Source: Candidatus Poribacteria bacterium | GTDB lineage: Bacteria > Poribacteria > WGA-4E > WGA-3G | Assembly (NCBI GenBank): GCA_022827885.1 | Contig: JAJEIP010000081.1 | Coordinates: 1-64,000 of the forward strand | Reading direction: 5' to 3' | Length of the DNA stretch: 64,000 nucleotides | In this document: positions 1 through 64,000 of the stretch, piece after piece | Layout: each line of letters opens with the position of its first letter | Numbering within the stretch: position 1 is the stretch's first letter | The notes under the pieces: model-generated | Database searches by the model: none | What the model was told of the DNA's origin: nothing | Seen by the model: only the letters and a program-made list of their open reading frames with translations | Translations under genes and position numbers: made by a program

Positions 1-81
1 CCGTTGGGATGCCGAAACTTTCGTGCCACCCTCTTGGATATATTTCAGGACGCGTTGGCGTAAATCTATGGAATATCTCAT
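1..81 (-). CDS. IS630-family transposase, N-terminal fragment (runs off the window)
   Basis: The reverse strand from an ATG at 81 reads MRYSIDLRQRVLKYIQEGGT and continues KVSASQR to the window edge. The pattern MxYSxDLRxRVxxYxxxGG with an Ala/Ser-rich continuation is typical of the helix-turn-helix start of IS630-family transposases, which bind the element ends before a DDE domain cuts and joins DNA. Only 27 codons are visible, so the catalytic domain and intactness cannot be judged. The 112 bases between this start and the next gene would hold the element end, but no terminal repeat was identified there. The call rests on pattern recognition of a short segment. Confidence 0.6.
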   Translation of the reverse strand, partial: MRYSIDLRQRVLKYIQEGGTKVSASQR

Positions 82-193
82 AATACCAGAGGCTAACATA
101 AATCTCAGAGAATGTCTATATATTTTTAGCATTCACCATAAATGGTTCTGGATGCACCAAAGAATCTCTTAACTGACAACCGACAACTAATAC

Positions 194-1225
194 ATGGATT
201 CACTTCGGCTCTTTATTAACGGTTTTCTGATAGGTATCGCCAACATCATCCCGGGTATGAGTGGCGGGACGCTTGCCCTCGTTTTAGGTATCTATGAACG
301 ACTCATCGGTGCCTTACGGTGTATCGGGCTTTCAACGGTAAAAAAACTGTTGAGAGGTGCGACCTTAAGAAAAAACGCTCTGGAAGACGCAAAGGCAGAA
401 CTCCGTCGAATTGATTTCGGCTTTCTATCACTGTTAGGCATCGGTGCGATCGCCGCCGTCCTGCTCACATCAAAACTGATTGTTTATCTACTAAACCATC
501 ACCACGATGCGACTTACGGGTTCTTTAGCGGTTTAATTCTGATCTCTATCCTGATACCGATGCGTATGCTCAAGGCGTTCGGTTGGAAAGAACTGTTAGT
601 CCTACTGATCGCTGTTGCACTGATATTAAGTCTGTCTATTGGGACCACCGAAAAACAGTTAGATCGGGTGGCGTATAAATCTGGGATAGAAACAACGACA
701 GGTAGCGAGGTATCCGAACGGGGCACTGCGCTGCCAACGTCCTGGGAACTCGTGCTTTTTTTTGGGAGCGGCGCGCTGGCGATTTCAGCAATGATTCTGC
801 CCGGTATTAGCGGTTCGTTTCTGATGCTCGCCCTCGGGGTCTACTTTCCGCTCTTGACGGCGATAAACACAATGTTAGAGAGTATTCCAGAATTGCTCAA
901 CGGGATCCTCGAGGCGTCATTGCTGGGCAGTTTACTCATTATTAGCTTCACAACAGTTGGATGCTTGTTCGGACTCTTAGCATTTACACGTTTGCTCAAT
1001 TATTTACTGGAACGCTATCGGAACCTGACGATCGCCTTTCTCATCGGACTGATGGTAGGTTCACTTTATGGGTTATGGCCCTTTCGCGAGTTCACACTGA
1101 TAGATGGGGAACGGATAGACACGGCTCATATCTTACCGCACTTTGATATGAACCTACTTATCACGCTGGCGGCTTTTCTTGTCGGTTGTGGGGTTATCTA
1201 CTTATTTACGCGTTTAGAGAATTAA
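194..1225 (+). CDS. DUF368 / PopT-like undecaprenyl-phosphate translocase
   Basis: A 343-residue multi-spanning membrane protein. It carries two related signature segments, PGMSGGT near residue 21 and PGISGS near residue 204, as in DUF368 proteins, each lying in a hydrophobic repeat, so the protein looks internally duplicated. DUF368 members (PopT) are known to recycle undecaprenyl phosphate across the inner membrane for peptidoglycan and surface-polymer synthesis. The window also carries uppS, which makes the same lipid carrier's precursor, and an O-antigen ligase-like protein. The gene ends 6 bases before nadK, so the two are probably co-transcribed. The hydrophilic stretch around residues 155-180 should be a loop. 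Family membership is clear; the transport direction is taken from the family. Confidence 0.85.
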   Translation: MDSLRLFINGFLIGIANIIPGMSGGTLALVLGIYERLIGALRCIGLSTVKKLLRGATLRKNALEDAKAELRRIDFGFLSLLGIGAIAAVLLTSKLIVYLLNHHHDATYGFFSGLILISILIPMRMLKAFGWKELLVLLIAVALILSLSIGTTEKQLDRVAYKSGIETTTGSEVSERGTALPTSWELVLFFGSGALAISAMILPGISGSFLMLALGVYFPLLTAINTMLESIPELLNGILEASLLGSLLIISFTTVGCLFGLLAFTRLLNYLLERYRNLTIAFLIGLMVGSLYGLWPFREFTLIDGERIDTAHILPHFDMNLLITLAAFLVGCGVIYLFTRLEN

Positions 1226-1231
1226 ATGTAA

Positions 1232-2245
1232 ATGAAAAAAATAAAGAACGTCGGTTTATTCGTCAATACGACCAAAGCAAACGCGGCGGGTGTCGTCGAA
1301 GGCGTGTCTATGTGGTTAGAGGAACAGGGTACCGTTCCACTTCTATCAGACGAACAAGCCGTTGCATTAGGACACCCTCAAACGGGCATCTCCAAAACAG
1401 AGGTTGTAGAGCACGCCGATGTCCTTCTCGTCCTCGGTGGAGATGGGACGCTCCTCAGCGCAGCGCATACACCGAAGATTGAAAATGTGCCTATCTTAGC
1501 GATCAACATCGGGACCCTTGGATTTCTGACAGACGCCTCCCTCGATGAACTGTATCCGACCCTGAACGCCCTTTTGACAGGAGCTTATCGGATAGAACAT
1601 CGGATGATGTTAGAGGTCATTGTGAACGGTCTCCAAGCCGACTCTAACGAACTGCAAGGGAACATTAACACCAAAAACGCAGTCCGTAACGCGCAGGGAC
1701 GAGGGGACTTTGCCCGGACAGAGGGCGGATATAGAGAAGGGAAACCCGTCGAACACGAAAGCCAGTTGACTGAACCGCAAGGTAAGATTAAAACTTTCGC
1801 ACTCAACGATGTTGTGATTCGGCACTACACGCATCTCATTGAATTAGATGCTTACGTCGATGGAGAACTCTTTATACCGTATAACGCCGATGGGTTGATC
1901 ATCGCAACGCCGAGCGGATCGACCGGCTATTCGCTCTCCTGTGCTGGGACGATCGTTGCACCACAGGTGGAGGCGATTCTGCTGACACCCATCGCACCCC
2001 ATAGCTTGACAGTGCGTCCTTTCATCGCCGACGGCGCCGCGGAAATAACCGTCAAAATGCGCGCTGCATACCAGAGTGTAGATGTTTTTGTGGACGGTCA
2101 ACGCGAGACATACAGTCTCACTGCGGGTGCCGTCATCAGCGTGAAAAAAGCGGAGCGAACAATTCAACTCATCCGTTCACAGAACCATAGTTACTATAGA
2201 GCCTTACGCGAAAAGCTCATGTTGGGCGAGAGAATTTTTAAATAA
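1232..2245 (+). CDS. nadK: NAD kinase with an in-frame repeat-derived insertion
   Basis: ATP-NAD kinase, cytosolic, making NADP from NAD. The diagnostic motifs are present: LGGDGTLL (around residue 70) for nucleotide binding, NIGTLGFL (about residue 92) and the glycine-rich TPSGSTGYS (about residue 230). The protein is 337 residues, roughly 45-50 longer than typical bacterial NadK. The excess lies at about residues 135-190, between the MMLEV strand and the conserved ALNDVV strand. This stretch coincides with a copy of the dispersed repeat described separately, and its translation ends EPQGKIK. The kinase reading frame is preserved across it. The position corresponds to a loop before a core strand, so activity is plausible. 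The gene follows DUF368/PopT after 6 bases. Confidence 0.93.
   Translation: MKKIKNVGLFVNTTKANAAGVVEGVSMWLEEQGTVPLLSDEQAVALGHPQTGISKTEVVEHADVLLVLGGDGTLLSAAHTPKIENVPILAINIGTLGFLTDASLDELYPTLNALLTGAYRIEHRMMLEVIVNGLQADSNELQGNINTKNAVRNAQGRGDFARTEGGYREGKPVEHESQLTEPQGKIKTFALNDVVIRHYTHLIELDAYVDGELFIPYNADGLIIATPSGSTGYSLSCAGTIVAPQVEAILLTPIAPHSLTVRPFIADGAAEITVKMRAAYQSVDVFVDGQRETYSLTAGAVISVKKAERTIQLIRSQNHSYYRALREKLMLGERIFK
1678..1793 (+). repeat. Dispersed leader-type repeat, copy inside nadK
   Basis: This stretch starts CGCAGTCCGTAAC, contains GAGGGCGGATATAGAGAAGG and GAAACCC, and ends TTGACTGAACCGCAAGG followed by TAAGATTAAAA. It matches copies at 4469-4559, 23422-23515, 47483-47568 and 63787-63877. 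Here the element lies within an open reading frame and is translated as ...LTEPQGKIK. It is longer than the others because of about 20 extra bases after CCGTAAC. Confidence 0.8.
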
Positions 2246-2285
2246 TTGCCCGCGCTGTTGAAATGTCCAAAATTTGTAAGCAACT

Positions 2286-2520
2286 TGGGTTATTTAATAA
2301 CCTATCTATAAAACATAGCACTCCGGAATCAACGGTATGAATGCCGTATGGCATTCCCCGGGAGTGCAAGAGGTTGAACACACGATTCTCTATAGACATA
2401 TCACCCCGGAATCAACGGTATGAATGCCTTATGGCATTCCCCGGGGGTGAAGAAAGGTGCTGAAAAGGGTTCTTCAAACAGGCGAAACCCGTTAGTAGCG
2501 ACTCGGGTTATTTAATAAGG
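2286..2520 (+). repeat. Two 50-nt structured repeats between nadK and recN
   Basis: This 362-base gap (2246-2607) holds two copies, 2318-2367 and 2401-2450, 83 bases apart. Each has an inner hairpin of GAATGCC, a 4-base loop and GGCATTC, and an outer stem. The outer stem is GCACTCC/GGAGTGC in copy 1 and TCACCCC/GGGGTGA in copy 2, so three paired positions change together. GGGTTATTTAATAA flanks the array on both sides (2287-2300 and 2505-2518). The rest of the gap carries nothing recognisable apart from a weak G-rich site before recN. The function is unknown: it could be a structured RNA, an intergenic palindromic repeat or a recombination/attachment site. Confidence 0.7.
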
Positions 2521-2607
2521 GATATACATATTCCTATCCGAGTTGGAATTAACCGAAAACCGTTGTGGAACGTAGGGGAACAATGCCCAACGTTAATGGT
2601 TTAAAAA

Positions 2608-4356
2608 ATGATCGAAACACTCTCTATTCGCAACATTGCCCTCATAGATGAACTTGATTTGGAACTGGCATCGGGTCTGAATATTTTCACGGGCGAGACG
2701 GGTGCTGGTAAGTCGGTTATTCTCAGGTCGATCGGATTGGTATTGGGTGAGAGAGCCTCCGCTGATATTGTCCGTGAAGATACCGATTTCGCGGAAGTAA
2801 TAGCAAGCGTTGCTCCCGACGATGAACATCCGATCTGGCATACAAACTCTGATGAAACGGCTGATCCAGTCCTGAAAGGTTCTTTTAGCGATATACTGGA
2901 TCCATCGGATGCCGTGATCCTCTCCAGAAGAATCACCGCGAACGGTAGGAGTCGTTGCCAAGTCAACGGACGCTTGGTGAATTTGAAGCAACTGCAAGCC
3001 CTCGGCACATTACTTGTCGATATACACGGTCAACACGAACACCAATCGTTATTTAGAACACAGACGCATCTCAAACTCTTGGACGATTTCGGCGGCAACA
3101 GTGAGGCACAACGACACGTCGGCAAGATATACGCCCAGTTACGGACTTTGCAACAAGAAGCAGCGTCTCTGGCGGAAACCTTGAAAGCATCAGAACGGGA
3201 AAAGGAACTCCTCGAATTTGAAATTAAAGAGCTGACTTCGGCACATCTGGAGGAAGGCGAAGACGAAAAATTGGCAGATGAAGCGCGGATCTTGAAGAAC
3301 GCAGAGGCGTTGCGCAAATCCGCAAACTACGTGTATCAACAACTGGATAGCGGCGGCTCTGAGATGGGAAGTTACGGCAGCCCGCTTGAACGCCTGAAAG
3401 ACGCCGCGAAGGAACTGATAAAATTGTCCGAAATTGATGACAGCCTTTCGGAATTGGGAGACCGGTTGGAATCATCGCTTTACGAATTGGAGGACATCAC
3501 TTCACAGGTCCGATACTATTCAGAAACGATCGAGTCCAATTCAATGCGGTTGGACGAAGTGACCGATCGGTTAGCGTTGATAGCGAAACTCAAACGCCGC
3601 TACGGAAACACTATTGCAGAGATATTGGCGTATCACGCCGATGCGGAAGAAAAATTAGAGACGCTACACCTCGGGACAGAGAAACAGGATTTGCTGCAGA
3701 CGGAGATCGACAGCACCATTCAAGAAGCACAACGGCTATGTACTACGCTCTCCGCGAAGCGGCAGCACGTTGCTCAGCATCTTTCAGAACGGATCGAAAA
3801 GGAGTTACGCACGCTCGGGATGGACAAAGCGGAATTTCATGCCTCCGTTCGGCTCATGCCGGATGCGCGGGGTCCGTTTCAGATAGACGGGCAACGCTAT
3901 GCCTTCCGCGCCGATGGGATGGACGACGTGGAATTCTTAATTGCACCGAATGTAGGATCCGAAGCGCGTCCGATCGCCAGAATCGCATCAGGTGGTGAAA
4001 TCTCGCGTATCATGCTCGCATTAAAAACAGTGTTGGTTCAAGTCGACGAGATCCCTACACTGCTCTTTGACGAAATCGACAGCGGCATCGGCGGCAAGGT
4101 TGCAGACGTAGTCGGCAAAAAGTTGAAGGAACTCTCAGCATCTTCTCAGGTTATTTGCATTACACATTTGCCACAGATTGCCCGTTTTGCAGATAGACAT
4201 TTTCGGGTCGAAAAGCAGGTGATCGGCGAGCGGACCCTGATTACTGCGAAATCGTTGACCGCAGAAGAACAGGTTAACGAAATCGCCCGAATGCACGGCG
4301 GTGAAGAAACCGAAATAGGACTTGCACATGCCCGAGAACTATTGTCCGAAAAATAG
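2608..4356 (+). CDS. recN: DNA repair protein RecN
   Basis: An SMC-like ATPase of 582 residues, the usual RecN length, acting in double-strand-break repair. The N-terminal half has Walker A GETGAGKS (about residue 29) followed by LRSIGLVLGERAS. A coiled-coil-rich central region runs from about residue 150 to 390 (many E/K/L heptads). The C-terminal half has the ABC signature IASGGEISRIMLALK (about 455), Walker B LLFDEIDSGIGG (about 483) and the CITHLPQIA switch. No part appears missing. The start has no strong Shine-Dalgarno. The upstream bases AATGGTTTAAAAA resemble the end of the dispersed leader repeat but lack its AAGG. The gene stands alone behind the structured-repeat gap. Confidence 0.95.
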   Translation: MIETLSIRNIALIDELDLELASGLNIFTGETGAGKSVILRSIGLVLGERASADIVREDTDFAEVIASVAPDDEHPIWHTNSDETADPVLKGSFSDILDPSDAVILSRRITANGRSRCQVNGRLVNLKQLQALGTLLVDIHGQHEHQSLFRTQTHLKLLDDFGGNSEAQRHVGKIYAQLRTLQQEAASLAETLKASEREKELLEFEIKELTSAHLEEGEDEKLADEARILKNAEALRKSANYVYQQLDSGGSEMGSYGSPLERLKDAAKELIKLSEIDDSLSELGDRLESSLYELEDITSQVRYYSETIESNSMRLDEVTDRLALIAKLKRRYGNTIAEILAYHADAEEKLETLHLGTEKQDLLQTEIDSTIQEAQRLCTTLSAKRQHVAQHLSERIEKELRTLGMDKAEFHASVRLMPDARGPFQIDGQRYAFRADGMDDVEFLIAPNVGSEARPIARIASGGEISRIMLALKTVLVQVDEIPTLLFDEIDSGIGGKVADVVGKKLKELSASSQVICITHLPQIARFADRHFRVEKQVIGERTLITAKSLTAEEQVNEIARMHGGEETEIGLAHARELLSEK

Positions 4357-4468
4357 CTTTTAATTCATGGGCCCCTGAGCGGCTTACCACGGCATTTCCG
4401 GCAGGCCTCCCAAAGACAGGACGTTTGCCAAAGATGCCCAACCGCGCACAAGCACTCATTAAAAAAGT

Positions 4469-4559
4469 GCGCAGCTTGGAATGTAGTGGAAAGCGACTCT
4501 ACGGAGTAGAATGTCAATAGCCAAACCAATCGGACCGAACCGCAAGGAACATTTAAAAA
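4469..4559 (+). repeat. Dispersed leader-type repeat, full copy upstream of the indolepyruvate oxidoreductase gene
   Basis: Starts GCGCAGCTTGGAATGTAGTG and ends CGGACCGAACCGCAAGG then AACATTTAAAA, immediately before the ATG at 4560. The AAGGA inside the element is the only good ribosome-binding site for that gene, 10 bases from the start. The closest relative is the copy at 63787-63877. Confidence 0.8.
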
Positions 4560-7500
4560 ATGGACGACAGGTTTACACAAGCCAGTGGAACACATGTCTA
4601 TACCGGATGCGAGTTATTAGTTAAGGGTGCCTTAGAGAGCGGTGTTAGCCTCCTCACGGGTTACCCCGGCTCCCCACTCGCCGAAGTATTTGACACTATT
4701 GAACGCAATGCTGAATTGTTGAAAACCAACGGCATCGTCGCGCAGATAGCCAACAACGAGGCATTGAGTATCGCGCGCCTCAACGGTTCGCAGATGGCGG
4801 ATGTCCGCGCGATTGCATTTATGAAGAGTGTTGGCTTTCATGTCGCCGCTGATTCACTGGCGATCAGTAACCTTGCAGGAACAACCGGGGGTGCCGTTGT
4901 TGTGGTCGGTGACGATACATGGTCCCATAGCACACAGGTCCCCGCTGATTCCCGATTCTTGGCACGGCATGTCCAAACACCTCTGATTGAACCTGCGACA
5001 TTTCAGGAACTTAAGGACTGGGTTCACTGCGCCTTCCAAATTTCCGCGGCATCGAACCTCTACGTCTGCTACTTAACTACCGAAAACCAGGCAAGCGGCG
5101 GGGGCGCTGTAGAACTCCATCCTAACATTTATCCCGAAATTAGCGACTTGAAGCAGATCAACTTGGATACCCAACACATCGATGCCGATAAACGGGTCAT
5201 TCTCCCGCCACATACTGCACAGATTGAAGTGGAGGCATTGAGAGAGCGGATCCCCACCGCCCTTGAGACAGCCCGGAACCTCGGACTTAACACAATCCAG
5301 TTCATAGAAGAAACGCCAAATCGGAAGAAACACCGCCTCGGGTTTGTCAGTGCGGGTTTGGCTTATAGTTGCCTGCTCCATGCCCTCGGGGAACTCGGGT
5401 TGGACGGTGAAATCCCGATTCTCAAACTCGGTATGACGCATCCTATTGACAAGGACCTCATCAGAGAATTCGCTGCAGAGGTCGAGGAAATCTACGTGGT
5501 TGAGGAAAAACGTCCGCTTTTAGAGAACGAAATAAAAGCATTCATCACGCAAGGATATCAGAATGGCGATATGGATCGATATGTAAACGTGTGGGGCAAA
5601 CAATTTCCCAACGGCTTGGCAGGAATTCCGGTAACTTCTGGTTTAGATACCTCTATCCTTATTCAAAAACTTATCCCACTTCTCAAACATCTCTTCGGTA
5701 ATGGCAGTCGGCAATCAGCAGCCAGCAAGAGAGGAATCGGGGTTACAAACCCCTCCCACAACCTCTTTACCGAAAGCCATACAGCAACCTATCACGATCC
5801 AAAAATCGATCTGGAACATATCTCAGGTGAGGAAACACTCCAACAACAGGTCTCCGCCCAGCACATCGACATTCCCCAGCGGACCCCTACCTTTTGTCCG
5901 GGCTGTCCGCATCGTGATTCTTCGAGCGTCTTCCTTGAAATTACGAAACAATTCATGGATGCGGATTATATGAAGAAACATCATGATTTAGGACCGGTTG
6001 ATCTCGTTTTTCATGGGGATATCGGTTGCTATTCAATGCTGAAATATGAACCGTTTCCACGTTTAATGCACAATCTTTCCGCGATGGCATTGGGTGGCGG
6101 TGCGGGGGCTGGTATTGACCCATTTATCACAAACAAGCAGATCGTTTTCATGGGGGATTCGACCTTTTTCCACGGCGGGATGGCAGCGATTTCGGATTCA
6201 ATCAAAAACAACCAAGACATCGCCTACATTATTTTAGACAATCAGACAACAGCGATGACGGGACATCAACCGACACCCGCGGGTGAGCTTGACCTCCTCG
6301 GCAATCCGACGTTCGCACAAGATATTGAGCAAGTCGCACAAGGACTCGTGGGTAATTCCGATATAGAAATCGTGCGGACCAACCCGGAAGACAGGGTGAA
6401 CTATAAAAAACATCTGGAGAAAACCATTCTGAAATCGGGTGTCAAAATTATCATCGCCGATAAGGAGTGTGCGATTACCTATCAGCGTCGCATCCGACGC
6501 GAACAACGGCAAACAGTCGCTAAAGATGGTTTTCTTAAATACGAAAAGCATATTAATATAACGCCTGAGGTCTGTGAGTTTTGTCGAGAATGTACCACTG
6601 CCACGGGATGTCCGGGATTAAAAATAGTCGATACCGATTACGGTGAGAAAATCGCCATCGATCAGTCAAATTGTGTTTCCGATGGTGCTTGCGCCCGAAT
6701 TAAATACGCATGTCCAGCGTTTGAAGAGGTTATTGTCACCCGCAAATGCCCGCCTCAAGATCAAACAACAACCTCCAGAAATCGTGCACTCTTGAGTGAT
6801 GAACCTTTACCACCGCCCCCCCTAGGGACATTCGAGCAGCGGTGGAACATGTACGCCGCCGGTGTCGGGGGCATGGGGATTGGCACGATTTCAAAAGTCC
6901 TCGTGGTTGCCGGTTATCTTCAGGGCTACGACGTGACGTTTTGCGATAGGAAAGGATTGGCAATCCGCAATGGCGGTGTTTACACCCACATCACATATAT
7001 GCAACCGGGTGTTCACGCCTCGCCAATGATTCCTTATGGTAAGGCGGATCTTCTATTAGGGCTTGATATTTTAGAAGCCGTCCGGGGTATCACTGCGCAA
7101 TCGCTCTTCCGCATCGCGTCATCACATCGAACCACTGCTGTCGTGAATACAGCGAAAACTGAAACGATAACCACGCTCATCGGTAAAGACCATTTTGATC
7201 CAGAGACCCTTGAAGCGTCCCTCCAGACCTATACGAATGCGGACACATATTTTGGGACGGATCTATTTACAGTTTCTGAGCAATTGTTCGGGAGCAAACT
7301 CTACGCGAACATGATGCTTCTGGGGACAGCCTTCCAACGGCAAATGATACCTCTGGAATTGGAACCCCTCCAATTGGCACTTAAGCAGATGGTCCCGCAC
7401 GCCGATTTGGATACCAATATGAAAGCGTTCACCGTTGGACGCCGTCTTGCCTTAGAAAACATCGAATCCCTTGCGGATACACATTCAGAAAAGTATCCGC

Positions 7501-8231
7501 TGGGAACTTATGCCGAAATGCTCTCCGAAAAACAACGGATCCTGGAAAAAAAACGCAATGGGAAACGTTTAACGCGAGAATACGTAACACTTGTTAAAAA
7601 TACCATTGAAACGCTTAATCTCGATTCAGACAGCATCCACCGGATCTTGGCACTCTATATCTATGATTTGATCCAGTTCGAGGATATTAACTACGCGCGG
7701 ATATACGTTGAAAAGATTAAACAGGTCTATGCCCACGACTCAGAAGTATACAACTATCGCGCGACAAAAGCCGCGGTTCGCTATCTCCACAAGGTGATGC
7801 TCATCAAGGACGAGGTCTATGTCGCACATCTGCTAACGAGCGAAGAAAAATTGCAGCGGGATAAGGAATTGTATCAGGTTGACCCAGCAAACGGTGATAG
7901 TATTAAATACGTCCATCTCAATCGTCCACATTTCACCGTGATGGGGCTTGATTTTGAAGGGGATATTGACACACGCAATTGGCAATTGCATCTGATGAAA
8001 CGGATGAAGTTCTTAAGACGCTGGCTTCCAGAATGGCACGCCAAGGAAAAAGCGTTTCGAGAATGGTATATCACCCGCGTAATTGACACCTTCTCACCGA
8101 CTGACGCTGAGACGTATGAAAAGCATCTCCAAGCGTTAGAATGTGTGGAGGAAGTTCGTGGCTATCGAGACATTCGCTATCCGAAAATGGAAACGGCAAA
8201 ACAGAAAGTTGAAGGCCTACTTGAAGAATGA
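4560..8231 (+). CDS. Single-chain indolepyruvate ferredoxin oxidoreductase (alpha-beta fusion with DUF6537)
   Basis: A 1223-residue cytosolic enzyme of the 2-oxoacid:ferredoxin oxidoreductase superfamily, predicted to decarboxylate aryl pyruvates to acyl-CoA with thiamine diphosphate. Domain order: pyrimidine-binding domain (1-370; LTGYPGSP, NNEALS), a linker, a TPP-binding domain (about 440-640; FCPGCPHRDSS, GDIGCYSM, GDSTFFHGG), a Cys-rich iron-sulfur-like segment (about 675-725, CEFCRECTTATGCPG), a gamma domain (about 760-930; GVGGMGIGT) and a C-terminal DUF6537 region. The arrangement and length match the long single-chain form. The linker at residues 380-410 contains a copy of the GGGGTTACAAACCCC repeat read as GVTNPSH. 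The gene overlaps aroE by 4 bases, linking it to aromatic amino-acid metabolism. Confidence 0.9.
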   Translation: MDDRFTQASGTHVYTGCELLVKGALESGVSLLTGYPGSPLAEVFDTIERNAELLKTNGIVAQIANNEALSIARLNGSQMADVRAIAFMKSVGFHVAADSLAISNLAGTTGGAVVVVGDDTWSHSTQVPADSRFLARHVQTPLIEPATFQELKDWVHCAFQISAASNLYVCYLTTENQASGGGAVELHPNIYPEISDLKQINLDTQHIDADKRVILPPHTAQIEVEALRERIPTALETARNLGLNTIQFIEETPNRKKHRLGFVSAGLAYSCLLHALGELGLDGEIPILKLGMTHPIDKDLIREFAAEVEEIYVVEEKRPLLENEIKAFITQGYQNGDMDRYVNVWGKQFPNGLAGIPVTSGLDTSILIQKLIPLLKHLFGNGSRQSAASKRGIGVTNPSHNLFTESHTATYHDPKIDLEHISGEETLQQQVSAQHIDIPQRTPTFCPGCPHRDSSSVFLEITKQFMDADYMKKHHDLGPVDLVFHGDIGCYSMLKYEPFPRLMHNLSAMALGGGAGAGIDPFITNKQIVFMGDSTFFHGGMAAISDSIKNNQDIAYIILDNQTTAMTGHQPTPAGELDLLGNPTFAQDIEQVAQGLVGNSDIEIVRTNPEDRVNYKKHLEKTILKSGVKIIIADKECAITYQRRIRREQRQTVAKDGFLKYEKHINITPEVCEFCRECTTATGCPGLKIVDTDYGEKIAIDQSNCVSDGACARIKYACPAFEEVIVTRKCPPQDQTTTSRNRALLSDEPLPPPPLGTFEQRWNMYAAGVGGMGIGTISKVLVVAGYLQGYDVTFCDRKGLAIRNGGVYTHITYMQPGVHASPMIPYGKADLLLGLDILEAVRGITAQSLFRIASSHRTTAVVNTAKTETITTLIGKDHFDPETLEASLQTYTNADTYFGTDLFTVSEQLFGSKLYANMMLLGTAFQRQMIPLELEPLQLALKQMVPHADLDTNMKAFTVGRRLALENIESLADTHSEKYPLGTYAEMLSEKQRILEKKRNGKRLTREYVTLVKNTIETLNLDSDSIHRILALYIYDLIQFEDINYARIYVEKIKQVYAHDSEVYNYRATKAAVRYLHKVMLIKDEVYVAHLLTSEEKLQRDKELYQVDPANGDSIKYVHLNRPHFTVMGLDFEGDIDTRNWQLHLMKRMKFLRRWLPEWHAKEKAFREWYITRVIDTFSPTDAETYEKHLQALECVEEVRGYRDIRYPKMETAKQKVEGLLEE
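5739..5759 (+). repeat. GGGGTTACAAACCCC palindromic repeat inside a coding region
   Basis: The palindrome GGGGTT-ACA-AACCCC followed by TCCCAC recurs at 34305-34325 and 34344-34363 in intergenic DNA, all in the same orientation. Here it lies in frame within the linker of the oxidoreductase, between the pyrimidine-binding and TPP-binding domains, where extra residues should be tolerated. Confidence 0.7.
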
Positions 8232-9115
8232 AATCCCAGACGCACGTCATCGAACCGCAAGGCAGAATAAAAAAATTGACCGGACATACGCGTATTGTCG
8301 GTGTTATTGGTGATCCGGTTGCACACAGTCGTTCACCACAAATGCACAATGCCGCTTTTGCGAAAGCAGGTCTCGATTATGTATATGTCCCGTTTCATGT
8401 CCGCCCCGATGATTTGGCAGCTGCGATTGCTGGGTTTAAAGCGATTAATGTCGTCGGCATTAACGTAACGCTCCCCCACAAACAAGCCGTCATCCCGTTC
8501 CTCACATCAATCTCTCGGGAAGCGGAACTCATCGGTGCTGTGAACACACTGACGTTTGTTGAAGGGGACATACATGGCGATAATACAGATGCCCCCGGTG
8601 TCTTACAAGCGTTAGAAGAGGACGAAAACACGTCTGGGACGCCGGTAGGCGAGAATGTCGTGGTTTTAGGAGCAGGCGGTGCTGCGAGGGCTGTCGTTGT
8701 TGCGTTAGCACTTAGAGGCGTCGCCGCAATTACAATCGCCAACCGCACGGTGGAAAAAGCGGTTTCTTTAGCAACAGAGATGGATCAGAAGACAGGGGTT
8801 TCCATGCAAGGAATGGGGCTCACAGATGAACGATTGCCGCTCTCTGTTCGGGAGAGCAAACTCCTCGTCAACACTGCAACGATAAGCATGGATGTAACAC
8901 AACCGTTACTGATTTCCGCTGACTGGCTTCAACCGAATACGATTGTTTATGACATTGTGTATACGCCGCCGGTAACACCTTTGATGCAAGCCGCGACCGA
9001 GCGCGGCTGTCAAACGCTCGGCGGTATTGGGATGTTAGTTCATCAGGGGGCTATCGCTTTTGAGAAATGGACGGGTGTTGCGCCGTGCACTGAGACAATG
9101 CGTCAAGCCCTATAG
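8228..9115 (+). CDS. aroE: Shikimate dehydrogenase (NADP+)
   Basis: Reduces 3-dehydroshikimate to shikimate. Substrate and catalytic residues are visible in SRSPQMHN (about residue 37), NVTLPHKQA (Lys about 85) and DNTDAPG (Asp about 121). The NADP-binding motif GAGGAARAV follows at about 147, and the C-terminus has GMLVHQGA. Two starts compete. ATG 8228 overlaps the previous stop (ATGA) and gives 295 residues. TTG 8276 sits directly behind a copy of the dispersed repeat's SD module (CCGCAAGG...AATAAAAAAA) and gives about 279 residues beginning near the conserved VIGDP strand. The extra residues in the longer form are repeat-derived (EPQGRIKK). I keep the coupled ATG as the coordinate and regard TTG as about equally likely. 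Confidence 0.92.
   Translation: MKSQTHVIEPQGRIKKLTGHTRIVGVIGDPVAHSRSPQMHNAAFAKAGLDYVYVPFHVRPDDLAAAIAGFKAINVVGINVTLPHKQAVIPFLTSISREAELIGAVNTLTFVEGDIHGDNTDAPGVLQALEEDENTSGTPVGENVVVLGAGGAARAVVVALALRGVAAITIANRTVEKAVSLATEMDQKTGVSMQGMGLTDERLPLSVRESKLLVNTATISMDVTQPLLISADWLQPNTIVYDIVYTPPVTPLMQAATERGCQTLGGIGMLVHQGAIAFEKWTGVAPCTETMRQAL
8253..8275 (+). repeat. Short copy of the dispersed SD module at the start of aroE
   Basis: ACCGCAAGGCAGAATAAAAA here matches the 3' end of the leader repeat and is followed exactly at the expected place by TTG (8276), an alternative in-frame start of aroE. The upstream part of the element is not evident. Confidence 0.6.
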
Positions 9116-9187
9116 ACACGGAAGCCTCCGCTGGAGAGGTTCACAGGAATTCCTTTCAAGCATCTCAGTGGGGTGCAAGGTCTATAG
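9110..9187 (+). other. Inverted-repeat-bounded intergenic segment between aroE and zapA
   Basis: CTATAGAC at 9110-9117 is perfectly inverted as GTCTATAG at 9180-9187. Inside is a smaller CCTCC/GGAG-type hairpin. The left arm overlaps the aroE stop codon. It could be a transcript-end structure or a small palindromic element; there is no T-run to call it a rho-independent terminator. Confidence 0.4.
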
Positions 9188-9246
9188 CGTAACCTCACAA
9201 CTCTATATGGTTCACCAAGATATACGAAAGGGGCAATAAAACTACA

Positions 9247-9552
9247 ATGCAACAAGAACAGGATTTCGCGCCGATTCGTTTTGTTATACTCGGCACACCT
9301 TATACCATAAAACCGACAGAAGACCTAACGCCAGCAGCAATCAACGAACTGGTTGAATACGTCAAAAATTTAGTTGAATCCTATCTCAGAAAAGGCTTTG
9401 ACGAACAGAGGGTTCCGTTGTTAGTCGCTTTTCATATCGCTGATGAGAAACGTCGTCTTCAGAAAAAGTATGAATTGCCCTTGTACCGGATAGTAGAGAG
9501 GTTACAATTTGCGATTGAAGAGGAGGCGGAACCGCAGCGTTCAGAAGAGTAA
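9247..9552 (+). CDS. zapA: Cell division protein ZapA-like
   Basis: A 101-residue cytosolic protein with the ZapA pattern: an N-terminal strand pair (IRFVILGTPYTIKP), then VEYVKNLVESYLRKG, and a long C-terminal helix rich in E, K and R with ADEKRRLQKKYE. ZapA binds and bundles FtsZ polymers at the division ring. The start is preceded by GAAAGGGG at a rather long distance. The gene stands alone between aroE and a convergent peptidase gene. Its small size and the divergence of the family make this a good but not certain call. Confidence 0.7.
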   Translation: MQQEQDFAPIRFVILGTPYTIKPTEDLTPAAINELVEYVKNLVESYLRKGFDEQRVPLLVAFHIADEKRRLQKKYELPLYRIVERLQFAIEEEAEPQRSEE

Positions 9553-9628
9553 CCCGCGGGGTCCATATTGTCCCACAGGTTTCCTATAGAGGCTTGCGCT
9601 TACTTGAGTGAGGTATCTGTTGACCGCC

Positions 9629-10993
9629 CTAACGCAGCAACAGCACAGCGAGAATGCCAAGTACCGGTAGCAAGAGGATTAAAACTTTGACTTCAACCAA
9701 ATAATTTTTGTAACGTTGAACCGCAGAATTATGCTCTATCCACTGGTTGATGAATTCAACGCGTCGATAGATGGACGGGTGGGTATTGAAGATTTCAAAG
9801 AAACGCCGAATTGACTTCGGCACTGAATTCAGGACTGCGAGTTTCACCAAGGCTTCTTTGAATGCTTCCGGTTTCTGTGTAAGTTGAACCGCATACAGGT
9901 CGGCTTGATGTTCGCACCGTCTTGACAAATACCGGAAGATAACTATGAAATAAACGATTAGAAACGCCAGCGAACACAAGGTCGATACCACTGACAAAAG
10001 GGACTGCGATTCTGCCAGGTATGTTAACAGCGGTTCTTCAACAAGCACATAGAAAAAGGGATAATTCAAGAGATAGAAGAGTGAAAACAGCATATACGTT
10101 GGAATGTGCCGATAGCGGATATGTCCAAGTTCATGAGCGACAACGGTTTCAATTTCTTCATCTGTGAAGTATTCGAGAAGCGCGTCTGTGAGAAAAATGC
10201 GACGATTCCACGGAAGCGTTCCCGCCACAGCTGCGTTGGCAATTAACAGCGAACCGGTTTGCCATACGACAACCTCCCGGTATTTTATACCGCTCTGCCT
10301 CGTCAAACGATCCAACTTCTCCTTTAGCACTGAATCCCCCGCGAGGGGTTCTGTTTTCCATAGAAATTGCATCAATAATGGGGCGAAGATATACGCAGAA
10401 ATAATTACCGGTAGGATCAGCCCGATTAGAATATACGGATGCTCAACAATGAATACCTTTGCTGCGTATGGAAGCCAGTGAATCGCGTCCATCATCACCA
10501 AATACAGGAACATCGGCAACAGCGGGAAAAGCAGAAACTTGAATTGTAGACTGAGAATCTCTCTGTAATGACCGGATTGTAGCCGATTCACCTGATAAAA
10601 CGCAAGTCGGATACATATCAGTCCGATCAGTAGGGGCAGCAAGGCGAGGGTCTGGCGCAGATGTGCCATCGGAAAGAAGGCGAAGTATTTGTCAATCAGC
10701 ATCGGCAGATTCAACAGATATAGATTGCAGAGGTACGCCGCTAAACTGAGGCACTCGAAAACAATCATGAAGCGGCGCAGCCGATAGAGTGTTGGTAGGT
10801 TCTCCTCTTCGTGCGCGGGAAAGGTTCTTGCGACATAGGCTGTCACAAAACATGTGATAAGAATAGGGAACCCTGTCAAGACAATTGTCCAGAGGATGAC
10901 CTGCATATCACTGATATTCATGCTTGTTTGCGGTGGCTCAAACGAAAAAAGGAAGAGGAGCCCGGCAATTAAGATGATACTTATCTGTCCCAC
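9629..10993 (-). CDS. M48-family membrane metallopeptidase
   Basis: A zinc peptidase of the Ste24/HtpX type embedded in the inner membrane. The catalytic motif VVAHELGHIRYRH (HExxH) is followed about 80 residues later by SRRCEHQADLYA, which supplies the third zinc ligand. Several hydrophobic segments precede and follow the site, and the last residues are a hydrophobic helix. The longest frame starts at ATG 11020, but its first residues (FNRKEKLK) are encoded by the dispersed SD module. The GTG at 10993 directly after GGAAAAATTAAAA is at the position used by other genes carrying this module, so I chose it (454 residues). The gene converges on zapA. Confidence 0.88.
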   Translation of the reverse strand: MGQISIILIAGLLFLFSFEPPQTSMNISDMQVILWTIVLTGFPILITCFVTAYVARTFPAHEEENLPTLYRLRRFMIVFECLSLAAYLCNLYLLNLPMLIDKYFAFFPMAHLRQTLALLPLLIGLICIRLAFYQVNRLQSGHYREILSLQFKFLLFPLLPMFLYLVMMDAIHWLPYAAKVFIVEHPYILIGLILPVIISAYIFAPLLMQFLWKTEPLAGDSVLKEKLDRLTRQSGIKYREVVVWQTGSLLIANAAVAGTLPWNRRIFLTDALLEYFTDEEIETVVAHELGHIRYRHIPTYMLFSLFYLLNYPFFYVLVEEPLLTYLAESQSLLSVVSTLCSLAFLIVYFIVIFRYLSRRCEHQADLYAVQLTQKPEAFKEALVKLAVLNSVPKSIRRFFEIFNTHPSIYRRVEFINQWIEHNSAVQRYKNYLVEVKVLILLLPVLGILAVLLLR

Positions 10994-11020
10994 TTTTAAT
11001 TTTTCCTTGCGGTTAAACAA
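10994..11020 (-). repeat. Dispersed SD module upstream of the M48 peptidase
   Basis: The reverse strand reads AACCGCAAGGAAAAATTAAA and then AGTG, the 3' end of the leader repeat, placing AAGGA 10 bases before the GTG at 10993. A degraded upstream part may be present to about 11100 (GCGTAGCC ... GGCGGATTTGAGAAAAAC). Confidence 0.6.
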
Positions 11021-11220
11021 CGTGATATTGGACTATAACGTGTTTTTCTCAAATCCGCCTGCGTGTTTTTGCTGGGGCATTTCTGCGTATTGTTGCAGGC
11101 TACGCACTTTGGACTCATCTTGCGAATGGAATCTCTGGCGAGTCATAGCATTTTAACGTATCTCACATCAAAAATCAAGTGCATTTTAAAGCCCTGCTCC
11201 AATCGCCTCAGGGTTTGCGA

Positions 11221-11420
11221 AAAAAACTCTTGACTTTTTTTAGGAAAAAGTTGTATAATTTATATTAAAAGTGCCTGTGAGAATAAACTGCTTACAGGTC
11301 CCCCATATTGGTTGAGATGTAAAACGCCTGCGGAGTCCGTGTAAGACCTCATACAATCAGCACTACGATGCTGGCGGCGGCAGTGGACGTTGAAACAGGA
11401 ACTACCTCTACAGACATAAC
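11221..11420 (+). mobile_element. Probable IS200/IS605-type remnant forming the leader of the OmpA-like gene
   Basis: Two parts of this gene-free stretch (11021-11461) resemble the TnpB element at 15040-16420. First, the promoter region: AAAAAA, then TTGACT, an 18-base gap and TATAATTTATATTA, against AAAAAAGA TTTGACT ... TATAATTAGTATTA. Second, 11324-11350 (TAAAACGCCTGCGGAGTCCG, then TGTAAGACCTC) matches 16327-16354 (TAAAACGCTTGTGGAGTTTG, then TGTAAGACCTC), the right-end scaffold of the element. The tnpB body is absent, so this looks like an internally deleted copy. A CCTGTGAG/CTTACAGG hairpin lies at about 11274-11297. Confidence 0.5.
11230..11259 (+). promoter_or_regulatory. Sigma-70-type promoter of the OmpA-like lipoprotein gene
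   Basis: TTGACT (11230-11235), an 18-base spacer and a perfect TATAAT (11254-11259). It would give a leader of about 195 bases to the ATG at 11462, long enough to hold the structured IS-like segment. Confidence 0.65.
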
Positions 11421-11461
11421 CAGTTATCTGCAATTATCTGTAGTAAAAGGAGCAGGAATCC

Positions 11462-12340
11462 ATGATAAGTAGAACCGCTTTCACAATTATCGCTCTTCTG
11501 GGTGTTGCACTTGTTGTGAGTAGTTGCGGCAAGTTAGATCAGGAAGAGTTTGAAATGTGGAAGAATGAACATGTCTCAAAGATGGAACAAAGTGAAGCAG
11601 ACATGTCAAACAAGATTACAATGCTGGATGGCAAGGTTGATCAGCAGGGCAAAGATCTAACGGAAGCCATTTCCAAGGCAAAAGATGAGGCGATTGCCGT
11701 ATCCCAACAAGGGGATGCCGATACCATCGCTGCTGCGAATCAAAGCGCCAAAGAGCAGGATGCGCAACTCCGTGCAGACCTGACAGCGGCTCTTGATGCG
11801 CACGCCCAAGAATCGATGGCATCTGTCGAAGCTGCAAAGGCAGAACATGAAGAAGGGTTCATGGCACTTAAAAAAGCCAATATGGCTCAGGACGAGACGG
11901 TAGAGAAACTCGCGTCTCGAGTGATGGCTTTGGAAGAAGGTTTAGCGATGGTGGCAGAAGAAGTTGCCTCAGCCCCCACACTGCTGGTTACCGTCACTTT
12001 CGCCAGTGGTCGCACCAGTTTATCCGGCGACGCGGAGCAGATGCTTGACGGTATCGTTGAACAACTCATGGAAGCTTCGGACGCAAAGATCAAGGTTGTT
12101 GGACACGCGGACGGCATGCCGGTGCTGAAGGGAAATTACGGAAGTAATTGGGATCTCTCACAGGCACGTGCGAACTCCGCTGCAAAATACCTGAAATCCA
12201 AAGGAATTGAGGCTGGCAGAATTGAGGCTGTTGGCAAAGCACACACGGATCCTGTTGCGCCACAGAACACTGCCGCAGGTAGAGCCATGAACCGTCGGGT
12301 CGAAGTTATTCTGGTTCCTGCACATGGCCATTCACATTAA
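11462..12340 (+). CDS. OmpA/Pal-like lipoprotein with coiled-coil stalk
   Basis: A 292-residue envelope protein. It begins with a lipoprotein signal (hydrophobic core, then VVSSC with the acceptor Cys at about residue 22). A long charged, Ala/Glu/Lys-rich region (30-160) should form a coiled-coil stalk. The C-terminal 110 residues are an OmpA peptidoglycan-binding domain (VTFASGRTSLSGDAEQML, VVGHADG, LSQARANSAAKYL, GRAMNRRVEVIL), with the NxxLSxxRA-type segment present as NWDLSQARA. The tail HGHSH is His-rich. A strong AAGGAG lies 10 bases before the ATG. The likely role is tethering the outer membrane to peptidoglycan. It has its own strong promoter. Confidence 0.88.
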   Translation: MISRTAFTIIALLGVALVVSSCGKLDQEEFEMWKNEHVSKMEQSEADMSNKITMLDGKVDQQGKDLTEAISKAKDEAIAVSQQGDADTIAAANQSAKEQDAQLRADLTAALDAHAQESMASVEAAKAEHEEGFMALKKANMAQDETVEKLASRVMALEEGLAMVAEEVASAPTLLVTVTFASGRTSLSGDAEQMLDGIVEQLMEASDAKIKVVGHADGMPVLKGNYGSNWDLSQARANSAAKYLKSKGIEAGRIEAVGKAHTDPVAPQNTAAGRAMNRRVEVILVPAHGHSH

Positions 12341-12350
12341 TTTTAAACGA

Positions 12351-12490
12351 TTCATTCGGTGGAAGCCGCTTTAGTTCCACTGCCTTAATGAATGCAGCCC
12401 CAAAGCTCCTGTATCAATACATAGGCGGGTCGCTAACGGAGGCACGCCATCACAACGATAGTGATCGCGTGACCTCCGAGTACTCGCCTA
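12351..12490 (+). other. Two strong intergenic hairpins
   Basis: Hairpin 1 (12351-12392) nests TTCATT/AATGAA around GTGGAA/TTCCAC. Hairpin 2 (12422-12490) stacks TAGGCGgGT/ACtCGCCTA, GGAGG/CCTCC, CACGC/GCGTG and ATCAC/GTGAT around the loop AACGATA. Neither is followed by a T-run. They lie between the OmpA-like gene and the outer-membrane barrel gene, where they could stabilise or partly end the upstream transcript. Confidence 0.6.
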
Positions 12491-12542
12491 TTGCTGTCAT
12501 ATCACTGCTCTATATGTGCAGTGGATAAGGACTTTATTACTT

Positions 12543-13226
12543 ATGCGTTTGGTATTTGCCTGCTGTTTGTTTCTGTTGTTAATTCCCTGCCTAACACTTG
12601 CAGATACCGCCGATGGACAACCCTTGAGACCCTCCCCTGTCCGAGATTTTTTGGCAGAATATCTGCACGCTCCATCGTTTCAGGTGTCCCTATTTTCATA
12701 CAAGCCGGAGTTGGGCAGCTTGGAGGATATTCTCCAGAGCGTCGGCGTATCGAGAGTTCCGGGCGCGCTGTTACCAACGGTTTCGGTTGTATTTGAACAT
12801 AGTGCCGAGTTCGATTCACGTTTGGAGTTCGGCTATTGGCAAATGGAACTTGACATCCCACCGCCTACCTCCGCAAATCTCTCTACCACCCTCATCCCGA
12901 TTTCGTATCAGTTTATCTATCGTCCAGTGCTGCTCTCCGAATATCTCCCAATTTACTTGGGGGGCGGTATCGGTTATTTGGGAACACGCCTGAGTGGTAG
13001 TGCAATCGACCTCATTGAACAACAGGGTATCAGCTTTGACAATAGTCCTTCAGGACCAACCGGGTATGTCCTCATCGGGGCAGAACTGCTGGAGTGGGAG
13101 CAGAACCTATCCCTCAACTTTGAGGTGAAACGGATACTCAAAACAGTCGAAACAACTGGCACTATCCCACTCGACCTGATTTTAGACGGTACTGCGATCG
13201 GTTTAGGCATTAAAATGCGGCTTTAA
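12543..13226 (+). CDS. Small outer-membrane beta-barrel-like protein
   Basis: The protein has a clear signal peptide (MRLVFACCLFLLLIPCLTLA, then DT). The mature part has alternating hydrophobic/polar strands and Gly/aromatic-rich turns (ELGSLEDILQ, EFGYWQMELD, YLGGGIGYLG, FEVKRILKT) and ends in the strand LGIGLGIKMRL. This is the look of an outer-membrane barrel of about 200 residues; no named family was recognised. ATG 12543 is preferred to the upstream GTG 12516 because AAGGA lies 11 bases before it and the signal peptide then starts correctly. The stop lies one base before the next ATG, so the ligase-like gene is probably translationally coupled. Confidence 0.65.
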   Translation: MRLVFACCLFLLLIPCLTLADTADGQPLRPSPVRDFLAEYLHAPSFQVSLFSYKPELGSLEDILQSVGVSRVPGALLPTVSVVFEHSAEFDSRLEFGYWQMELDIPPPTSANLSTTLIPISYQFIYRPVLLSEYLPIYLGGGIGYLGTRLSGSAIDLIEQQGISFDNSPSGPTGYVLIGAELLEWEQNLSLNFEVKRILKTVETTGTIPLDLILDGTAIGLGIKMRL

Positions 13227-13227
13227 A

Positions 13228-14628
13228 ATGGAAACCATAAAGCATGGTAAGCGAATTTTCCCATTTGTCGTCTGTCTTGTATTCGGTTGTATCATCGGTG
13301 GTTACTCGGACACACCGCTCCCACTTCTCAGTTTGCTGGCTGTAACTTGTGCTTTCGTCTTTTTAGGCATGGAGCTTGCGGTCTATCTGCTGTTAATCGC
13401 CCTGCCATTTTCATTCCGCTACATTCTCCCGGGTCGTTTTGAGATTCAAACACCGACAGAACCCCTCTTAGGGATGTTCGTTGCCGTTTACTGCGTGCGA
13501 CGCATACTGGATCGGGTAATCCAGCCCGGAATCGGAGTTCCGTCCGACAGGACTAAACCGGAAAATACCTTCCCTTTTTTTGCCCCGCTCTGCTTCTACA
13601 TCCTTATTACATTCCTTTCTGCAATCAACACCCCCGATCTTTTTGGCACACTTAAGGGAGCACTCCGTGCGACAGTCTACATGCTGTTCAGTGTGATAGT
13701 GTACACTGTCATCCAAAACAGGACCTCCCTGAAACGGCTGTTTGTTGCCAGTTTCCCGTCCGCTGCGGTTGCCGTCATCTGGACAGTTATTGTCCTCATC
13801 TATCACATAGATGCCTGGCAGTGGACCAGTGCGTATCGGAGTGCGCCGTTTACCAATTATTCCGTCTACGGTGCGTTTGCTGCGCTTTTCTTCCTCGTCT
13901 GCTTGAGTCGTCTTCTCTTTGACAATAGTGGGTACGACCGTGTGCTCTGGACGGCATGGTTCTTATGCTTCGGTGTGGGACTCTTATTCTGCTTTTCGCG
14001 TGGCGTCTGGCTATCGGTCATCGTTGCGATCGGTTTCATGTTGCTGCAACTGGGGAAAGGCGTTACGCATAAAAAGATTCTGTTTATCGGTACGGCATGC
14101 TTGATCTTACTGGCGTGTCTGAATCTACCCGGCATCTACAATATTCTCGTTGAACGTGTCACATCCGCGGTGGACCTCAGTTACGCTTCAAACCGAGCGC
14201 GTCTCTTACGATGGGGACAGGCTTTCGTGATGTTCGCTGAAAGCCCTATTTTGGGTAAGGGATATGGTGCGTTTGCGATGTTATACGAGGAAGATGTGGC
14301 ACTTGTTGGAAGTTATACAGCACAGTATCAACTCGGTGCCCACAGCGAATACCTTCAAGTGATGGCGGAATTGGGGATCGTTGGATTAGGGATATGGGTA
14401 TGGCTGAACTTTGCCTTCCTACGCTACGGGTTTCGTGCCCTCCAAACGTTAGAAGACGGCTTTTACCGTGCTATGGTCATTGGATTAATGGCGGCAGAAA
14501 TTTCATTGATGGTGCACTTCACAGTAAACAATTTGCTGAACGGGGACGCCATTGGGGTTCCCTTCTGGGGTATCTACGGATTACTGCCTGCTGTTGTGCA
14601 AATGGCGAACCGCGAAAAGACTTCATGA
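13228..14628 (+). CDS. O-antigen ligase / Wzy-like polytopic membrane protein
   Basis: A 466-residue inner-membrane protein with about ten hydrophobic segments. A larger periplasmic loop (about 300-385) contains NRARLLRWGQAFVMFAESPI, LGKGYGAFA and GAHSEYLQVMAELG, the conserved Wzy_C/O-antigen ligase block with its typical Arg and His. Another marker is FCFSRGVWLS at about 250. Family members transfer or polymerise undecaprenyl-linked glycans at the outer face of the inner membrane. The gene follows the barrel gene by one base. Substrate cannot be inferred, and no other polysaccharide genes adjoin it. Confidence 0.8.
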   Translation: METIKHGKRIFPFVVCLVFGCIIGGYSDTPLPLLSLLAVTCAFVFLGMELAVYLLLIALPFSFRYILPGRFEIQTPTEPLLGMFVAVYCVRRILDRVIQPGIGVPSDRTKPENTFPFFAPLCFYILITFLSAINTPDLFGTLKGALRATVYMLFSVIVYTVIQNRTSLKRLFVASFPSAAVAVIWTVIVLIYHIDAWQWTSAYRSAPFTNYSVYGAFAALFFLVCLSRLLFDNSGYDRVLWTAWFLCFGVGLLFCFSRGVWLSVIVAIGFMLLQLGKGVTHKKILFIGTACLILLACLNLPGIYNILVERVTSAVDLSYASNRARLLRWGQAFVMFAESPILGKGYGAFAMLYEEDVALVGSYTAQYQLGAHSEYLQVMAELGIVGLGIWVWLNFAFLRYGFRALQTLEDGFYRAMVIGLMAAEISLMVHFTVNNLLNGDAIGVPFWGIYGLLPAVVQMANREKTS

Positions 14629-14641
14629 TAGGTATTTGGAA

Positions 14642-14857
14642 TCAATCCTTAATTCCCATCTTTTTGATGCGCCCTGCCTTAATATCAGCACGAACTTTGC
14701 GCGCAAGCTGGGCGAGTTTGTCTTGCGATTCGGCAAAAGCCTTGTCCCATCGCTGTTCAGCTTCCAATTCCTCAAGAATAACAGCAGCGATGGCATCTTG
14801 TTTTTCAGGTGGCAACTTATAAACTTTCGTGAGCACTTTCTCAAGAAGTTGCGTCAT
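14642..14857 (-). CDS. Small antitoxin-like protein, no partner toxin visible
   Basis: A 71-residue charged, helical protein beginning MTQLLEKVLTKVYKLPPEKQ and ending in KVRADIKAGRIKKMGIKD. The LLEKxLxxVxxLPxxxQDAIAxxILEELE pattern is common in small antitoxin-like proteins of toxin-antitoxin pairs. The ATG at 14857 is chosen because AAGGAGGG sits 7 bases upstream; a longer frame to 14890 has no such site. No RelE/ParE-like gene follows: the next DNA on this strand is the convergent ligase gene. It may be an orphan antitoxin. Confidence 0.6.
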   Translation of the reverse strand: MTQLLEKVLTKVYKLPPEKQDAIAAVILEELEAEQRWDKAFAESQDKLAQLARKVRADIKAGRIKKMGIKD

Positions 14858-15106
14858 GATCGTTCCCTCCTTGTGAATTCCTTCACTCAAATTACGAGCA
14901 AATCCATAGCATTAAGAATACCACAAAACCCAAATCAGGACAACTGAAAAGTTAGACTACACCTGATTGAAAAATATCATACAGTATGTTATTATATCGC
15001 ATAATCTTTTCAAGAAGGACGTGCTATGAAGAGAATTCCTTAACAATTCCAAGTCTTTAGACTTGGGTCAGCCTCGCGTGGCTCGTGTGTTTATCGCAAA
15101 AAAGAT

Positions 15107-15136
15107 TTGACTTTTAGGTGCATTTTGTGGTATAAT
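15107..15136 (+). promoter_or_regulatory. Sigma-70-type promoter of tnpB
   Basis: TTGACT (15107-15112), an 18-base spacer and TATAAT (15131-15136). The transcript would begin with a hairpin GGCAGACA/TGTCTGCC (about 15152-15193) enclosing CGTAACC-GCAA-GGTTGCG. Element and spacing match the promoter at 11230-11259. Confidence 0.6.
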
Positions 15137-15237
15137 TAGTATTACCAGTTGGCAGACATGTTGAGCGTAACCGCAAGGTTGCGTGTCTGCCTACCTACTC
15201 AACAGGGGTTAAAGACTGGTAACTGGTAAATCACAAA

Positions 15238-16329
15238 ATGGCATTAAAATCGCACAAGATAGCCCTTCGTGTTACCTCTAAGGAAGATGCATGGTTTCGC
15301 AGTCAATGCGGATACGCCCGATTTGCGTGTAACTCTGCTCTATCTGACTTTAAAGCAGGCTTGGATTCTGATATATTTTATTCGGGCATTGAGCTGAACA
15401 ATCGCTTTAATCAAAGGAAAAAGGCATATCACTGGACGAAAGCACAGGATCAACGCGCTGCGTTATATGCAATCCGAAACCTCACAGAAGGCATTAAACG
15501 CTGGAAGGATAAAGTTAGCAGATTCCCGAAGTTCAAAAGACGCGGGCATAGATTATCCTATACGACAGACGAACAATCTGTAAAGGTAGACGAAAAACGT
15601 ATCAAGTTGCCCAAAATCGGTTGGGTAAAGATGTTTCAAGAGTTGCGTTTTGAAGGTGAGATCATCCGTGTTACCCTATCCAAGACGGCACATCGTTGGT
15701 TCGTATCTATCACCGTTGACACAGGAACACCAACTCCTCCGCGTGATACACGCGGACTCCCTGTGATTGGCGTTGATGTTGGTATCAATAGTTTAGCAAC
15801 CCTTGATAACGGAAAGCAGTATCAGAACCCACGACCGCTCAAACGGTATGAGCGAAAACTATCAAGAGAGCAACGCAAGTTAAGTCGTAAGAAGTTTCTA
15901 TCCAACAATTGATATAAGCAAAAAGAGAAAGTCGCAAAGCTGCACTATAAGATTGCTTGTATCCGAAATGACGCACACCACCAAGCGACAACAGAAATTG
16001 TGAATATGGCGAGTGCGATCGGCATAGAAACACTTAAAGTTACGAACATGCTCAGGAACAGGAAACTTTCCAAAGCACTATCAGATTCCGCTCTTGGTGG
16101 TTTTCTCTCTAAACTCAAATCCAAAGCAAAAGTGTTTGGGATACCGATCAGAGAAGCTCCACAATTCTTTGCGTCGAGTAAAACGTGTAGCAGTTGTGGG
16201 TATGTTAAAGACGAACTCTCGTTATCGGAGCGTGTGTTTCACTGTGATTGGTGCGATACGAAAATAGACAGAGACCAAAACGCTGCGATAAATCTCAAAA
16301 ACCTCGCCGTAGGCTATACGGAGAGTTAA
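15238..16329 (+). pseudogene. tnpB: tnpB (RNA-guided nuclease) with one in-frame nonsense codon
   Basis: The frame would encode 363 residues but is cut by TGA at 15910-15912; both halves are in the same frame. The RuvC-like motifs survive: GVDVGINSL (first Asp, about residue 178), GIETLKV (Glu, about residue 263) and the final DRDQNAA (Asp, about residue 345). The zinc finger (CSSCGY ... CDWC) is also intact. The interrupted segment reads SNN-stop-YKQKEKVAKLH, and relatives commonly have Trp in that place (SNNW), so a single TGG-to-TGA change is the simplest explanation. With no other damage the mutation looks recent. TnpB normally uses an RNA from the element's right end as guide. Confidence 0.85.
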
Positions 16330-16416
16330 AACGCTTGTGGAGTTTGTGTAAGACCTCCACAAGAGGAGGCTACGAATGAAGAAGCAAGAATCCCACGACT
16401 TTAGGCGTGGGAGTAT
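16327..16416 (+). ncRNA. Candidate right-end guide RNA (omega RNA) scaffold
   Basis: In TnpB elements the guide-RNA scaffold spans the 3' end of tnpB and the right end, and the guide is the flanking DNA. Here 16327-16411 contains GACCTCCACAAGAGGAGG-type pairing and the terminal CCCACG/CGTGGG hairpin, and is conserved in the remnant at 11318-11360. The guide would then be copied from about 16417 onward, inside the sulfatase-like gene. Boundaries are inferred from the family. Confidence 0.45.
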
Positions 16417-17773
16417 CAACATTATCCACATTATTTCAGACACATTTCGACGCGATAATCTCGCGATCTATGGCGGAAAGGGATACACACCCTCCCTGAA
16501 TGCCTTCGCGGAAAAATGTGTCGTTTTTGACAAAGCGTATGTCTGTGGTTTTCCGACTGTTCCGATTCGTGGCGAACTCGTGACAGGGCAAGTCAGTATC
16601 TGTCGAAGGGGGTGGGAACCTCTCAAACGAGATGTCCCCGTCATTGCTGATGACTTAACGAACGCTGGGATTGTGAGTATGATGATTGCGGATACACCGC
16701 ATCATCTCAACAACGGTTTCCTTTACAACCGTGGGTTCACGGGATGGAAGTGGATTCGCGGGCAAGAGGGTGACCATTTAGAGACACAGCCCTACGATTA
16801 TGAATCGAAAAAATCGTTGCAGTATCGTGAGTACACCCGAACACATCCGAACAAATTGCCCGGCGGACTCGGCAACCACCTGAGAAATATGGCGTTCCGA
16901 CAGACCGAGGCGGACACTTACGTTGCGCAGACGATGCAGACGGCTTGCGACTGGTTGGAGCGGAACCATCAGCACAAAAACTTCTATCTGATGGTGGACA
17001 CCTTCGATCCGCACGAACCGTGGGATGCCCCCGAATGGTATCTAAAGCGTTTTGATGGGAGCGATTACGACGGACCGGAACCGATCTATCCGCCCTACGG
17101 TCCCAATCCGATGAATGAACGAGAAACGGAACGGCTCAACGCCCTCTACCGGGCAGAAGCATCACTGGCTGACAACTGGATCGGACAACTCCTGCGGAAA
17201 ATTGATTATATGGGCTTGATGGAAAACACAATGGTGATCTTCATGGCGGATCACGGTTTCCTCCTCGGTGAACACGGACTCCTCGCGAAGAACCTCAGTA
17301 TGTATGAAGAGGTTATCCATATCCCACTCATGGTGTATCACCCAGATGCGACACCCCGTCACACCAATGCGCTCGCCAGCATTATTGATATTCCGCCTAC
17401 TGTTATTGATGTGTTGGATGTGGAACACGAGGCACAAGTGGAAGGGAACAGTCTTCTGCCCATTATTATGGGAGATACCGACACAGGACGCGAGTATACT
17501 GTTACGCATGGTGCCTGGGTCGGGGGCTGGAGTCCTGATGGTGATAGTCCGCATGGAAGCATCACGGACGGCATCTGGTCTCTGCTTTTGGAGAACCAAG
17601 GCGCGCCGAAGGCGTTATTCCATCTACCCTCCGATCCGGAACAGATGAATAATCGGTTTGAATCGGATACATCAGAGGCGCGGCGACTCTACCAAGCGTT
17701 TTTGGACTTCTTAGGGCAGCATGGCGCACCTGACGCAATGGTGACAGAATTCCAGAGTCGGTGGCAAGACTGA
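16376..17773 (+). CDS. Sulfatase-like alkaline phosphatase superfamily hydrolase
   Basis: A 465-residue enzyme with the sulfatase/phosphodiesterase fold: an N-terminal metal strand (NIIHIISDTFRRDNL), the nucleophile segment FPTVPIRGELVTG (about residue 62), DTFDPHEPWD and the second metal site FMADHGFLLGEHG (about residue 290). In sulfatases the nucleophile is Cys or Ser in C/S-x-P-x-R; here the aligned residue is Thr (T-V-P-I-R), so formylglycine-dependent sulfatase activity is doubtful and a phosphoesterase using Thr is possible. The first 14 residues (KKQESHDFRRGS...) come from the right end of the TnpB element, which also supplies GAGGAGG and the ATG. No signal peptide remains; whether one was lost is unknown. 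Confidence 0.82.
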   Translation: MKKQESHDFRRGSINIIHIISDTFRRDNLAIYGGKGYTPSLNAFAEKCVVFDKAYVCGFPTVPIRGELVTGQVSICRRGWEPLKRDVPVIADDLTNAGIVSMMIADTPHHLNNGFLYNRGFTGWKWIRGQEGDHLETQPYDYESKKSLQYREYTRTHPNKLPGGLGNHLRNMAFRQTEADTYVAQTMQTACDWLERNHQHKNFYLMVDTFDPHEPWDAPEWYLKRFDGSDYDGPEPIYPPYGPNPMNERETERLNALYRAEASLADNWIGQLLRKIDYMGLMENTMVIFMADHGFLLGEHGLLAKNLSMYEEVIHIPLMVYHPDATPRHTNALASIIDIPPTVIDVLDVEHEAQVEGNSLLPIIMGDTDTGREYTVTHGAWVGGWSPDGDSPHGSITDGIWSLLLENQGAPKALFHLPSDPEQMNNRFESDTSEARRLYQAFLDFLGQHGAPDAMVTEFQSRWQD

Positions 17774-17787
17774 TCTCCGTTAAGATA

Positions 17788-18792
17788 CTATGTCCAGTCC
17801 ATGATGACCCCTAAATATTCATCTTTGCGATCCGCCAATCCATCGTAGGCGGATTGCGCGTCCCCGGGGTCAATGACGTGTGTCAGTAATTCTTCTACCT
17901 TGAATTTGCCTTCACACATCAGTGAATACACCAAACGAGAGTTGCGTTCAAGCGAGTGCTTGGATTCCCCAGAGTGCATCGTCGGATAGACCCACTCATG
18001 TGCACTTCTGAGTGTAATCGCGCCTAAACCGACACTGTGGCTATAGTTTAGAATCGCCGTTGCATCCGTGACGTATTCACCGCGCGGCGAACCAAGTAAG
18101 ATGACCTCTCCCTGTCTGCCGGTCAACTGATATGCTGTCTCGACGAGTCGTGGGTTTCCGATCGCTTCGACAGTGACCGCGGCTTTCTCACCGTTCGTCA
18201 AATCTATAACCCGTTCCAGGGCATCTTCTTCATCTGGATTAATCAGGTGCTGGATCCCGCACTGCCGAGCGATTTCCAGTCGACGCGGCACCCGTTCAAT
18301 ACTGATGACTTTCATGCCTGCCAGATTGAAAAGTTGCGAGGCAGAGTTGCCGACCAACCCCAAGCCGATAACCGCAACGGTATCCCCGAATTCGGCGGAA
18401 GATACCCGTAGAGAGGTCATCGCGACTGTCGCCATTCGGACGAACGGAACCAATTTCTCGTCTATGTCTAAAGGCGGTTTAAACGCTAAAAGGACTGACT
18501 CGGTTTTGGTGATAGAGGCGTGTGGACCATAGCAGAAGGCGAGGTCCCCGACGGCACATTTGGTCACGTTTTCACCGACTTTTAGAACCTCGCCGATCGA
18601 CGTATAGCCGGAGCCGTGTGGAAACTGTGTTCCACTTTCGAGTCCAGTATACCCTGCGCCTTCGGTGCCGGGACTAATCAAACTATAGTGCGTTTTTAAC
18701 AGAATTTGGTTCGGCGTGAGTGTCTCGTCAAGCTCGAAATCCTCCAGCGTTGCTGAACGTTTCGCTGGCATCACAATCCGTTTTCCTTTCAT
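17788..18792 (-). CDS. Zinc-type medium-chain dehydrogenase/reductase family protein
   Basis: A 334-residue cytosolic oxidoreductase of the MDR superfamily. The N-terminal GroES-like domain has ISPGTEGAGYTG and a GYTSIGEVLKVGENV block. The Rossmann domain has VIGLGLVGNSASQL with an acidic residue further on (SIERVPRRLEIA), suggesting NAD. The catalytic-zinc cysteine is not evident, as in several sugar or polyol dehydrogenase-like branches. The ATG at 18792 is preferred (AAGGAG 9 bases upstream) over an upstream one at 18822. It converges on the sulfatase-like gene; substrate unknown. Confidence 0.82.
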   Translation of the reverse strand: MKGKRIVMPAKRSATLEDFELDETLTPNQILLKTHYSLISPGTEGAGYTGLESGTQFPHGSGYTSIGEVLKVGENVTKCAVGDLAFCYGPHASITKTESVLLAFKPPLDIDEKLVPFVRMATVAMTSLRVSSAEFGDTVAVIGLGLVGNSASQLFNLAGMKVISIERVPRRLEIARQCGIQHLINPDEEDALERVIDLTNGEKAAVTVEAIGNPRLVETAYQLTGRQGEVILLGSPRGEYVTDATAILNYSHSVGLGAITLRSAHEWVYPTMHSGESKHSLERNSRLVYSLMCEGKFKVEELLTHVIDPGDAQSAYDGLADRKDEYLGVIMDWT

Positions 18793-18849
18793 GTCGTAAT
18801 GCTCCTTGTTGATTTTTTCCAATTATGGTATCATATTTGCCAAACTTTT

Positions 18850-18873
18850 TATATTTTTAATTATTCCTTGCGG
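18850..18873 (-). repeat. Dispersed SD module in a divergent intergenic gap
   Basis: The reverse strand carries TACCGCAAGGAATAATTAAA, then AA, but no start codon follows it directly. It lies between the divergent dehydrogenase and PhyH genes and overlaps the leader of the latter, whose own site is AGGGAG. Confidence 0.55.
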
Positions 18874-18890
18874 TAGGGAGAAATTTCCTT

Positions 18891-19772
18891 ATGAGACTCA
18901 CGCCAGAACAGTGCGAAACCTTCTGGACACAAGGTGTTCTGATCGCCAAAAATGTCTTGACTGACGAAGACCTCCAGCCGGTAATTGACGAGATTTCAGA
19001 TTGGATTTCGGAACGCGCCCTTGCCTTAAAGCAGGAAGGTAAAATTGAAGACTTGTATGAAGATGAACCCTTTGATAAACGGTTCGGTAAGTTGTTAGCA
19101 CAATCCAACGAGATGGTGAGCGGCTTGGACATCATGCACTATCGTGGTAAAGCCATCTTTGAATTCCTGAAGAACGACAACCTTTTAGATGTCGTTGAAG
19201 GCATTGTGGGTCCCGAAATTACGTGCAATCCGATTCAGCATCTACGTGCGAAACCGCCCGTTATAGATGGGAACGCGAGTTGGGCAGGCGGTGTGCCGTG
19301 GCATCAGGATGCCGGTGTAATGATGCCAGAAGCGGAGGGATCCGCCATCATCACATGTTGGCTTCCACTGGGGGACAGCACAATAGAGATGGGATGTCTT
19401 GAAGCGTTGCCGGGTATTACGGAGGAGAAAGGCTATCTGAGCCACCAAAAAGAGGGCGGGACGATGATCAAACCGGAGGTGATGCCGGATGTTGAACCGC
19501 TTATGTTGGAATGTTATCGGGGTGATGTTATCCTATTGAGCCGCTTCACCCCACATCGCTCGCAACCGAACACGTCCGATCGGTGCCGTTGGTCGCTGGA
19601 TTTACGTTATCAGACCACAGGACATCATACGGGACGCACGGCACATCCAGACTTCATCGTCCGGAGTCGTAAAAATCCCGAAACTGTCCTATCTGAACAC
19701 CAAGAATGGTGTGATTTGTGGACAGATGCTTTTGAAAACCCACGTGGCTTCGCAGGACACAGATCGGAATAG
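18891..19772 (+). CDS. Phytanoyl-CoA dioxygenase (PhyH) family protein
   Basis: A 293-residue non-heme Fe(II)/2-oxoglutarate-dependent oxygenase-like protein. The iron-binding HxD is in VPWHQDAGVMMPE (about residue 139). The distal His and the 2-oxoglutarate-binding Arg are likely in RFTPHRSQPNTSDRCRWSLDLRY (about 220-240). The N-terminal helix FWTQGVLIAKNVL is typical of PhyH proteins. It is one of five PhyH-like genes in the window; these are more divergent from each other than recent duplicates, except the 46667/63878 pair. Substrate cannot be read from sequence. It is followed after 18 bases by a nucleotidyltransferase gene. Confidence 0.87.
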   Translation: MRLTPEQCETFWTQGVLIAKNVLTDEDLQPVIDEISDWISERALALKQEGKIEDLYEDEPFDKRFGKLLAQSNEMVSGLDIMHYRGKAIFEFLKNDNLLDVVEGIVGPEITCNPIQHLRAKPPVIDGNASWAGGVPWHQDAGVMMPEAEGSAIITCWLPLGDSTIEMGCLEALPGITEEKGYLSHQKEGGTMIKPEVMPDVEPLMLECYRGDVILLSRFTPHRSQPNTSDRCRWSLDLRYQTTGHHTGRTAHPDFIVRSRKNPETVLSEHQEWCDLWTDAFENPRGFAGHRSE

Positions 19773-19790
19773 GTAAGGTAAATTAAAAAC

Positions 19791-20471
19791 ATGCAAGCGA
19801 TTATTCTGTGCGGCGGTCTCGCGACGCGGCTCGGTGAGACAGCGAAAACACTTCCGAAGATTCTGCTGGAGATCGCTGGGAAAACAGTATTGGAATGGCA
19901 AATCCAATTGCTGAGAGATGTAGGTGTCACTTCGGTCATCCTGGCGTCGGGACATCTCCACGATGTGCTTTATGGGCGCGTAGGAGACGCTTACGCTGGG
20001 ATGTGCATCCGTTATGCCAAAGAGGAAAAGCGGCTCGGCACTGGCGGCGCGATCCAGAATGCGATGCAGCAGATCGATACATCGCCCTTTTTTGTCCTAA
20101 ACGGCGATATTCTGATCGCTAACTTTTCACTGCGGGAAATGTTGGTTCGATTCGAGCAAGGAATGGCAGGCATGCTGTTAAGTGTGCATGTCCCGGACGT
20201 CCGTCCCTACGGTGAAATTGTATCGGACGGTGAGGGAAAAATTCAGGCGTTTCGTGAGAAACAATCTACCCGTCGCGCTGGGTATATCAACAGTGGGGTG
20301 TACCTCTTCGATCAAAGCATTGCTGAGGCGTTTCCGAGCGACCGAGAAAACTTTTCTATGGAACGAGACGTTTTTCCTTATGTTTCCAGTCTCTACGCTT
20401 TAGAAACGGATGCCGACTGGATCGATATCGGTGTTCCAGAGCGATTGGCTCACGCCCGCGCACATTTTTAA
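19791..20471 (+). CDS. Sugar-1-phosphate nucleotidyltransferase
   Basis: A 226-residue GT-A fold enzyme that joins a nucleotide to a sugar 1-phosphate. The P-loop-like start MQAIILCGGLATRLGETAKT, then LPK, the RLGTGGAIQNA motif (about residue 82) and FFVLNGDIL (Mg site, about 103) are present, as is YINSGVYLF. Its short form lacks the left-handed helix domain, as in mannose-1-phosphate or heptose-1-phosphate enzymes (HddC/RmlA-like). The donor cannot be set. The start follows GGTAAGGTAAATTAAAAAC, a relative of the SD module. The stop abuts an inverted copy of that module. Confidence 0.85.
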   Translation: MQAIILCGGLATRLGETAKTLPKILLEIAGKTVLEWQIQLLRDVGVTSVILASGHLHDVLYGRVGDAYAGMCIRYAKEEKRLGTGGAIQNAMQQIDTSPFFVLNGDILIANFSLREMLVRFEQGMAGMLLSVHVPDVRPYGEIVSDGEGKIQAFREKQSTRRAGYINSGVYLFDQSIAEAFPSDRENFSMERDVFPYVSSLYALETDADWIDIGVPERLAHARAHF

Positions 20472-20571
20472 TTTTCTAATTTCCTTGGGGTTCGATCAGG
20501 TGAGTTTAGCACTTTGACGTTTCTTTCCGTAGGCCCGGTTTCTGTACGGGTTGGGTGATCCAACCCCTACG
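20472..20571 (-). repeat. Inverted SD module plus hairpin downstream of the nucleotidyltransferase gene
   Basis: The reverse strand reads CGAACCCCAAGGAAATTAGA then AAATTAAAAA and meets the stop codon of the plus-strand gene; the first G of AACCGCAAGG has changed. The same stretch has the hairpin GGGTTGG-GTGAT-CCAACCC (20548-20566) within CGTAGG/CCTACG. The rest of the gap to 20632 has no gene. Confidence 0.55.
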
Positions 20572-20632
20572 CGTTCCAAGCTACGTGAGCTTTAACCCAT
20601 ATCCCTCTTTACTGACAATTTTTTGTCGACTG

Positions 20633-21607
20633 CTACTCCCCTGCTTCTTCTGTCCGTAAGACGACATAACTCCGATACCGTTCTGCATGTATTTCACCGG
20701 CTTCAACGGCGTCCTGAACAGCACAATCGGGTTCCGCAACGTGGGCACAATCGTTGTATTTGCAGGTGCCGAGATACGGTTCCATTTCTGGGAAATAGTA
20801 CTCTAAATTCTCCGTATCTACCCCCCACAATCCGACTTCCCGTATACCGGGTGTGTCGGCGACTTCACCACCGATGTCCAAGGGAAAGAGTTCAACCAGG
20901 GTCGTTGTATGCCGTCCCTTTTGGGTCCTGATACCGACTTCACCTGTCCGTAAGTCTAAACCCGGTTGAAGTGCGTTCAGTAGGCTGGATTTGCCGACCC
21001 CAGATGCCCCGACAATAACACTAAATTTATCGCTCAATGCATTTTGGAGTGCGCCCAAGCTCTCAGGAACATTGATGCTGGTATAGATGACCCGGTACCC
21101 CAATTTCTCGTAAACGGCAAAGGTCGTTTCGAGTTCCGTCCGTTGTGCCTCATCCACTAAGTCCATCTTGTTGAGACAGACCACGGCTTCCATGTCGCCA
21201 GCCTCCGCCAAGATAAGAAATCTATCGAGTGTCCGAAAGTTAAGGGGTGGCATCAGCGTGGAGACAACGGCTACGATTTGATGTGCATTCGCAACGATAA
21301 CCTGTTCAATGTCCCCGTGTTTTCCGGCGTATTGCCGCGAGAACTTTGTCTGACGCGGCAGAATATCCTCTACCACTCCCTCTTCCATATCAAGTTGCGT
21401 GAAAAGGACCCAATCACCGACAGCAACTGGATCGGCATACAGCCTGCGTCCGGTTTCAGAGCGGTGTCTCCGTTTGAGGGTGCCACGGAGCGTGCAGCGC
21501 AGGATAATATCACCGTATTGGACATCATAAAACCCGGTCCGCGCCCGGATGACTCTGCCTTGTTCGCGTGTAAGGATGGATCCCACCTCCCAAAAGTGTG
21601 GAAGCAT
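20633..21607 (-). CDS. rsgA: Small ribosomal subunit biogenesis GTPase RsgA
   Basis: A 324-residue circularly permuted GTPase that checks maturation of the 30S subunit. Motifs appear in permuted order: LNKMDLVD (G4, about residue 146), GASGVGKSSLLN (G1, about 203) and DTPGIREVGL (G3, about 256). An OB-fold precedes them, and a C-terminal zinc knuckle follows (CKYNDCAHVAEPDC). The ATG at 21607 has GAGG 5 bases before it. It lies 7 bases after the isomerase gene on the same strand, which is preceded in turn by uppS, so the three likely form an operon uppS-isomerase-rsgA. Confidence 0.93.
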   Translation of the reverse strand: MLPHFWEVGSILTREQGRVIRARTGFYDVQYGDIILRCTLRGTLKRRHRSETGRRLYADPVAVGDWVLFTQLDMEEGVVEDILPRQTKFSRQYAGKHGDIEQVIVANAHQIVAVVSTLMPPLNFRTLDRFLILAEAGDMEAVVCLNKMDLVDEAQRTELETTFAVYEKLGYRVIYTSINVPESLGALQNALSDKFSVIVGASGVGKSSLLNALQPGLDLRTGEVGIRTQKGRHTTTLVELFPLDIGGEVADTPGIREVGLWGVDTENLEYYFPEMEPYLGTCKYNDCAHVAEPDCAVQDAVEAGEIHAERYRSYVVLRTEEAGE

Positions 21608-21614
21608 GCATTCC

Positions 21615-22382
21615 TCAGATATACGTTTTCATGGTTTCCAAAGCTACCTCAACATCTTCGTCAAAATTGTCAAACTTGCACTCACATGAGACGCGACCGT
21701 CGTAGCCCGCTTTTTGGAGTGCCGCGAAGAAATCTGTGAAATCGAAATCGTCGTTTCCGGGATAGGAACGTTTAACGGGTTCCGCTATGTGAACATGCGC
21801 GAGCCACTCAGCAGCGTCGATGGTGTTTTGCATCGGCTCTTCTTCCTGGTGGATATGATAGAGATCTGCCAACGCCTTGACCCCCGGACGATTCACTCGC
21901 TTTGCCATAGCGAGTCCATCTGCGACAGTCCGCAGGATGTTTCCTTCCCGCCAACAAATTGGTTCAATAACAATCGTCATGTTATGCGCTTCGGCGTGAT
22001 CTGCCGCCATATCCAGGAACTCAGCAATTTGCGCCAATGCACGTTCGCGCGAATAACCTTCCTCTATACTCCGGGAACCGCTGCTGCCGTAGACGATAAC
22101 TTCACCGCCAATTTCATTGCCTCTCCGACATGCGGTCTCCACATACCGCGATAAACGCTGCAAATCGACGACATCGCCTACGACGCGCAAGTCACCCGGA
22201 ATGAACCCCGAATAGGATTCCGGCTTTAACGGTGCCTTCGCTACCTGTTCACGAATTTTCTGGAATTCAGTCTCATCTGCCTCAGGCATCAACCCCGGAC
22301 GCACGCCTAATTCAATATAGTCATATCCGACTTCTGCGAGCCGATTGACATTCTCTAAACCTGTACAGACCCCAAATCTCAT
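21615..22382 (-). CDS. Sugar phosphate isomerase/epimerase-like TIM barrel protein
   Basis: About 255 residues with the xylose-isomerase-like TIM barrel look: MRFGVCTG start, VGYDYIELGV, VIEPICWREGNI (Glu metal site), KALADLYHIHQEE (Asp/His), and C-terminal VSCECKFD. Such enzymes isomerise or epimerise sugars and related polyols with a divalent metal. The ATG at 22382 with AAGGAG 7 bases upstream is preferred to the overlapping ATG at 22400. It overlaps or abuts the uppS stop. Substrate unknown. Confidence 0.8.
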   Translation of the reverse strand: MRFGVCTGLENVNRLAEVGYDYIELGVRPGLMPEADETEFQKIREQVAKAPLKPESYSGFIPGDLRVVGDVVDLQRLSRYVETACRRGNEIGGEVIVYGSSGSRSIEEGYSRERALAQIAEFLDMAADHAEAHNMTIVIEPICWREGNILRTVADGLAMAKRVNRPGVKALADLYHIHQEEEPMQNTIDAAEWLAHVHIAEPVKRSYPGNDDFDFTDFFAALQKAGYDGRVSCECKFDNFDEDVEVALETMKTYI

Positions 22383-22396
22383 GCCTTCGCTCCTTT

Positions 22397-23200
22397 TCAT
22401 TTTCCAAATCGTCGTTTTCGTTCGCTATACGCCCGTAAAGCGCGGAGAAAGTCAATTTTCCGAAACGAGGGCCAATACGTATCACAGAAATAGAATTCCG
22501 AGTAGACGCTCTGCCACAGCAAAAACCCCGATAACCGCACCTCTCCGCTGGTGCGAATAATTAACTCAGGATCAGGAAGGTTTGAGGTGTAAAGATAGGG
22601 TGTAATCTTATCCACTGTGAGTTCGTCTGCGATCTGATGGATAGGTTTACCACTCTCACCCTCGGCTTTGAGATGCCCCCGAAATGCGTCAACAATTTCC
22701 TCTCGCCCTCCATAAGCGACAGCGACATTTAAGATAAATTTGTCGTAATGTTGCGTTGCTTCCTCTGCCTCCCGAATTGCTTCTTGCAGACTACTGGGTA
22801 ACAGTTCTATCTGTCCCATCGCACGCACTTTGATCTGGTTCGTATGGAGTCCCTTAATAGTGACAAGCTCCCGCATTTTCCCTTCAATCAACCCAAGAAT
22901 TCCTTCAACTTCATGTGCGGCGCGTTTGAAATTATCAAGGGAGAAAATCCAGATAGAGAAAATTTCAACGCCGAGTTCATCACACCAATGGAGCACCTCT
23001 TCGAGTTTGTTTGCACCTTCATGATGTCCTTCAATGACATCCTCAAGTCCACTGGCTTTCGCATAGCGACGATTTCCGTCTAAAATTACACCGATATGGC
23101 GTGGGATCCTCCAGGCATTGGCTTCAGATTCCAAACGCCTCTGATAAGCCCTGTAAAAAAATCTTTCAATTCGATTTTTAATATAGTGGAATGGGTTCAT
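22397..23200 (-). CDS. uppS: Undecaprenyl diphosphate synthase (cis-prenyltransferase)
   Basis: A cytosolic/peripheral enzyme that extends farnesyl diphosphate to undecaprenyl diphosphate. Conserved blocks: HIGVILDGNRRYA (about residue 37; the usual Trp is Tyr here), GHHEGANKLEEVL, FSLDNFKRAAHEV (the usual ENWxR is divergent), LNVAVAYGGREEIVDA, and LIIRTSGEVRLSGFLLWQSVYSEFYF near the C-terminus. The ATG at 23200 (CAGGA 7 bases upstream) yields 267 residues, near the family norm; the longer frame to 23266 adds 22 unsupported residues. A TATAAT on the reverse strand at about 23268-23273 could be its promoter. Confidence 0.9.
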   Translation of the reverse strand: MNPFHYIKNRIERFFYRAYQRRLESEANAWRIPRHIGVILDGNRRYAKASGLEDVIEGHHEGANKLEEVLHWCDELGVEIFSIWIFSLDNFKRAAHEVEGILGLIEGKMRELVTIKGLHTNQIKVRAMGQIELLPSSLQEAIREAEEATQHYDKFILNVAVAYGGREEIVDAFRGHLKAEGESGKPIHQIADELTVDKITPYLYTSNLPDPELIIRTSGEVRLSGFLLWQSVYSEFYFCDTYWPSFRKIDFLRALRAYSERKRRFGK

Positions 23201-23369
23201 ATACATATCCTGAGTTGTTACAGATGCAATGTAGGCACAACCTGTAGGTCCCCCATATTGCGACATTTATTATAACACAGAAGCGTTATTTACAAAAGTC
23301 TATAATCAACAGAGATTTTAAAGTTGACATATTGAAGAAAGTGTGATAATTTATTGGAAATATTCGCAG

Positions 23370-25451
23370 ATGACAGTCGGGCGTTTGTTACGTATCCATG
23401 TGCAAACTCCTAATCACTGGCGCGCAGCCCGTAACGAAGTGGAGGGCGGTTTTACGGAAGGGAAACCCTTCATTCATCAAACCCATCTCAACGAACCGCA
23501 AGGAATAATTAAAAATTCGCTAACACACTCACGAATTCCCGCCCACGGTGTCACACTCAAATCTATTCTTATTGCTGTTATTCTCATACCGATTAACTGC
23601 TACTGGGTTATTGAGATGGAGGTTATTCGGTATTCAGGTCATCCTGTGACGATTTCCCTCTTTTTTAATGTGATCTTCAGTCTATTCCTGATTATCGGCA
23701 TGAACGCCGTGTTGCGCCGTTTCATCCCCAGTTTAGCATTGGCACAAAGCGAGTTAGTCATTGTTTACCTAATGCTTTCCATTGCTTCGGGAATTACTGG
23801 CCACGATATGCTTGAGATTTTGGTCCCGATGTTAGGGCACGCCTTCCGTTTTGCGACCCCGGAAAACGAATGGCAACAGTTGTTTGTCCCGTTCCTGCCA
23901 AAGTGGCTTACCGTTAGCGACACGCCCCTTTTACACGGCTATTATGAGGGTGAACTCCCTCTCTACACAGTTGAAACATTGCTTGGCTGGGCAACGCCGG
24001 TCCTCTGGTGGACTGCCTTTATTACTGTGTTGATTTTCGGTATGCTTTGCATCAATATAATTGTTCGTAAACAGTGGATCGAACACGAGAAATTAAGTTA
24101 TCCGATCATCCAACTCCCGCTCCAATTGACAGAAACACCACAGAATCGTCTCTTTCAGAATAAATTGATGTGGCTCGGTTTTGGAATTGCAGGTGCGCTT
24201 GCTTTTTGGAATGGTGTCAACTTTCTGTACCCGATCCTACCTGAACTACGGACCCGTGTGCGAAGTTTCCAAATTTTTACGGAGAGTCCGTGGAATGCTA
24301 TGGGAAGCATCCCGTTTTCACTGTATCCGTTCGCGATCGGACTCGGTTTCTTTATTCCTCTGGATCTCTCGTTCTCGTGTTGGTTCTTCTTCTGGTATTG
24401 GCGCTTCATGCGTGTCCTTGGTGCTGCCCTCGGCTTACGGAGCCTACCTCGCTTTCCGTACATGAACGAGCAGGCATCAGGTGGCTATCTCGCTTTGTGC
24501 GCTTTAGCTATCTGGGCAAGTCGCAGACACCTTTTAGACGTTGCCAAAACAGTTTTTGGATTTGGAAAGATTGCGGAGGACCCGCGGCAAGAACCGATGT
24601 CATATCGCGGCGCGACGATTGGTCTCATCGCAGTAATGGCATTCCTTGTGCTTTTTTGCTACTATGGGGGTGCTGAAATTTGGGTGATGTTTGCATTCTT
24701 CGTTATTTATTATATGATCTCCATTGCTATTACGCGGATGCGCGCCGAATTAGGCACGCCTGTGCATGATCTGCACTACTCCGGTCCTGATGAGATTCTG
24801 AGTCGGACTGTCGGAACAAGGCGGTTGGGGAGAGACAACCTCATTATGTTTTCGATGTTTTGGTTTATCAATCGTGCGCATCGCAGCCATCCAATGCCGC
24901 ACCAGCTCGAAGGTTTCAAGATCATGGAACGGACAAACATGACGATGAACCGTATCATTTTCGCCTTGACCCTCGCGACCGTTTTAGGATCGTTAGCAGG
25001 ATTTTGGGCGTTAATCGACCGCGGGTATCGCCTCGGCATGGAGGTACGGGCCTATTGGCCCTCTCTAAGTGCTTTCGGCATAGAGCCGTATCGTCGCCTC
25101 GCGGGATGGTTGCAAGCCCCAGAAGAGACACTCATCCCTGAAAGCGGATTTATGGGGCTGGGGTTCCTCTTAACAACAGTGCTAATGTTCTTTCGGATGC
25201 GATTTGTATGGTGGCCCTTTCATCCCGCAGGTTTCGCTATCTCTACGAGTTGGGGTATGAATGTTACGTGGAGCTGCCTTTTCATGAGTTGGTTAATCAA
25301 ATGGCTTATTCTTCAGTACGGCGGTGTCGTTCGGCATCGCAAGATAGCGCCCTTTTTCTTAGGGTTAATTTTGGGGGAGTTTACGGTCGGGAGTCTCTGG
25401 ACAATCTTAGGGATTATCGCCGGCATTCCGACTTACGGGTTTTGGGTGTAG
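23370..25451 (+). CDS. DUF6785-type polytopic membrane protein
   Basis: A large integral membrane protein, about 690 residues, with around 14 hydrophobic segments. The blocks LKSILIAVILIPINCYWV, ISLFFNVIFSLFLI and ATPENEWQQLFVPFLPKWL match the DUF6785/DUF6784 proteins of Poribacteria and Planctomycetes as I remember them; the function of that family is unknown, though the topology suggests transport. The start is uncertain: residues before about 55 are encoded by the dispersed repeat (ending EPQGIIK), and no ATG lies between the repeat and the first conserved helix. ATG 23370 is the first in-frame ATG; a GTG lies at 23343. It faces the pseudo-ATPase gene convergently. Confidence 0.7.
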   Translation: MTVGRLLRIHVQTPNHWRAARNEVEGGFTEGKPFIHQTHLNEPQGIIKNSLTHSRIPAHGVTLKSILIAVILIPINCYWVIEMEVIRYSGHPVTISLFFNVIFSLFLIIGMNAVLRRFIPSLALAQSELVIVYLMLSIASGITGHDMLEILVPMLGHAFRFATPENEWQQLFVPFLPKWLTVSDTPLLHGYYEGELPLYTVETLLGWATPVLWWTAFITVLIFGMLCINIIVRKQWIEHEKLSYPIIQLPLQLTETPQNRLFQNKLMWLGFGIAGALAFWNGVNFLYPILPELRTRVRSFQIFTESPWNAMGSIPFSLYPFAIGLGFFIPLDLSFSCWFFFWYWRFMRVLGAALGLRSLPRFPYMNEQASGGYLALCALAIWASRRHLLDVAKTVFGFGKIAEDPRQEPMSYRGATIGLIAVMAFLVLFCYYGGAEIWVMFAFFVIYYMISIAITRMRAELGTPVHDLHYSGPDEILSRTVGTRRLGRDNLIMFSMFWFINRAHRSHPMPHQLEGFKIMERTNMTMNRIIFALTLATVLGSLAGFWALIDRGYRLGMEVRAYWPSLSAFGIEPYRRLAGWLQAPEETLIPESGFMGLGFLLTTVLMFFRMRFVWWPFHPAGFAISTSWGMNVTWSCLFMSWLIKWLILQYGGVVRHRKIAPFFLGLILGEFTVGSLWTILGIIAGIPTYGFWV
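23422..23515 (+). repeat. Dispersed leader-type repeat within the DUF6785 reading frame
   Basis: Begins GCGCAGCCCGTAACGAAGTG, has GAGGGCGG, GGAAGGGAAACCC and ACCCATCTCAACGAACCGCA and ends AGGAATAATTAAAAA. The base triplet where other copies have ATG is ATT/TCG, so either a non-standard start is used or translation begins upstream and runs through the element, as the open frame permits. Confidence 0.8.
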
Positions 25452-25491
25452 CAACTGAAAGGGCTGCGTAGCGACCTGGACTGACACTCTT

Positions 25492-28371
25492 TTAGAAGTT
25501 TTCAGATCGCGAACCTACTGCCAAATTCAGGGGCAATAGCAGCAATGTTAGGCTAAATAGGAGCGTCCACTGCCATTCCCATTTGAGGGGTGCCATTCCT
25601 AAAAATTGCGCTACAGGTTCAATATAGAGCGTCGCCAAATGGAGTGCTATAATAACAAGTGAAATAATGATGAGAGGAAAGTTCGCGAAGACCCTTTGAA
25701 CCAGTGATTCCCATGGATACCGTAAAGCTTGCCAACATGTAGCCAGCTGCGTGAAAATAAGGGTGGTACACGCTGCTGTTCGCGCGATCGCAATACTTAA
25801 AGCACTTGGATCTCCCCTATCTCCAACGGAAAGGACATCTCTCATCAATGTTGAAACACCGAATGTATCGGACGCTATAGGGGACCGCCACAGGATAAAG
25901 AAGAAGGGGATGATAGTCATCAGACTAATAGTCACCGCACGGCAAACGATGTCCACACCTGTCGTTTTTGACAGGAAGTGTGCCCCCGAAAACTGCGTTG
26001 GACGGTGATGCCGGTTGGTATCGTTGGCATCAGCAAATATCCGTTCTGTGCCTATAACGAATGAGGGTAATAGGGTCAGGAGAAATTGGGTCCAAATTAC
26101 CTGTGTTAGCGTCAATGGCATCGGCATCTTATAGAGATAGTGTAGGACCGTCCCAAAAGAGAGTGTGAGAAGTAGGGAGAGTGTACAAGAAAAGTTCCAT
26201 CGTAGAAAACCGGCAGCGTTATGGTAAGCCTCGCGAGCATGCAGCAGTACATCTTTTACAGCCTGAAATCCACCCTTGTTAACGAGTCCATCGGCTGCGG
26301 CTTGCACAACATGTGACGCATCAACCCGACTCGCAAGTGTAATATCCGCAACGGTCATTGCTCGGAGGTCTTCCCTATTTTGCCCCAGAAACCCGACTGC
26401 ATGGCTTTGACGTTTTAAACTGAGGACGATATTCCGACGCTGATACCACGTTGGTTGCGAATAAGCAATCCACTTTGCTGTTTCACCATCGAGTTGTTCA
26501 CGCGAGACCTCTTCAAGTTCCCCTCTTGACACGACGGCTTTTCGGTTATGGATAAGCCCAAGATCCTTCGCAAGATCGACCGTTTCTTGCTCCTCGCTTT
26601 CAGTGATGAGGATAATTTTAAGTCCAGTATCAAGGCTGGACTTCAAGATCGTCTTCGTCCGTTCATCATTGTTGGCAGAAAAACCGATAAATCCTAAAAA
26701 GATAGGATTGTACTCCATCTCCTGCGGCTTCAGAATAACATCAGAGGAATGATAGGCGACGCCATAGATATGCGATTTCGTACTCATCAGATAGTCTATA
26801 ATTTCAAGATACATTTCGTACCTATCGTCTGATAAGGGTATTGCTTCGCCATTAATGAGTACATACCCGCAAGTGTCAAGCACTGTTCGGGCATCTCCAA
26901 AGATGATGTTAAGATAATCCTCTGGTGCTGACTCGAAGACTTGCATTTGATAGGGATAGTTACGCGTGACAGGATACGTATTCACCAACGGCAGTTGAGT
27001 CCTAACCTTTTTCAGTTGGTAGCCGAGTTTCTTCACATCCCTCTGGATGGCGATCTGGGGCGATACTCCCATCCGGGAAGACCTAACTTCTGAAGTTGCC
27101 CGCGTGTTAAGGAGGTTGACACTGTCTGTATCCTGCCCATCAGAAGTCCCGAGTCCCGCTGTGAACACTAAGTGTGGGGCTCCTTTCGGAATTTTTCCGC
27201 CGGGTGCCAGTGTTTCAATCGTGTTTTGTCGCTCTGCGGGGGTAAGCTCCTTGAGAGAATTTAACCAATCGTTCCATGTTTTGCCATCCACCAATTGTTC
27301 ATCAACAAAAAGACTCGAAATTGTTAGGGAGCGCGTGGTGGACAGCCCATTTTCATTCGCAAAAAAAGTGGTAATGCGACTTAGCTTTTCAAGGCTACGT
27401 GAATTCCGTAGCACAACTCCTTTTTCCAACAATCTTTGGGCGTGTTTAGAAAAGAATAAACGGAGCAGTTGAATCACATCTTGCGGGGCAGATGCGACGG
27501 CAAATAGCATCCCCAAATGGATGAGAGATTGCCAATTGGTAGCACGATTCTGATATTCAAACCACCACGCGATTGCGACAGCCACCCCTCCTACAACCAT
27601 ACCGATAACTTTTATAGCTGTATATAAACCTCTTGTTTCACCTTCTGCGAGGGTATGCGAGACGAGGGTTGGGCGTGCATCCGGACGTTGTTTCCATATT
27701 TCCAATTGCTTCCCTGTCTGCACAACGATTGCGAGTCCATGTCCTGCGACAACATACGTCCCGCCGAACGCCATATTTTTTTGTCTTTGAGGGGGTAAAG
27801 CACTATCTTGAACATCTATCGCCACCTTTTGCACAGGTTCCTCAGTTCCAAAGAGTCCGGACTCGTCAATCATAAGACCTTCTGATTCAATGATCCTGGC
27901 ATCAGCAGGTACATAGTCCCCTGGGCTGAAAGGCAGTAGATCCCCAGGCACGATGTCCTCTGGGGCGCACTCATCTAATTTCCCTTGTCGAATCACCTTG
28001 ATACTATGCACCATAAGCCGATTATGGCTGGTATCACGGCTGCGAATGCGATATTCCATCGTGTATGCGGACACGGCATGAATCACCAGAACTGCTCCAA
28101 CAACGCCGACTGCATGAAGTGTAACGCTGCTCGTCCCATTGGTCAGGGAAACACTGAGGATGACTGTAGCGACTCCCAAAACAATCACACGCCACGTGAA
28201 CAACACTTTAAGAAATGCCGCAAAAGGAAAAGCGTTTTTCTCGGGGGACACAGCGTTTTTACCGTGCTGTGCTTTCGCCTTCTGAAAGGCTTCAACGCTC
28301 AGCCCCTGCTCCATGTTGGAGTTGAATTTATTCAGTATTGATGCAATGTTTTCCGCATGAAAATTCGACAT
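25492..28371 (-). CDS. P-type ATPase-like protein lacking all catalytic motifs
   Basis: A 959-residue membrane protein that follows the cation P-type ATPase plan: an N-terminal cation-ATPase domain, two early membrane helices, an actuator-like domain (DIVPGDLLPFSPGDYVPADARI), helices 3-4, a large cytosolic region and a C-terminal six-helix bundle. The working residues are gone. TGES is GTEE. The phosphorylation motif DKTGT is replaced by NENGLS (about residue 345). PEGLP of helix 4 is PQDVI. KGA is GDA, DPPR is lost, and TGDGxND is replaced by LGQNRED (about 662). With an open frame of this length, it looks maintained as a pseudo-enzyme rather than decayed. The leader is the dispersed repeat's 3' end. 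Confidence 0.8.
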   Translation of the reverse strand: MSNFHAENIASILNKFNSNMEQGLSVEAFQKAKAQHGKNAVSPEKNAFPFAAFLKVLFTWRVIVLGVATVILSVSLTNGTSSVTLHAVGVVGAVLVIHAVSAYTMEYRIRSRDTSHNRLMVHSIKVIRQGKLDECAPEDIVPGDLLPFSPGDYVPADARIIESEGLMIDESGLFGTEEPVQKVAIDVQDSALPPQRQKNMAFGGTYVVAGHGLAIVVQTGKQLEIWKQRPDARPTLVSHTLAEGETRGLYTAIKVIGMVVGGVAVAIAWWFEYQNRATNWQSLIHLGMLFAVASAPQDVIQLLRLFFSKHAQRLLEKGVVLRNSRSLEKLSRITTFFANENGLSTTRSLTISSLFVDEQLVDGKTWNDWLNSLKELTPAERQNTIETLAPGGKIPKGAPHLVFTAGLGTSDGQDTDSVNLLNTRATSEVRSSRMGVSPQIAIQRDVKKLGYQLKKVRTQLPLVNTYPVTRNYPYQMQVFESAPEDYLNIIFGDARTVLDTCGYVLINGEAIPLSDDRYEMYLEIIDYLMSTKSHIYGVAYHSSDVILKPQEMEYNPIFLGFIGFSANNDERTKTILKSSLDTGLKIILITESEEQETVDLAKDLGLIHNRKAVVSRGELEEVSREQLDGETAKWIAYSQPTWYQRRNIVLSLKRQSHAVGFLGQNREDLRAMTVADITLASRVDASHVVQAAADGLVNKGGFQAVKDVLLHAREAYHNAAGFLRWNFSCTLSLLLTLSFGTVLHYLYKMPMPLTLTQVIWTQFLLTLLPSFVIGTERIFADANDTNRHHRPTQFSGAHFLSKTTGVDIVCRAVTISLMTIIPFFFILWRSPIASDTFGVSTLMRDVLSVGDRGDPSALSIAIARTAACTTLIFTQLATCWQALRYPWESLVQRVFANFPLIIISLVIIALHLATLYIEPVAQFLGMAPLKWEWQWTLLFSLTLLLLPLNLAVGSRSENF

Positions 28372-28411
28372 TTTTTAATTTTTTAATTGTTCCTTGCGGT
28401 TCGGTCAGATG
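28372..28411 (-). repeat. Dispersed SD module upstream of the P-type ATPase-like gene
   Basis: The reverse strand reads CCATCTGACCGAACCGCAAG then GAACAATTAAAAAATTAAAAA before the ATG at 28371. The AATTAAAA part is duplicated here, lengthening the spacer. The 5' part of the element is missing; thrB ends 4 bases away. Confidence 0.65.
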
Positions 28412-28414
28412 GGT

Positions 28415-29332
28415 TTAAAAAACGCTTGCTCCGTGAGCATCCGGCTTCAAAATTTTAATATCAGACGCGATCTGATGCTTTTCAAAGGCAGCTTGCATCT
28501 CTTCAGCCACCTGTTCTGTGTGCTCCAGACAATAGGCTGCGATCGTTGGTCCTGCGCCGCTCAATGCAACGCTCAGTGCGCCAGCAGTGGTAGCGGCTCC
28601 TGCCACATCATCAAACCCTGGAATCAGTGAAGTGCGGTAAGGTTGATGTAACCTATCCTTCATTGCCACACGTAACATTTCAAATTGTCTTGTGGCAATA
28701 CTGGCGATTAGCAGTGTGCTCCGGCTTGTATTATAGATTGCATCCGCGAAACCTACTGATTTCGGTAAAACTCCACGTGCTTGCTCCGTTGACAGTGGAA
28801 AATCAGGAATCGCCAACACAATCGACAGGAGGGACGGACATTCTAATCGAACAGTATGCACCTGGTCCCCCTCCTGCGCTGAAACGACGAGCCCCCCATA
28901 CAGTGAGGCAGCGACGTTATCCGGATGCCCCTCGAGTTCAGTCGCAAAGTTGAGAAGTTCTGCGTCAGAAAACGGCGTGTCGCAGAGGGCGTTTGCAGTG
29001 AGCAACCCGCCAAGAATGGCTGTTCCACTGCCGCCGAGCCCCCGAATCGCAGGTATCCCATTTTCTATCTGCAATCTGAAGCCTTTCGGACGTTTCGTCC
29101 CACTTCGATGGAAAACGAGTTCTACGGCTTGAAACGCGACATGCGCCGGTGTACTCGGTATTTTATCCGCATCTACGCCGCTGACAATCACTTCAGTCCC
29201 GGTTTCAGAAGGTTCCAACGTAACTGTGCTATAGAGTTGGAGAGCAAGCCCCAACACGTCGAATCCGGGTCCCAGATTCGTTGTGCTTGCCGGGATTCGC
29301 GCGGTAACTTTTCGGTTAAAAGTAAGAGGCAT
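28415..29332 (-). CDS. thrB: Homoserine kinase
   Basis: A GHMP-family kinase of 305 residues that phosphorylates L-homoserine in threonine synthesis. The N-terminal ARIPASTTNLGPGFDVLGLAL is the ThrB signature. The ATP loop is AIRGLGGSGTAILGG (about residue 90) where the family has GLGSSAA, a conservative variant. GHPDNVAASLYGGLVVS and the C-terminal LSGAGPTIAAY also fit. A variant SD module (AAGGTATAATTAAAA) precedes the ATG. It lies 35 bases after the aminotransferase gene on the same strand, so the two may share a transcript. Confidence 0.92.
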   Translation of the reverse strand: MPLTFNRKVTARIPASTTNLGPGFDVLGLALQLYSTVTLEPSETGTEVIVSGVDADKIPSTPAHVAFQAVELVFHRSGTKRPKGFRLQIENGIPAIRGLGGSGTAILGGLLTANALCDTPFSDAELLNFATELEGHPDNVAASLYGGLVVSAQEGDQVHTVRLECPSLLSIVLAIPDFPLSTEQARGVLPKSVGFADAIYNTSRSTLLIASIATRQFEMLRVAMKDRLHQPYRTSLIPGFDDVAGAATTAGALSVALSGAGPTIAAYCLEHTEQVAEEMQAAFEKHQIASDIKILKPDAHGASVF

Positions 29333-29367
29333 TTTTAATTATACCTTCGATAACTGATAACTATTCG

Positions 29368-30540
29368 CTACAACTTTGAGATTGCAGTTTCCATTCTGCC
29401 CAATGCCTCTTGGATATTATCTAACGAATTGGCATACGAAAGACGAAGGTAACCATCACCATATTTGCCGAAAGAGGTACCGGGCAATAGGGCAACATCC
29501 GCTTCCTCCATGAGATAATCGGCGAGTGCTTCACATGAAATTGGCAGTTGTGTAACGTTAGGAAAGACATAGAAGGCACCGAGCGGTTTGATACAGCTGA
29601 TCCCTTCAATGGCATTCAGCCCATCTACAATCGCGTCCCGTCGCTTCTGAAATTCTGAAACCATCTGTGTAACAGAGGCTTGTTGTCCTGTCAGTGCCTC
29701 TATCCCAGCAAGTTGTGTGAAGGTGGCAGTACAGGAATTGGAATTAATAGTTAACTGGGTGATTTTATCAGCGATTGCTTGGGGAGCAATACCGTATCCG
29801 AGTCGCCATCCTGTCATTGCGTAAGTTTTAGAATGCCCTTCGATCAGAATTGTCCGTTCCTTCATACCGGGCAGACTGAGAACGCTGTGGTGTTCACCTT
29901 CATAGAGAATGCGTGAATAGACTTCGTCTGTCAACACATAAAAATTGTGTTTCTGTGCGAGTTCTGCGATTGCTTCAAGGTCTTCAGCGGTTAACGTGCC
30001 CCCTGTAGGATTTTGAGGTGAGTTGAGAATCAGGAGTTTCGTTCGATCAGAGATCGCAGCTTCAAGATCGTCAAGTCGGAATCGGAAGTCCACCTCCTCA
30101 CGAAGCGGTAAGGGGACAGCTTTTCCGCCGATGAAGTCGATCACAGATTCGTAGACAGGGAAACCGGGTTCGGGATAGATGACCTCATCCCCCTCATCGA
30201 TCAACGCTAAAATAGTGAAAAAAATAATAGGTTTCGCGCCCGGTGTCACTGTGACTTCGTCAGGATGTATGTTAACACCGCGCGTTTCCGTTATATGTTG
30301 TGCGACAACCTCGCGAAACTCCGGCACCCCAGCAGATGGACAGTAGCCGGTATGCCCGTCCTTCATCGCTTTGTATGCTGCCTCAATAATATTAATCGGT
30401 GTTGGAAAATCTGGTTGTCCTATTTCCAAGTGGATAATGTCTTTGCCCTGTGCCTCTAACTGTTTGGCTTTAGCTAAGACTTCAAATGCGGATTCCGTTC
30501 CTAATCGACTCATCCGCGTTGCGAATGGGGATACTTCCAA
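29368..30540 (-). CDS. Class I/II pyridoxal-phosphate aminotransferase (aspartate aminotransferase-like)
   Basis: A 390-residue fold-type I PLP enzyme. Visible residues: LNSPQNPTGG (Asn), LTDEVYSRILY (Asp and Tyr), the Schiff-base Lys in EGHSKTYAMTGWRLGY (about residue 235) and the C-terminal YLRLSYANS with the substrate-binding Arg. Close relatives act on aspartate or aromatic and branched amino acids. The predicted start is TTG 30540 behind GAGG and TATAATT; the next in-frame ATG (30516) lacks a ribosome site. The neighbour thrB makes a role in aspartate-family amino-acid synthesis reasonable. Confidence 0.9.
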   Translation of the reverse strand: MEVSPFATRMSRLGTESAFEVLAKAKQLEAQGKDIIHLEIGQPDFPTPINIIEAAYKAMKDGHTGYCPSAGVPEFREVVAQHITETRGVNIHPDEVTVTPGAKPIIFFTILALIDEGDEVIYPEPGFPVYESVIDFIGGKAVPLPLREEVDFRFRLDDLEAAISDRTKLLILNSPQNPTGGTLTAEDLEAIAELAQKHNFYVLTDEVYSRILYEGEHHSVLSLPGMKERTILIEGHSKTYAMTGWRLGYGIAPQAIADKITQLTINSNSCTATFTQLAGIEALTGQQASVTQMVSEFQKRRDAIVDGLNAIEGISCIKPLGAFYVFPNVTQLPISCEALADYLMEEADVALLPGTSFGKYGDGYLRLSYANSLDNIQEALGRMETAISKL

Positions 30541-30558
30541 AATTATACCTCGCTAATG

Positions 30559-30604
30559 GTTTTCAGTTTCCAGTAGGGATTTAAAAAAAATCCCTACTGA
30601 AAAC
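30559..30604 (-). terminator. Intergenic hairpin after the YCF48-like gene
   Basis: AGTAGGGATTT (30572-30582) pairs with AAATCCCTACT (30588-30598); GTTTTC/GAAAAC extends it after a 7-base bulge. The T/A-run lies in the loop rather than after the stem, so it is not a textbook terminator, but it separates the YCF48-like gene from the aminotransferase gene on the same strand. Confidence 0.45.
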
Positions 30605-30606
30605 TA

Positions 30607-31626
30607 TTACTCTGCTTGCATTATAGCTCCGGTGGAACTCGCTATCCACACGTTTTGTCCGTCAAGCACAAAAACTTTGACTAATTTTTCCTTGGAATCT
30701 TCCAGTTCCCAAGTATCACCACCATCACTGGTGCGTAGGATGGCACCAACGCCAAAGTCGCCACCAACAGCCCAACCGTTCTTCTCATCTGCGAATCCAA
30801 CACTTCGTAGTGTTTCTTCTGTGCCACTGGTTTGATCTGTCCATGATTCGCCGCCGTCACTGGTATGAAGAATTACACCATTTTCACCAACAGCCCAACC
30901 CATTGACGCATTGAGGAAAAAGATGTCTTCAAGGATGTCTTCTCTGTTGGTCGCTTGTGTGACCCACGTCTGACCCCCATCCATCGTTTTCTGAATCAAG
31001 GCATGTTGACCCTGTGTACTTGGACTCACGCGAACGCCGGCAATCCATCCCGTCTGCTCATCAAGAAATTGAATGGCGTTGTACATATTTGCGTCATCAT
31101 CGCCAACTGCCCCGAGTTGTCCACCTTGCAGCACTTTCCATGAGCGCCCGCCATTTTTCGTAGAAAGGATGGTGTCGCTTTCTCCCACTGCGTACCCGGC
31201 CTCTTTACTCACAAAATAGATGCCTTTAAGTCCGTTGCCAACCTTACTGGTTTGCAGTTCCCAGTCTCTACCATTATCGGTACCGACTATGGTTCCGTTT
31301 GCGCCGACAGCCCATCCATATTTATCATCGAGGAAGTACACTTCTGCTAAATCGGCAGGGATTTTGATTTCCGATTTTTGCCACGATTTACCACCATCCA
31401 TCGTATATCCGATGAAACCTGGATTTTCAAAGTCTTCAAAGGAGGCGGCACCGACGACCCACCCCGTACTCTTGCCCGTGAAAGTGATTGACATGTAATC
31501 CCGAACTTCTGGATCACGTTCTTGTAAAATGCTCCAATTCCCTAACGCCGGCAGAACGGTCCCCAAAATACTGAGCGTCGCGAGCAGTATTATTCCCGTC
31601 AGTAGGCGTGACTCAAGTCTGTTCAT
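30607..31626 (-). CDS. YCF48/BNR-type beta-propeller protein, exported
   Basis: About 339 residues with a signal-anchor-like N-terminus (LLTGIILLATLSILGTVLPALG) followed by repeats with DGGKSW, DNGRDW, NGGRSW, DGGQTW, DGGESW and DGGDTW, the Asp-box signature of BNR propellers, interleaved with GWAVGANG-type strands. This is the plan of Ycf48/HCF136 photosystem-assembly-like proteins, but such propellers are widespread in non-photosynthetic bacteria and no photosynthesis gene is nearby. ATG 31626 (AAGGAG 11 bases upstream) is preferred to a longer frame at 31737. The Asp-box repeats are similar in kind to those of the sigma-propeller protein at 55356. Confidence 0.85.
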   Translation of the reverse strand: MNRLESRLLTGIILLATLSILGTVLPALGNWSILQERDPEVRDYMSITFTGKSTGWVVGAASFEDFENPGFIGYTMDGGKSWQKSEIKIPADLAEVYFLDDKYGWAVGANGTIVGTDNGRDWELQTSKVGNGLKGIYFVSKEAGYAVGESDTILSTKNGGRSWKVLQGGQLGAVGDDDANMYNAIQFLDEQTGWIAGVRVSPSTQGQHALIQKTMDGGQTWVTQATNREDILEDIFFLNASMGWAVGENGVILHTSDGGESWTDQTSGTEETLRSVGFADEKNGWAVGGDFGVGAILRTSDGGDTWELEDSKEKLVKVFVLDGQNVWIASSTGAIMQAE

Positions 31627-31761
31627 TTTTATTCTCTCTCCTTTTTTCATAAAAATATATGTTAATAGCAGATTATTTTGGGTAAAGCTTGCATATCCCC
31701 AAAAACTTGCCTCACAGAGCGTGATGCAGCTTAGCAAGTCAAGACCTGCTAATAAAATTAT

Positions 31762-31791
31762 AATATAACCTTGAATGAGAAATTAAGTCAA
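31762..31791 (-). promoter_or_regulatory. Sigma-70-type promoter of the YCF48-like gene
   Basis: On the reverse strand, TTGACT (31791-31786), an 18-base spacer and TATATT (31767-31762); a second TATAAT lies 4 bases further on. About 135 bases separate it from the ATG. Confidence 0.5.
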
Positions 31792-31848
31792 CAAATTTTT
31801 CCCAAGTATCTAATGGACTGAAACGTTGAAAAAGGTAAATTAAAAAAC

Positions 31849-33243
31849 CTACTTCGCAACAATTAAAGTTCCGGTCTTAAAACTCTCTCCCACCTGAAGT
31901 TGGTAGACGTAAACACCGCTTCCCACGACCTCACCAGATTCGTCGTGTCCATCCCAAATCAGCTCCGTTTCACCCGGTAGCGCGGTCAAAGACTTAACGA
32001 GCATTCCGTCAATGTCAAAGATGAGGACTGTGAATTCACCCGATGTTTCTTCAAGCGCACGAGCGGGAAAAACAACCCGATTGAAATCTTCGTCTGGCGA
32101 AAGCGGTGTAAAAGGATTCGGATACGGTTTATCAAAAATACGAAGCCTTTTTTCCACGGGGATGGATTCGTTATTTGCCTCGTCAATGGCGATGACAGCA
32201 TACGTAAAACTACCTATAGGTAACTGGCGGTCGTCAATAAATCTGTATTCCGTTTTTAACTCATTGATTTCTGTAAGCGTGGTAAGTCCTTCGGTAATTC
32301 GGTACGTTGTTACATCACGACTGACGCTCGGTTTCCACAAAACCTCGACACCATCACTTGAAGGGATAATGCTAAGCATCGTTGGTGGCTCCGGTGCAGC
32401 CGTATCCGGTGATACATTTACTGTTTGTATCGGTGAGCGTTCCGACTGTAAGAAAAGCGTTTTGTAAGCGGTAATTTGATAGGTATGGTTTCCCGGAGAA
32501 ACGTTTACATCGCGAAACGTAGTCGAGGATCGGTTTTCGACCTGAATCGTAGAATCGTCCTTGTCTCTGTAGATGAGATAACCGTTGACGTCTGAATCCG
32601 TTGATTTCTGCCAACGGAGGGTCACATCGTTTTCTCCGGTTTTATCGGCTTCAGCGGTGAACCCTATAACCGGGTCAGGTGGGACATTCGGAATAACCTG
32701 TAAGGTAAAATCGTCGTTATTGAGTTTCCCGTCTGCCTGCCCGGGTCGGATGAATTCACCGATGGGACCGTCTTGAAGGTTGCGAAGCCGCGCTCTGAAA
32801 ACTGCCTCAGGGATAAGTGTATTCGGTGTCTGACACTCAAAGGTAATTTCATAGAGCGAGTTCTGAAAGTCAACGATAGCATCTGCGAGTTCAACGCGTA
32901 GCACACTTCCGCCTGAGACGACAGCCCTTGCTACGATTGGGTTGCCATCCCGTGAAATACCTCTGAAAAAGGAGGATTCGGTCAGAAAGCCCCGTGGCAT
33001 TGTGATTTCAATCGTTTTAATTTCTTCACCCGGCTCCGCCAATGACCGGTCAATTACAAGCGTCACGAGCAATGGCACGGTTGAACTTGCAGGCACAATG
33101 CCTTCCTTTTGCCCTACGACGTTAATCTCTCCAACGGAGGTAACCGCTCCGTAACTGTTAGGCATAAAGAACAGACTACTGATAAGTATTAAAGCAATGG
33201 ATGTATTTTTCATCTTTGACCAGTGATTTTTGTGATTTTCCAT
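31849..33243 (-). CDS. Secreted protein with fibronectin III-like and FlgD Ig-like sorting domains
   Basis: A 464-residue exported protein. A signal peptide (IALILISSLFFMPNSYGA) is followed by an Ig-like/cohesin-type region (about 30-185), two fibronectin III-like domains (about 195-275 and 290-375, ending IAIDEANNES) and a C-terminal block KPYPNPFTPLSPDEDFNRVVFP with WDGHDESGEVVGSGVYVYQL, the FlgD-Ig/T9SS-like sorting domain. The start is ATG 33243, with a second ATG at 33210 possible. Such domains carry proteins to the cell surface in Bacteroidetes-like systems; the 863-aa hydrolase-like protein at 40514 has the same tail. A module-like AAAGGTAAATTAAAAAA (31828-31844, plus strand) lies just beyond its stop. 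Confidence 0.72.
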   Translation of the reverse strand: MENHKNHWSKMKNTSIALILISSLFFMPNSYGAVTSVGEINVVGQKEGIVPASSTVPLLVTLVIDRSLAEPGEEIKTIEITMPRGFLTESSFFRGISRDGNPIVARAVVSGGSVLRVELADAIVDFQNSLYEITFECQTPNTLIPEAVFRARLRNLQDGPIGEFIRPGQADGKLNNDDFTLQVIPNVPPDPVIGFTAEADKTGENDVTLRWQKSTDSDVNGYLIYRDKDDSTIQVENRSSTTFRDVNVSPGNHTYQITAYKTLFLQSERSPIQTVNVSPDTAAPEPPTMLSIIPSSDGVEVLWKPSVSRDVTTYRITEGLTTLTEINELKTEYRFIDDRQLPIGSFTYAVIAIDEANNESIPVEKRLRIFDKPYPNPFTPLSPDEDFNRVVFPARALEETSGEFTVLIFDIDGMLVKSLTALPGETELIWDGHDESGEVVGSGVYVYQLQVGESFKTGTLIVAK

Positions 33244-33334
33244 GATGAAATTTCTGTCCTCTTATATCGGATGGCAGGGTAATCCTGCAATCAGTTAAAT
33301 CACAGTTCAGAGCTCTGCCGACTGCCGATAATGC

Positions 33335-34282
33335 TTAAAGCAACAAATTAAGGGAGAACCGCTGTGTTGTATTGTCTTGAAAATCTCCACTTAGCAGTTG
33401 AAACCCATAATCAATCTGGAGGGCAGTCCCACTGATTGGAAGTTTAGCACTTCCCCCGAAACTCAGGGTCGTTGCGGAACTGCTCCCACTTTTCACACCA
33501 TAACCGCCACGAACAGCAACGGATTTATTCAACCAGACTTCTATGCCTGTGCGTATATAAATTTCGCTATTGCGAGAGGCTACCTCAAAACTCCCAAGAC
33601 TGCCGCTTAACAAGTTGCTGACTGCGGCACCTTGCGCGCTCATCTCCGCGATGGACGCCAGTTTGTATGCCAAACCTGCCCGAATGTTTAACGGCACTGG
33701 ATCTGTTTGGGTGTCAGATATGCTCATATCCGCGGGGAGCAAGTTCTCTACGGACGCACCGAGACTCAGACTCTGGAAAGGTTTTGCGATGACGCCGAGA
33801 TCAAAAGAAACGGCTGAACTGGAGGTATCGACGAAATATGGATTCTCTGCGACGAATTCGTTTGCGGCGTCAAAAGAAGTGCCGAAGAGTTTTAGATTTG
33901 CCCCGATTGCGAATTGTTTGAAAAGCGCATTTCCATAAGAGAGGCGCAATGTCTGCTCACGATACACCTCGGAATCCTCTGCTAAAACACCGAGACTTGC
34001 GCCGAGTGCCCCCAGCCTTCCGAAGGGGATAATGCCACTGGCAGTGTTGTAGGTGATAAGTCCATTAAAGCGTTGCGCGTGTGTCACACCGAAGTGTATA
34101 TCATTAATATAACCCAATCCTGCGGCGTTGTAATCCGCAGCGTTACTATCATCGGCAAGCGCGACAAACGCGCCGCCTAAACCTAACGGTCTCGCGCCGA
34201 CACCAATATTATTGAATGTAGCAGCGGCGACCGCAGGAAAAAGCGATACAATAAGTAACATTAGACAAAATATATGCTTCAA
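33335..34282 (-). CDS. PorV/PorQ-like outer-membrane barrel protein
   Basis: A 315-residue barrel with a signal peptide (LMLLIVSLFPAVAAA). The N-terminal motif NNIGVGARPLGLGGAFVALA, then DDSNAADYNAAGLG, is characteristic of the PorV/UPF0164 family, whose PorV members hand secreted proteins from the type IX channel to the surface. Repeated alternating strands and LSFGG turns support a FadL-like barrel. The start is TTG 34282 behind ACAAGGAAAATTAGAAAA, a diverged SD module. The neighbour with a FlgD-Ig sorting tail fits a shared secretion function, but other T9SS parts are not in this window. Confidence 0.78.
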   Translation of the reverse strand: MKHIFCLMLLIVSLFPAVAAATFNNIGVGARPLGLGGAFVALADDSNAADYNAAGLGYINDIHFGVTHAQRFNGLITYNTASGIIPFGRLGALGASLGVLAEDSEVYREQTLRLSYGNALFKQFAIGANLKLFGTSFDAANEFVAENPYFVDTSSSAVSFDLGVIAKPFQSLSLGASVENLLPADMSISDTQTDPVPLNIRAGLAYKLASIAEMSAQGAAVSNLLSGSLGSFEVASRNSEIYIRTGIEVWLNKSVAVRGGYGVKSGSSSATTLSFGGSAKLPISGTALQIDYGFQLLSGDFQDNTTQRFSLNLLL

Positions 34283-34304
34283 TTTTCTAATTTTCCTTGT
34301 ATTC

Positions 34305-34363
34305 GGGGTTACAAACCCCTCCCACTTTCAGGCAATGGAATTTGGGGTTACAAACCCCTCCCA
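34305..34363 (+). repeat. Two GGGGTTACAAACCCC palindromic repeats
   Basis: Copies at 34305-34325 and 34344-34363, both followed by TCCCACTTT, 39 bases apart, between the PorV-like gene and pcm. A third copy lies within the oxidoreductase gene at 5739. Confidence 0.75.
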
Positions 34364-34365
34364 CT

Positions 34366-35028
34366 TTAATTCAGTCCACCTATCATCGGTACAAAACGGA
34401 CAGGAATAATCTCAGTGGTTTCGAGAGATAGCCCCGAATTCTCATCGGTTTGGCGTCCTTTTCGAATTAAAAGGAGATTTTGCTCGGAACCGCCGACAGG
34501 GATTACCATCCTACCGCCCGGTTTGAGTTGCTGAATGAGCCGCTCCGGCACGTTCGGAGGTGCTGCCGCGACAAGCACAGCATCATAAGGGGCGTGTTCC
34601 TGCCAACCGTAATACCCATCTCCTTTTTTGAGATGAATGTTCCGATAGTCGAGTGCCTCTAATCGCGCTTTCGCACTTTTGATAAGTCCCGGTATAATCT
34701 CAACGGAATAAACCTCTTTCGCTAATTCTGCCAGCACCGCTGTTTGATAGCCACACCCGGTTCCGATCTCAAGGACTTTTGAAGTTACGGTGAGCTCAAG
34801 CAAATCCGTCATCAATGCCACGATATAGGGTTGCGAGATCGTTTGGTCACAATCGATCGGTAACGCTCCATCCTGATACGCCACATTCAGGTACTGCGGT
34901 TTTACAAACAGGTGCCGCTCCACCTTCCGCATAACAGCGAGGACTCGCGGATTGTGGATGCCACGCGCTTCAATCTGATTTCGAACCATTTTGCGCCGTA
35001 GTGTCGTGTAGTTCTTGGCGAAGAGCAT
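34366..35028 (-). CDS. pcm: Protein-L-isoaspartate O-methyltransferase
   Basis: A 220-residue cytosolic SAM-dependent enzyme that repairs isoaspartyl residues. The family pattern is complete: MVRNQIEARGIHNPRVLAVM, ISQPYIVALMTDLL (about residue 64), the SAM loop VLEIGTGCGYQTAVLAEL (about 85), VEIIPGL and the C-terminal LVPVR-like block (IIPVRFVPMIGG). The chosen ATG is 35028; an internal ATG before VRNQIEARG is a possible shorter start. It ends near two GGGGTTACAAACCCC repeats. Confidence 0.93.
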   Translation of the reverse strand: MLFAKNYTTLRRKMVRNQIEARGIHNPRVLAVMRKVERHLFVKPQYLNVAYQDGALPIDCDQTISQPYIVALMTDLLELTVTSKVLEIGTGCGYQTAVLAELAKEVYSVEIIPGLIKSAKARLEALDYRNIHLKKGDGYYGWQEHAPYDAVLVAAAPPNVPERLIQQLKPGGRMVIPVGGSEQNLLLIRKGRQTDENSGLSLETTEIIPVRFVPMIGGLN

Positions 35029-35043
35029 CTTTTTAGTAGTTGA

Positions 35044-37542
35044 CTATTCCACACTTATATGATAAGGCATGAGCAGAAATAATCGATGTTTCCTGATTAT
35101 ATTTAGGAGCCGCGCGGTGGTGCTCAAGCCACTATACTGTGTAATAAACTGCAGCCGAGACGCAGTCTCCACATCTTTATCCTCGATGCGCAAGTTTCCT
35201 ACAGAGGAGACCTGTGGGTCACTGTCCTTAAAGGAATTCGTTGTTCCAAACCCGGCCCGCAACAACGAGACTAACGGAAGTCCGAGGTTGTTGAATAGTT
35301 GTGACATCCACGTCTTTTTCGGAAATTCGACGATCTCAATTGATTTTCCTCCCAATTCTGCGTGCTCTCGCGCGATTGCGATAGCGAGGCTTAAACCGCC
35401 CAACTCGTCCACAAGCCCATTCTCCTTCGCCTGTCTACCTGACCAGATGCGTCCGCGTCCGAGTCTATCTACATCCGCGACGGTTAGCTCGGTGCGTCCG
35501 AGCGCCACCTTTTTAACGAAATCGTCATAAATCTCTTTAATCTGTTTCTGGACGATTGCTTTTTCAGCAAGTGGATAATCCCCGTAATCTGTGTAAAAAT
35601 CAGCGTGCGCTCCCCGTTTGAGGATCTCTTTATGGATGCCGAGTTTTTCATAAAGCCCTTTGAAACTATACTTACCACCAACAACACCGATAGATCCTGT
35701 AATCGTTCCGGGTTCAGCAACGATCGCATTCGCGGGCGCAGCGATGTAATACCCACCTGACGCCGCCACATTTCCCATTGACACCACGAATGGTTTCACC
35801 TCTTTGAGTTTTATCAACTCACGCCATATAATGTCAGCGGCAACAACAAGCCCACCTCCGCTGTCAATACGCAACACAACTGCTTTTATGGAATCGTCAT
35901 CTTTTACCCACTTGATAATATCTGTGATTGTGTCGGCTCCCATCACCTGCGTGCCCATTAAGGGATCAACGAAACTATCACCCGTCAACATCAACCCTTC
36001 AGCCTTAATGATTGCGATCTTCGGTTTTGGCACCTGCCACTCTTGTGGGGACAGTCCAGTTCTTAGGTATCCACTCAGCGGCACCAAATCGGTTTTTGTA
36101 TCAGTGAGTTCAGTCACAACATCATGCAATTCATCTTCATAGACGAGTCTATCCACCAGTTCAATGGCAAAAGCCTGACGTGCTGTGTAAGGTCCCGCAT
36201 CTATACGTTCTTTGACGTTTTCGCGCGTCCATCCACGTCCCGCTGCGATTGCGGCTACGAGTTGTTCATAGAGGTCATCCAAAATGATGTTTTGGATCTC
36301 GCGGTGTGCTTCGGACATCCCGCGCCGAGTGAACGCCTCGGATGCGGATTTGTATTCACCGAAATGCTCAAGATCCGCCCGAATACCGAGCATGTCCAAC
36401 GCGCCTTTGTAGAAGGAACGCTCCGTGCGTATACCAATTAGCCGGACCTCAGCAGACGGATGGATCAGAATACCGTCACACACAGACGCGACAATATAGT
36501 CGCCAGTGGAACAATTAGAGAGATAGCAGAGCACAATACGCCCAGACTCCCTAAAATCCAAGATGGCATCTGCCATCTCTTGCAGCTGCGCAATACCGTA
36601 ACCACTTCCGTTGATACGGACGAGCACGCCAGCGACATCGTCATCCCATTTTGCGATAGGTAGGACCCGTTGGAGGGAACGCATCGGTAAGTCAAGGAAC
36701 GTCCTGCGACGGGGCAGCGGTTTGGCGATCGGTGCATTGGAAAAATGAAAATAGCCAACCCCCGACCATGCTTCCCGATTGTTGTCAAAGGTGTTCCCGG
36801 TTCCAAATCCCCAATTTCCGATATTTACACCGAAACGCACATCGAAGCCCAAGTCGTTATTTACGGTGCCACGGAGCATGAATTCGCGAATAGGACGGAC
36901 CTCCAAAGCATACTGGAGTTCTACCCCCTCAATGCCTTGCGTTTTCTGCATGTCAATTGAGACTGTTGCGCGCCAGGTCCCCGGACGGAGTGCTACCCCT
37001 AAATCGTAAGTACGTCCGAGTTTTTCTCCAAGCAATTTAGGACGATTGAGATCGCGTGCCGTTGCGCCAATCGAGAAATAACGCTGTCGATACATTAAAC
37101 CCATGGAGAGCGAACGGAATCTGTCGTATCCCTTATCGTCCGAATTCATCCAACTATAACTTGTTCCCCAATAGAGTGCGTTTCCGAGGTGATACCCCCC
37201 CGAAAATGTATAGCGCGTGAAATCGGTATCGGCATCGGCGGCGCCGAATTCTATACCGAAACCTGCGCCTGGGACAGCCAAAAAGAACGCATCGTCGCCA
37301 GCCCAATCGCTTTGATATGTTCGGAGGTAGTATAAATTCAGACCGCGTCCCGCGGCCAGTCCGGCTGGATTAAAGAAAGTGGCAAGGGCATCATCGCTCA
37401 TAGCAATGGAGCTTGAAGGCAAGTGGGTACGCGCCTTTGGCGGCGCAGCGACACACAATGTGCTTATCCCACAAATGAACACTGCGGAGATAACATTTCT
37501 ACCGATATGCCCTAAACGCTTGCGAAATAAAGCTGGAACCAT
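35044..37542 (-). CDS. Signal peptide peptidase SppA fused to an N-terminal outer-membrane barrel-like domain
   Basis: An 832-residue protein of unusual architecture. Residues 1-34 form a signal peptide. Residues 40-280 look like a PorV/FadL-type barrel (ALATFFNPAGLAAGRGLNLYY and many short alternating strands). The SppA part starts at about 290, with the catalytic Lys in GEYKSASE (about 390) and the nucleophilic Ser in AASGGYYIAAPA (about 590), as in the 67-kDa tandem-domain SppA. Known SppA is an inner-membrane peptidase of leftover signal peptides; the barrel would place this one in the outer membrane or periplasm. The final 75 residues are unassigned. The SD is AAAGG, 6 bases before ATG. 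Confidence 0.8.
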   Translation of the reverse strand: MVPALFRKRLGHIGRNVISAVFICGISTLCVAAPPKARTHLPSSSIAMSDDALATFFNPAGLAAGRGLNLYYLRTYQSDWAGDDAFFLAVPGAGFGIEFGAADADTDFTRYTFSGGYHLGNALYWGTSYSWMNSDDKGYDRFRSLSMGLMYRQRYFSIGATARDLNRPKLLGEKLGRTYDLGVALRPGTWRATVSIDMQKTQGIEGVELQYALEVRPIREFMLRGTVNNDLGFDVRFGVNIGNWGFGTGNTFDNNREAWSGVGYFHFSNAPIAKPLPRRRTFLDLPMRSLQRVLPIAKWDDDVAGVLVRINGSGYGIAQLQEMADAILDFRESGRIVLCYLSNCSTGDYIVASVCDGILIHPSAEVRLIGIRTERSFYKGALDMLGIRADLEHFGEYKSASEAFTRRGMSEAHREIQNIILDDLYEQLVAAIAAGRGWTRENVKERIDAGPYTARQAFAIELVDRLVYEDELHDVVTELTDTKTDLVPLSGYLRTGLSPQEWQVPKPKIAIIKAEGLMLTGDSFVDPLMGTQVMGADTITDIIKWVKDDDSIKAVVLRIDSGGGLVVAADIIWRELIKLKEVKPFVVSMGNVAASGGYYIAAPANAIVAEPGTITGSIGVVGGKYSFKGLYEKLGIHKEILKRGAHADFYTDYGDYPLAEKAIVQKQIKEIYDDFVKKVALGRTELTVADVDRLGRGRIWSGRQAKENGLVDELGGLSLAIAIAREHAELGGKSIEIVEFPKKTWMSQLFNNLGLPLVSLLRAGFGTTNSFKDSDPQVSSVGNLRIEDKDVETASRLQFITQYSGLSTTARLLNIIRKHRLFLLMPYHISVE

Positions 37543-37619
37543 TTTTAACCTTTACTTGCAGTAAATCTATAGCATAGAATACCACAAAATCGCAAGGATT
37601 GCAATGGAAACACCACAAC

Positions 37620-38435
37620 TTATGAGCGTCGGGCATATTGCGGAAACAATTCGTCATGAATGTCGCTACATTGCTGGAGATGGGTCTGTCGCGCCGCGTC
37701 TGCAGTGTCAACCATTGTTGGGAAATACATCCCCGCGCCTGTTTCAATTTTATATCCGCCTGCCGAATGGACGCTTAAGTACTGATGCAGGGTTTCTAAA
37801 TCCGGTTCGGTCGTGCAATGTTGCGTGCAATTCATCGTGAACATCCGCCGTCGGGTCCCACCACCAAACGCTGCATGATAGGTATCATGGTTGAAAATCA
37901 CGACATCACCGGGTGTGCTTTCCAACGCGATGCTGGTCGGAAAATCACGCGGATGGATACCGTATAACGCTTCTGATTGATTTGGGTCAATCTTTTCCGC
38001 TCTGACAAAGTGTGCGGGGTTTTGGCTGCCGGGAATGATACGTAAGCATCCGGTGTCTTTCGTCAAGGGATCGAGGTAAAACGCCACCTTACACGCGAAG
38101 AGACGTCCCCAACTGCCATCCGGATGCCAACCGGTGTCGCCGGTGTAATAGTTCCCGTCGCCGCCAGCGTAGTTGAAGTCTTCACCGATCACACCGCCAA
38201 TGAGTCCCTTAACCCGTTCATCGTCGAGCAACGTGCAGAGGCGAGGCCGATGTTCAATCGGACCCCCGAACATTGTGCGGCGTGTTCCATCATGATCTTT
38301 GCCGCCCCCACATTCTTGAATTGATATTTCAAATTCTTCGATAATCCATTCCATCTCGCTTGGGGCAAACATGCCGGGTATTGCGAGATACCCGAAAGTA
38401 TTGAAAAAATTCACTTGATATTCTGTCAATTCCAT
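37620..38435 (-). CDS. Phytanoyl-CoA dioxygenase (PhyH) family protein
   Basis: A 271-residue non-heme Fe(II)/2-oxoglutarate oxygenase-like protein. The N-terminal EYQVNFFNTFGYLAIPGMF is typical. The iron motif HPD lies in TGWHPDGSWGRLF (about residue 110), and the distal His and Arg in FNHDTYHAAFGGGTRRRMF (about 193). The GCLRIIPGSQNP strand is also seen. The ATG at 38435 is preferred to an upstream frame at 38507. It forms a same-strand pair with another PhyH gene 111 bases upstream; the two differ strongly, so they are not a recent duplication. Confidence 0.85.
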   Translation of the reverse strand: MELTEYQVNFFNTFGYLAIPGMFAPSEMEWIIEEFEISIQECGGGKDHDGTRRTMFGGPIEHRPRLCTLLDDERVKGLIGGVIGEDFNYAGGDGNYYTGDTGWHPDGSWGRLFACKVAFYLDPLTKDTGCLRIIPGSQNPAHFVRAEKIDPNQSEALYGIHPRDFPTSIALESTPGDVVIFNHDTYHAAFGGGTRRRMFTMNCTQHCTTEPDLETLHQYLSVHSAGGYKIETGAGMYFPTMVDTADAARQTHLQQCSDIHDELFPQYARRS

Positions 38436-38546
38436 GTTTTTAACTATTGCTCCTGGGCTGTGCTCCATTATATTACGCACAGATTTTTGGCTAATTTCAT
38501 GATGCATTCAGGACGGTAACGATTTTTAACAGAAGAATATGTCCCG

Positions 38547-39371
38547 CTATTCCCAGCGCGCCCAGACGTTCGGTGTGACATAGCCTTCATCAACATACGG
38601 GTCTTCGCCTGCAACGGTCACAACACCGCGATAATTCCGCTCCCCCTTCCAACCTAACCATGATGCTGTTGAACAGTAGTGACTCACAAGAATTCGCCGG
38701 AACGTATCGCTTCGATTCTTTTTGGAGCGGTGCAAGAGGTAACCGTTAAAAAAGAGAACGCTACCGGCTGACATCTCAATCGGGATTTCGTCTGTGTCAT
38801 CAAAACCAGCGGCTTCATGACAACTGTCGAATTCGTGGCGTTTATCGTGTGGGAAACGGTCATAAATTACACCGGAACGATGACTGTTGGGCAGAACCCA
38901 GAGACATCCGTTTTCAATCGTAGCATCATCTAATGTAATCCAGACCCCGACCAGCGATCGATCACGTGTCGGAATCGGGTGCTCGTCCTGATGCCATGGA
39001 TTCCCTGTATGCCCCGGCACCTTGCCTAACATCATTGACTGCATACATTTCACACCCCCCTCCCAAAACGGGATGTGTGCGCCAACGATCGCTCCGAGGA
39101 TTTCACAAATTGTTGGATGTTCAATGTAACGCCGAACCAATTGGCTAAAGACATGGGGTTCGCCGACACACATAATTCTATCCAAAACTTCCATTTCAGG
39201 GGCTGTCTCCGGCAGGGGTGGGATCGCCTCACACGGGTAATCGCCACGAAAGATTTTCAGCATCTCTGCTTTCAGGGCATCGCATTCTTCCAGCGTAATG
39301 AGATCTGGAAGCAATAAATATCCGTCATTGATGTATGACTTTGCCCAAAGATTGGACTGCTCTTGTACCAT
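38547..39371 (-). CDS. Phytanoyl-CoA dioxygenase (PhyH) family protein
   Basis: A 274-residue protein of the same family. The N-terminus has YINDGYLLLPDLITLEECDALKAE. The HxD motif is in GNPWHQDEHPIPTRDRS (about residue 127), the GCLWVLPNSHRSG strand follows and the distal His is in NGYLLHRSKKNRSDTFRRIL (about 213). GAGGA lies 7 bases before ATG. The HxDxHP form resembles small-molecule hydroxylases such as ectoine hydroxylase, but no ectoine genes are present, so the substrate is open. Confidence 0.87.
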   Translation of the reverse strand: MVQEQSNLWAKSYINDGYLLLPDLITLEECDALKAEMLKIFRGDYPCEAIPPLPETAPEMEVLDRIMCVGEPHVFSQLVRRYIEHPTICEILGAIVGAHIPFWEGGVKCMQSMMLGKVPGHTGNPWHQDEHPIPTRDRSLVGVWITLDDATIENGCLWVLPNSHRSGVIYDRFPHDKRHEFDSCHEAAGFDDTDEIPIEMSAGSVLFFNGYLLHRSKKNRSDTFRRILVSHYCSTASWLGWKGERNYRGVVTVAGEDPYVDEGYVTPNVWARWE

Positions 39372-39393
39372 TATCGAATCCTCTTTCTAACTA

Positions 39394-40494
39394 TTATTCC
39401 GCCCTGATAATACGCCACGTCTCCGCTTCATTCGCGAAAACCAACGTTAATTTGCCAGATGTCTGTTCCACCTGACCGTTCTCTTTCGGGGCATATTGCA
39501 ACGTGTAGTCCCCTGTTACAATCGCTGTATCGTCAACAAGGTTCGGATGGATGTCGACATCGGTCAGCGTCATGTCAATCTGATGATAGATTTCAAAAAA
39601 GTGGGCCGCCTTTGTTTTAACGTCTTGGTATGTGCGACCATTGGAGAAATACGCTTCCGAAAAACAGGACATAACCTGCGTTAGGTCCGACATGTCGTAT
39701 CCGAGCTCATATTGGTTTAGGACGCGCTGAATAATCTCTTTGATCGTTGGTTCGGTTTGCGGTTCACCTGCCTGTATCTCTGTTGCTACAGGATGCGCCA
39801 TTGATTCGGGTGGAATTCCTTGCGCAATCTGTTTGAGCGTATGGACCTCCGGGGCGGCATACCCCCAAACCTCTAATTCCATAACGCGTGCAATGCCGTC
39901 CACTTCATACACAGGTCGTCTGCCCGCCATGTGCTGGTAGTTGCGCACTGTATCATTTGAAGAAACGGGAACGAGCCGTATTTTGCTCGCAATTAGGCGT
40001 TGGTGGACTTCATGAACCCGCTTCCCTTTGGTATTATCTCGCGCTGTATACTGCTTATCTTTGGTATCGCCCGATGGAATCAGCCCCCACCCCGTGCCGT
40101 GCCAATATTCAATCCGATAGTCCTTCAACCCGAATTGCGGTGCAGGATATTCCGCGGAGTCGATTGTCCACATAACAATCTCACGAATATCGACGGGTTT
40201 CGCGAGCGTCACGGACACATAAGGACGCTTATTCAGATCTGAAGTGCGTAGATGTTCTAAACTACTTCCCCACCCACTCCCTTCATCCCATGTCTCGGAG
40301 TTGGTATCACCATCAATAACCTCCTCTGCGCGATGGTTGGGAACGGATTGTGAGGCATGCGCGGTTGCTCCGTTCCGGCTCAGCGCGAAATTGATGAGAG
40401 GGGGTGGCGGTTTTAAAAGATGTTCTTGAAAAGTTTGTGATTTACAACCCATCACTGACAGTAAGAGCGTCAGACATACACATATACGAAGCAT
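39394..40494 (-). CDS. Lipoprotein with discoidin-like and NTF2-like domains
   Basis: A 366-residue exported protein with a lipoprotein signal (LTLLLSVMGCKS; Cys about residue 17). Residues 35-215 contain NRAEEVIDGDTNSETW-type and RPYVSVTLAKPVDIREIVMWT segments, the pattern of F5/8 type C (discoidin) carbohydrate-binding domains. Residues about 260-366 (QRVLNQYELGYDMSDL, FSEAYFSNGRTYQDVK, AETWRIIRAE) resemble a SnoaL/NTF2-like fold. A strong AAGGAGG lies before ATG. It sits just downstream of the 40514 hydrolase-like gene (19 bases), probably in one transcript. Confidence 0.65.
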   Translation of the reverse strand: MLRICVCLTLLLSVMGCKSQTFQEHLLKPPPPLINFALSRNGATAHASQSVPNHRAEEVIDGDTNSETWDEGSGWGSSLEHLRTSDLNKRPYVSVTLAKPVDIREIVMWTIDSAEYPAPQFGLKDYRIEYWHGTGWGLIPSGDTKDKQYTARDNTKGKRVHEVHQRLIASKIRLVPVSSNDTVRNYQHMAGRRPVYEVDGIARVMELEVWGYAAPEVHTLKQIAQGIPPESMAHPVATEIQAGEPQTEPTIKEIIQRVLNQYELGYDMSDLTQVMSCFSEAYFSNGRTYQDVKTKAAHFFEIYHQIDMTLTDVDIHPNLVDDTAIVTGDYTLQYAPKENGQVEQTSGKLTLVFANEAETWRIIRAE

Positions 40495-40513
40495 CTTTAA
40501 CCTCCTTCTTGTT

Positions 40514-43075
40514 TCACCGTAACACTGCTAAACGTCCGAAGGTCTGTGCCGTCTCGTCTCCGACGACAGCACGTATCCTGAAAAAATAGACACCATTGGC
40601 AAGTAATATACCGTCAGCGTCTCGGGCATCCCACATAAATTCGTTGTAGCCTTCATTCGCAGAACCCCCTTTCAAGATATTTACGACCCGTCCGGATGTG
40701 GTGTAAATTTTAACAGAAACTTCATCTGCATCCAACGATAACTGATAGGTAAACGTTGTTTCTTCTTTCAGAGGATTCGGATAGTTGTGAACATCCCAAA
40801 TTCGGAAAGGGGTTTCCTCCGGTGAGAAGCCCTCATCGTGTTTCTGGAGCGTCTTATAATCGAAACTCGTTAACCACGCAACTTCTGCGTTTAAGGTACT
40901 CAGCAACTCCGCTTCAATCGTCCGATGCGAATACCCGAAGAGCGGGATAAATTCCTCAATCCCTTTAATATGGGGTTGTATGGACTTTGAAAATTCTATT
41001 GCGCTCGTGATTTTTGCGCGGATCGCCTCTTCCGTCCCCGGTTCGTAGCCGAGTGCTATTGCTTCCACCAACTTGGCTCGACTTTCAAAGAACAGCACCC
41101 AGAGTTCCATCAAGCGAACGGCATCGTGTAAATCCTCGGTCGCTTCCACGTCAAAAGGCTCTGCGATCTCACTCGCTACTCGTATCTCGTTCGCAGCTTG
41201 CTGTTGTGGTGCCAAAAGTGCAGTGAACCGATTTACGGCGAGTCTGGCGATGTCCAGTTCTGGGATAGCCAACGTATCTTCAACAGCCCGCGGTCCAACC
41301 AAGGTCCAGAATCGCGTTGCGAGTCCAGCAGAACCGCTGCCATACGTGCCACCAACGGTCAAGGATCCAGCGTAATCTGAGAAATAACTTGCCATGTTCC
41401 ATCCGTTTACTCGCAAGGCACTGAGAATGTGTGCCGCGGCTTCGGGGTTTCCGTATCGGGCTATCAACTCATTTCGGAGGAGTTGATAATGGTCAAGGTT
41501 AATATCCCAATTGAGGCTTGCACTGACAAGCCGGTCAAGGTATCCCAACCCTTGTGTTGCGCCTTGGACAGTAAACCCACCGAGTCCGACGACTTCGGGG
41601 TTATTGGCAAGTTGTCGGACACCTTGAACGAACAGATCGCTCTCCAGCATCCAGAACGGCATTACCTCCTCTACTTCATGCGAAAGGACTATAAAGCGGT
41701 GTCCGATTTCTCCGAGTGCCCTCACTTGTGGAATAGGCACGCCTGCACTCGCGACGGGTTCGCCATCTGCGCCCCATTTCCGCGAGAAAATAGTGCCTTT
41801 CGGCAACTGTTGTGCATAAACGCCTGCGGCATCTTTAAGCCAACTGCTGTCATACCCAGAAATATAAAATTTGAAGTCCGGACGTATCTCCCGTGCGGCA
41901 CTGATAATCGTAAAATAGACTTGCCACAGTTTTGCTTGTCCCTGTTCCGTTCTATCACCACAATCAGGACAATCACACGCGCGGGTCTCATATCCCCAAG
42001 AACGTAGATGAAAACCCGCAAGCGCAGGATAGGTGCGCACGATCGTCTGTGTCAGCTCCCGCGCGAGCGTATGAAACGCGGGTTTAGACCAACAGAAGGG
42101 TCGATAAGAGACTTCATTGCGAGACGCACCGTAAAGCACCGCCGGTCCAAGGAGATCAGGACGCTGTTGAATCAGTGCCTCTGTCGGTTCGCCCGTCACA
42201 TACATGAAAAGATAAGCATCAATACCGCGTTGTGCGAGCGCATTAAACCGATTTTGTAGTGTCGCAATGCGTTCTCGCCGTTGTCCTATCGGTTCATCTT
42301 GCAAGGCTTCAAAGGCAGGTGTGTCAACGTATTTAAACGCGGTTCCGAACCCATCTTCAATCCCCGTGCCGGTCCATACCCCCTCACCACCACTCATGTT
42401 GATACGGTGGCGTGCGAGCCAATCAGGATCCTCTATCTCCAACACAGCACGCACCGGATAAAATGGCGATGAGGTTTCGTTCATGAACGGCACGAGCAGT
42501 GCTTGCGCTTTGGCAACCGGTAGCTCGGGATGGACAGGTTGTAAACCCGTTAGTGCCGTAATACAGTTTTCTATGAAGGCGTACGCCCCATAAATCACAC
42601 CTCTCTCGGTGTGCGCCGTCACAACAATGACGATCTCTCTGCCGACCTCTACTGTTTTGATACGATACCCTTCGTCTCCGAGTCCTTTTGCCAATGTCAA
42701 TTCTACATTCGCCTGTAATCCTGCGATCGTTGGATTCGACGCTGGCGTGCCGATTACAATCACGGTTTGTGTTTCGGTTTGTTGACGATTGGTCCGGATG
42801 TCGAGTGTGGCACCTGTGAATTGCTGGATGAAGGATTGGATTTCAGCAGCTGCAAACTGTTCCTGTTCCGAAGCACTCGCCCCCACCTGCAGTGTCGCCC
42901 TCGGTTCACCGGATACTGCGATCGGAATTTGATCACTCCTCGCTGGTAGGACGAACAGGACGCTCCAGAAGATCGCCGTCATTAGAAGAATTGTCAGTGG
43001 TCCCGCTGAAAACCGATTGTTAATTGTCGATGGTTTCCAATACACCGGTGGTTTCCATTTAGTGAAAATGTTCAC
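40514..43075 (-). CDS. Large secreted glycoside-hydrolase-like protein with FlgD-Ig tail
   Basis: About 853 residues. A signal anchor (LTILLMTAIFWSVLFVLPARS) is followed by an alpha/beta domain (AAAEIQSFIQQFTGATLDIR, GDEGYRIKTV, RGVIYGAYAFIE), the N-terminal fold shared by GH20 and GH67 enzymes. Then comes a TIM-barrel-like part with LTRGI-type strands (PALAGFHLRSWGYETRACDC, DFKFYISGYDS) and a helical part. The C-terminus is a FlgD-Ig/T9SS-like domain (DVHNYPNPLKEETTFTYQLS, WDARDADGILLANGVYFFRI). Catalytic residues cannot be named. The GTG at 43075 (AGGGA 7 bases before) is chosen over a GTG at 43105; both overlap the ZIP gene end. Confidence 0.68.
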   Translation of the reverse strand: MNIFTKWKPPVYWKPSTINNRFSAGPLTILLMTAIFWSVLFVLPARSDQIPIAVSGEPRATLQVGASASEQEQFAAAEIQSFIQQFTGATLDIRTNRQQTETQTVIVIGTPASNPTIAGLQANVELTLAKGLGDEGYRIKTVEVGREIVIVVTAHTERGVIYGAYAFIENCITALTGLQPVHPELPVAKAQALLVPFMNETSSPFYPVRAVLEIEDPDWLARHRINMSGGEGVWTGTGIEDGFGTAFKYVDTPAFEALQDEPIGQRRERIATLQNRFNALAQRGIDAYLFMYVTGEPTEALIQQRPDLLGPAVLYGASRNEVSYRPFCWSKPAFHTLARELTQTIVRTYPALAGFHLRSWGYETRACDCPDCGDRTEQGQAKLWQVYFTIISAAREIRPDFKFYISGYDSSWLKDAAGVYAQQLPKGTIFSRKWGADGEPVASAGVPIPQVRALGEIGHRFIVLSHEVEEVMPFWMLESDLFVQGVRQLANNPEVVGLGGFTVQGATQGLGYLDRLVSASLNWDINLDHYQLLRNELIARYGNPEAAAHILSALRVNGWNMASYFSDYAGSLTVGGTYGSGSAGLATRFWTLVGPRAVEDTLAIPELDIARLAVNRFTALLAPQQQAANEIRVASEIAEPFDVEATEDLHDAVRLMELWVLFFESRAKLVEAIALGYEPGTEEAIRAKITSAIEFSKSIQPHIKGIEEFIPLFGYSHRTIEAELLSTLNAEVAWLTSFDYKTLQKHDEGFSPEETPFRIWDVHNYPNPLKEETTFTYQLSLDADEVSVKIYTTSGRVVNILKGGSANEGYNEFMWDARDADGILLANGVYFFRIRAVVGDETAQTFGRLAVLR

Positions 43076-43805
43076 CCTCAAATCCCTGGAAGAAATAGAT
43101 AACACAAAAGGTTAAGACGAATCCGATGACAAAAAGCACCTTGGCAAAACGACTCAAACTTGTCTGTGCGGTGGTATAGTTGCCACGAAACCCGTCCATT
43201 ACGACGTGTAAGAGCGTGCCAACAGCGAATGCTGTCAGGTAGTCTGTTAATTCACCGAAAGCCCCGCGGAGAAGCTGCTCGCCGAGTGCCGCTCCGATAA
43301 CGGGTCCAAGTATCAGCGGTGTCAGTCGAATGAGTGCCTTAACAAAAGTTTGATTCCGCAGGAGTGCAACAGCGATAAGCGCCCCAACAGGTAAGCGATG
43401 GATCAGTATGCCGAACGCGAGTGCGCCGCCGAGCATCTCCTCTCTCGCGGCGATAACCAAATTAAGTCCGTCTGCCAGTGAGTGCAACGATAGCCCAAGA
43501 ACGGTTAAGTTGATGCCCCATCTCTTGTCTGTATTATTTGTCCGCCGCCCCGTGTCCGCGGGCTGATGTGTCGTGAGATGTTCTATCGCCGAAATTAAGA
43601 AAAACCCGCCCCACATTACAAGGATCGTGATGTAACCTACCTCGGTGTAAAGGTGCATCATCATCACCAAGACGATGCCGAGTACTGCGCCCGCTGTCAA
43701 TCCAAAAATGTGTCCGAAATGTCGCTGCTGCCCTCGTGAAACAAAAGCGATTCCCGCCCCAAGTGGAACCGTCACTACCGCAATTGCCAGATAGAATATA
43801 AGCAT
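43059..43805 (-). CDS. ZIP-family metal transporter
   Basis: A 248-residue inner-membrane protein with eight hydrophobic segments. The helix-4 motif is LSLHSLADGLNL (HSxADG where ZIPs have HNxPEG) and helix 5 has ILIHRLPVGALI, giving the two metal-site histidines. The last residues FEGEHFH are His-rich, possibly binding metal. ZIP proteins move zinc, iron or manganese into the cytoplasm. It overlaps the next gene on the same strand. No clear ribosome site precedes the ATG. Confidence 0.82.
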   Translation of the reverse strand: MLIFYLAIAVVTVPLGAGIAFVSRGQQRHFGHIFGLTAGAVLGIVLVMMMHLYTEVGYITILVMWGGFFLISAIEHLTTHQPADTGRRTNNTDKRWGINLTVLGLSLHSLADGLNLVIAAREEMLGGALAFGILIHRLPVGALIAVALLRNQTFVKALIRLTPLILGPVIGAALGEQLLRGAFGELTDYLTAFAVGTLLHVVMDGFRGNYTTAQTSLSRFAKVLFVIGFVLTFCVIYFFQGFEGEHFH

Positions 43806-43855
43806 AGTGCAAGTATAACAGACTTCGGATCGTAATGCAATTTTTTAATTTTTTC

Positions 43856-43884
43856 TTGACGCGTTTTCACATTAATGTTAGAAT
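43856..43884 (+). promoter_or_regulatory. Sigma-70-type promoter of the 145-residue orphan gene
   Basis: TTGACG (43856-43861), a 17-base spacer and TAGAAT (43879-43884), about 85 bases before the ATG at 43973. It overlaps the region just after an AAAATTAAAA-type inverted module (43842-43855). Confidence 0.5.
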
Positions 43885-43972
43885 TTTCTTCCGATACATA
43901 CGACTTCGCACAAACCAAAACCCGAGTGGGTGTTACGTTTATAATTTGCTATATGGTAAAGGATTAATAGAA

Positions 43973-44410
43973 ATGTTAGAGAAAATTTTTGATGCTATTA
44001 TTGGATTTATGCTTAATCGAGACCTGGAAAAAGAGGTCGGCATTCGGCATAAGTTATTGACAGGTAAAGTGTTACAGATTCCCTCAAAAATCTTAGATAG
44101 ATTCGTTGATTTTATGATAAGCACTCGATACGCTTACTACGTAAAGATGCGAAGTGATATGCTCAAGGGGGGTGTTGTTGAGATGCCCTCAAATATCTTT
44201 GATTGGAAAGCACTTGAACGCGCCAGTGGCTTTCTACGCGTCTACATGGAAGACTGCCACGATGAGTTCAAAGAAGAGTATGATGGGAACTTCCTTGATG
44301 AAGATTTTAAAGAATGGTTCCGTCATTTTCATGTTGAACGTCCGGCGCGTAAAGCGGCGAAAAAATCTGTTTCTGAGGCTTTACTCGCGGACGATTTGCC
44401 GAGGGTTTGA
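43973..44410 (+). CDS. Uncharacterised 145-residue protein
   Basis: No family is recognised. It starts MLEKIFDAIIGFMLNRDLEK and carries two segments with the same word order: LLTGKVLQIPSKILDRFVDFM (about 25-45) and MLKGGVVEMPSNIFDWKALE (about 60-80), which suggests an internal duplication of a short motif L.G.V..(I/M)PS.I. The C-terminal half is acidic (EDCHDEFKEEYDGNFLDEDF) and ends basic. No signal peptide or membrane segment is convincing apart from the first helix. AAAGGA lies 9 bases before the ATG and a promoter upstream, so it is probably expressed. It borders the defence-like island. Confidence 0.6.
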   Translation: MLEKIFDAIIGFMLNRDLEKEVGIRHKLLTGKVLQIPSKILDRFVDFMISTRYAYYVKMRSDMLKGGVVEMPSNIFDWKALERASGFLRVYMEDCHDEFKEEYDGNFLDEDFKEWFRHFHVERPARKAAKKSVSEALLADDLPRV

Positions 44411-44423
44411 AGCTAAAGTCCTA

Positions 44424-44460
44424 AGATGCCGGGAGTCGCGAGAACGTCAAACCGGCATCT
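44424..44460. terminator. Convergent-gene hairpin
   Basis: AGATGCCGG (44424-44432) pairs with CCGGCATCT (44452-44460), a 9-base perfect stem between the orphan gene and the DUF5131 gene; its right arm includes the DUF5131 stop region. A shared bidirectional terminator is likely, though no T-run is present. Confidence 0.5.
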
Positions 44461-45187
44461 CATCATAAGTTCGCTTATCCAATTCCCGCCCTGTTTTCGA
44501 TTTGCGCTTGCCACCCCACTGTTTAAAGAAAAACGGGACTTGAGCCTCTGCACATTGGTCGCGGATGTCAATAACCCATTTTTTCTTGATTTCGCGTGCG
44601 CCAGGACCCGACTCACCGCCCACGATAACCCAGTCTATTCCTTCCAACGTTAAATTTGGAAGCGCGCCAAGCAGCGGTTCAAGTGAGAGAAATTTGATCT
44701 GCGCGCCTGTTTGTCTCAGGTCATCAATCCGTTGTGTTACGCGATTGTCCTCAACACTAACCCCCATCCAGACATTCGAGGGCCATGGCAACTTCGGACT
44801 GAATTCCAGTAGTCGTTCGGATCGCTTCGTTAAGACTTGGAATTGATGCCAATGCGCCTTTTCCATTACAGAAAAAACTTTCTGAATGTAAGATAATTCG
44901 ATCTTTTCATGAAACAGGTCGCTCATGGAGTTGACAAAGATTCGACGCGGTGTTTTCCACTTCAGTGGTTCGTTAAGCAGCTTCGGAACGGGGCGCACTT
45001 CTGTTGTCCAGCGCGGTCCTGCTTTGGTATTCTCAGCCAAACCTTCGTAAGCCATGCCTTTTCCCGAGAATCGTGCCGCTATCCGTTCGGCGTAACAGAA
45101 CCGACAGCCTTCTGAAACACGGGTGCAACCGCGCACAGGATTCCATGTAGATTCTGTCCACTCGATTTTTGAAGATTGGGATGCCAT
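44447..45187 (-). CDS. DUF5131 / phage Gp37-Gp68 family protein (three-Cys-motif protein)
   Basis: A 246-residue protein with the pattern KIEWTESTWNPVRGCTRVSE, then GCRFCYAERIA, whose Cys residues (CxxxxxxCxxC) resemble a radical-SAM-type cluster site; the IFVNSMSDLFHE and MGVSVED blocks and VIVGGESGPGAR complete the DUF5131/Gp37-68 signature. No reaction is established. It follows the tcmP gene by 11 bases on the same strand, and the two families are known partners, named after each other. AGAGG lies just before the ATG. Its setting next to restriction-modification genes suggests a role linked to foreign DNA. Confidence 0.85.
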   Translation of the reverse strand: MASQSSKIEWTESTWNPVRGCTRVSEGCRFCYAERIAARFSGKGMAYEGLAENTKAGPRWTTEVRPVPKLLNEPLKWKTPRRIFVNSMSDLFHEKIELSYIQKVFSVMEKAHWHQFQVLTKRSERLLEFSPKLPWPSNVWMGVSVEDNRVTQRIDDLRQTGAQIKFLSLEPLLGALPNLTLEGIDWVIVGGESGPGAREIKKKWVIDIRDQCAEAQVPFFFKQWGGKRKSKTGRELDKRTYDEMPV

Positions 45188-45198
45188 TGGTTCACCTC

Positions 45199-46119
45199 TT
45201 ATCCTAAGAGCGTTAGTTGTGACGGGTTTTGCATGCCCTCTAAGATTTCTTGGGCAATCTTAACTGCTATTGGAGCACCTTTTGGGTTTCCCGCAGCGAA
45301 GCAGAGGAGATATAATGGAACATTCTTTGAATTGCGCAAAAGAAGTGGATTAGCAGCTACGCCATTAAATATTCCTTGTAATCGCTCAATGAAATACTGC
45401 TCAATTGTCGTAAAAATATCGCCCGTTTTTTGCCACTGCTCCTCATCAAAGAGCGAGATTTGCTCAGCTAATTGATAGAACACTTCGTACCAATCAGGTT
45501 CACCAAAAAACAGGTCAAGCCTCTCTCGTAGAGAAGATCGAATTTCCCCATTCCTTTTCAGCAATCGGTTTACAGTACCAAGTGGGAATAAAATCCACAA
45601 GTCAATAGCTTGGGTTCCAGCGATAGACTCTATGGTTTTCCAGTCTACTTGCATTCCATAGGGATCAAGAAAGACCAGTGCCCGATGGTTTTTCCAATTT
45701 TTTCCGCATAAATTTTTCAAATACTCATTCGCATCCTCACGCCTACACTCAATCATATCTTCTGAAAATTCCGCTTTGAGCAGAAATTCTTTTTTTAATT
45801 CCTCTAATTCCGCGTATCTGTTTGTATTTTTCTCTATGAAAACGTATTTCATGAAGGGCGGTTCCACTTCTAAGGCGTTCCGTGCTGAACCATCATGAAA
45901 ACTCACTACTTCAGGGGCAACAAGATCCGGAAACATCAACTCTTCAGTATCCTCATCATTTTCCATGTCACGGTATCCAGTCCCAGCAAAAGCATCAATG
46001 TAAGCATATTGGAAGTGCTGTTTGTTCATAATTGTTGTGTAGGCGTGCAGGTATTTTCCCACACATTCCAGTTTTTGCTCCGTCCAATTTCCACCAAATC
46101 TATGTCCAAGATTATTCAT
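45199..46119 (-). CDS. tcmP: Three-Cys-motif partner protein TcmP
   Basis: About 306 residues with YAYIDAFAGTGYRD (about residue 39), which resembles a methyltransferase SAM loop, and LVFLDPYGMQVDWKTIE (about 148), like motif IV. The start WTEQKLECVGKYLHAYTTIM matches TcmP proteins. A Rossmann methyltransferase fold is thus likely, but its substrate is unknown. The ATG at 46119 (AAGGAAGG upstream) is preferred to GTG 46125. It forms a two-gene unit with DUF5131 (11 bases apart). Confidence 0.85.
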   Translation of the reverse strand: MNNLGHRFGGNWTEQKLECVGKYLHAYTTIMNKQHFQYAYIDAFAGTGYRDMENDEDTEELMFPDLVAPEVVSFHDGSARNALEVEPPFMKYVFIEKNTNRYAELEELKKEFLLKAEFSEDMIECRREDANEYLKNLCGKNWKNHRALVFLDPYGMQVDWKTIESIAGTQAIDLWILFPLGTVNRLLKRNGEIRSSLRERLDLFFGEPDWYEVFYQLAEQISLFDEEQWQKTGDIFTTIEQYFIERLQGIFNGVAANPLLLRNSKNVPLYLLCFAAGNPKGAPIAVKIAQEILEGMQNPSQLTLLG

Positions 46120-46378
46120 ATTCACCTTCCTTTTTTAGGTTTAGTAAGTTCTCTATTAAATTATACTAATTTTTGTTAAGTTTTGTCAAGTTAATATTTT
46201 ATATCGTTTTCCATCATTTTTTCGTGAGATGTGAAACGCGAATCATGTTTTCTGTGCATCCCTGAAAGCGTAACTGTCAGCAATCAGCGGTTAGTTATTA
46301 GAAAAGGCCGGGAATCGGAGTTCCCTCCTACAGAAAAATAGGGTCATTCAATTGTAGGTTTTTTCGGCGTTTTCGCCA

Positions 46379-46410
46379 AGACATCGCGAGCACAACTCGC
46401 TCCTACAGGG
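46379..46410 (+). repeat. GACATCGYGARCACA-type palindromic repeat
   Basis: AGACATCGCGAGCACAACTC, then GCTCCTACAGG, forms GCGAG-CACAA-CTCGC. A second copy at 52311-52343 reads GAACATCGTGAACACAGCTC, then ACTCCTACAG, where the stem pair changes from G/C to T/A (GTGA/TCAC). The stretch 46126-46541 otherwise shows AT-rich DNA, a GGGAA/TTCCC hairpin (46309-46324) and no gene. Confidence 0.6.
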
Positions 46411-46541
46411 AATTCTTGGGAACCGAAAACCCAAAATTTCGGAAAATCGAATAGCCCTGGGGCATTAGTAGACATCCGTTTCAATTTATGTTACTATATT
46501 TAGAAGAAAGCGTGCAGAATGCATAGTCTTTATAATACCAA

Positions 46542-46666
46542 GCGCGTAGTCCGTAACATTGTCCTGCAGGTTTCCTTTATAAGAGACCTGCGTTAGGAAG
46601 GTCGGATTCGAGCAAGGAGTATCAGAGCTCGAATGTTATCTGATTTAACCGCAAGGAAACTAAAAA
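46542..46666 (+). repeat. Dispersed leader-type repeat upstream of the PhyH gene at 46667
   Basis: It starts GCGCGTAGTCCGTAAC, has an AT/GTCCTGCAGG-centred middle (with GGTTTCCTTTATAAGAGACC) unlike the other copies, and ends TTAACCGCAAGGAAACTAAA, then AA, at the ATG. A similar middle (ATTGTCCCACAGGTTTCC) occurs at 9565-9588. Confidence 0.65.
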
Positions 46667-47482
46667 ATGGAATTCGTTCAGTTGACAGACGCACAACGTG
46701 AGGAATTTGAGGAGAACGGATACTTTATCGTGCGGTCGGTACTTGACAGCGATATGATAGATCGTTTGACTGAGGCAGGGGACCGACTCATGGAGTCGTT
46801 TGAATATAACGGCTACTATGCGCATAAGCGGGACGGTTTGGTGCAGGAGCCTGTCTTCGCAGAACTCACATCGCAGACAACAGCGATTCCCTTAATCATC
46901 CAACTGCTTGGCACAAATATCCATATCACGAATACTGCGCTCATCTACAAACATCCGCAACTGCCTGAGAAACTGGAGAGCCGTGGATGGCATCGAGATG
47001 CGGGTATATTTTTAGACCTCGGATACAAGAATTGCCCACGCGTCGGCTTGAAAGTAGGCTACTGTTTGACGGATTTCACCGTGCCGAACTCCGGTGGGAC
47101 GTTGTTTGTTCCGAAAAGCCATCTATCCGAGGAACCGTTGGGGATCCCCGAAGGCGAAATTGATCCAATTGAACCCTGCGATGAACCCGTTTTGCGTGCA
47201 GGCGATGCGTTTTTCTTTGAAAACCGAATCTATCACACCGCCGGTGTCAACTTTACGGAGAATGTCGCTAAGGTTGTTATCTACGGATACCACTATGCAT
47301 GGCTCAAGCCGGAACCTTATTTATTATATTACAATGACACACTGCAACCTGAAGCGTCGGTGATGGAGAACCTGGACGATCTTGGCAATCAATTTCTCGG
47401 TGGCGGCGGGGGTGCAGCGGCGGCGTGGGCAGCAGCACATAATTTGCAGTTTGAGGAAGTCCCACACGTCGTGACAATCTGA
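46667..47482 (+). CDS. Phytanoyl-CoA dioxygenase (PhyH) family protein
   Basis: A 271-residue Fe(II)/2-oxoglutarate oxygenase-like protein. HxD lies in SRGWHRDAGIFLD (about residue 107), the strand NSGGTLFVPKSH at about 143 and the distal His in FENRIYHTAGVNFT (about 190). The C-terminus has a Gly/Ala-rich run (GGGGGAAAAWAAAH). The first 40 residues are nearly the same as those of the incomplete gene at the right window edge. The gene is bracketed by the dispersed repeat: a direct copy before the ATG and an inverted copy directly after the stop. Confidence 0.88.
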   Translation: MEFVQLTDAQREEFEENGYFIVRSVLDSDMIDRLTEAGDRLMESFEYNGYYAHKRDGLVQEPVFAELTSQTTAIPLIIQLLGTNIHITNTALIYKHPQLPEKLESRGWHRDAGIFLDLGYKNCPRVGLKVGYCLTDFTVPNSGGTLFVPKSHLSEEPLGIPEGEIDPIEPCDEPVLRAGDAFFFENRIYHTAGVNFTENVAKVVIYGYHYAWLKPEPYLLYYNDTLQPEASVMENLDDLGNQFLGGGGGAAAAWAAAHNLQFEEVPHVVTI

Positions 47483-47568
47483 TTTTTTAATTTTCCTTGC
47501 GGTTAAGTGACGCGATCCGAACACAGAAGTTTTTCGCCATAGAGCCGCCCTCCATTTCATTACGGGCT
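47483..47568 (-). repeat. Inverted copy of the dispersed leader-type repeat abutting the PhyH stop
   Basis: The reverse strand begins AGCCCGTAATGAAATGGAGG, has GCGGCTCTATGGCG and ends CACTTAACCGCAAGGAAAAT then TAAAAAA against the stop TGA (47480-47482). No reverse-strand gene follows, so this copy cannot serve as a leader in the usual way. Confidence 0.8.
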
Positions 47569-47618
47569 TAGTTCCTGCTACTAAGAAGAGATAGGGAGCC
47601 CATTTTCACTGACTCCTG

Positions 47619-48716
47619 TTAAGTGGCTACGGAGACAGGCATCTTGTAGAAGGCGCGAGCATTTTCTGCCATGATTTTGCGCTTGAGCGTTGGTGAGAGA
47701 CTTTTCGGGAGTGCTTGATCGGGAGAATCGAAGTCCCAATGCGGATAATCGGTTGCGAACATCAACCTATCATCTAAGTCGAGTTGCGCGAGCAGTTGAT
47801 CGAAGTATTCCTGTTTGGGTGGTTCTTCAATCGGCTGCGTTGTAATCCAGAAGTGTTCCCGGATGTACTCAGAAGGCAATCGTTTCAGCTCAGGCACCTC
47901 GTCCTTTAGTTTTTTCCATGCCCGATCCAGTCGCCACATCAACGGGGGTAGCCACGCGAAACCGCCCTCAATGAGAGCTACCTTGAGCGTCGGGAATTGC
48001 TCAAAGACTCCCTCGCAGACGAGACTCGTTACCTGTGTCTGAAACGCCTGTGTCATCCCTGCGTGGTCCTCAATGTAGTGTGAGGGTCTCCCGACAGCGG
48101 TAATCGGTCCGACACCGACACCGGTGAAATGGATGCCAATCGGGAGGTCGTGCTGGACTGCCGTTTCATACATCTTCCAGTATCTCCGTCGTCCTAAAGG
48201 TTCCATCGTGCGAGCGAGCAGCAATATTTGCACGAACCCCGGATGGTCGGCCACTCTATTAATCTCGGCAGTGGCGAATTCTGCGTCGTCGCATGCGACG
48301 ATGATTGAGGCGCGGAGTCTCGGTTCTTTTTCAAGCCACTCCTCGATCTGCCAGTCGTTCACGGCACGTGCCCATGCCGCGGCGAAGGCGAGATTGGGCA
48401 TCTCACAGACCGGGGTCAGGCAGTTGAGGATACCGTATTCGATGTTGAATGCGTCCAAGAGTTGTTCACGTAGGAAATCGAGATCGGAGCCGGGACGGTG
48501 TCCGGAGGGTGTCCATGCATCGTATCTCGCCCCGAAGGGGTGGGCGCGCGGGATATATGCGCCGACGCGATCGGTTGTCCCGACCATACCGTGATGTTTC
48601 CGCCACCGTTCAGAGAGATAGGGGTACAACACCGTCTCGGAAGCGAGGGTGTTATGCACATCACAGTCGATGACTGGCGGTTTCTGCTGTTGTTTGCGTG
48701 CCTCTGTTTTTGCCAT
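47619..48716 (-). CDS. Amidohydrolase family protein (metal-dependent TIM barrel)
   Basis: A 365-residue amidohydrolase-2-like enzyme. The first strand is VIDCDVHNTL (family DxH), the mid-barrel has PIGIHFTGVG (His), LKVALIEGG, and the last metal strand is LMFATDYPHWDFDSPD (Asp). Relatives are decarboxylases or lactonases of aromatic and gamma-resorcylate type. The ATG at 48716 (AAGGAGGG before it) replaces a longer frame at 48773. A paralogue with the same order of motifs lies at 58535; the two share most core residues (DCDxHN, YLS, VNDWQIE, HPGFVQ, SEGVFE). Substrate unknown. Confidence 0.87.
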   Translation of the reverse strand: MAKTEARKQQQKPPVIDCDVHNTLASETVLYPYLSERWRKHHGMVGTTDRVGAYIPRAHPFGARYDAWTPSGHRPGSDLDFLREQLLDAFNIEYGILNCLTPVCEMPNLAFAAAWARAVNDWQIEEWLEKEPRLRASIIVACDDAEFATAEINRVADHPGFVQILLLARTMEPLGRRRYWKMYETAVQHDLPIGIHFTGVGVGPITAVGRPSHYIEDHAGMTQAFQTQVTSLVCEGVFEQFPTLKVALIEGGFAWLPPLMWRLDRAWKKLKDEVPELKRLPSEYIREHFWITTQPIEEPPKQEYFDQLLAQLDLDDRLMFATDYPHWDFDSPDQALPKSLSPTLKRKIMAENARAFYKMPVSVAT

Positions 48717-48851
48717 CTTTTCCCTCCTTACAGTCAAGGACCTGGTTTCGTTATGAGCAGCTTTATCGCCCATTATTTTCTTGGCGTTCTCGGTATTGCT
48801 GATGCCTTCTAATGATGTCTATATATTCTATGTTTTACCATGGTTAACTAT

Positions 48852-49571
48852 TCAATCAGAAGAACCAGTGAAATGGTCTTCACGGTACTTAGAGAAGTAA
48901 TACAGCACAGCGCGTTCCGCTATGTCTTTCATAATGTCAAACATTTCATCAGCAGTCCATTCTTCGGCACGGAAATAGAAACTACCGCGGTTGAATCGGC
49001 CATCTTCCTCATTGTGGAGGTAAATCTTGTTGAGTTTGCCAAACATGGCCATGGTTGATACCCTGTCTAAAATTGAGGATGTTTCCTCAAAATCACAACC
49101 GTATCCAAAGCAAACGAACGGAAAGATACTTTCGCGCAACAATGCGGTGCGAAATCCTATTACGTTCTTTCCAAGCCGTTCAATAGCATTTCCTTTTGCT
49201 TGCTTGGGCTTTCCTTCCCTAGCACGCATATCATTCGTTCCCTGATTTTTGACTTCCGAAATTAGAATTGGATAAGTTAGGGTATTGTCCTTGAAACTTT
49301 TTATTCCAAGGATACCACCATCCGGTCGAATATGGCTTTTCTCAAAGTGATAATGTAAATCAATGTCGGGGAAACATGGTTTCAGTTCATTAACAATATC
49401 CTTCAGATACCATTGCTTTGTATGAGTTAAAGTGATCCCCTTGGCAAATCTGCCTGTCAAATATTCCACAACTTTGTAAAGTGCCTTCATAAGTTCAGTT
49501 TCTTGTTGTTTAGCCGTTGCATTGATTATAGTGTCTGCCCGCAATTCTCGCAGTCGATCTTTATTTGCCAT
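48852..49571 (-). CDS. EcoRI-family type II restriction endonuclease
   Basis: A 239-residue PD-(D/E)xK nuclease that matches EcoRI in its core: SHIRPDGGILGIK (EcoRI PDGG, the active Asp), then ILISEVKNQGTNDMR (EcoRI VAEAKHQGKD, active Glu and Lys) and AKGNAIERLGKN (EcoRI AAGNAIERSHKN). The C-terminal half, FDIMKDIAERAVL, fits EcoRI's EIMFDISTTSL. It is shorter than EcoRI (277) chiefly at the N-terminus and in the region after GNAIER. The ATG has GAGGA and overlaps the methyltransferase gene by 11 bases, as expected for an R-M pair. The recognition sequence cannot be read; GAATTC is common in this window, so it would need methylation. Confidence 0.87.
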   Translation of the reverse strand: MANKDRLRELRADTIINATAKQQETELMKALYKVVEYLTGRFAKGITLTHTKQWYLKDIVNELKPCFPDIDLHYHFEKSHIRPDGGILGIKSFKDNTLTYPILISEVKNQGTNDMRAREGKPKQAKGNAIERLGKNVIGFRTALLRESIFPFVCFGYGCDFEETSSILDRVSTMAMFGKLNKIYLHNEEDGRFNRGSFYFRAEEWTADEMFDIMKDIAERAVLYYFSKYREDHFTGSSD

Positions 49572-50676
49572 TGAAATTCCTCTCTACAAGAAATAGTTGT
49601 TCAGTAACATGAATGTTTCGGTTTCTTAGATTCCTTGACCCGCGAAATGTGTTGTACCGAATCTCAACCTCATCAACAGTGCCTATTTTTCGGAGCATAT
49701 CACGCATTTCATCTGGGGGAATAAACCCTTCATTATTAAAGGAAATAAGGAAAAAGCGTGTGTCAAGTGTATGCAGTAGATCCTTAAATAGTTCTTTAGA
49801 TTTTGTTTGAACATTATAGCCCGAACGTTTCCAGCCTTTTGGAATACCCGATACTCGACTTATCGCTGTAGGTTCTTTATAATGCACAAGTAAGTTTAGC
49901 ATAAAGTAGTTTGAACCATAAGGATGTTGATTGTAAGGGGGATCAATATAAGTTAAATCAAGATCTTTGATTTGACTAGCGATTTTATTCGTGTCGTCAT
50001 GATACACTTCGTAATCACACTCAAATTGGCTTAGCACAGGTGGTTCCAGTTCTATTTTTCCTTTAATACGACTTAGTGCGTTGGAGTTAGTGCCCCCGTA
50101 TTGTCCAATCCCAGTGATCTTGTTCTTATAGAAGCCCTTAAATACCCCTGAAGTGTTTGAGTGGACAGACGCTTTACTGAGAAGAGGCCCTAGTAGCGAA
50201 TCGCGGAAGTTTGAAGGATAGTCTTCAATCATTCTACGATAGTTATCCAGTCGGTGGGCATTATTGCGAGTGTAGAAAACGCGGTCATCTTGTGTAATTC
50301 TCGATTCATCTTTAGGGGCGTAAAGTTTTTCGATAAATCCTTTAGGAAATGGTTCATCTATACGATTGTTAAGTTCCTGAACAATGTTGGTAAGTGTAGC
50401 CAGATCAACTAAGCTACGGTTTTGAAGATAGCATCGTGAAATTACCGCAGCATAGTCCTCAAAGTCGTTACTTGCAATATACGAGGCATGTGCTTTCATA
50501 AAACGAGAGACGACACCAGAACCACTAAAAGCGTCAAATATACGAAGGTGTGATTTGCCTATTTGTTTCTTCGCCCGTATAACTGCCTTGTTTATGTGGG
50601 CCAGTAATGATCTTTTATTTCCTATATATGTAATAAGCTGATTTGAAAGGTAGTCGATGTTTTCTATTTCAATCAT
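49561..50676 (-). CDS. DNA adenine-N6 methyltransferase (D12 class), R-M partner
   Basis: A 371-residue methyltransferase: motif X QLITYIGNKRSLLAHI, SAM loop DAFSGSGVVSRF (about residue 48) and DLTYIDPPYNQHPYGSNY (DPPY, about 241), in the order of D12-class enzymes. It methylates adenine N6 and would protect the host from the EcoRI-like nuclease, whose gene starts within its last codons. The order is methyltransferase then nuclease on one transcript, which favours early protection. A 45-codon frame ends across its ATG (ATGA). The known EcoRI and RsrI partners are of other methyltransferase classes, so this pairing is different. Confidence 0.88.
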   Translation of the reverse strand: MIEIENIDYLSNQLITYIGNKRSLLAHINKAVIRAKKQIGKSHLRIFDAFSGSGVVSRFMKAHASYIASNDFEDYAAVISRCYLQNRSLVDLATLTNIVQELNNRIDEPFPKGFIEKLYAPKDESRITQDDRVFYTRNNAHRLDNYRRMIEDYPSNFRDSLLGPLLSKASVHSNTSGVFKGFYKNKITGIGQYGGTNSNALSRIKGKIELEPPVLSQFECDYEVYHDDTNKIASQIKDLDLTYIDPPYNQHPYGSNYFMLNLLVHYKEPTAISRVSGIPKGWKRSGYNVQTKSKELFKDLLHTLDTRFFLISFNNEGFIPPDEMRDMLRKIGTVDEVEIRYNTFRGSRNLRNRNIHVTEQLFLVERNFNGK

Positions 50677-50810
50677 GGAGAGTACTTCCTCAAGGATGTC
50701 CAGAATACGCTGGTTTCTTTAAGGCGATTGTATACGAAACTGCTTCTGCTACACACACCAAGGTAAATAAGGCATGCAAAAGACTTTTTCGGTAGAGGTT
50801 TTCTGTTCAT
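50673..50810 (-). CDS. Possible 45-residue ORF coupled to the methyltransferase
   Basis: ATG at 50810 begins MNRKPLPKKSFACLIYLGVC and ends KYSP with its TGA overlapping the methyltransferase ATG. It is basic and short. No family is recognised and only a weak ribosome site is seen (CTGGAAATCT). The coupling is the only support; a leader peptide or small regulator is possible, and chance is a real alternative. Confidence 0.25.
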   Translation of the reverse strand: MNRKPLPKKSFACLIYLGVCSRSSFVYNRLKETSVFWTSLRKYSP

Positions 50811-50846
50811 AGATTTCCAGTTATATCACCTTTCTATCTGACAATT

Positions 50847-51860
50847 TTACGATTTCTCAACAATTTCTACCTTCAGAGTCTCACCAAGTGCTGTGGCAAT
50901 TTCCTCAAGAAGTTTTCCTTTCGTTTCTGTATCGGTATTAGTCATTATGTAATACCGCCCGGACTGACGTTGATCATATAAGGGATGCTTAGAAGTTGAT
51001 ATAAGAGAAATACCGCTTACTATACGTTCGAGACTTCTTACACGTTCTATTTCTAATTTCTCAATAACCTCAGCGAAGGTCGCCGCTGCGACATTATGAC
51101 CAATCTTTTCTCCATTGGGCATGATCACAACAAGGCGTTTGCCGGATCTACCTCGCCTTTTGCGACGACCATTTGGTGGAGGGGGTGGTTTGATTTCCTG
51201 TTTCAGACTCCTGAGGAAATCTAAAACCTGTTCGTCTGTCGGTCTATATCTACATAGGTTTTCAGTTTTTTCTGCTAGGGCATGTAGCAAAAACTCATCT
51301 GCCTCCTCCACTAATTTGCTCCATGCTTCTGGTAACCGTGTTGAAACTTGTCTTTGCTGAACGATCTCCTCATAGTCCTTCTTGATTGTCCCAACAGCTT
51401 CATCTGTACGTATTGACTCGTAATTCAGATATCTGTTAATCCTTTCAGCACTTTCCTGACTATCTCCTGTGATAAGGTCAAATTCACAGACCTTACGTTC
51501 TGCCCACGTTCCTTCTCCTGTTGGGTGAAAAAATTGCCATTCCCGACCATCAGTAAGAACCGCTATTGGCACTCTAATGCGAGAATCATAGCCGAACAAT
51601 TGTTCCTCTGCTCCTTTAATGTTACCAACTTGTTTCGCCTCAATGAAGACGCGAGGTGTTGACGAAGGATGGCAAAGTGCGTAGTCCACATGACCGCTCC
51701 CGACGGGATATTCAGGAAAGACAATCAGAGTATCATCCGTCGGCCAACCCAAACTTCTAAGGAGAGGATCTACAATGCCTTGACGAACTGCAGTTTCACT
51801 TTTAAAAATATTTTGTTTTAAACGCTTGCATATATCCTCAATATGCTTCTTAAGTGCCAT
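50847..51860 (-). CDS. HsdR N-terminal-type nuclease domain protein
   Basis: A 337-residue protein whose first 150 residues match the type I restriction HsdR N-terminal (PD-(D/E)xK) domain: VRQGIVDPLLRSLGW, SGHVDYALCHPSS (Asp) and RVFIEAKQVGNI (ExK), then AVLTDGREWQFF. There is no helicase part. A middle region (about 165-215) is followed by a Pro-rich and strongly basic linker (PPPPPNGRRKRRGRSGKR) and a C-terminal domain of unknown kind. Stand-alone proteins of this form are common in genomes with restriction systems. It follows the antitoxin-like gene and is upstream of the R-M pair. Confidence 0.8.
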   Translation of the reverse strand: MALKKHIEDICKRLKQNIFKSETAVRQGIVDPLLRSLGWPTDDTLIVFPEYPVGSGHVDYALCHPSSTPRVFIEAKQVGNIKGAEEQLFGYDSRIRVPIAVLTDGREWQFFHPTGEGTWAERKVCEFDLITGDSQESAERINRYLNYESIRTDEAVGTIKKDYEEIVQQRQVSTRLPEAWSKLVEEADEFLLHALAEKTENLCRYRPTDEQVLDFLRSLKQEIKPPPPPNGRRKRRGRSGKRLVVIMPNGEKIGHNVAAATFAEVIEKLEIERVRSLERIVSGISLISTSKHPLYDQRQSGRYYIMTNTDTETKGKLLEEIATALGETLKVEIVEKS

Positions 51861-51997
51861 TGCTTAATAAATCATTCCTTTCAATTCCAACGAAAAATTT
51901 AGAGGTAATGGGACTTACTGAAAACCTTCCTACAACTCAAGACTTACCTCAAAGTTCAGGAAGCAGTCGTGGGTATTCATTGAATGCTTCAAATCAA

Positions 51998-52177
51998 TTA
52001 CATACTGCTGCGAAGCCATTCATTAACCAGTTCCTCGACATCTTTCCCGTTCTCATCAGCGAGTTTACGCATGAATTCATCAACGTCTTTCTCTAAATAG
52101 ATGGGGAGATTAAAAACAGCTTTTGGATTGTAGAACTTACCACGCTCCGCTCTTGAGAAGTCATATTCTGCTTTCAT
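51998..52177 (-). CDS. Small antitoxin-like protein (59 aa)
   Basis: From ATG 52177 the frame reads MKAEYDFSRAERGKFYNPKA, then VFNLPIYLEKDVDEFMRKLA, ending in NEWLRSSM. The MKxEYDFSxxxRGKFYxPxAxxxxPVYL pattern is typical of small antitoxin-like or BrnA-related proteins. GAGGAA lies 8 bases before the ATG. It is too short for ordinary ORF scans. No toxin gene is visible beside it: 52178-52300 upstream is AT-rich, and the downstream gene is the HsdR-N protein, 137 bases away. Confidence 0.65.
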   Translation of the reverse strand: MKAEYDFSRAERGKFYNPKAVFNLPIYLEKDVDEFMRKLADENGKDVEELVNEWLRSSM

Positions 52178-52310
52178 GGGTTAAATTCCTCGTAAAGAAC
52201 TCATGGTCGACCCTGATTTTCACATTATATAAGAGTTTTATCCAAATGTCAAGAAAAAAGCAGTTAGAAACTGGGCCTTTCAGTTTTCGGAATCTGGACT
52301 GATTTTGGAA

Positions 52311-52350
52311 GAACATCGTGAACACAGCTCACTCCTACAGCGAACACATC
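52311..52350 (+). repeat. Second copy of the GACATCGYGARCACA-type repeat
   Basis: Pairs with the copy at 46379-46410; the stem GTGA/TCAC here is the compensated form of GCGAG/CTCGC there. The two copies flank the R-M island from outside. Confidence 0.6.
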
Positions 52351-52437
52351 TTCGGTGGAAAATCAAAATTGGTGGAGAATTGAATGTGTCTGAGTTAGAC
52401 ACTCAGTATTTTTGGTTCATTCCCACATATTCGTTTA

Positions 52438-52676
52438 GCGCGTAGGTTGGGTTGAACGGGAACTTACCAAAAAAACCGTACAGAGAAGATGGTTGTTAAG
52501 TTCATTGGGAAATCTGAAATCACCAAAATGTGAGTGAAACCCAACACATTCTCATTCCGTCAGTTTGGGTTGTTGGGTTTCGCTACATTTATCCATACGA
52601 ATGGATTATCAAAAGATGGAATTCCCCTATAAATGAGATATATCATAGTTTTTATCGCTCAACCCAACCTACGTCT
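52438..52676. mobile_element. MITE-like element with nested inverted repeats
   Basis: The termini are CGTAGGTTGGGTTGA (52441-52455) and TCAACCCAACCTACG (52659-52673), a 15-base perfect inverted repeat. Inside, AAACCCAACA (52537-52546) and TGTTGGGTTT (52571-52580) form another. No protein is encoded. GTAGGTTGGGTT-type palindromes are a widespread intergenic family in cyanobacteria and other phyla. It fills most of the gene-free 52178-52709 stretch; the rest is AT-rich. Confidence 0.7.
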
Positions 52677-52709
52677 ACATTCGCATTTTTATTATCGCAC
52701 TCATGTTTC

Positions 52710-54071
52710 TTAACCTCTTTTTTTCTCAAAGTGTAGATTCCTGACCCTGTTTCCTGCCAATCTAAATCCTGTAACGCGTCCGGTATTGTCTCGGATAAAA
52801 TGAATCTCTGGAAAAAACCATGCGTCCCCACGGAAACGATCGTCAGCGTAGGTTAGCACGATGTTATCGTGTCGTCTGTGTTGTGCTATAAGTCCGCCCT
52901 CATGCATAACGATGGTGTAGGTTGTGTCAAGTTCTTCGGTATAATAATCTCCCTCGAATTCTGTCAACTGTTCCGGTGGTAGAGGTTCAGATTTAATGCT
53001 CTCATCAGGTTCCGTCGCTTTCTCTGGTTCAGAGGTCTCTACGGGAGCAAGGAGATCGGCAAGATAGAGATCGACGATCTTTTCCGCTAAACTGAGTGGA
53101 TTAAAGGTGTCCAGATTGCATAGGATGACCACGCCAAACCTCTGATCTGGAAACCGTATCAAATGACTCCGAAATCCGCGCCACGATCCGCTGTGTCCGA
53201 CGGTCTTCAACCCTCTGTATTCACCGATGTTCAGCCCAAAAGCGTAGTCAATCTGCTCTCCGTTATTCAGCACGTCACGCTGGTGCATCTGCTCAATTAC
53301 TGTTTGTTCACCAATCCGTGTGTCTTCAAAATTCAGTATCCATTTCGCCAGATCTTCCACCGTCGAATAGAGAGAACTTGAACCGAGGGCAGTTGTATTG
53401 TTGATAGCATGTTTAAACCCACCGTTTTCATCAGCTTGATATGAATACGCTCGGTTCTTCAAAATCATTTCGTAGTCATCGTGAAAGTGAGAGTTCGCCA
53501 TACCGAGAGGCTTGAAGATGTGAGTGTCCGTCCATTCGCGGAATGAATTTCCAGTTACCCTTTCGACGATTTCTGCGAGTAGATTGTAACCCGTGTTGCT
53601 GTATAAAAACGCTGCTCCCGGCTCAAAATTGAGTGTCTTCTGATGCCTTGCCATTTTCAAGATGTGCTTAAACGAAATCACATCATCCATCATATCACCT
53701 GCGATGACAAGGGACTGGACCCAATCCCGGAGTCCGCTGGTGTGATGCAAGAGATGCTGAATTGTGATTGTGTTCCCAAAATCGGGGACATCGGGCAGAT
53801 ACGTTCGGATGTCGTCATCTACCGAAAGCTTCCCTTCATGCGATAATGTGGCGATAGCGAATCCCGCGAATTGTTTAGACACTGAAGCGATATCAAAGAT
53901 GCTCCTCGTCGTGATTGGGATGTCATACTCCAGATTCGCCGTCCCGTATCCCTGTTTATAGATGATTTCACCGTCTTTGACAATCGCTAAAGCGGCACCG
54001 GGGGAATCCGATCGGTTCCATTCTGCGAATAGGTGATCGACTTTTGCTTCAAGTGTCTCGTGAGTTGCCAT
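52710..54071 (-). CDS. Serine hydrolase (beta-lactamase / class C PBP family)
   Basis: A 453-residue DD-peptidase/beta-lactamase-fold hydrolase. The catalytic Ser-Lys is in DIASVSKQFAGFA (SxxK, about residue 66), Tyr-Asn in YSNTGYNLLAE (YxN, about 155) and the third motif in TVGHSGSWRGF (HxG). The fold ends about residue 330, followed by an acidic linker (TSEPEKATEPDES) and a C-terminal lipocalin-like domain (LTEFEGDYYTEELDTTYTIV). There is no signal peptide. The second ATG (54071, AGGAG at 6 bases) is preferred. Such enzymes are esterases or peptidases; substrate unknown. Confidence 0.85.
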   Translation of the reverse strand: MATHETLEAKVDHLFAEWNRSDSPGAALAIVKDGEIIYKQGYGTANLEYDIPITTRSIFDIASVSKQFAGFAIATLSHEGKLSVDDDIRTYLPDVPDFGNTITIQHLLHHTSGLRDWVQSLVIAGDMMDDVISFKHILKMARHQKTLNFEPGAAFLYSNTGYNLLAEIVERVTGNSFREWTDTHIFKPLGMANSHFHDDYEMILKNRAYSYQADENGGFKHAINNTTALGSSSLYSTVEDLAKWILNFEDTRIGEQTVIEQMHQRDVLNNGEQIDYAFGLNIGEYRGLKTVGHSGSWRGFRSHLIRFPDQRFGVVILCNLDTFNPLSLAEKIVDLYLADLLAPVETSEPEKATEPDESIKSEPLPPEQLTEFEGDYYTEELDTTYTIVMHEGGLIAQHRRHDNIVLTYADDRFRGDAWFFPEIHFIRDNTGRVTGFRLAGNRVRNLHFEKKRG

Positions 54072-54338
54072 AGCCATCTCCTCTCGGTAAACGGTTTTAC
54101 GATTATTTTTGAAGTATCTCGTGCGGATTCAGCCAGTAGTCGCGTTTAATCATGAATACAATCTATGATACCACACACCTCGTCGAAAGTTGAGATTTTT
54201 TCAGTTTGCCTTATAACTTGGTTTAGATAAGACATCAAGAAAACAACTGTGTCTCCGAAGTTTGAAAAAAAGGGACGCTAATTTTTCGGAATTGGAGGCA
54301 ACAAAAAGCGAAATTTTACCATGCTGAGACAAAAATAT

Positions 54339-54360
54339 AGGTGCGGCTGAGACCGCACCT
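54339..54360 (-). terminator. Rho-independent terminator of the LamG gene
   Basis: AGGTGCGG (54339-54346) pairs with CCGCACCT (54353-54360), loop CTGAGA, and on the reverse strand it is followed by ATATTTTTG, giving a T-run. It lies 34 bases beyond the LamG stop. The gene-free stretch 54072-54393 otherwise holds nothing clear. Confidence 0.75.
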
Positions 54361-54393
54361 GTTAGTTTTAAAATAAATTTGCAATGTTTTCTT

Positions 54394-55278
54394 TTACTGC
54401 TTAAGCCGTCCCCATGTTGTCGTGAGTTTTCCATGGGGTTCGACTGCGAGTGTGTTTCCAGTCTTTGCGCCATTTTTACCCACCAGATGGTGTGCGTTGC
54501 CCGATGCGTCTGAAAATTTCTGTGTTCCGCTCGGTTCATCAAAATGCCACAGCGCAATCGTCTTTGCATCATTCTTGAACTTTGTGCGCGGCGTGAAACC
54601 GTTTTTGTCGACCTCGTAACGCGCAACCGTTGAGACACGGACCTCATCAATACATCCCGCAAAAGAGCCCCAAAAGTAATTATTGCGCTTCTCAATTTTC
54701 TTCCCAAATCCTCCGAGTGTAAAATCCTTTGGGTGCTTGAATTCTGCGAGATCGTGTGCCAGCCTTATTCCTTGCGGTACGATCTTTGCGACATCGTTAA
54801 CGATGGTTGCTGTCTCTCTCCCTTTCGCCTGATAAGCGATGTGATGCCATTGGTTCGGGGAAAGTGTTACCGGGCGGAACCCTGTCCCGGCATCCCCTCG
54901 CCCCCTATCAATATACGCTTGCATTGCTAACATTAAATCTCCCTTCTGCCAATCGATCTCCTTCTTTATGTTCTTCCATCCGTCTTGATCGTCACCCACG
55001 ACATTCATCAGCACCTGTTGGCTGAGGATCGTTGCGCGTGTATCCTTGTCAGGTGGTGTGGTCGGATACACCCATGCTTCAACGGTAAACTCGTCTGTGC
55101 CTTTTGGCAAGAGGACACCGAAGGTTTTAAAATCTAAAACCGCATAGTCGTCCACCCCATCAAGGATTAAGTAGTTCCCCCCAGCGGGTGAAGGGGGTGG
55201 GAATGCTTTGGCACGCAACGGGGTTAGTGCAAGCAAAAAGAGGCAAGCAAAAAGAGGCAGATTTCGTAAAGGTGTCAT
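54394..55278 (-). CDS. Exported LamG/concanavalin A-like domain protein
   Basis: A 294-residue protein with a signal peptide (LPLFACLFLLALTPLRAKA). One LamG-like beta-sandwich spans about 35-280: YLILDGVDDYAVLD, DEFTVEAWVYPTT, NQWHHIAYQAKG, GCIDEVRVSTVARY and IALWHFDEPSG, the standard string of conserved blocks. It should bind glycans or protein ligands outside the inner membrane. AGGAG lies 10 bases before the ATG. The gene is 77 bases downstream of the sigma-propeller gene on the same strand and ends in a strong terminator, so it is probably in its operon. Confidence 0.85.
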   Translation of the reverse strand: MTPLRNLPLFACLFLLALTPLRAKAFPPPSPAGGNYLILDGVDDYAVLDFKTFGVLLPKGTDEFTVEAWVYPTTPPDKDTRATILSQQVLMNVVGDDQDGWKNIKKEIDWQKGDLMLAMQAYIDRGRGDAGTGFRPVTLSPNQWHHIAYQAKGRETATIVNDVAKIVPQGIRLAHDLAEFKHPKDFTLGGFGKKIEKRNNYFWGSFAGCIDEVRVSTVARYEVDKNGFTPRTKFKNDAKTIALWHFDEPSGTQKFSDASGNAHHLVGKNGAKTGNTLAVEPHGKLTTTWGRLKQ

Positions 55279-55355
55279 CTTCGTAATTCTCCTTGATTTT
55301 AATTTTACGCCTCATTTACAACTCGATTTGTTGTTGAGGTGTAGTTAGATGTTAC

Positions 55356-58271
55356 TTATTTCTCTTGATTCTCTTCAAGGGAGATATAAAAAAGTCCTTT
55401 CTCTTTAATCCTATAGACATAATCGGTAGCACTATAGAGCTTACCGTTAGCGATGGCAAGAGCACTGATTTCATCTGGCACTTCTGAAGAAATCTGTTCC
55501 CATTGCATATGCCTATCCAAACGATAGCCGCCAGCATCACTGATACCATAAACTTTGCTCCCATCTGCAGCAAACCTATTTATGATAGGACGCTTTCCTG
55601 CGTTATCGGTTAGCACAAGCCACTGTTCCCCAGTTTGGGAACTCATAACGCCATTATCTGTTGCGACGTAAAGGGTTGACCCTACAAAGACTATATCGTT
55701 GAAGCGAGTGAAACGGAGCGGCAGGCGTGGTGTGACATCTCTCCAACTCTCTCCTCCATCAAGCGACTGAAACAACTTACCGTCCCGTTTACCTACGTAG
55801 ATGGTTTCCCCTAAAACTGCTAATTTGAACCCCTTTCTAAAATCGTCATAACGTAGATGCCCACCATCTACTAATCCGGTGCTTGTCCATTCCGAATCAC
55901 CCAATTTCCATTTGAAAAGCTCTCCCAAGCACTCTACATAAAAGGTATCACGACTCGCTGCAGCAGTCTCAGTTTTGAGACGACCCCAACGAAGATCCTC
56001 TTGATCCTTTGACTTATGATATTTTTCATAGGCAAGTTTTTTACGATCGAAAACGGGGACACCTTGAACTGGAATTAGCATATCGCCATCAGTAGATAAA
56101 CGGAAAATACTCAACTTGTCCCCTACACCTGAAAGAGAATAAAGAATGTTGCCAACAGGAATCAGTTTTGACTCATAATTTATTCTGGTAGTGGGGATGT
56201 TGATTACAACTTCTTGCCCATGATTCCAAAGTTTTTTCCAAGACACACCGTCATCCGTTGATTGATAAACTTCATAGCCAGTATGGGCGTACAATTTGTT
56301 GTTAAACGCGACGAGATCGATTATAACAGCTCCCATCATCCCATCCATAAATATATGCCATGATGCACCTCCATCCGTCGTACGGTGAATGCCCCAGAAA
56401 TTCGCTTTGTAGTACGTTTTATCGTTGACCATAATCGCTGGAAGGCGACTTTTTCCCAAAAAATTCTGGTCAGCTTCAAGTTCCGACCACGTTTGTCCAC
56501 GATCTGTTGAACGAGATTGGGCGTAACTCAATGCCAAGAGCGTTTTACCGGTTGCTAAAACCGTTATACCTGCTGGCGAAGTTTTGCGAAGATGTTTACT
56601 TCCAAGCCTTATTTCAGTCCACGACGCACCCAAGTCAGTCGAATGGAAGATCTCGGTAAAATGTAAATCTCCGTGATCTATCTGTTGTAACTCCATGGGC
56701 GTTAATCTCACCAACAGCTCATGCCCTATCCCAGCATAAAGATTATTCCCAGAAACTGCCAAGGAACAGACGGCTCCCGATGTATGCAGTGGCAATTTTT
56801 TCCAGATACCTGAATCGAGACGGTAGAGACCACTTTCCGTCCCCGCAAACACCGTTTTTCCAACAGCAGTCATTGCGGAAACTTTTTCCGCTGTCAATCC
56901 CTCATTCAGAGGACGCCAGTGCGCGCTCCCATCTGTAGATCGGAATATTTTTTCATCTCTCAGGGCGAGATACATCGTAAAAGGCACTTGTGAACTGGAC
57001 GCTTCCTCGGCATTTGTGATGACGAGTTCAACGGCATCTCCTGTGGGTCGGGGACCCAGCGTCCTCCACGTCTCACCGCTGTTGTCTGAAGCAAATATCT
57101 CATCGGCAGCAACAATATAAAGCGTCCCTTCATACGCTGTCATCGGCATGAATGCTTCGCCAATTGGGACGCTCGTGTCAACGCGTGTCCATGCCGTCGT
57201 ATCCTCCATTAATCTGTATATCCCTGTTTGTATAACGGCATAGACAGTCCCGTCGGATGTGGCAAAGATATTGCGGACAGGACCTGCTGGCGGTGCGTTT
57301 CCCTGCTGCCACTGCGCAGTAGCAAGCTTAGTGAAATTCTCCATCGTAGCAGATGTTGAGTTCACATTAGAGACTTGTGTGCCGGCACTGTTAGTTTTGT
57401 CAGGAGTCGTAGCGCGGCCGACTTGACTTCGCACAGCGGGTTTCGCTGTTATATCCAGGATGATAGGCGCGTCGATGATTTCAACCGTGGGTTCAGATTG
57501 TGCTTCAAAACTATACGGCTTCTGGAAACGGGTGAGGTATCGGTTGCTCGTGCCGAGGAGCAAAGCGATCAAAATCGCAGCTGCACCCAACGTCATCCAT
57601 GGAAGGAGCGGTTTAGACGCCGGAACCGGTGCCGGATTCATCTCAGAAACCTGCTGCATGATGTTCTCGCTTACACTTGCCGGTATTTGCACGCCGCCGA
57701 GAACCTCTTGAATTAATGCCTCCTGCTGTTCTTGCAAACGCTTTCGCGCTCGCTGGAGTCGGCTTGTAATTGTGTTCACGGACACGCCTAAGAATTTGCT
57801 AATCTCCTTGGTCGTCATTTTACCGAGGTAATAGAGCGTCACGACGGTGCGTTCGCTCTCCGGGAGCTTTGCGAGGAGTTTTTTGACGAGTTCATGGTGC
57901 TGCTCCGTGCGTTCTGTTTCTCGCTGTCCTGCTACGTGATGGGTATAAGAGACTCTCTCGATTTCTTCCACAGGTGTGTCCTCCAGCGATTGCATGACAG
58001 ATTTATTCTTTTCGAGCCATTTAAGACAGAGTCGATTGGCAATGACATACATCCATCCTAAGAGTTGATTCGGATTCCTTAGCTGCGAGAGATTCTTGTA
58101 TACTTGGAGGAACGTGTCTTGGGTAATTTCTTCAGCGATATGAAAATCACCAATCTTCCGCCACGCAAGTGCATGAATACTCCCTTGATATTTTTGAACT
58201 AAGGTTTCAAATGCCGTATCGTCACCTGACAAAATTCTACGAATGAGTTGAATATCGTCTTCTCTTTCCAT
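55356..58271 (-). CDS. ECF sigma factor fused through a membrane helix to a BNR beta-propeller
   Basis: A 971-residue protein. Residues 1-185 are a complete ECF sigma factor: region 2 with DFHIAEEITQDTFLQVYKNL and LGWMYVIANRLCLKWLEKN, then region 4 with LPESERTVVTLYYLGKMTTK, EISKFLGVSVNTITSRLQRA, a canonical helix-turn-helix. Residues about 185-222 form a linker and about 223-242 a hydrophobic helix (PWMTLGAAAILIALLLG). After a low-complexity stretch (about 255-320), residues 325-965 form a large propeller with Asp-box repeats (SGETWRTL, STDGSAHWRP, STDLGASWTE, STDRGQTWSE, TTDGGASWHI, STDDGVSWKK, SLDGGESWRD). The N-terminus is cytosolic and the propeller should be extracytoplasmic, so this looks like a one-protein membrane-bound sigma factor with its own sensor. 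GGAG lies 7 bases before ATG. Confidence 0.9.
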   Translation of the reverse strand: MEREDDIQLIRRILSGDDTAFETLVQKYQGSIHALAWRKIGDFHIAEEITQDTFLQVYKNLSQLRNPNQLLGWMYVIANRLCLKWLEKNKSVMQSLEDTPVEEIERVSYTHHVAGQRETERTEQHHELVKKLLAKLPESERTVVTLYYLGKMTTKEISKFLGVSVNTITSRLQRARKRLQEQQEALIQEVLGGVQIPASVSENIMQQVSEMNPAPVPASKPLLPWMTLGAAAILIALLLGTSNRYLTRFQKPYSFEAQSEPTVEIIDAPIILDITAKPAVRSQVGRATTPDKTNSAGTQVSNVNSTSATMENFTKLATAQWQQGNAPPAGPVRNIFATSDGTVYAVIQTGIYRLMEDTTAWTRVDTSVPIGEAFMPMTAYEGTLYIVAADEIFASDNSGETWRTLGPRPTGDAVELVITNAEEASSSQVPFTMYLALRDEKIFRSTDGSAHWRPLNEGLTAEKVSAMTAVGKTVFAGTESGLYRLDSGIWKKLPLHTSGAVCSLAVSGNNLYAGIGHELLVRLTPMELQQIDHGDLHFTEIFHSTDLGASWTEIRLGSKHLRKTSPAGITVLATGKTLLALSYAQSRSTDRGQTWSELEADQNFLGKSRLPAIMVNDKTYYKANFWGIHRTTDGGASWHIFMDGMMGAVIIDLVAFNNKLYAHTGYEVYQSTDDGVSWKKLWNHGQEVVINIPTTRINYESKLIPVGNILYSLSGVGDKLSIFRLSTDGDMLIPVQGVPVFDRKKLAYEKYHKSKDQEDLRWGRLKTETAAASRDTFYVECLGELFKWKLGDSEWTSTGLVDGGHLRYDDFRKGFKLAVLGETIYVGKRDGKLFQSLDGGESWRDVTPRLPLRFTRFNDIVFVGSTLYVATDNGVMSSQTGEQWLVLTDNAGKRPIINRFAADGSKVYGISDAGGYRLDRHMQWEQISSEVPDEISALAIANGKLYSATDYVYRIKEKGLFYISLEENQEK

Positions 58272-58534
58272 CAGGATACTCCATAATCAATGAATAGATT
58301 GAACAAGCCGCGTCTTTTAATATCGGGAACTCACACAGTGTGTTAGCATTCTATAATTAAAGATACGTTTTCAGGATGGAAAACGTGCATAATCTGAAAA
58401 AAAATGAATGGGATATGGATTTATGACAAGATGTTTTGGGGAATTGGGTGGGAAACTTGTTAAATCGCTGATTGTGAGGAATACACAGCAGCTGCCTCGG
58501 AAAGGCATCCTAGTGGATAGCACTCAGGACACAC

Positions 58535-59620
58535 TCAAAAGCGATAGAATTCCTTCGCATTTTCGGACAAGATTTTGCGCGCCAATGATTGGGGTAATTG
58601 CGTAGGAAAGGCTTCCTCGGGAGCGTCGAAATGATAGTGCGGATAGTCGCTTGAAAACATCAACATGTCCTCGGAATCGAGTTGACCGACGATCTGAAGG
58701 AGTTCCGCCGCGGTTGGTGGGGCATCGATCGGTTGGAGCGTCATGCGCATGTGTTGGCGGATATACGCTGATGGTGGCTGTTTGACCCAGGGTGTCAGAT
58801 GTCGTAAGCCGCGCCACTCCTTATCAAAGCGCCACATGAGAGATGGCATCCAAGTGACACCGGTCTCTATGAGCGCAACGCGTAGGTCGGGAAACACCTC
58901 AAAGACGCCTTCTGACACGAGACTCAGCACCTGTGCCTGAAATACTTGGGACATACCGACATATTCTTCCAGATAGGTCGAGGTCCATCCGACGGAGGTC
59001 GGTGGTAGGCCGGGTGCACCCCCGTAATGGATGCCGATTGCCAATCCATGACGCACTGCCGCGGCGTAGATCGGATGATAGCGTCTGTTGCCGTAAGGGG
59101 CTTGCGATCGGGCGGGTAGCATCACCTGGACGAACCCCGGATGTCCTCCCAAACGCTCAATTTCCCTCGCGGCGAGTTCTGGGTTTTGGCTCGGCACAAT
59201 CAGAGAACCGCGTAAGCGAGGCTCAGTATCCAGATAGTGTTCAATCTGCCAATCGTTGACTGCTGAAGCGAGTGCTGCTGCGAAGTCTTCGTTGTGGACG
59301 CTCTGGACCCGATACCCACAGGTGAGTATGCCATATTCGACCTCCCAGAAATCGAGTGCATGCTTCCGCAGGCGTGCTAAATCCGAGACGAGACGATCCT
59401 CTGAGGGATGTATAATTTCCGGGCGTGATGAAGTCGGAACACCGTCAGGATAGTCGTCTGCATCGGGTCCGGGGAAGCCGGATTCCTCGCAATAGTCGCA
59501 CCAGTAATCGGATAGATACGGATAGAGCATCTGATGGGACGGGAGCCGATTGTGGAGGTCGCAGTCGATGATGGACATACCCGCCTGAACGAAACTGGGT
59601 TTACCGTTCTCTGTTTCCAT
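58535..59620 (-). CDS. Amidohydrolase family protein (paralogue of the 47619 gene)
   Basis: A 361-residue amidohydrolase-2-like TIM barrel enzyme. IIDCDLHNRLPS (DxH, about residue 18), AIGIHYGGAPGLPP (His), LRVALIETG and LMFSSDYPHYHFDAPEEAF (Asp) follow the paralogue's order closely, including VNDWQIEHYL and HPGFVQVMLPARS. AAAGGA lies 9 bases before ATG. No aromatic-catabolism gene flanks it. The upstream 191 bases carry repeats and no gene. Confidence 0.87.
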   Translation of the reverse strand: METENGKPSFVQAGMSIIDCDLHNRLPSHQMLYPYLSDYWCDYCEESGFPGPDADDYPDGVPTSSRPEIIHPSEDRLVSDLARLRKHALDFWEVEYGILTCGYRVQSVHNEDFAAALASAVNDWQIEHYLDTEPRLRGSLIVPSQNPELAAREIERLGGHPGFVQVMLPARSQAPYGNRRYHPIYAAAVRHGLAIGIHYGGAPGLPPTSVGWTSTYLEEYVGMSQVFQAQVLSLVSEGVFEVFPDLRVALIETGVTWMPSLMWRFDKEWRGLRHLTPWVKQPPSAYIRQHMRMTLQPIDAPPTAAELLQIVGQLDSEDMLMFSSDYPHYHFDAPEEAFPTQLPQSLARKILSENAKEFYRF

Positions 59621-59692
59621 ATACTTTTTCCTTTAGCATTTAGGGTCGAATTATACACTACTTTGCTGAGGTTATCAAGTTTTTTTAAGGTC

Positions 59693-59811
59693 AGGACTTA
59701 CGCGATGCACAATGCATTGCGTGCCTACGAACCCCACTGTTTTTTCTATAACCGGTCACAATCAGGTGCATCATCAAAGGCACAGACTAACAGTCTATGC
59801 TACAACAAGAC
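59693..59811 (+). repeat. Short palindromic intergenic repeats
   Basis: CAGGACTTACGCGATGCACA, then ATGCATTGCG, gives a CGCAATGCAT/ATGCATcGCG-like hairpin (about 59699-59720). AGACT-AAC-AGTCT (59785-59797) is another. No gene is visible in 59621-59811. Confidence 0.4.
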
Positions 59812-60885
59812 TTACGTTGTGCCATACGTGTTCCAGAACAGGACGTGCTCGCCTTCGCATCCCTGCTCCTTTATGTAGTGAGCGAGTCCCGCTAACGTCT
59901 TACCGGTGTACGTATTCTCAAGCTTAATGCCTTCATGCTCAGCCATCATTGCAACTGCCTGGGTGCCGGCTTCCGTTGGAATAGCATACCCCTTTCCAAA
60001 ATCGTTGTGCCAGAGTTCAATACGGCGTGGATTGATGTCATGAGCATCCACTGCACCGATGAGACGCAGGATACGACGCACCATACGGGAAATCGCCCAT
60101 GTGTTTGCAACCACTGCGTCAGCAACACGGACACCGACGATTTGCGTGCGTAATCCCGCAAGTCGCACGCCGACGATCAAACCTGCCAACGTGCCACAGG
60201 TCCCTACCGGAACGAAGATGAACCGCGGCTCTGGCAAGATATCCGCCTCAATCTGGGACTTCAATTCCAAAACCGCTTTCACATAACCGACAGAACCGAG
60301 CGGTGAGGATCCACCCGCTGGAATGAAATAGCGTTCCTCCCCGATTCCAAGAACCGTTTTCGCCTGTTGATATGCGTAACGAGCGAACATCGTGCTCATA
60401 CGTTCTACTTCGTAGACTCGGTAGGCATTTTCACAAATTTTGCGATAGTTTGCCTCAGAATACTCAGTCGGGGGTTGTTTAAAGAGCAAACATTCTACAC
60501 GAAATCCTGATGCTTTCCCATACACCGCTGTCGCTCGGACATGGTTAGAACCTGTCGGCCCGATTGTAAAAAGATTCTTTTTCTCGTCTCCATCGGGAGA
60601 TGCCTGCGCTGCTGCGAACATGTATTCCAATTTACGGACCTTGTTCCCACCACCTAATGCACCACTGAGGTCGTCCCGTTTTATCCAGAGCGACTTGAAA
60701 CCGAGGGCACGTTCAAGATTCGAGAGACGCGCCACCGGTGTTGGAAAGTTGCCGAGTGAAACGGAGGGAATGGAAGATAGGAAGCGCGGAGAACTGGATG
60801 AAAGATTTCCGTTCCATCCTTCTCTCTCATCCACCCCAGTTTTCGCGTCCCCTTTCCTTTCAGCTTTACAATCTTTTTGTTCCAT
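59812..60885 (-). CDS. ACC deaminase / D-cysteine desulfhydrase-like PLP enzyme
   Basis: A fold-type II PLP enzyme of 357 residues. The Lys that holds PLP is in LGGGNKVRKLEYM (about residue 82), with WIKRDDLSGALGGGNK and IGPTGSNHVRATAVYG before and after, and the phosphate-binding GTCGTLAG at about 230. Relatives cleave 1-aminocyclopropane-1-carboxylate or D-cysteine. The first 45 residues (to SIPSVSLGNFPTPVARL) are unusual, basic and Ser-rich, and are coded by purine/pyrimidine-biased DNA like the repeat at 62481-62548; no other start codon lies before FPTPVARL. Its true start may be a rare codon. Confidence 0.8.
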   Translation of the reverse strand: MEQKDCKAERKGDAKTGVDEREGWNGNLSSSSPRFLSSIPSVSLGNFPTPVARLSNLERALGFKSLWIKRDDLSGALGGGNKVRKLEYMFAAAQASPDGDEKKNLFTIGPTGSNHVRATAVYGKASGFRVECLLFKQPPTEYSEANYRKICENAYRVYEVERMSTMFARYAYQQAKTVLGIGEERYFIPAGGSSPLGSVGYVKAVLELKSQIEADILPEPRFIFVPVGTCGTLAGLIVGVRLAGLRTQIVGVRVADAVVANTWAISRMVRRILRLIGAVDAHDINPRRIELWHNDFGKGYAIPTEAGTQAVAMMAEHEGIKLENTYTGKTLAGLAHYIKEQGCEGEHVLFWNTYGTT

Positions 60886-60911
60886 TTTCCGATCCTTCCA
60901 AAGCGAGAATC

Positions 60912-62465
60912 TTATACCGTGTTCCTCTTAATTATCTGATCTGCGACATGCGTAGCGAGTGCGGCGATCGTCAACGTCGGGGGTATACCGACGGAGGTTG
61001 GGAAGAGACTCGCATCGGCAACAAATAAACCTTTCACGGCGTGAGATTCCCCTGAAAGATTAACGACGCTTCTGTTCGGATTTTCGCCCATCAGAAGTGT
61101 CCCCTGGGGATGACTGGAAGCCAACAGGATGTCGTTTGGCACGATGCCGCGTTGGCGGATAATCTCAAGATCGACCTCTGTTTTGATAGGAAAATGTTGT
61201 GTGTAAGGCATTAGAACTTCTGTTGCGCCTGCGGCGAAAAGGAGACGCGCGGCGTTGATTATCCCTTCCACCAATACCTTCCTATCCGGACGGCGCAGTC
61301 GGTATGCAATGTTCGGGCCCCCCTTATAATCTACCGATACCCGTCCGGTTGTTCTGTCATGCAAAAGGACGAGGAGCGCAGCAATGTGACGATAGCGTTC
61401 CATAAATCCTCGATGATTTTCACCGAACCCCGGCAGGCTTGCCGCAACTATCATCTGTGAACCGAAAGCCGGCATAAGCAGATAACCACTGTCCGGCCTG
61501 CGTCTCAAATCCAGAAAGTGATCAATATAGTAACTTTGTGGGATGCCGAGATGCCCATCAATCGTTTCGTTAAAGACACCACCGACAAAAACAGCAGGAT
61601 GCAAGTGAAGATTTTTCCCGACCCGTCGGTTCGCGTTAGGCAGTCCGCTTTTTAACCAGAGTTGTGGCGAGTTGATTGCGCCAGCGGCAAGCACCACTAT
61701 ATCGCTCTGAATATACAATCTGCCCGATGGCAATCGAGCGGATACACCCAGGACCCTGCCCTTCTCCGCATGAATTTTCTCAGCCATACAGTTGCTGTGA
61801 AGTTTCGCGCCTGCGGCACGTGCTAAAGGGATATACGTGACCCCCATGCTCTGCTTGCCTGTTCCTCTCGAACCATTTTGCGGGGCTTTGGAAACAGGAC
61901 ACCCTAAAAGACACTGAGCACCACATGCAGCGCATTCACCGCGATTATGGCTTTGCAACCCACCACGCCACCGCATCGCCTCACATCCATAGCGGACAAC
62001 AGCGTTCAATACATTCACGTCTGTTTCCTGCATCTGTGTAACCCCGAGCGTCTGCTCCACTCGATTGTAGTGGGGCCAAATTTCTGGAACTTGCCACCTG
62101 TATAAGAGTGCTTGGGGTGGACGAACGGCATAACAGAGATTATGTACCGTTGAACCGCCAACGCCTTTGCCCTGCGAAATGACAATTGCGTTGTCCCGTG
62201 TGCCCCGTAAACCGCTATCCCAGAAAAGACGCCGCAGCATTTCCGGCTCGTAACTGCCGAAGGTACTTGGATCGTGATTTTCCCCTGCCTCTAAAATAAT
62301 TACCGATAACCCGGCTTCAGCGAGCTCCTTGGCGACGACCGCGCCCCCTGCCCCGGAACCGATAACGCACGCGTCGGCACGCTCTGTCCGCTCTATACTT
62401 TTTTTCTTCAACCATGCGGGTCGAAAATTGGTGGCATTTGAAAGCCAAGATTGTGGCTTATTCAT
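60912..62465 (-). CDS. GMC-family FAD oxidoreductase
   Basis: A 517-residue flavoprotein dehydrogenase/oxidase: the FAD Rossmann motif ACVIGSGAGGAVVAKELAEA (about residue 31), then LEAGENHD, the GMC signature GKGVGGSTVHN (about 103) and the C-terminal GENPNRSVVNLSG, then VKGLFVADASLFPTSVGIPP with LTIAALATHVADQI. The Cys-rich CAACGAQCLLGCPVSKAP (about 178) suggests an iron-sulfur or structural metal site, as in gluconate- or choline-dehydrogenase-like relatives. It likely oxidises a sugar or alcohol; the substrate is unknown. No signal peptide is evident. It is 26 bases upstream of the PLP-enzyme gene on the same strand. Confidence 0.88.
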   Translation of the reverse strand: MNKPQSWLSNATNFRPAWLKKKSIERTERADACVIGSGAGGAVVAKELAEAGLSVIILEAGENHDPSTFGSYEPEMLRRLFWDSGLRGTRDNAIVISQGKGVGGSTVHNLCYAVRPPQALLYRWQVPEIWPHYNRVEQTLGVTQMQETDVNVLNAVVRYGCEAMRWRGGLQSHNRGECAACGAQCLLGCPVSKAPQNGSRGTGKQSMGVTYIPLARAAGAKLHSNCMAEKIHAEKGRVLGVSARLPSGRLYIQSDIVVLAAGAINSPQLWLKSGLPNANRRVGKNLHLHPAVFVGGVFNETIDGHLGIPQSYYIDHFLDLRRRPDSGYLLMPAFGSQMIVAASLPGFGENHRGFMERYRHIAALLVLLHDRTTGRVSVDYKGGPNIAYRLRRPDRKVLVEGIINAARLLFAAGATEVLMPYTQHFPIKTEVDLEIIRQRGIVPNDILLASSHPQGTLLMGENPNRSVVNLSGESHAVKGLFVADASLFPTSVGIPPTLTIAALATHVADQIIKRNTV

Positions 62466-62480
62466 ACGTCCGTTAATTCC

Positions 62481-62548
62481 AAGACTGGAAGACTGGAAGA
62501 TCGGAAGGTTAGGGTCTCCATCCTTCCCGCCTTCCGCCTTTCATTCCT
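62481..62548. repeat. Purine/pyrimidine-biased repeat with GGAAGG/CCTTCC hairpin
   Basis: AAGACTGGAAGACTGGAAGA then TCGGAAGG precedes CCTTCC (62522-62527), a short inverted repeat after a two-fold GACTGGAA repeat. Similar DNA (GGAAGATAGGAAGCGCGGAG) lies at 60771-60790 within the PLP-enzyme frame. Confidence 0.4.
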
Positions 62549-62556
62549 GCCGAAGT

Positions 62557-63699
62557 TCACTGTGTTAAGGAGCGGTAATACTGATACACCTGTTCTGCTT
62601 TCGCCCGTTCGCCGATTTGACGATAAGCGTTTGCTAAGTTTCGATAAAGTTGTGGATTCGTTGTGCCGAGTCGTGTCGCCGTTTCAAACTGTGCGATCGC
62701 CTGTCGAGGTTTTTTTTGCATCATATAGACAATGCCGAGACTGTTCCGGTATATCGCGCTCTCTGGGTGTGACTCAACGAGACCTCCATAGACTTCAAGT
62801 GCCTCCAGGTACGCCTCTGTTTGCAGGTAAATGTAACCCAGCAGCTCAGAGGCTTTCTCATCGTGCGGCGCAATGGCGAGACATGCTTTAAGTTCCCTCG
62901 TCGCAAGTTCCCATTCCGTTCTTTTTATAAAGAGTTCTGCAAGCTCATAACGCGGTTGAAGGCGTTGCGGATCGTTGTGGACTAAACGTTGCAGCGACGA
63001 TAGCTGTTTCTCTTCGCGCGTGAGTTTTTCAAACGCGCGGAGTGCAGTGCGCCCTTCGGCAATTTTACCCGTGCGGAGATAACAATTTCCAAGATTGAAA
63101 TGCGCTTTAGCGTGTCGACTTTTGCGTTTTATGACGGCTTCAAAATGCGGTATTGCCTGCGTAAAATCTTCCTTTTGGAAATAGGCAAGACCGAGGAGAT
63201 ACCGGGCTTCGCTATCCTGCCCCACCTGTTTAAGGTGCCGAATTGCATCGTCGATTCGGTCCTGTCGGAGGTATGCCGCGCCTAAAAGCCTTCGCGCGCG
63301 CGAGAGGTCAGGCTGCAATTGTAGTGCGCGTTCCAAGGGTTCAGTCGCCTCTTTCGCACTCGCCATGCCGATAAGGTATGCCTCGCCGAGACGAACGTGG
63401 GCAGGAGCGAAATCGGGGGTGAGGTTAATCGCAGTCTGGAGCGCATTAATGGCTGGTTTCCATTGCGATTGTTTACCGTAAAGCACCCCGAGTTGATAGT
63501 ACCCCTCAGCGAGCGTTGGATCCAGTTCTACTGCCCGCTGAAACGCTGCAAACGCCTCACGATTTTTCCCCTGCGTGAGTGCCTGCAAGCCCACCTCATA
63601 AGCATGCGCCGCTTCACTGGACTTACCGTCTTCTGCTGGTGCCAGATATGCCACCGATAGGAGGATTAGTAAAGAAAGGCGGAGAAGATTCACTTCCAT
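62557..63699 (-). CDS. Exported tetratricopeptide repeat protein
   Basis: A 380-residue protein with a signal peptide (LLRLSLLILLSVAYLAPAED) and about nine TPR units: EVGLQALTQGKNREAFAAFQ, GYYQLGVLYGKQSQWKPAIN, AHVRLGEAYL, ARYLLGLAYFQKEDFTQAIP, AHFNLGNCYLRTGKIAEGRT, SELLGYIYLQTEAYLEALEV, YRNSLGIVYMMQKKPRQAIA and YRNLANAYRQIGERAKAEQV. TPRs bind proteins. It should be periplasmic or attached to an envelope complex. The ATG at 63699, starting EVNLLRLS, is preferred to ATG 63723; its upstream ATTGCAATAATTAAAAAA looks like a decayed SD module that has lost AAGG. Confidence 0.85.
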   Translation of the reverse strand: MEVNLLRLSLLILLSVAYLAPAEDGKSSEAAHAYEVGLQALTQGKNREAFAAFQRAVELDPTLAEGYYQLGVLYGKQSQWKPAINALQTAINLTPDFAPAHVRLGEAYLIGMASAKEATEPLERALQLQPDLSRARRLLGAAYLRQDRIDDAIRHLKQVGQDSEARYLLGLAYFQKEDFTQAIPHFEAVIKRKSRHAKAHFNLGNCYLRTGKIAEGRTALRAFEKLTREEKQLSSLQRLVHNDPQRLQPRYELAELFIKRTEWELATRELKACLAIAPHDEKASELLGYIYLQTEAYLEALEVYGGLVESHPESAIYRNSLGIVYMMQKKPRQAIAQFETATRLGTTNPQLYRNLANAYRQIGERAKAEQVYQYYRSLTQ

Positions 63700-63786
63700 T
63701 TTTTTAATTATTGCAATAGACATCGTTTTGCATTTATGATAGCATATTTCTAAATGTCTATCAACTTTCTACAGGCTAAAGAAAAC

Positions 63787-63877
63787 GCGCAGCTCGTAAT
63801 GAAATGGAGAGCGGATATACGGAACGGAATCTTAAGGACCAAACCCAGCTGACCGAACCGCAAGGAAAATTAAAAAA
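63787..63877 (+). repeat. Dispersed leader-type repeat, full copy before the PhyH gene at the right edge
   Basis: Starts GCGCAGCTCGTAATGAAATG, has GAGAGCGGATATACGGAACG and ends CAGCTGACCGAACCGCAAGG, then AAAATTAAAAAA, directly at the ATG 63878. It is the best-preserved copy in the window and the reference for the others. Confidence 0.85.
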
Positions 63878-64000
63878 ATGGAATTTGTTCAGTTGACAGA
63901 GACACAACGCCAAGAATTCGACGAGAACGGTTATCTCATCGTGCGTTCAGCAATTGACAGTGAGATGATTCAACGCTTAACCGAGACAGGTGACCGGCTC
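63878..64000 (+). CDS. Phytanoyl-CoA dioxygenase (PhyH) family protein, N-terminal part
   Basis: The window ends after 41 codons: MEFVQLTETQRQEFDENGYL, then IVRSAIDSEMIQRLTETGDR. The corresponding start of the gene at 46667 is MEFVQLTDAQREEFEENGYF, then IVRSVLDSDMIDRLTEAGDR, so the two are close paralogues. Both carry a dispersed-repeat copy as leader, although the middle of the leader differs. The catalytic part is beyond the window. Confidence 0.85.
   Translation, partial: MEFVQLTETQRQEFDENGYLIVRSAIDSEMIQRLTETGDRL

Follow-up and report, generated by a model that had tools for sequence, protein, structure and literature searches.

The nadK locus and its insert

The window, the whole stretch of 64,000 nucleotides that was analysed, comes from Candidatus Poribacteria, a group of uncultured, sponge-dwelling bacteria, and it harbors on the forward strand (1232 to 2245) a nadK gene encoding an NAD kinase of 337 aa that carries an in-frame insert. 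No further NadK-like gene was found in the genome of the window (G000), making this the sole copy, and the closest named relatives by NadK are Poribacteria MAGs. The Pfam N- and C-terminal domains of NAD kinase cover residues 55 to 119 and 196 to 315, with the excess lying between them, and phmmer alignments to solved NadKs are interrupted at residues ~131/190, matching the Pfam gap. Insert-free NadKs of the genus measure 292 to 299 aa, which leaves G000 a net excess of 38 to 45 residues; the excess described in an earlier note on this DNA is thus real, at a size slightly smaller than the 50 or so residues given there. About 49 extra codons, fully open, lie between the strand MMLEVIVN and FALNDVV, and an intein or intron was considered unlikely for an insert of this length and openness. 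As that note had read it, the frame is kept with no stop, and its tail is translated as EPQGKIK.

Compared with the empty nadK of G030, the inserted stretch extends from ~1649 to 1795 on the forward strand (residues ~140 to 188) and replaces an 8-residue linker. Against this reference it starts with an extra tail-like GAACTGCAAGG at 1649 to 1659, within an upstream tail-like copy, GAACTGCAAGGGAACATTAA (1649 to 1668, forward; profile match 1630 to 1668, E=0.005), which is followed by a hairpin body of the long sub-type with an internal CGCAGGGACGAGGGGACTTTGCCCGGACA palindrome (1680 to 1733, forward; profile match 1698 to 1796) and by the 3' tail GAACCGCAAGGTAAGATTAAAA (1772 to 1793, forward), so that the order in nadK is tail, hairpin body, tail. 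The bounds proposed earlier, 1678 to 1793, fit the hairpin body plus tail but fall short of the whole stretch missing from G030. A plain DNA search of the genome with the nadK insert recovered non-nadK copies at E=7e-13 and 4e-7; the excess between the MMLEV strand and ALNDVV is, as proposed, a repeat with dispersed copies in the window and the genome. A profile of repeat copies matches the insert at E=1.3e-14, with three of its 24 sequences being orthologous nadK copies (G008, G017 and G026), and the independent support comes from the plain DNA search rather than from a profile that is not independent of nadK. Two 54-nt palindromic copies, 93% identical and 83 nt apart from start to start, lie at 2313 to 2449, between nadK and a recN-like gene.

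Between G000 and G017, nonsynonymous change affects 14 of 132 sites in the insert and 2 of 634 in the core (P=1e-9) at equal synonymous divergence, and the length of the insert changes in steps of complete codons (NadK has 337, 336 and 334 aa in the trio G000, G008 and G017). This is how a translated, nearly unconstrained loop should look. In an AlphaFold2 model of mediocre quality (mean pLDDT 71.6), built on an alignment of 38 NadKs, residues 134 to 178 are disordered (pLDDT <50) and lie between strands 119 to 132 and 185 to 190, while the best Foldseek matches of the model are NAD kinases (7qvs, TM 0.68 by query length). The insert is thereby predicted to be an exposed loop on a retained NadK fold, in agreement with the earlier expectation that structure prediction would place it there.

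Distribution and turnover at the nadK site

Among the 35 genomes of the genus with nadK, 11 carry an insert, with ~38 to 76 residues added at the linker, and 24 are empty with contiguous flanks, having either the short linker 'VVDRQGFPQPFRAFALNDV' or the slightly longer 'VNSQAQASQGPQPFRAFALNDV'; nadK was not recovered from the fragmented assembly of G013. The earlier expectation that the closest relatives would lack the block holds for these 24 genomes but not for the two closest, G008 and G017, which share it, the next closest empty relative being G030; the relatives do not all carry a homologous block that is as well conserved as the remaining protein. An assembly artefact was rejected, since the insert-bearing NadK recurs in several MAGs deposited separately and in G005, whose genome is a single contig. 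In a nadK tree computed with the insert region removed, both states occur within seven close groups (e.g., G034/G033, G001/G007, G035/G024 and G012/G023), and parsimony on this tree, which is that of nadK itself and not of the species, gives 9 changes for insert presence against a mean of 9.4 for shuffled labels.

The inserts fall into three types, namely A (G034, G026, G005, G006 and G021), B (G001, G012 and G035) and C (G000, G008 and G017), each of which matches a different sub-type of the dispersed repeat; the type B hairpin, AAGC..AACCAACGGGC..GCT, recurs in intergenic copies, including one just past the 3' end of nadK in G001 (L037:2523). This copy and another of sub-type B in G018 (L054:1990) each sit immediately before the gene that follows nadK, and the former, ~500 nt from a nadK insert of the same sub-type, is a possible local donor. 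The site shows further rearrangement, with two identical 108-nt units in tandem and in frame in G026 and with an additional insert nested within the first in G006 and G021. Type A inserts of two distant clades have in common the unusual left junction EEIADSN, and such shared junctions, together with the patchy distribution, indicate that the segment was exchanged between species besides being inserted separately. Synonymous divergence is lower in the insert than in the rest of nadK, both between G012 and G035 (4/34 vs 104/200, P=9e-6) and between G034 and G026 (4/35 vs 78/205, P=0.002); these values point to a present distribution that would combine horizontal exchange with fresh insertion.

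The dispersed repeat, its host proteins and nearby start codons

The exact sequence GAACCGCAAGG occurs 177 times in the G000 genome, compared with 3 times for the reversed control, and it is found with its neighboring bases in the window at 1756 to 1799, 4521 to 4564, 8236 to 8279, 23477 to 23520 and 63839 to 63882. Counts of the exact 11-mer range from 5 to 281 per genome in the genus and do not rise above the control in the order's remaining families; of the relatives searched, this genus alone has the repeat. Two single-contig members, G022 and G028, are almost without it (5 and 9 exact 11-mers), which suits them to a comparative search for the gene that mobilises it. Outside nadK, an intergenic copy (4461 to 4560, forward) has a tail ending at the ATG of a 1223-aa gene, a place where G034, G026 and G010 have no copy; a tail copy (8236 to 8279, forward) precedes a gene with a TTG start, and further copies stand before a 959-codon ORF (28379 to 28446, reverse) and a 282-codon ORF (63779 to 63882, forward). 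The copy at 23416 to 23517 (forward) is near the 5' end of a 707-codon open frame and in phase with it; the window position ~23442 was discarded as an internal ORF insertion, since a copy so placed is probably upstream or N-terminal. A 128-nt direct repeat (79%), at 46662 to 46789 and 63873 to 64000, covers the starts of two genes that look like paralogues (MEFVQLTE..), each preceded by an element tail. At gathering scores Rfam matched nothing in the window, nine copy-bearing loci gave no match at E up to 0.1, and scans for tRNA and tmRNA found nothing.

The same reading frame (..ARNEMEGGYTERNVK..THLTEPQGKIK..) was found in at least four proteins besides NadK, which refines the earlier note: a double UvrA, a lipid kinase, AnmK and RNase J, all named by sequence reading only. 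The double-length UvrA carries the element in G017, G026, G001, G014 and G016 and is without it in the 19 other genus members read, including G000; the lipid kinase carries it in G000 and eight other members, whereas nine others have different linkers, several with TDNQQPTTDN-like repeats; AnmK carries it in G013, and RNase J of G000 has a diverged copy, in both cases in the same frame. The UvrA-like ORFs (L073, L074 and L180-L204) are ~1950 aa long with two UvrA units each, joined by a linker in which repeats land. A second leader repeat, of the AACTGACAACCGACAACTAATACATGG type, precedes start codons in the window (165 to 194) and at L269, L270, L273 and L279-L282, and in the linker of the lipid kinase it seemingly yields the peptide TDNQQPTTDN, at a place where other species have the nadK-type element. 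Frame +0 is open in 69 of 102 copies, frame +1 in 5 and frame +2 in 8, in a sample that is partly frame-selected; the coding copies were found through frame-based searches, and out-of-frame copies inside genes would escape the count. Among the places listed for reverse-frame insertions in the own genome, none lies in a stop-free open frame of more than 180 aa.

Hairpin pairing was evaluated on 22 distinct ungapped copies at four outer and two inner pairs, and it is kept in 95.5% of cells, compared with 33 to 53% in slid controls; strong compensatory change is seen as double changes in 28 cells (0/500 shuffles). The foot of the hairpin reads GTAG in some copies and GCAG in others. The usual place of the element is directly before start codons: of 60 copies outside nadK, which include orthologous ones in related contigs and so are not all independent, 27 have their Shine-Dalgarno-like tail, GACCGAACCGCAAGGNAAAATTAAAA, immediately in front of an ORF that opens with ATG and spans 80 codons or more; the corresponding rate is 4.4% for random positions and 9.7% for AAGGA/GAGGA sites.

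Orthologous upstream regions differ in having the element present, absent or replaced at the start codon. At an epimerase-like gene (L284 and L285 vs L286-L300; G000:C96:33620), an ATG coincides with or closely precedes the conserved KKALVTGG (or equivalent) in all 13 readable element-free orthologues; the element of G000 and G010 reaches right up to this point (..GGAAAAATTAAAAAAGC..), the ATG is gone and the frame is open through the element, which contains an in-phase ATGGAGGGCGG. With the ATG lost and the frame open, translation of this gene would have to begin at a codon of the element itself, either ATT or an ATG in its body, or else at a start further downstream. Where no ATG follows immediately, a downstream long ORF lies in the TEPQG phase in 17 copies and in the other phases in 2 and 2, with 5 of the 17 being nadK and several others orthologues, so that independent cases are fewer. 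In G000, the conserved N-termini of a CoaBC-like (L233), a PafA-like (L234), a threonine-synthase-like (L237) and an Lnt-like gene (L239) follow the element tail in phase with no ATG between, resembling the epimerase-like gene in this respect. A tentative reading, which we regard as possible though doubtful, is that the repeat is a mobile cassette for translation starts, which would bring a ribosome-binding tail and sometimes its own start codon and replace the leader and N-terminus of a gene, protein inserts being the same cassette inside ORFs.

Explanation and precedents

The nadK block is very probably a copy of the genus's own mobile hairpin repeat, akin in behavior to the palindromic elements of Rickettsia (RPEs), that landed in the linker, was exchanged there and is translated as a disordered loop. 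A short (~95 to 115 nt) dispersed hairpin repeat would have landed in the variable linker of NadK, between the last strand of the N-terminal domain and the C-terminal domain, and would then have been exchanged between species. Since the forward TEPQG frame is normally stop-free, a forward insertion with a length divisible by three would be translated into a disordered loop at the surface. With NadK present as a single copy, purifying selection would purge out-of-frame, reverse and badly placed copies, leaving the peptide itself nearly unconstrained. The enzyme presumably works with the insert, the peptide would have no function of its own, and the element may be moved by a machinery acting in trans or be copied when its tails recombine.

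Several other lines of reasoning were considered. If the peptide were a functional mobile linker or regulatory module, such as a docking or degradation tag, selected in NadK, UvrA, the lipid kinase and RNase J, one would understand the same frame and recognisable peptide in five proteins and the retention of the insert in G000, G008 and G017; we nevertheless judge this improbable, as 24 of 35 relatives have a NadK without insert, amino-acid change is near neutral, and the NadK loop takes varied sub-types and duplications while the lipid kinase takes other repeats. More improbable still is an intron-like splicing of the block from the transcript, or a bypassing-like skip over it by the ribosome, to give a mature protein without it: the conserved pairing of the hairpin would suit such a process, which would also account for tolerance in essential enzymes, but the internal copies seen, mostly found via their frame, are all in frame and stop-free with whole-codon length changes, none of which skipping would need. 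We give equally little credence to an insert that is old in nadK and was lost many times, with the other repeats seeded from nadK or convergent. The type A inserts of two distant clades with the same left junction speak for such an origin, whereas the inserts of distant carriers (as in G012 and G035) have a synonymous divergence two to four times lower than the core, which implies inserts younger than the core-gene splits, and each of the types A, B and C has its match in a different dispersed sub-type.

The best reading is therefore still an RPE-like mobile repeat, new to Poribacteria and tolerated as a linker. The Rickettsia-like tolerated insertion suggested earlier gains support from the empty relatives and the predicted loop, the likeness being one of behavior. 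On this reading, Poribacteria would join Rickettsia as a second lineage where core enzymes have repeatedly acquired sequence from a selfish hairpin repeat, and its many close genomes make gain, loss, exchange, duplication and constraint traceable at one essential gene; it becomes testable whether peptides of this sort are carried along neutrally or provide material for new protein functions, and whether translation starts can come from a mobile repeat.

Among known systems, GTAG-tagged REPs, mobilised by RAYT transposases, are hairpins of high copy number that are mostly intergenic and sometimes within genes (PMC3733652). The Poribacteria repeat likewise has a high copy number and is mostly intergenic and sometimes inside genes; its hairpin starts with GTAG in some copies and with GCAG in others, and its unit is longer and has a conserved 3' tail. 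A Y1/RAYT transposase as mobiliser finds no support in copy number, as the Y1_Tnp matches (0 to 12 per genome) do not track that of the repeat (G013, 173 exact 11-mers and 0 matches; G005, 33 and 12). MITEs are small non-autonomous dispersed repeats, some of which give in-frame fusions (PMC10969869), and the present repeat is similarly small and dispersed and makes in-frame insertions; on the other hand, the repeat flanking the nadK and uvrA inserts resembles the element's own tail more than a short target duplication, and neither clean terminal inverted repeats nor a clean short target duplication were evident in the aligned copies. The repeat is left unassigned to REP/RAYT or MITE because the evidence on their defining features is not decisive. 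A palindromic coding repeat of Poribacteria was not found in the open-access literature, which is no proof of absence.

The closest precedent, likened by behavior and not by sequence, is that of the RPEs, short palindromic dispersed repeats that are found between genes and in frame in unrelated core proteins, each giving a recognisable peptide, with 44 insertions reported in R. conorii (PMC10969869; PMC3733652). The Poribacteria repeat is likewise dispersed, hairpin-forming and located both between genes and in frame in unrelated proteins. It differs in belonging to another phylum, in being restricted to a genus, in its Shine-Dalgarno-like tail and frequent position at start codons, and in the turnover, tandem doubling and inter-species exchange documented at the nadK site. 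Common descent with RPEs seems unlikely, because the repeat is limited to one genus among the relatives searched.

Follow-up and report, generated by a model that had tools for sequence, protein, structure and literature searches.

A genus-specific palindromic repeat of sponge-symbiont Poribacteria, probably mobile and MITE-like, whose end is often placed against start codons

Bacterial miniature repeats are known to bring with them promoters, terminators or RNA processing sites. ERIC, RUP, BOX, Correia (NEMIS) and other prokaryotic MITEs are palindromic, non-coding sequences of 100-200 bp, present in hundreds of copies, variable among strains and sometimes intragenic (PMC2759123, PMC3049150, PMC10969869). 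Rickettsia palindromic elements (RPEs) are short palindromic selfish repeats which lie in frame within unrelated protein genes (PMC10969869; for their presence in protein genes, Ogata et al. 2000 as cited in PMC2759123).

The repeat described here belongs to sponge-symbiont Poribacteria of one genus, where it reaches up to several hundred copies per genome. It has in common with ERIC, RUP, BOX, Correia (NEMIS) and MITEs its size, palindromy, copy number, strain variability and the lack of a coding gene of its own, but the contributions reported for those repeats are promoters, IHF sites, RNA cleavage sites or sRNAs, whereas its end places a putative Shine-Dalgarno (SD) site and spacer against start codons; pneumococcal repeats, by contrast, are enriched away from gene starts. 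Like RPEs, it occurs in frame in nadK, anmK and N-terminal fusions such as ruvC, although it is found in another lineage, a main niche is the start codon, with an SD-like end, and the likeness is one of description. With REP/REPIN and their RAYTs it shares a GTAG-like tetranucleotide at the hairpin foot (GTAGCC...) and inverted pairs, but none of the four Y1_Tnp genes in its own genome is flanked by its ends. Its parts resemble known kinds, namely MITE-like intergenic repeats and RPE-like in-frame insertion. In the literature searched (open papers), no RBS-type repeat end against start codons and no paper on Poribacteria repeats was found, and the MITE review is silent on ribosome and start codon.

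The stretch analysed, hereafter the window, comprises the first 64,000 nucleotides of contig JAJEIP010000081.1, from a 5.13-Mb genome in 148 contigs (96.7% complete). Direct reading of the sequence recovered the three full copies that had been predicted at 4469-4559, 46542-46666 and 63787-63877, which end in ACCGCAAGGAACATTTAAAAA, ACCGCAAGGAAACTAAAAA and ACCGCAAGGAAAATTAAAAAA, each followed at once by ATG. The short 3' modules proposed before the M48 gene (GTG start) and the P-ATPase-like gene are likewise present, as is the weaker form before thrB, AAGGTATAATTAAAA followed by ATG. Additional copies were found in the window, one of them within the NAD kinase gene (Table 1).

Table 1. Copies and remnants of the repeat in the window
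Feature	Position	Strand	Context
Full copy (P1 GCTT/AAGC, P2, CCGCAAGG, tail)	4462..4559	+	abuts ATG 4560 of 1223-aa ORF
TTTAACCGC-subtype copy, P1 loop enlarged	46542..46666	+	abuts ATG 46667 of a presumably phytanoyl-CoA dioxygenase-like gene (by sequence)
Full CCGAACCGC-subtype copy (P1 GCTC/GAGC)	63780..63877	+	abuts ATG 63878; AAGG 12 nt upstream
Full copy in frame within NAD kinase ORF 1232-2245	1661..1797	+	read as ...KNAVRNAQGRGDFARTEGGYREGKPVEHESQLTEPQGKIK...; Pfam NAD_kinase and NAD_kinase_C flank
Full copy, 5' end of ORF 23343-25451	23403..23521	+	in the gene's frame (IKNSLTHSRIP...)
5'-truncated copy	8228..8279	+	at start of ORF 8228-9115
Full copy before M48 peptidase	10988..11119	-	GTG start 11 nt past CGCAAGG
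3' module, tail doubled AATTAAAAAATTAAAAA	28372..28420	-	before ATG 28371 (P-ATPase-like)
Full copy, not start-adjacent	47478..47588	-	points at end of convergent gene 46667-47482
Degenerate copy (CCCCAAGGAAATTAGAAAATTAAAAATG)	20464..20591	-	profile match
Solo 3' module TACCGCAAGGAATAATTAAAAA	18853..18879	-	
Minimal remnant AAGGTATAATTAAAA	29333..29350	-	directly before thrB ATG

The repeat is confirmed as real and far above chance. Genome-wide, the pattern ACCGCAAGGAAN{0,15}ATG gave 122 matches where its reversed form gave 0, and the 21-base 3' module AACCGCAAGGNANNATTAAAA (up to 2 mismatches) gave 356 where the control gave 1. In an 864-kb sample chosen without regard to the repeat, a profile search (E<=0.02) recovered 120 copies, while the best reversed-sequence control reached E=0.77. 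Minimal AAGG..ATTAAAA remnants separated from the rest of the unit numbered 15, with 7 adjacent to an ATG (control: 4 and 0). With a length of 95-220 bp, many dispersed copies and no transposase gene inside, the repeat conforms in these respects to a MITE in the strict sense.

The unit of about 95 nt consists of a hairpin (P1), a helix (P2), an invariant CC-GCAA-GG and a tail, A/T-AATNATTAAAA, and its borders are sharp: conservation starts about 11 nt before GTAGCC (CCAAA..CGTAGCC) and stops at TTAAAA. P1 has 4-6 bp (GCCC/GGGC, GCTC/GAGC, GCTT/AAGC or GCCTGC/GCAGGC), and P2 is CGG/CCG in the CCGAACCGC subtype, with both sides changed in the TTTAACCGC and TCCGC subtypes. In the invariant CCGCAAGG, two base pairs can enclose a GCAA loop; the AAGG doubles as the 3' half of this GNRA-type mini-hairpin, a feature that the original prediction did not capture. 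Among 43 diverse copies, 86% of the cells are paired, compared with 77.6% after shuffling and at most 47% when slid, and P1 and P2 hold 68 double-change cells, i.e. compensatory changes, versus 30.5 after shuffling. In a separate count on 366 profile-aligned copies, P1 is paired in 96%, with 249 double changes against at most 113 in shuffled data. The 5' 60 bases, on whose conservation the prediction had been made to depend, are thus conserved among copies both as a profile and as base pairs. This covariation is compatible with a fold acting either as RNA or as DNA, which the data do not separate. P1 as an independent repeat was rejected, as in the sample it nearly always accompanies the 3' module or an inverted CGCCTTGCG end.

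Head-to-head palindromes of about 200 bp are frequent, and many copies represent a single arm within a longer structure. Besides this first arm, the mobile unit frequently includes an inverted one, a feature that had also been missed. The two-arm form (about 180-270 bp) runs from the left end TTTTTAATNATTC.. through a reversed P1, a linker, P1 and P2 to the right end ..AATTAAAA. Two-ended units have TTTTTAAT..ATTAAAA ends and imperfect arms; many copies show one arm only. Nested inserts occur in P1 loops, one being the module GTTTTTGCTTGGGTGTTTCTGCG, found in both orientations between orthologs (L204 versus L177; window 11119-10988), and another the hairpin AAATTATGCCNTTTAAGGCATAATTT.

Many copies were found in 23 of 24 genomes of the genus by a pattern scan (counts of 0-448) and by a covariance model in agreement with it, whose counts are lower bounds (at most 105 candidates were scored). 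The exception, G022, has 0 copies by pattern and one weak model match. In 16 genomes of other genera, both methods found no copies except a single strong match in G035; this copy (L102) sits before an ATG and could be due to transfer or contamination. Exact matches among named genomes all fall in Candidatus Poribacteria MAGs. Presence and absence are polymorphic within the genus: of the copies on one contig of the window's own genome (C121), 8 are shared with the G017 counterpart and 2 are absent there, while 7 of the G017 copies are shared and 8 absent. Filled and empty alleles, with flanks 89-97% identical, often differ by a replaced stretch rather than by a clean insertion. The dispersal, the presence/absence and the genus-wide copies support the predicted copied, probably mobile and lineage-wide repeat. 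At one start-proximal site (L243, L249, L090), G017 has a forward copy, G010 an inverted one and the window's own genome none, and all adjoin the same AAAATG.

An ATG opening at least 60 codons lies 8-17 nt after CGCAAGG in 35 of 88 sampled copies (40%), in 27 of them at exactly 12 nt. Such an ATG follows 4.0% of random intergenic positions (p=7e-26) and 16.9% of intergenic AAGG outside elements (p=4e-7). Copies point at a gene start in 84 cases and at a gene end in 24 (57.5% starts expected, p=1.4e-5). All these figures are approximate since the gene calls are simple. Placement relative to genes is therefore non-random and distinct from that of arbitrary AAGG sites, as had been proposed. The suggested position of AAGGA about 10 bases upstream of ATG is right as to the SD range, not as to the figure, the modal AAGG-to-ATG spacing being 12 nt. 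The idea of a family-wide leader stands for the lineage-wide occurrence; it did not capture that more than half of all copies (about 60%) do not adjoin an ATG.

The base after AAGG is A in 136 of 204 start-adjacent copies and in 105 of 202 others (p=0.003, related copies not being independent). The G010 16S rRNA ends in GGATCACCTCCTTTCT and can pair with AAGGA; in genes lacking the element the sites are of the AGGA/GGAG type, and the distance between AAGG and ATG is mostly 7-13 nt. With this pairing and native spacing, AAGG(A) at 12 nt can act as an SD site, near the long edge of the range. Against a ribosome-binding role, AAGG alone is a weak SD with 4-5 pairs, and a spacing of 12 is at that long edge. 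Empty alleles carry a native SD that is lost in the filled allele (L117 versus L183, AAAAAGGAGACG; L158 versus L085, AAAGGGGGATAGAGAG), and the native sites AAAAAGGAGACGAAAAGATG and AAAGGGGGATAGAGAGATG are missing from filled alleles, so that in several of these the AAGG of the element is the only SD candidate. From position, pairing and the loss of native sites, we infer that the end functions as an RBS and that ribosomes use the AAGG. The prediction that the repeat spreads translation start signals is accordingly borne out for spacing and 16S pairing, while for the actual driving of translation it stays at the level of likelihood.

Copies also occur inside genes, and many are apparently translated in the gene's frame, adding N-terminal or internal segments to the protein (NadK, AnmK, ruvC), which had not been foreseen. 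NAD kinase is normally essential. ORF 1232-2245 of the window encodes this enzyme (PF01513 at 55-119, PF20143 at 196-315), and solved NAD kinases align on both sides of a gap at residues 132-189 which is the element at 1661-1797, an in-frame insert of about 50 residues. Such an insert is in frame in 9 of 29 nadK-bearing genomes of the genus (the window's own and 8 of 28 others) and missing in 20. The segment between the same flanks spans 77-116 residues with the insert, with a tandem duplicate in G042, and 38-42 residues in the six short-loop genes read among the 20. Despite variation in sequence and length, all inserts have lengths that are multiples of 3 and are free of stops, which is what one would expect of a translated and tolerated insert. 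An anmK-like gene contains a 3' fragment in a similar way. In ruvC, most relatives keep GGGAAGGGACATCAAATGCAAAACCCACCTCACCGAACCGCAAGG..AAAAAAATAATTCTTGGC and an element-internal ATG in frame with RuvC, and the RuvC Pfam match begins at residue 4 of the ORF read from the element's ATT codon; four relatives that have no element there start directly at TTG or similar. The start of ruvC is apparently, on sequence grounds, the ATG inside the element. An AUU start supplied by the element was rejected for this gene, as the codon is ATT, ATA, ACT, AGT, AGA or CCT in relatives, most of which retain an in-frame ATG at a more upstream position of the element.

Among the copies adjacent to a start, 61% and 55% have one or the other of two forward frames (out of three) open over 63 nt, a modest excess over the 37% of shuffled sequences; these frames read P-[HD]-R-T-A-R-K-I-K and L-T-E-P-Q-G-K-I-K. 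Among 30 gene-linked copies not followed by ATG, 22 continue in the ATT-AAA frame and 23 have an in-frame ATG, GTG or TTG upstream; three genes (e.g. the L092 permease) have no standard start nearby. On the minus strand of L092, where the element ends before IKRPKVVSGKIPFWRDIRVL, a 223-bp insertion splits the original start (ATGGAAAATAATTTACCTAAAGG in L241) of an intact permease-like ORF and leaves it with no ATG, GTG or TTG near the N-terminus.

The repeat is likely to be a genus-specific, non-autonomous, MITE-like mobile palindromic element, the end of which replaces the native SD site at gene starts and which can be translated within coding sequences; its copies would move by transposition. 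Each arm, a unit of about 95 nt, comprises the P1 hairpin, the P2 helix, the CC-GCAA-GG mini-hairpin and the A/T tail with the outer end AATTAAAA. Where insertion brings the outer end up to a start codon, AAGG(A) 12 nt upstream would take the place of the native SD site, and the gene would thereby survive an insertion at a position where a foreign insert would normally silence it. Where the element inserts within a coding sequence or at its beginning, the open frames would let it be translated as an added peptide. Its persistence would rest on the dual role of its end as an RBS at gene starts, and on read-through in coding sequences. The abutment could come from an insertion preference for A-rich sequence by the ATG, from selection for survivors, or from both. 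More tentatively, it may be a selfish element adapted in sequence to be harmless anywhere in the 5' part of genes, with a working RBS, correctly spaced for the adjoining start codon, as its end and open frames as its body, which has rewritten the translation starts of about 5% of genes (in the sample, 35 copies next to a start compared with 735 genes called). If true, an RBS-bringing, start-abutting and translatable element would account for the tolerance of a dense genome to hundreds of insertions at its most sensitive positions. The NadK and ruvC series are a natural experiment, with and without insert, for proteins acquiring new segments.

At 18 two-ended copies no consistent direct repeat indicative of target-site duplication was found, a departure from MITEs in the strict sense. 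Among the sampled loci, no parent transposase with the same ends was found at PF01797, PF01609 or PF13358 loci, nor between outward-facing ends. RAYT, DDE_Tnp_1 and IS630 partners were rejected, the repeat ends not having been found near their genes.

These two negative results would also fit a vertically inherited leader which spreads and is made uniform by exchange between leaders (gene conversion or homologous recombination), without transposition. Orthologous leaders often hold different subtypes while their flanking genes are 90-97% identical, and some empty alleles already have AAGG..TTAGAAAA-like sequence (L251). Such a leader is nevertheless an unlikely explanation in view of the sharp borders on both sides, the inverted orientation at the same site (L249 versus L243), the mid-gene copies (nadK, anmK), the head-to-head pairs and the very uneven copy number within the genus. 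The different subtypes in orthologous leaders indicate that recombination among copies is also at work in the mobile repeat, and such swapping suggests gene conversion too.

A cis-regulatory RNA (riboswitch, protein-binding leader or RNA thermometer), controlling a regulon through the P1/P2 fold and the SD mini-hairpin, would account for the covarying helices, the SD half-buried in the invariant CC-GCAA-GG and the 84:24 ratio toward gene starts. This is very improbable, because the downstream genes lack functional coherence (among them ruvC, coaBC-like, dioxygenases, permeases, a sugar epimerase and an M48 peptidase, assigned by motif, RuvC by Pfam), confirming the unrelated functions noted in the original prediction. 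Furthermore, sister genera do not have the repeat, more than half of the copies are not start-adjacent, some lie within coding frames, truncated copies are common, and no Rfam model matches it.

Slightly less probable still is a SINE-like retro-element copied by reverse transcription with the A/T tail as primer. Truncation affects 29 copies at the 5' end and 2 at the 3' end, although stronger conservation of the 3' end may account for part of this excess; 3' modules often occur in tandem, and the AAGG..ATTAAAA tail shows tandem growth. However, selection or the profile itself may have produced this 3' bias, the units are two-ended palindromes, and no RVT_1 gene was found in the 96.7% complete genome, on which grounds retroposition was rejected. 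Accidental likeness among ordinary SD sites is refuted: AAGG often lies near an ATG (17% of intergenic cases), but controls gave 0-1 against 122-356 matches and covariance-model matches reach E 1e-24.

Some other repeated sequences were encountered. At several contig ends (L270-L276), the assembly is interrupted by the ends of a multi-copy IS630-type element; the terminal sequence of this element, TTCTAAAATCTACCATA, bears no relation to the repeat, and at L270 one IS630-type copy lies inside a repeat. In the window, two 54-bp direct repeats at 2313-2366 and 2396-2449 are 93% identical and hold an inner palindrome (GGTATGAATGCCGTATGGCATTCC), and a dispersed 28-bp repeat, ATTCGGGGTTACAAACCCCTCCCAC, is present at 5735-5762, 34301-34328 and 34340-34367.

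Follow-up and report, generated by a model that had tools for sequence, protein, structure and literature searches.

A single gene of a Candidatus Poribacteria bacterium, a sponge-associated type, encodes an extracytoplasmic-function (ECF) sigma factor, a predicted transmembrane (TM) helix and an Asp-box double propeller in one polypeptide. The best reading of this protein, which we consider fairly probable, is a membrane-tethered, autoregulated receptor-sigma that is released by proteolysis. The architecture, a phylum-wide family of such fusions, the gene's own promoter, a covariation of sigma residues with promoter bases, and conserved LamG neighbours were obtained as computational results from the window, i.e., the whole stretch of 64,000 nucleotides that was analysed, and from related genomes. 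In bacteria, the transfer of an outside signal to the DNA normally involves at least two proteins, either a sigma factor and an anti-sigma factor or a kinase and a regulator. Here receptor and sigma factor form one chain, the sensors differ, and the promoter bases follow the sigma residues.

Architecture of the Fusion Protein

The open reading frame starts with ATG and has no internal stop codon, and the plus strand across the same positions is stop-rich. The features of the locus are collected in Table 1. In addition to the two Pfam sigma regions, the TIGR02937 model (sigma70-ECF) matched the protein with 95 bits, compared to a cut-off of 43. No Pfam match to sigma region 3 was found in the protein, in keeping with the ECF type, which has regions 2 and 4 but lacks 1.1 and 3. 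The C-terminal part matched Sortilin-Vps10 and DUF6242 above the Pfam cut-offs, the BNR match was weak and under its own cut-off, and five strict Asp boxes (S.[DN].G..W) were counted. The predicted helix was the single hydrophobic stretch of the protein, with a Kyte-Doolittle mean of 2.14. The initial annotation had described a complete ECF sigma factor, followed in the same chain by a hydrophobic helix and an Asp-box propeller, and Pfam, hydropathy and the Asp-box count agree with it.

Table 1. Features of the fusion locus in window coordinates.
Feature	Position	Strand	Basis and remarks
Sigma-TM-propeller fusion gene	55356..58271	minus	ORF of 971 aa, Pfam, homologues
Sigma region 2	58002..58202	minus	Residues 24-90; Pfam Sigma70_r2 above cut-off
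Sigma region 4	57735..57893	minus	Residues 127-179; Pfam Sigma70_r4_2 above cut-off
Recognition-helix residues T169, S170	57762..57767	minus	Covary with -31 and -34 of own promoter
Linker helices 181-192 and 198-211, candidate intramolecular anti-sigma segment	57639..57731	minus	AlphaFold, 93-row alignment; block pLDDT about 88-94
Predicted transmembrane helix	57552..57608	minus	Residues 222-240, hydropathy; model helix 228-249 of low confidence
Conserved juxtamembrane segment FQKPYSFEA.SEPT.EI.DAPI.LD..KP..R.Q.GR	57411..57527	minus	Residues 249-287
Asp-box double propeller, candidate sensor	55377..57284	minus	Residues 330-965; Pfam and AlphaFold
LamG-domain protein with N-terminal hydrophobic signal-like segment	54394..55278	minus	Pfam Laminin_G_3; 77 nt downstream of the fusion gene
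ECF-type promoter TGCACGTTTTCCATCCTGAAAACGTATCTTTA	58358..58389	minus	First base 118 nt upstream of the ATG

AlphaFold predicted the C-terminal part as a propeller, with a pLDDT of mostly 80-93 and some weaker loops over residues 330-950. Its nearest solved folds include GH74 xyloglucanases and the BT4673/BT4663 sensors; the likeness to the GH74 xyloglucanase concerns the propeller fold only, and the sequence match is weak (E 7e-4). A first model, based on a 13-row alignment, gave a pLDDT under 50 for sigma region 2, and the sigma part was modelled from residues 1-300 with a 93-row alignment; the TM and juxtamembrane parts of the model are of low confidence. The predicted sigma part was compact and fitted the anti-sigma-bound forms SigW/RsiW (4.7 A over 157) and CnrH/CnrY (3.6 A over 152). 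Fitting of the whole sigma to polymerase-bound forms mostly gave an rmsd near 27 A, and the rows of these structural alignments hardly reach past residue 189. A compact sigma shape could be a default of AlphaFold. Behind the helix, F249, Q250, P252 and Y253 were invariant across the 93 alignment rows, and the juxtamembrane segment is also common to LRR-, Kelch- and thioredoxin-type fusions.

Neighbouring Genes and Own Promoter

According to Pfam, the neighbours of the fusion gene encode an amidohydrolase, the LamG protein and a beta-lactamase-type protein, and no anti-sigma factor was among its neighbours in the window. A search of the window genome for the zf-HC2 family revealed anti-sigma factors at five loci, each adjoining a short ordinary ECF gene, and none beside any fusion. 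From the Pfam matches of the neighbours and the zf-HC2 search, a hidden anti-sigma gene next door was rejected, in line with the absence of such a gene on either side in the initial annotation, and the locus is not a canonical ECF/anti-sigma pair.

The LamG gene is a likely co-transcribed target, judged from its sequence context. LamG-type (secreted) genes were present near all nine of the closest homologues of the window fusion. The initial annotation had proposed to look for target promoters before the gene itself and before LamG-type genes, and both were found: the own promoter had a PWM score of 23.0, compared to a 99.5% shuffle level of 12.6, and promoters precede LamG in the LamG-fusion operons of four further loci (L042, L046, L047, L048). 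The own promoter was the only such site found within the window. Genome-wide, the promoter pattern had 33 exact matches, including the own promoter, versus 3 for the reversed control, and the matches were spread over many contigs.

A two-block ECF-type promoter was detected upstream of 56 of the 99 fusion genes, while 2 were expected at the 2% shuffle threshold. The other 43 had none above the threshold within 400 nt, and at least some of them have a site before an upstream gene. The -35 pattern was not found directly before fusions with H169, nor before many fusions with ANTITSRL or NTITSRL helices; two H169 loci (L089, L090) have TGCAAG sites 1.8-1.9 kb upstream. The DNA in front of each fusion gene seems to fit the sigma factor that it encodes, and one protein would thereby be able to sense a signal as well as turn on its own operon.

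Covariation of Sigma Residues and Promoter Bases

Among 259 alignment columns, residue 170 ranked first for covariation with base -34, and residue 169 ranked first for base -31. Both are -35 contact positions in SigW/sigmaE-DNA co-crystals (PMC6713349). For the first base of the -10 element (GTC/ATC), the ranks 1-3 were taken by residues 84, 63 and 60 of sigma region 2. A test set from other genomes comprised 80 loci, of which 23 nearly duplicated the earlier set or another locus of the 80 and were removed; of the remaining 57, 19 had a recognisable promoter, and in 38 no score passed or the fragment was too short. The residue-base rule mostly held in this set: T169 occurred with G in 5 of 6 cases, the exception being L202 with C, and K169 with C in 11 of 11. 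At further sites in the same loci T was paired with G in 7/7 and K with C in 27/33 cases. In a tree test of independent residue and base switches nearly all informative pairs were concordant, with only 2-5 pairs and no significance. The claim of covariation is based on how the columns ranked, on the contacts seen in the crystals and on the set from other genomes. The base following GTC/ATC covaried with columns throughout the protein, and a contact was therefore rejected in favour of a clade signal.

Because the fusion genes have own promoters with bases that covary with contact residues, it is very likely that the sigma part is functional and regulates its own gene. Many paralogues have the common helix type NTIKSRL together with near-identical promoters, and therefore cross-talk among them is likely.

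The Fusion Family in Genome and Phylum

The window genome encodes 24 intact sigma-TM fusions, with outer domains of the Asp-box (14), LRR (3), Kelch (1) and thioredoxin-like (1) types and 5 without assignment. The outer domains are interchangeable between members. The sigma-TM module was found in 67 of 84 genomes of the phylum, i.e., in 58/58 of the window's family, 9/14 of the rest of the order and 0/12 outside the order, and the copy number ranged from 1 to at least 54 per genome. Of 76 loci examined, three were under 850 aa (L073, L102, L076), which left 73 full-length homologues; L059, a gene cut at its start, was excluded. All 73 had the order sigma-TM-propeller, a hydrophobic segment at the matching position (about 1.9-2.5 over 19 residues) and at least four Asp boxes; the homologues had been chosen by similarity to the query, so that the domain order is partly forced and the hydrophobicity is not. 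The survey of homologues suggested by the initial annotation thus bore out its one-polypeptide architecture, which is conserved phylum-wide. Several homologues reside in multi-megabase chromosome records (OX639992, OX639973, OX638352, OY282374). An assembly join was rejected, as the same order recurs across many genomes, some of the records being as large as chromosomes. The tether is not always kept, since it is lacking in two natural copies, C8_44529 (in frame) and C148_15904 (TM region gone, frame shifted).

Comparison with Known Fused Sigma Factors

ECF243 proteins are characterized by a FecR-type anti-sigma domain and a TonB receptor as signalling partner. FecR was not among the Pfam hits of the window protein, and its neighbours are not of the ECF243 type. 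The ECF243 member IutY of Pseudomonas putida is described as a sigma factor fused to a membrane anti-sigma factor and released by proteolysis (PMC8999054). It resembles the poribacterial protein in having ECF sigma and TM regulator in a single chain, the TM here being assigned by hydropathy. In contrast, IutY serves cell-surface signalling for a siderophore, while the poribacterial outside part is a double propeller, LRR, Kelch or other domain present in dozens of copies, and its release by proteolysis is a proposal. Tt-RpoE1/Tt-TolB of Thermoanaerobacter tengcongensis is presented as an autoregulated ECF sigma with a partner composed of a short cytoplasmic stretch, a TM helix and a large TolB part (PMC3397946). 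Joining the two genes, which are 2 bp apart and encode a separate anti-sigma, would yield the poribacterial layout of one polypeptide.

The actinobacterial groups ECF48, ECF52 and ECF53, e.g., SCO4117 with its outside carbohydrate-binding domain, have C-terminal fusions with TM helices and, as far as outlined there, a zinc-finger anti-sigma domain (PMC8999054). In contrast, the window protein had no Pfam match to zf-HC2, and none was found at fusion loci genome-wide. Sigma factors with C-terminal propeller-type repeats and many paralogues are reported for planctomycete WD40 ECFs and ECF57 (PMC8567305, PMC8999054). The repeats there are WD40, as far as these reports go, versus an Asp-box/GH74-like propeller in Poribacteria; no WD40 family was among the 23 Pfam hits of the window protein, which were of the Asp-box, sortilin and DUF6242 types instead. 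The attribution of such fusions to Planctomycetes-like phyla in the initial annotation applies to the WD40-ECF proteins (PMC8567305), but the organism here is poribacterial. SigI/RsgI of Clostridium thermocellum works similarly in the outline given in PMC12203970, where several sigma systems operate in parallel, have their sensing parts outside and involve cleavage by RseP, but SigI is not a one-piece ECF-sensor and RsgI is a separate anti-sigma. The poribacterial fusions are a hugely expanded variant of already known fused ECFs; a description of this family was not found in the literature searched, which covered few subscription journals.

Proposed Mechanism and Alternatives

Cellular topology, signal, inhibition and cleavage of the fusion protein are what we infer. 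The N-terminal sigma part would reside in the cytoplasm and be kept inactive by the tether, with the two linker helices probably acting as a built-in anti-sigma. The single TM helix and the juxtamembrane segment would join it to the double propeller outside. The signal, most likely a glycan or a host/envelope surface ligand, would bind to the propeller and induce cleavage within the membrane or next to it; the enzyme would probably be the RseP-type M50 protease of the window genome. M50 matches were found in 14/14 control genomes, and thus the presence of an RseP-type gene is unspecific as evidence. The freed sigma would then guide RNA polymerase to promoters of the type TGCACGTTTT-N-CGTATC, first of all that of its own gene, which would raise the amount of receptor and of the secreted LamG protein encoded with it.

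It is possible, albeit clearly less probable, that the sigma part works while membrane-bound, i.e., that the linker helices change upon ligand binding and polymerase is recruited at the membrane by the sigma in its tethered form, without cleavage. Linker, TM helix and juxtamembrane segment are indeed kept as a unit across differing outer domains, and no protease site could be named in the fusion. However, TM-fused ECFs with data, e.g., IutY, are reported to be freed by Prc and RseP (PMC8999054), and a tethered sigma would have to reach promoters chromosome-wide, with sites on many contigs.

A cytoplasmic or peripheral protein, with the hydrophobic segment buried as a helix and the propeller serving as an inside platform for protein interaction, is improbable. 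The WD40 extensions of ECF57 are read as protein-interaction modules in the account of PMC8999054, and TM-less sigma fusions to the inside proteins FtsZ and DnaN are present in the window genome. However, a hydrophobic segment like that of the TM fusions was not seen in the FtsZ- and DnaN-fused versions, while it is at a fixed place with high hydropathy in all 73 homologues, and the folds ranked highest for the propeller belong to proteins that are secreted or located in the periplasm. The flanking charge is also asymmetric, with an excess of K+R N-terminal to the TM helix in 61 of 97 cases and the reverse in 13, and therefore an N-inside topology is mildly supported. That the fusions are mostly decaying repeats from duplication with few working copies is very improbable: the copy number is very high and broken copies exist (C148_15904, L073, L102), but 24 frames are intact in one genome, own promoters have sigma-matched bases, and homologues occur in many genomes.

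Significance

The fusions are a natural table that links the recognition residues of a sigma factor with the bases of the -35 and -10 elements, they offer a way to predict regulons of uncultured sponge symbionts, and they are parts for one-gene sensors. We slightly favour a wider proposal: Poribacteria may possess a large class of one-component receptor-sigmas with a fixed transmission module (sigma, linker, TM helix and juxtamembrane segment) and exchangeable outer sensors. Each would be autoregulated by a readable code of recognition helix and -35 element and would control a local secreted set (LamG, Kelch, PD40), possibly related to its own sensor. If this is true, the class would be a sponge-symbiont counterpart, built into one polypeptide, of large sets of hybrid two-component or SigI/RsgI systems.

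Architecture and Conservation of the Fusion

The gene at 55356-58271 on the minus strand is a single unbroken ORF of 971 aa (domains in the table). In a structure search with the full model the nearest solved folds were GH74 xyloglucanases, after which came, among other solved folds, BT4673 and BT4663, periplasmic sensors that belong to hybrid two-component systems. The propeller sequence itself gave only weak matches, i.e., to BNR glycosyl hydrolase, Ycf48 and xyloglucanase. Across 97 proteins, K+R averaged 2.9 in the 20 residues preceding the predicted transmembrane (TM) helix and 2.0 in those following it; K+R was richer before the helix in 61 proteins and richer after it in 13. This excess on the N-terminal side modestly favours a location of the sigma part inside the cell.

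The initial annotation had described a sigma-TM-propeller polypeptide without an anti-sigma gene on either side, and both parts were confirmed. In all 73 full-length homologues examined, which were chosen by similarity to the window protein, this order was kept; each had FQ.PY, four or more Asp boxes and the hydrophobic segment, whose lowest mean was 1.85. Pfam revealed no anti-sigma among the neighbours of the window gene, which are of other types. A genome-wide search for zf-HC2 had matches at five loci (C43, C19, C78, C33:134637, C44), where a short ordinary ECF lies next to every match, and was thus able to detect anti-sigmas in this genome; it found no zf-HC2 at fusion loci.

The Fusion Family in the Genome and the Phylum

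In the source assembly, which comprises 148 contigs and 5.13 Mb, 53 matches to sigma region 2 were found. A survey of 40 stretches around most of them, three matches being left out, revealed 24 intact sigma-TM fusions, including C64_102527, where the stretch ended inside the gene, yet the open frame is 1044 aa. Their outer domains are an Asp-box propeller (14), leucine-rich repeats (3), Kelch (1) and a thioredoxin-like domain (1), and five had no Pfam match in this part. The TM position is common to all 24, with an FQ.PYSF-like juxtamembrane segment, in which the C12 and C144 fusions diverge after FQKLY. Searching the genome with the linker/TM segment returned the same 24, together with the split copy C148:16452; on C104 there was a single weak match.

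In the genome collection the homologues belonged to Candidatus Poribacteria at all of at least 77 loci, among the matches listed. The TM module was present in 67 of 84 phylum genomes: in 58/58 of the window's family (1 to at least 54 copies, the higher counts being lower bounds set by the number of candidates scored), in 9/14 elsewhere in the same order (1-3 copies), and in 0/12 phylum genomes searched beyond the order.

Other sigma fusions were also observed (table). C148_15904 lacks the TM region and has a frameshift, so that a free sigma of 218 aa and, after it, a propeller frame without TM remain; this copy still has its promoter sites. The sigma-FtsZ fusion is very unusual: junction-spanning homologues occur in 17/18 same-genus and 0/12 same-order genomes searched, and a stand-alone FtsZ is present besides. 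For the sigma-DnaN fusion they occur in at least 15/18 same-genus genomes, among the matches listed, and two stand-alone DnaN genes exist.

Features of the window protein, genes behind exact promoter sites, and further loci (C, contig:position or gene in the source assembly; L, fetched locus)
Feature	Position	Basis or remark
Sigma region 2	residues 24-90	Pfam match
Sigma region 4	residues 127-179	Pfam match
Sole strong hydrophobic stretch	residues 222-240	hydropathy
Propeller with Asp boxes	residues ~330 to 965	Pfam and structure model
Kelch genes	C33:13759, C64:96344, C64:98859	C64:98859 by sequence likeness, others Pfam
LamG genes	C34:21299, C64:97725	Pfam
PD40 propellers	C34:34439, C71:3851	Pfam
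FG-GAP gene	C132:69306	Pfam
3-keto-disaccharide hydrolase-like genes	C14:39713, C81:77678	Pfam
ABC transporters	C33:145135, C33:146869, C56:25851, C65:39216	Pfam
MoxR-type ATPase	C67:31306	Pfam
M16-like protein	C55:7872	Pfam, below its cut-off
C148_15904	L016 ~2839-6000 (+)	
C8_44529, Asp-box fusion	L012:11007-13784 (-)	TM and juxtamembrane segment lacking, in frame
Sigma-FtsZ/tubulin fusions	L025:6792-8459 (+), L019:9906-11126 (+)	556 aa, 407 aa
ECF sigma-DnaN sliding clamp	L019:4845-6575 (+)	clamp complete, all three domains
Sigma-M61-type peptidase	L004:6198-9200 (+)	no TM
Sigma-AhpC/redoxin thioredoxin-like	L020:8097-9959 (+)	no TM
Sigma-AhpC/redoxin thioredoxin-like	L006:3035-5173 (-)	with TM
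Kelch, LamG, Kelch genes in a row	L010 ~11344-13900 (+)	
C33_160205 fusion	L019:13600-17819 (+)	
Gene preceding C33_160205	L127:1758-2930	hydrophobic N-terminus

A Common Promoter and the LamG Partner

Upstream of 72 non-redundant fusion genes the words TTATGCACCCTTT and a GTC-TTTAAT block are common. With a two-block matrix built from 21 sites, leave-one-out scoring placed 56 of 99 fusion genes above the 98% level of shuffled upstreams, where 2 were expected. The exact pattern occurs at 33 genomic sites versus 3 for the reversed control. By position, 11 precede sigma-fusion genes, and many of the others lie before exported or transport proteins; the downstream survey, which leaves out C143:117182, also contained two genes without Pfam match and three sites without a clear ORF.

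Target promoters before the fusion gene itself and before LamG-type genes had been envisaged in the initial annotation, and both were found. The window gene carries TGCACGTTTTCCATCCTGAAAACGTATCTTTA 118 nt before its ATG, and a LamG-type gene follows 77 nt past the fusion on the same strand (promoter, fusion, LamG). In the homologue loci L042, L046, L047 and L048 the order is promoter, LamG gene, fusion, and the L042 promoter carries window-type bases. LamG-type genes are present in all nine loci with a fusion at least 60% identical to the window protein (L041-L048, L058); the other 67 loci examined gave weak matches in three only. These arrangements suggest that the fusion receptor and the LamG protein make up a single autoregulated unit.

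The Kelch, LamG and Kelch genes of L010 have one promoter each, all with A at -31. A sigma close by, C64_91749, combines residue A169 with an A at -31 of its own promoter and may therefore regulate them. The C33_160205 fusion and its preceding gene share a promoter type, and by eye this gene's product resembles the C-terminal domain of the fusion.

Covariation of Sigma Residues with Promoter Bases

A covariation scan of 259 protein columns (residues 1-300) against promoter bases used those 62 of the 72 pairs that were non-redundant. Residue 170 was the best predictor of base 3 of TGCACCCTT (93% of base entropy), and residue 169 of base 6 (70%; next column 23%); this analysis's own alignment to the SigW element GAAACCT places these bases at -34 and -31. 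For base 7 the best predictor was again residue 169; for base 5 the best were residues 173 and 166, and for the first -10 base (GTC or ATC) region 2 residues 84, 63 and 60. In a phmmer alignment residues 169, 170 and 173 correspond to SigW K170, T171 and H174. According to PMC6713349, in SigW and sigmaE co-crystals these residues (sigmaE R171, S172, F175) contact G' -31, base -34 and T'-33.

Among the 72 pairs, T169 occurred with G-31 in 14/15 and K or R169 with C in 49/51 cases; S170 occurred with C-34 in 66/66, T/V/G170 with T in 5/5, and N170 with C once. The rule had been set out in writing in advance, and 80 additional loci, taken from other genomes, then served as the test. After removal of near-identical loci 57 were left, 19 of them with a promoter: K169 occurred with C in 11/11, T169 with G in 5/6 (exception L202), and the sole G170 with T-34, Fisher values for these counts ignoring relatedness. 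Elsewhere in the fusion loci L041-L117, promoter-like sites agreed with the local sigma as well (T169 with G 7/7, K169 with C 27/33); one K169 exception is the promoter of another fusion of the window type, which lies in L058. A tree test of residue and base switches had too few switches for significance.

Possible Inhibition and Relation to Known Systems

A second structure model (93 rows) gave sigma at high confidence, with further confident helices at 181-192 and 198-211. Over the whole sigma it fitted the anti-sigma-bound forms SigW/RsiW (4.7 Å over 157 residues) and CnrH/CnrY (3.6 Å over 152), whereas most fits to polymerase-bound forms had an rmsd near 27 Å. This suggests that the modelled sigma is in an inhibited state, in which the linker would take the anti-sigma's place. 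By analogy with IutY, a sigma fused to its membrane anti-sigma, release would be expected to occur by proteolysis; an RseP-type M50 protease is encoded in the genome, as in all 14 control genomes.

In the literature searched, the nearest designs are IutY, ECF52-type fusions, Tt-RpoE1/Tt-TolB, which is a two-gene pair in contrast to the one-polypeptide fusion, and planctomycete WD40-ECFs; SigI/RsgI is an analogue. The zinc finger that defines ECF48/52/53 (Pfam, zf-HC2 search) and the WD40 that defines ECF57 (Pfam) are absent from the poribacterial fusion. Placed by its features and not by ECF group, it is here regarded as a new form of membrane-fused ECF sigma factors.
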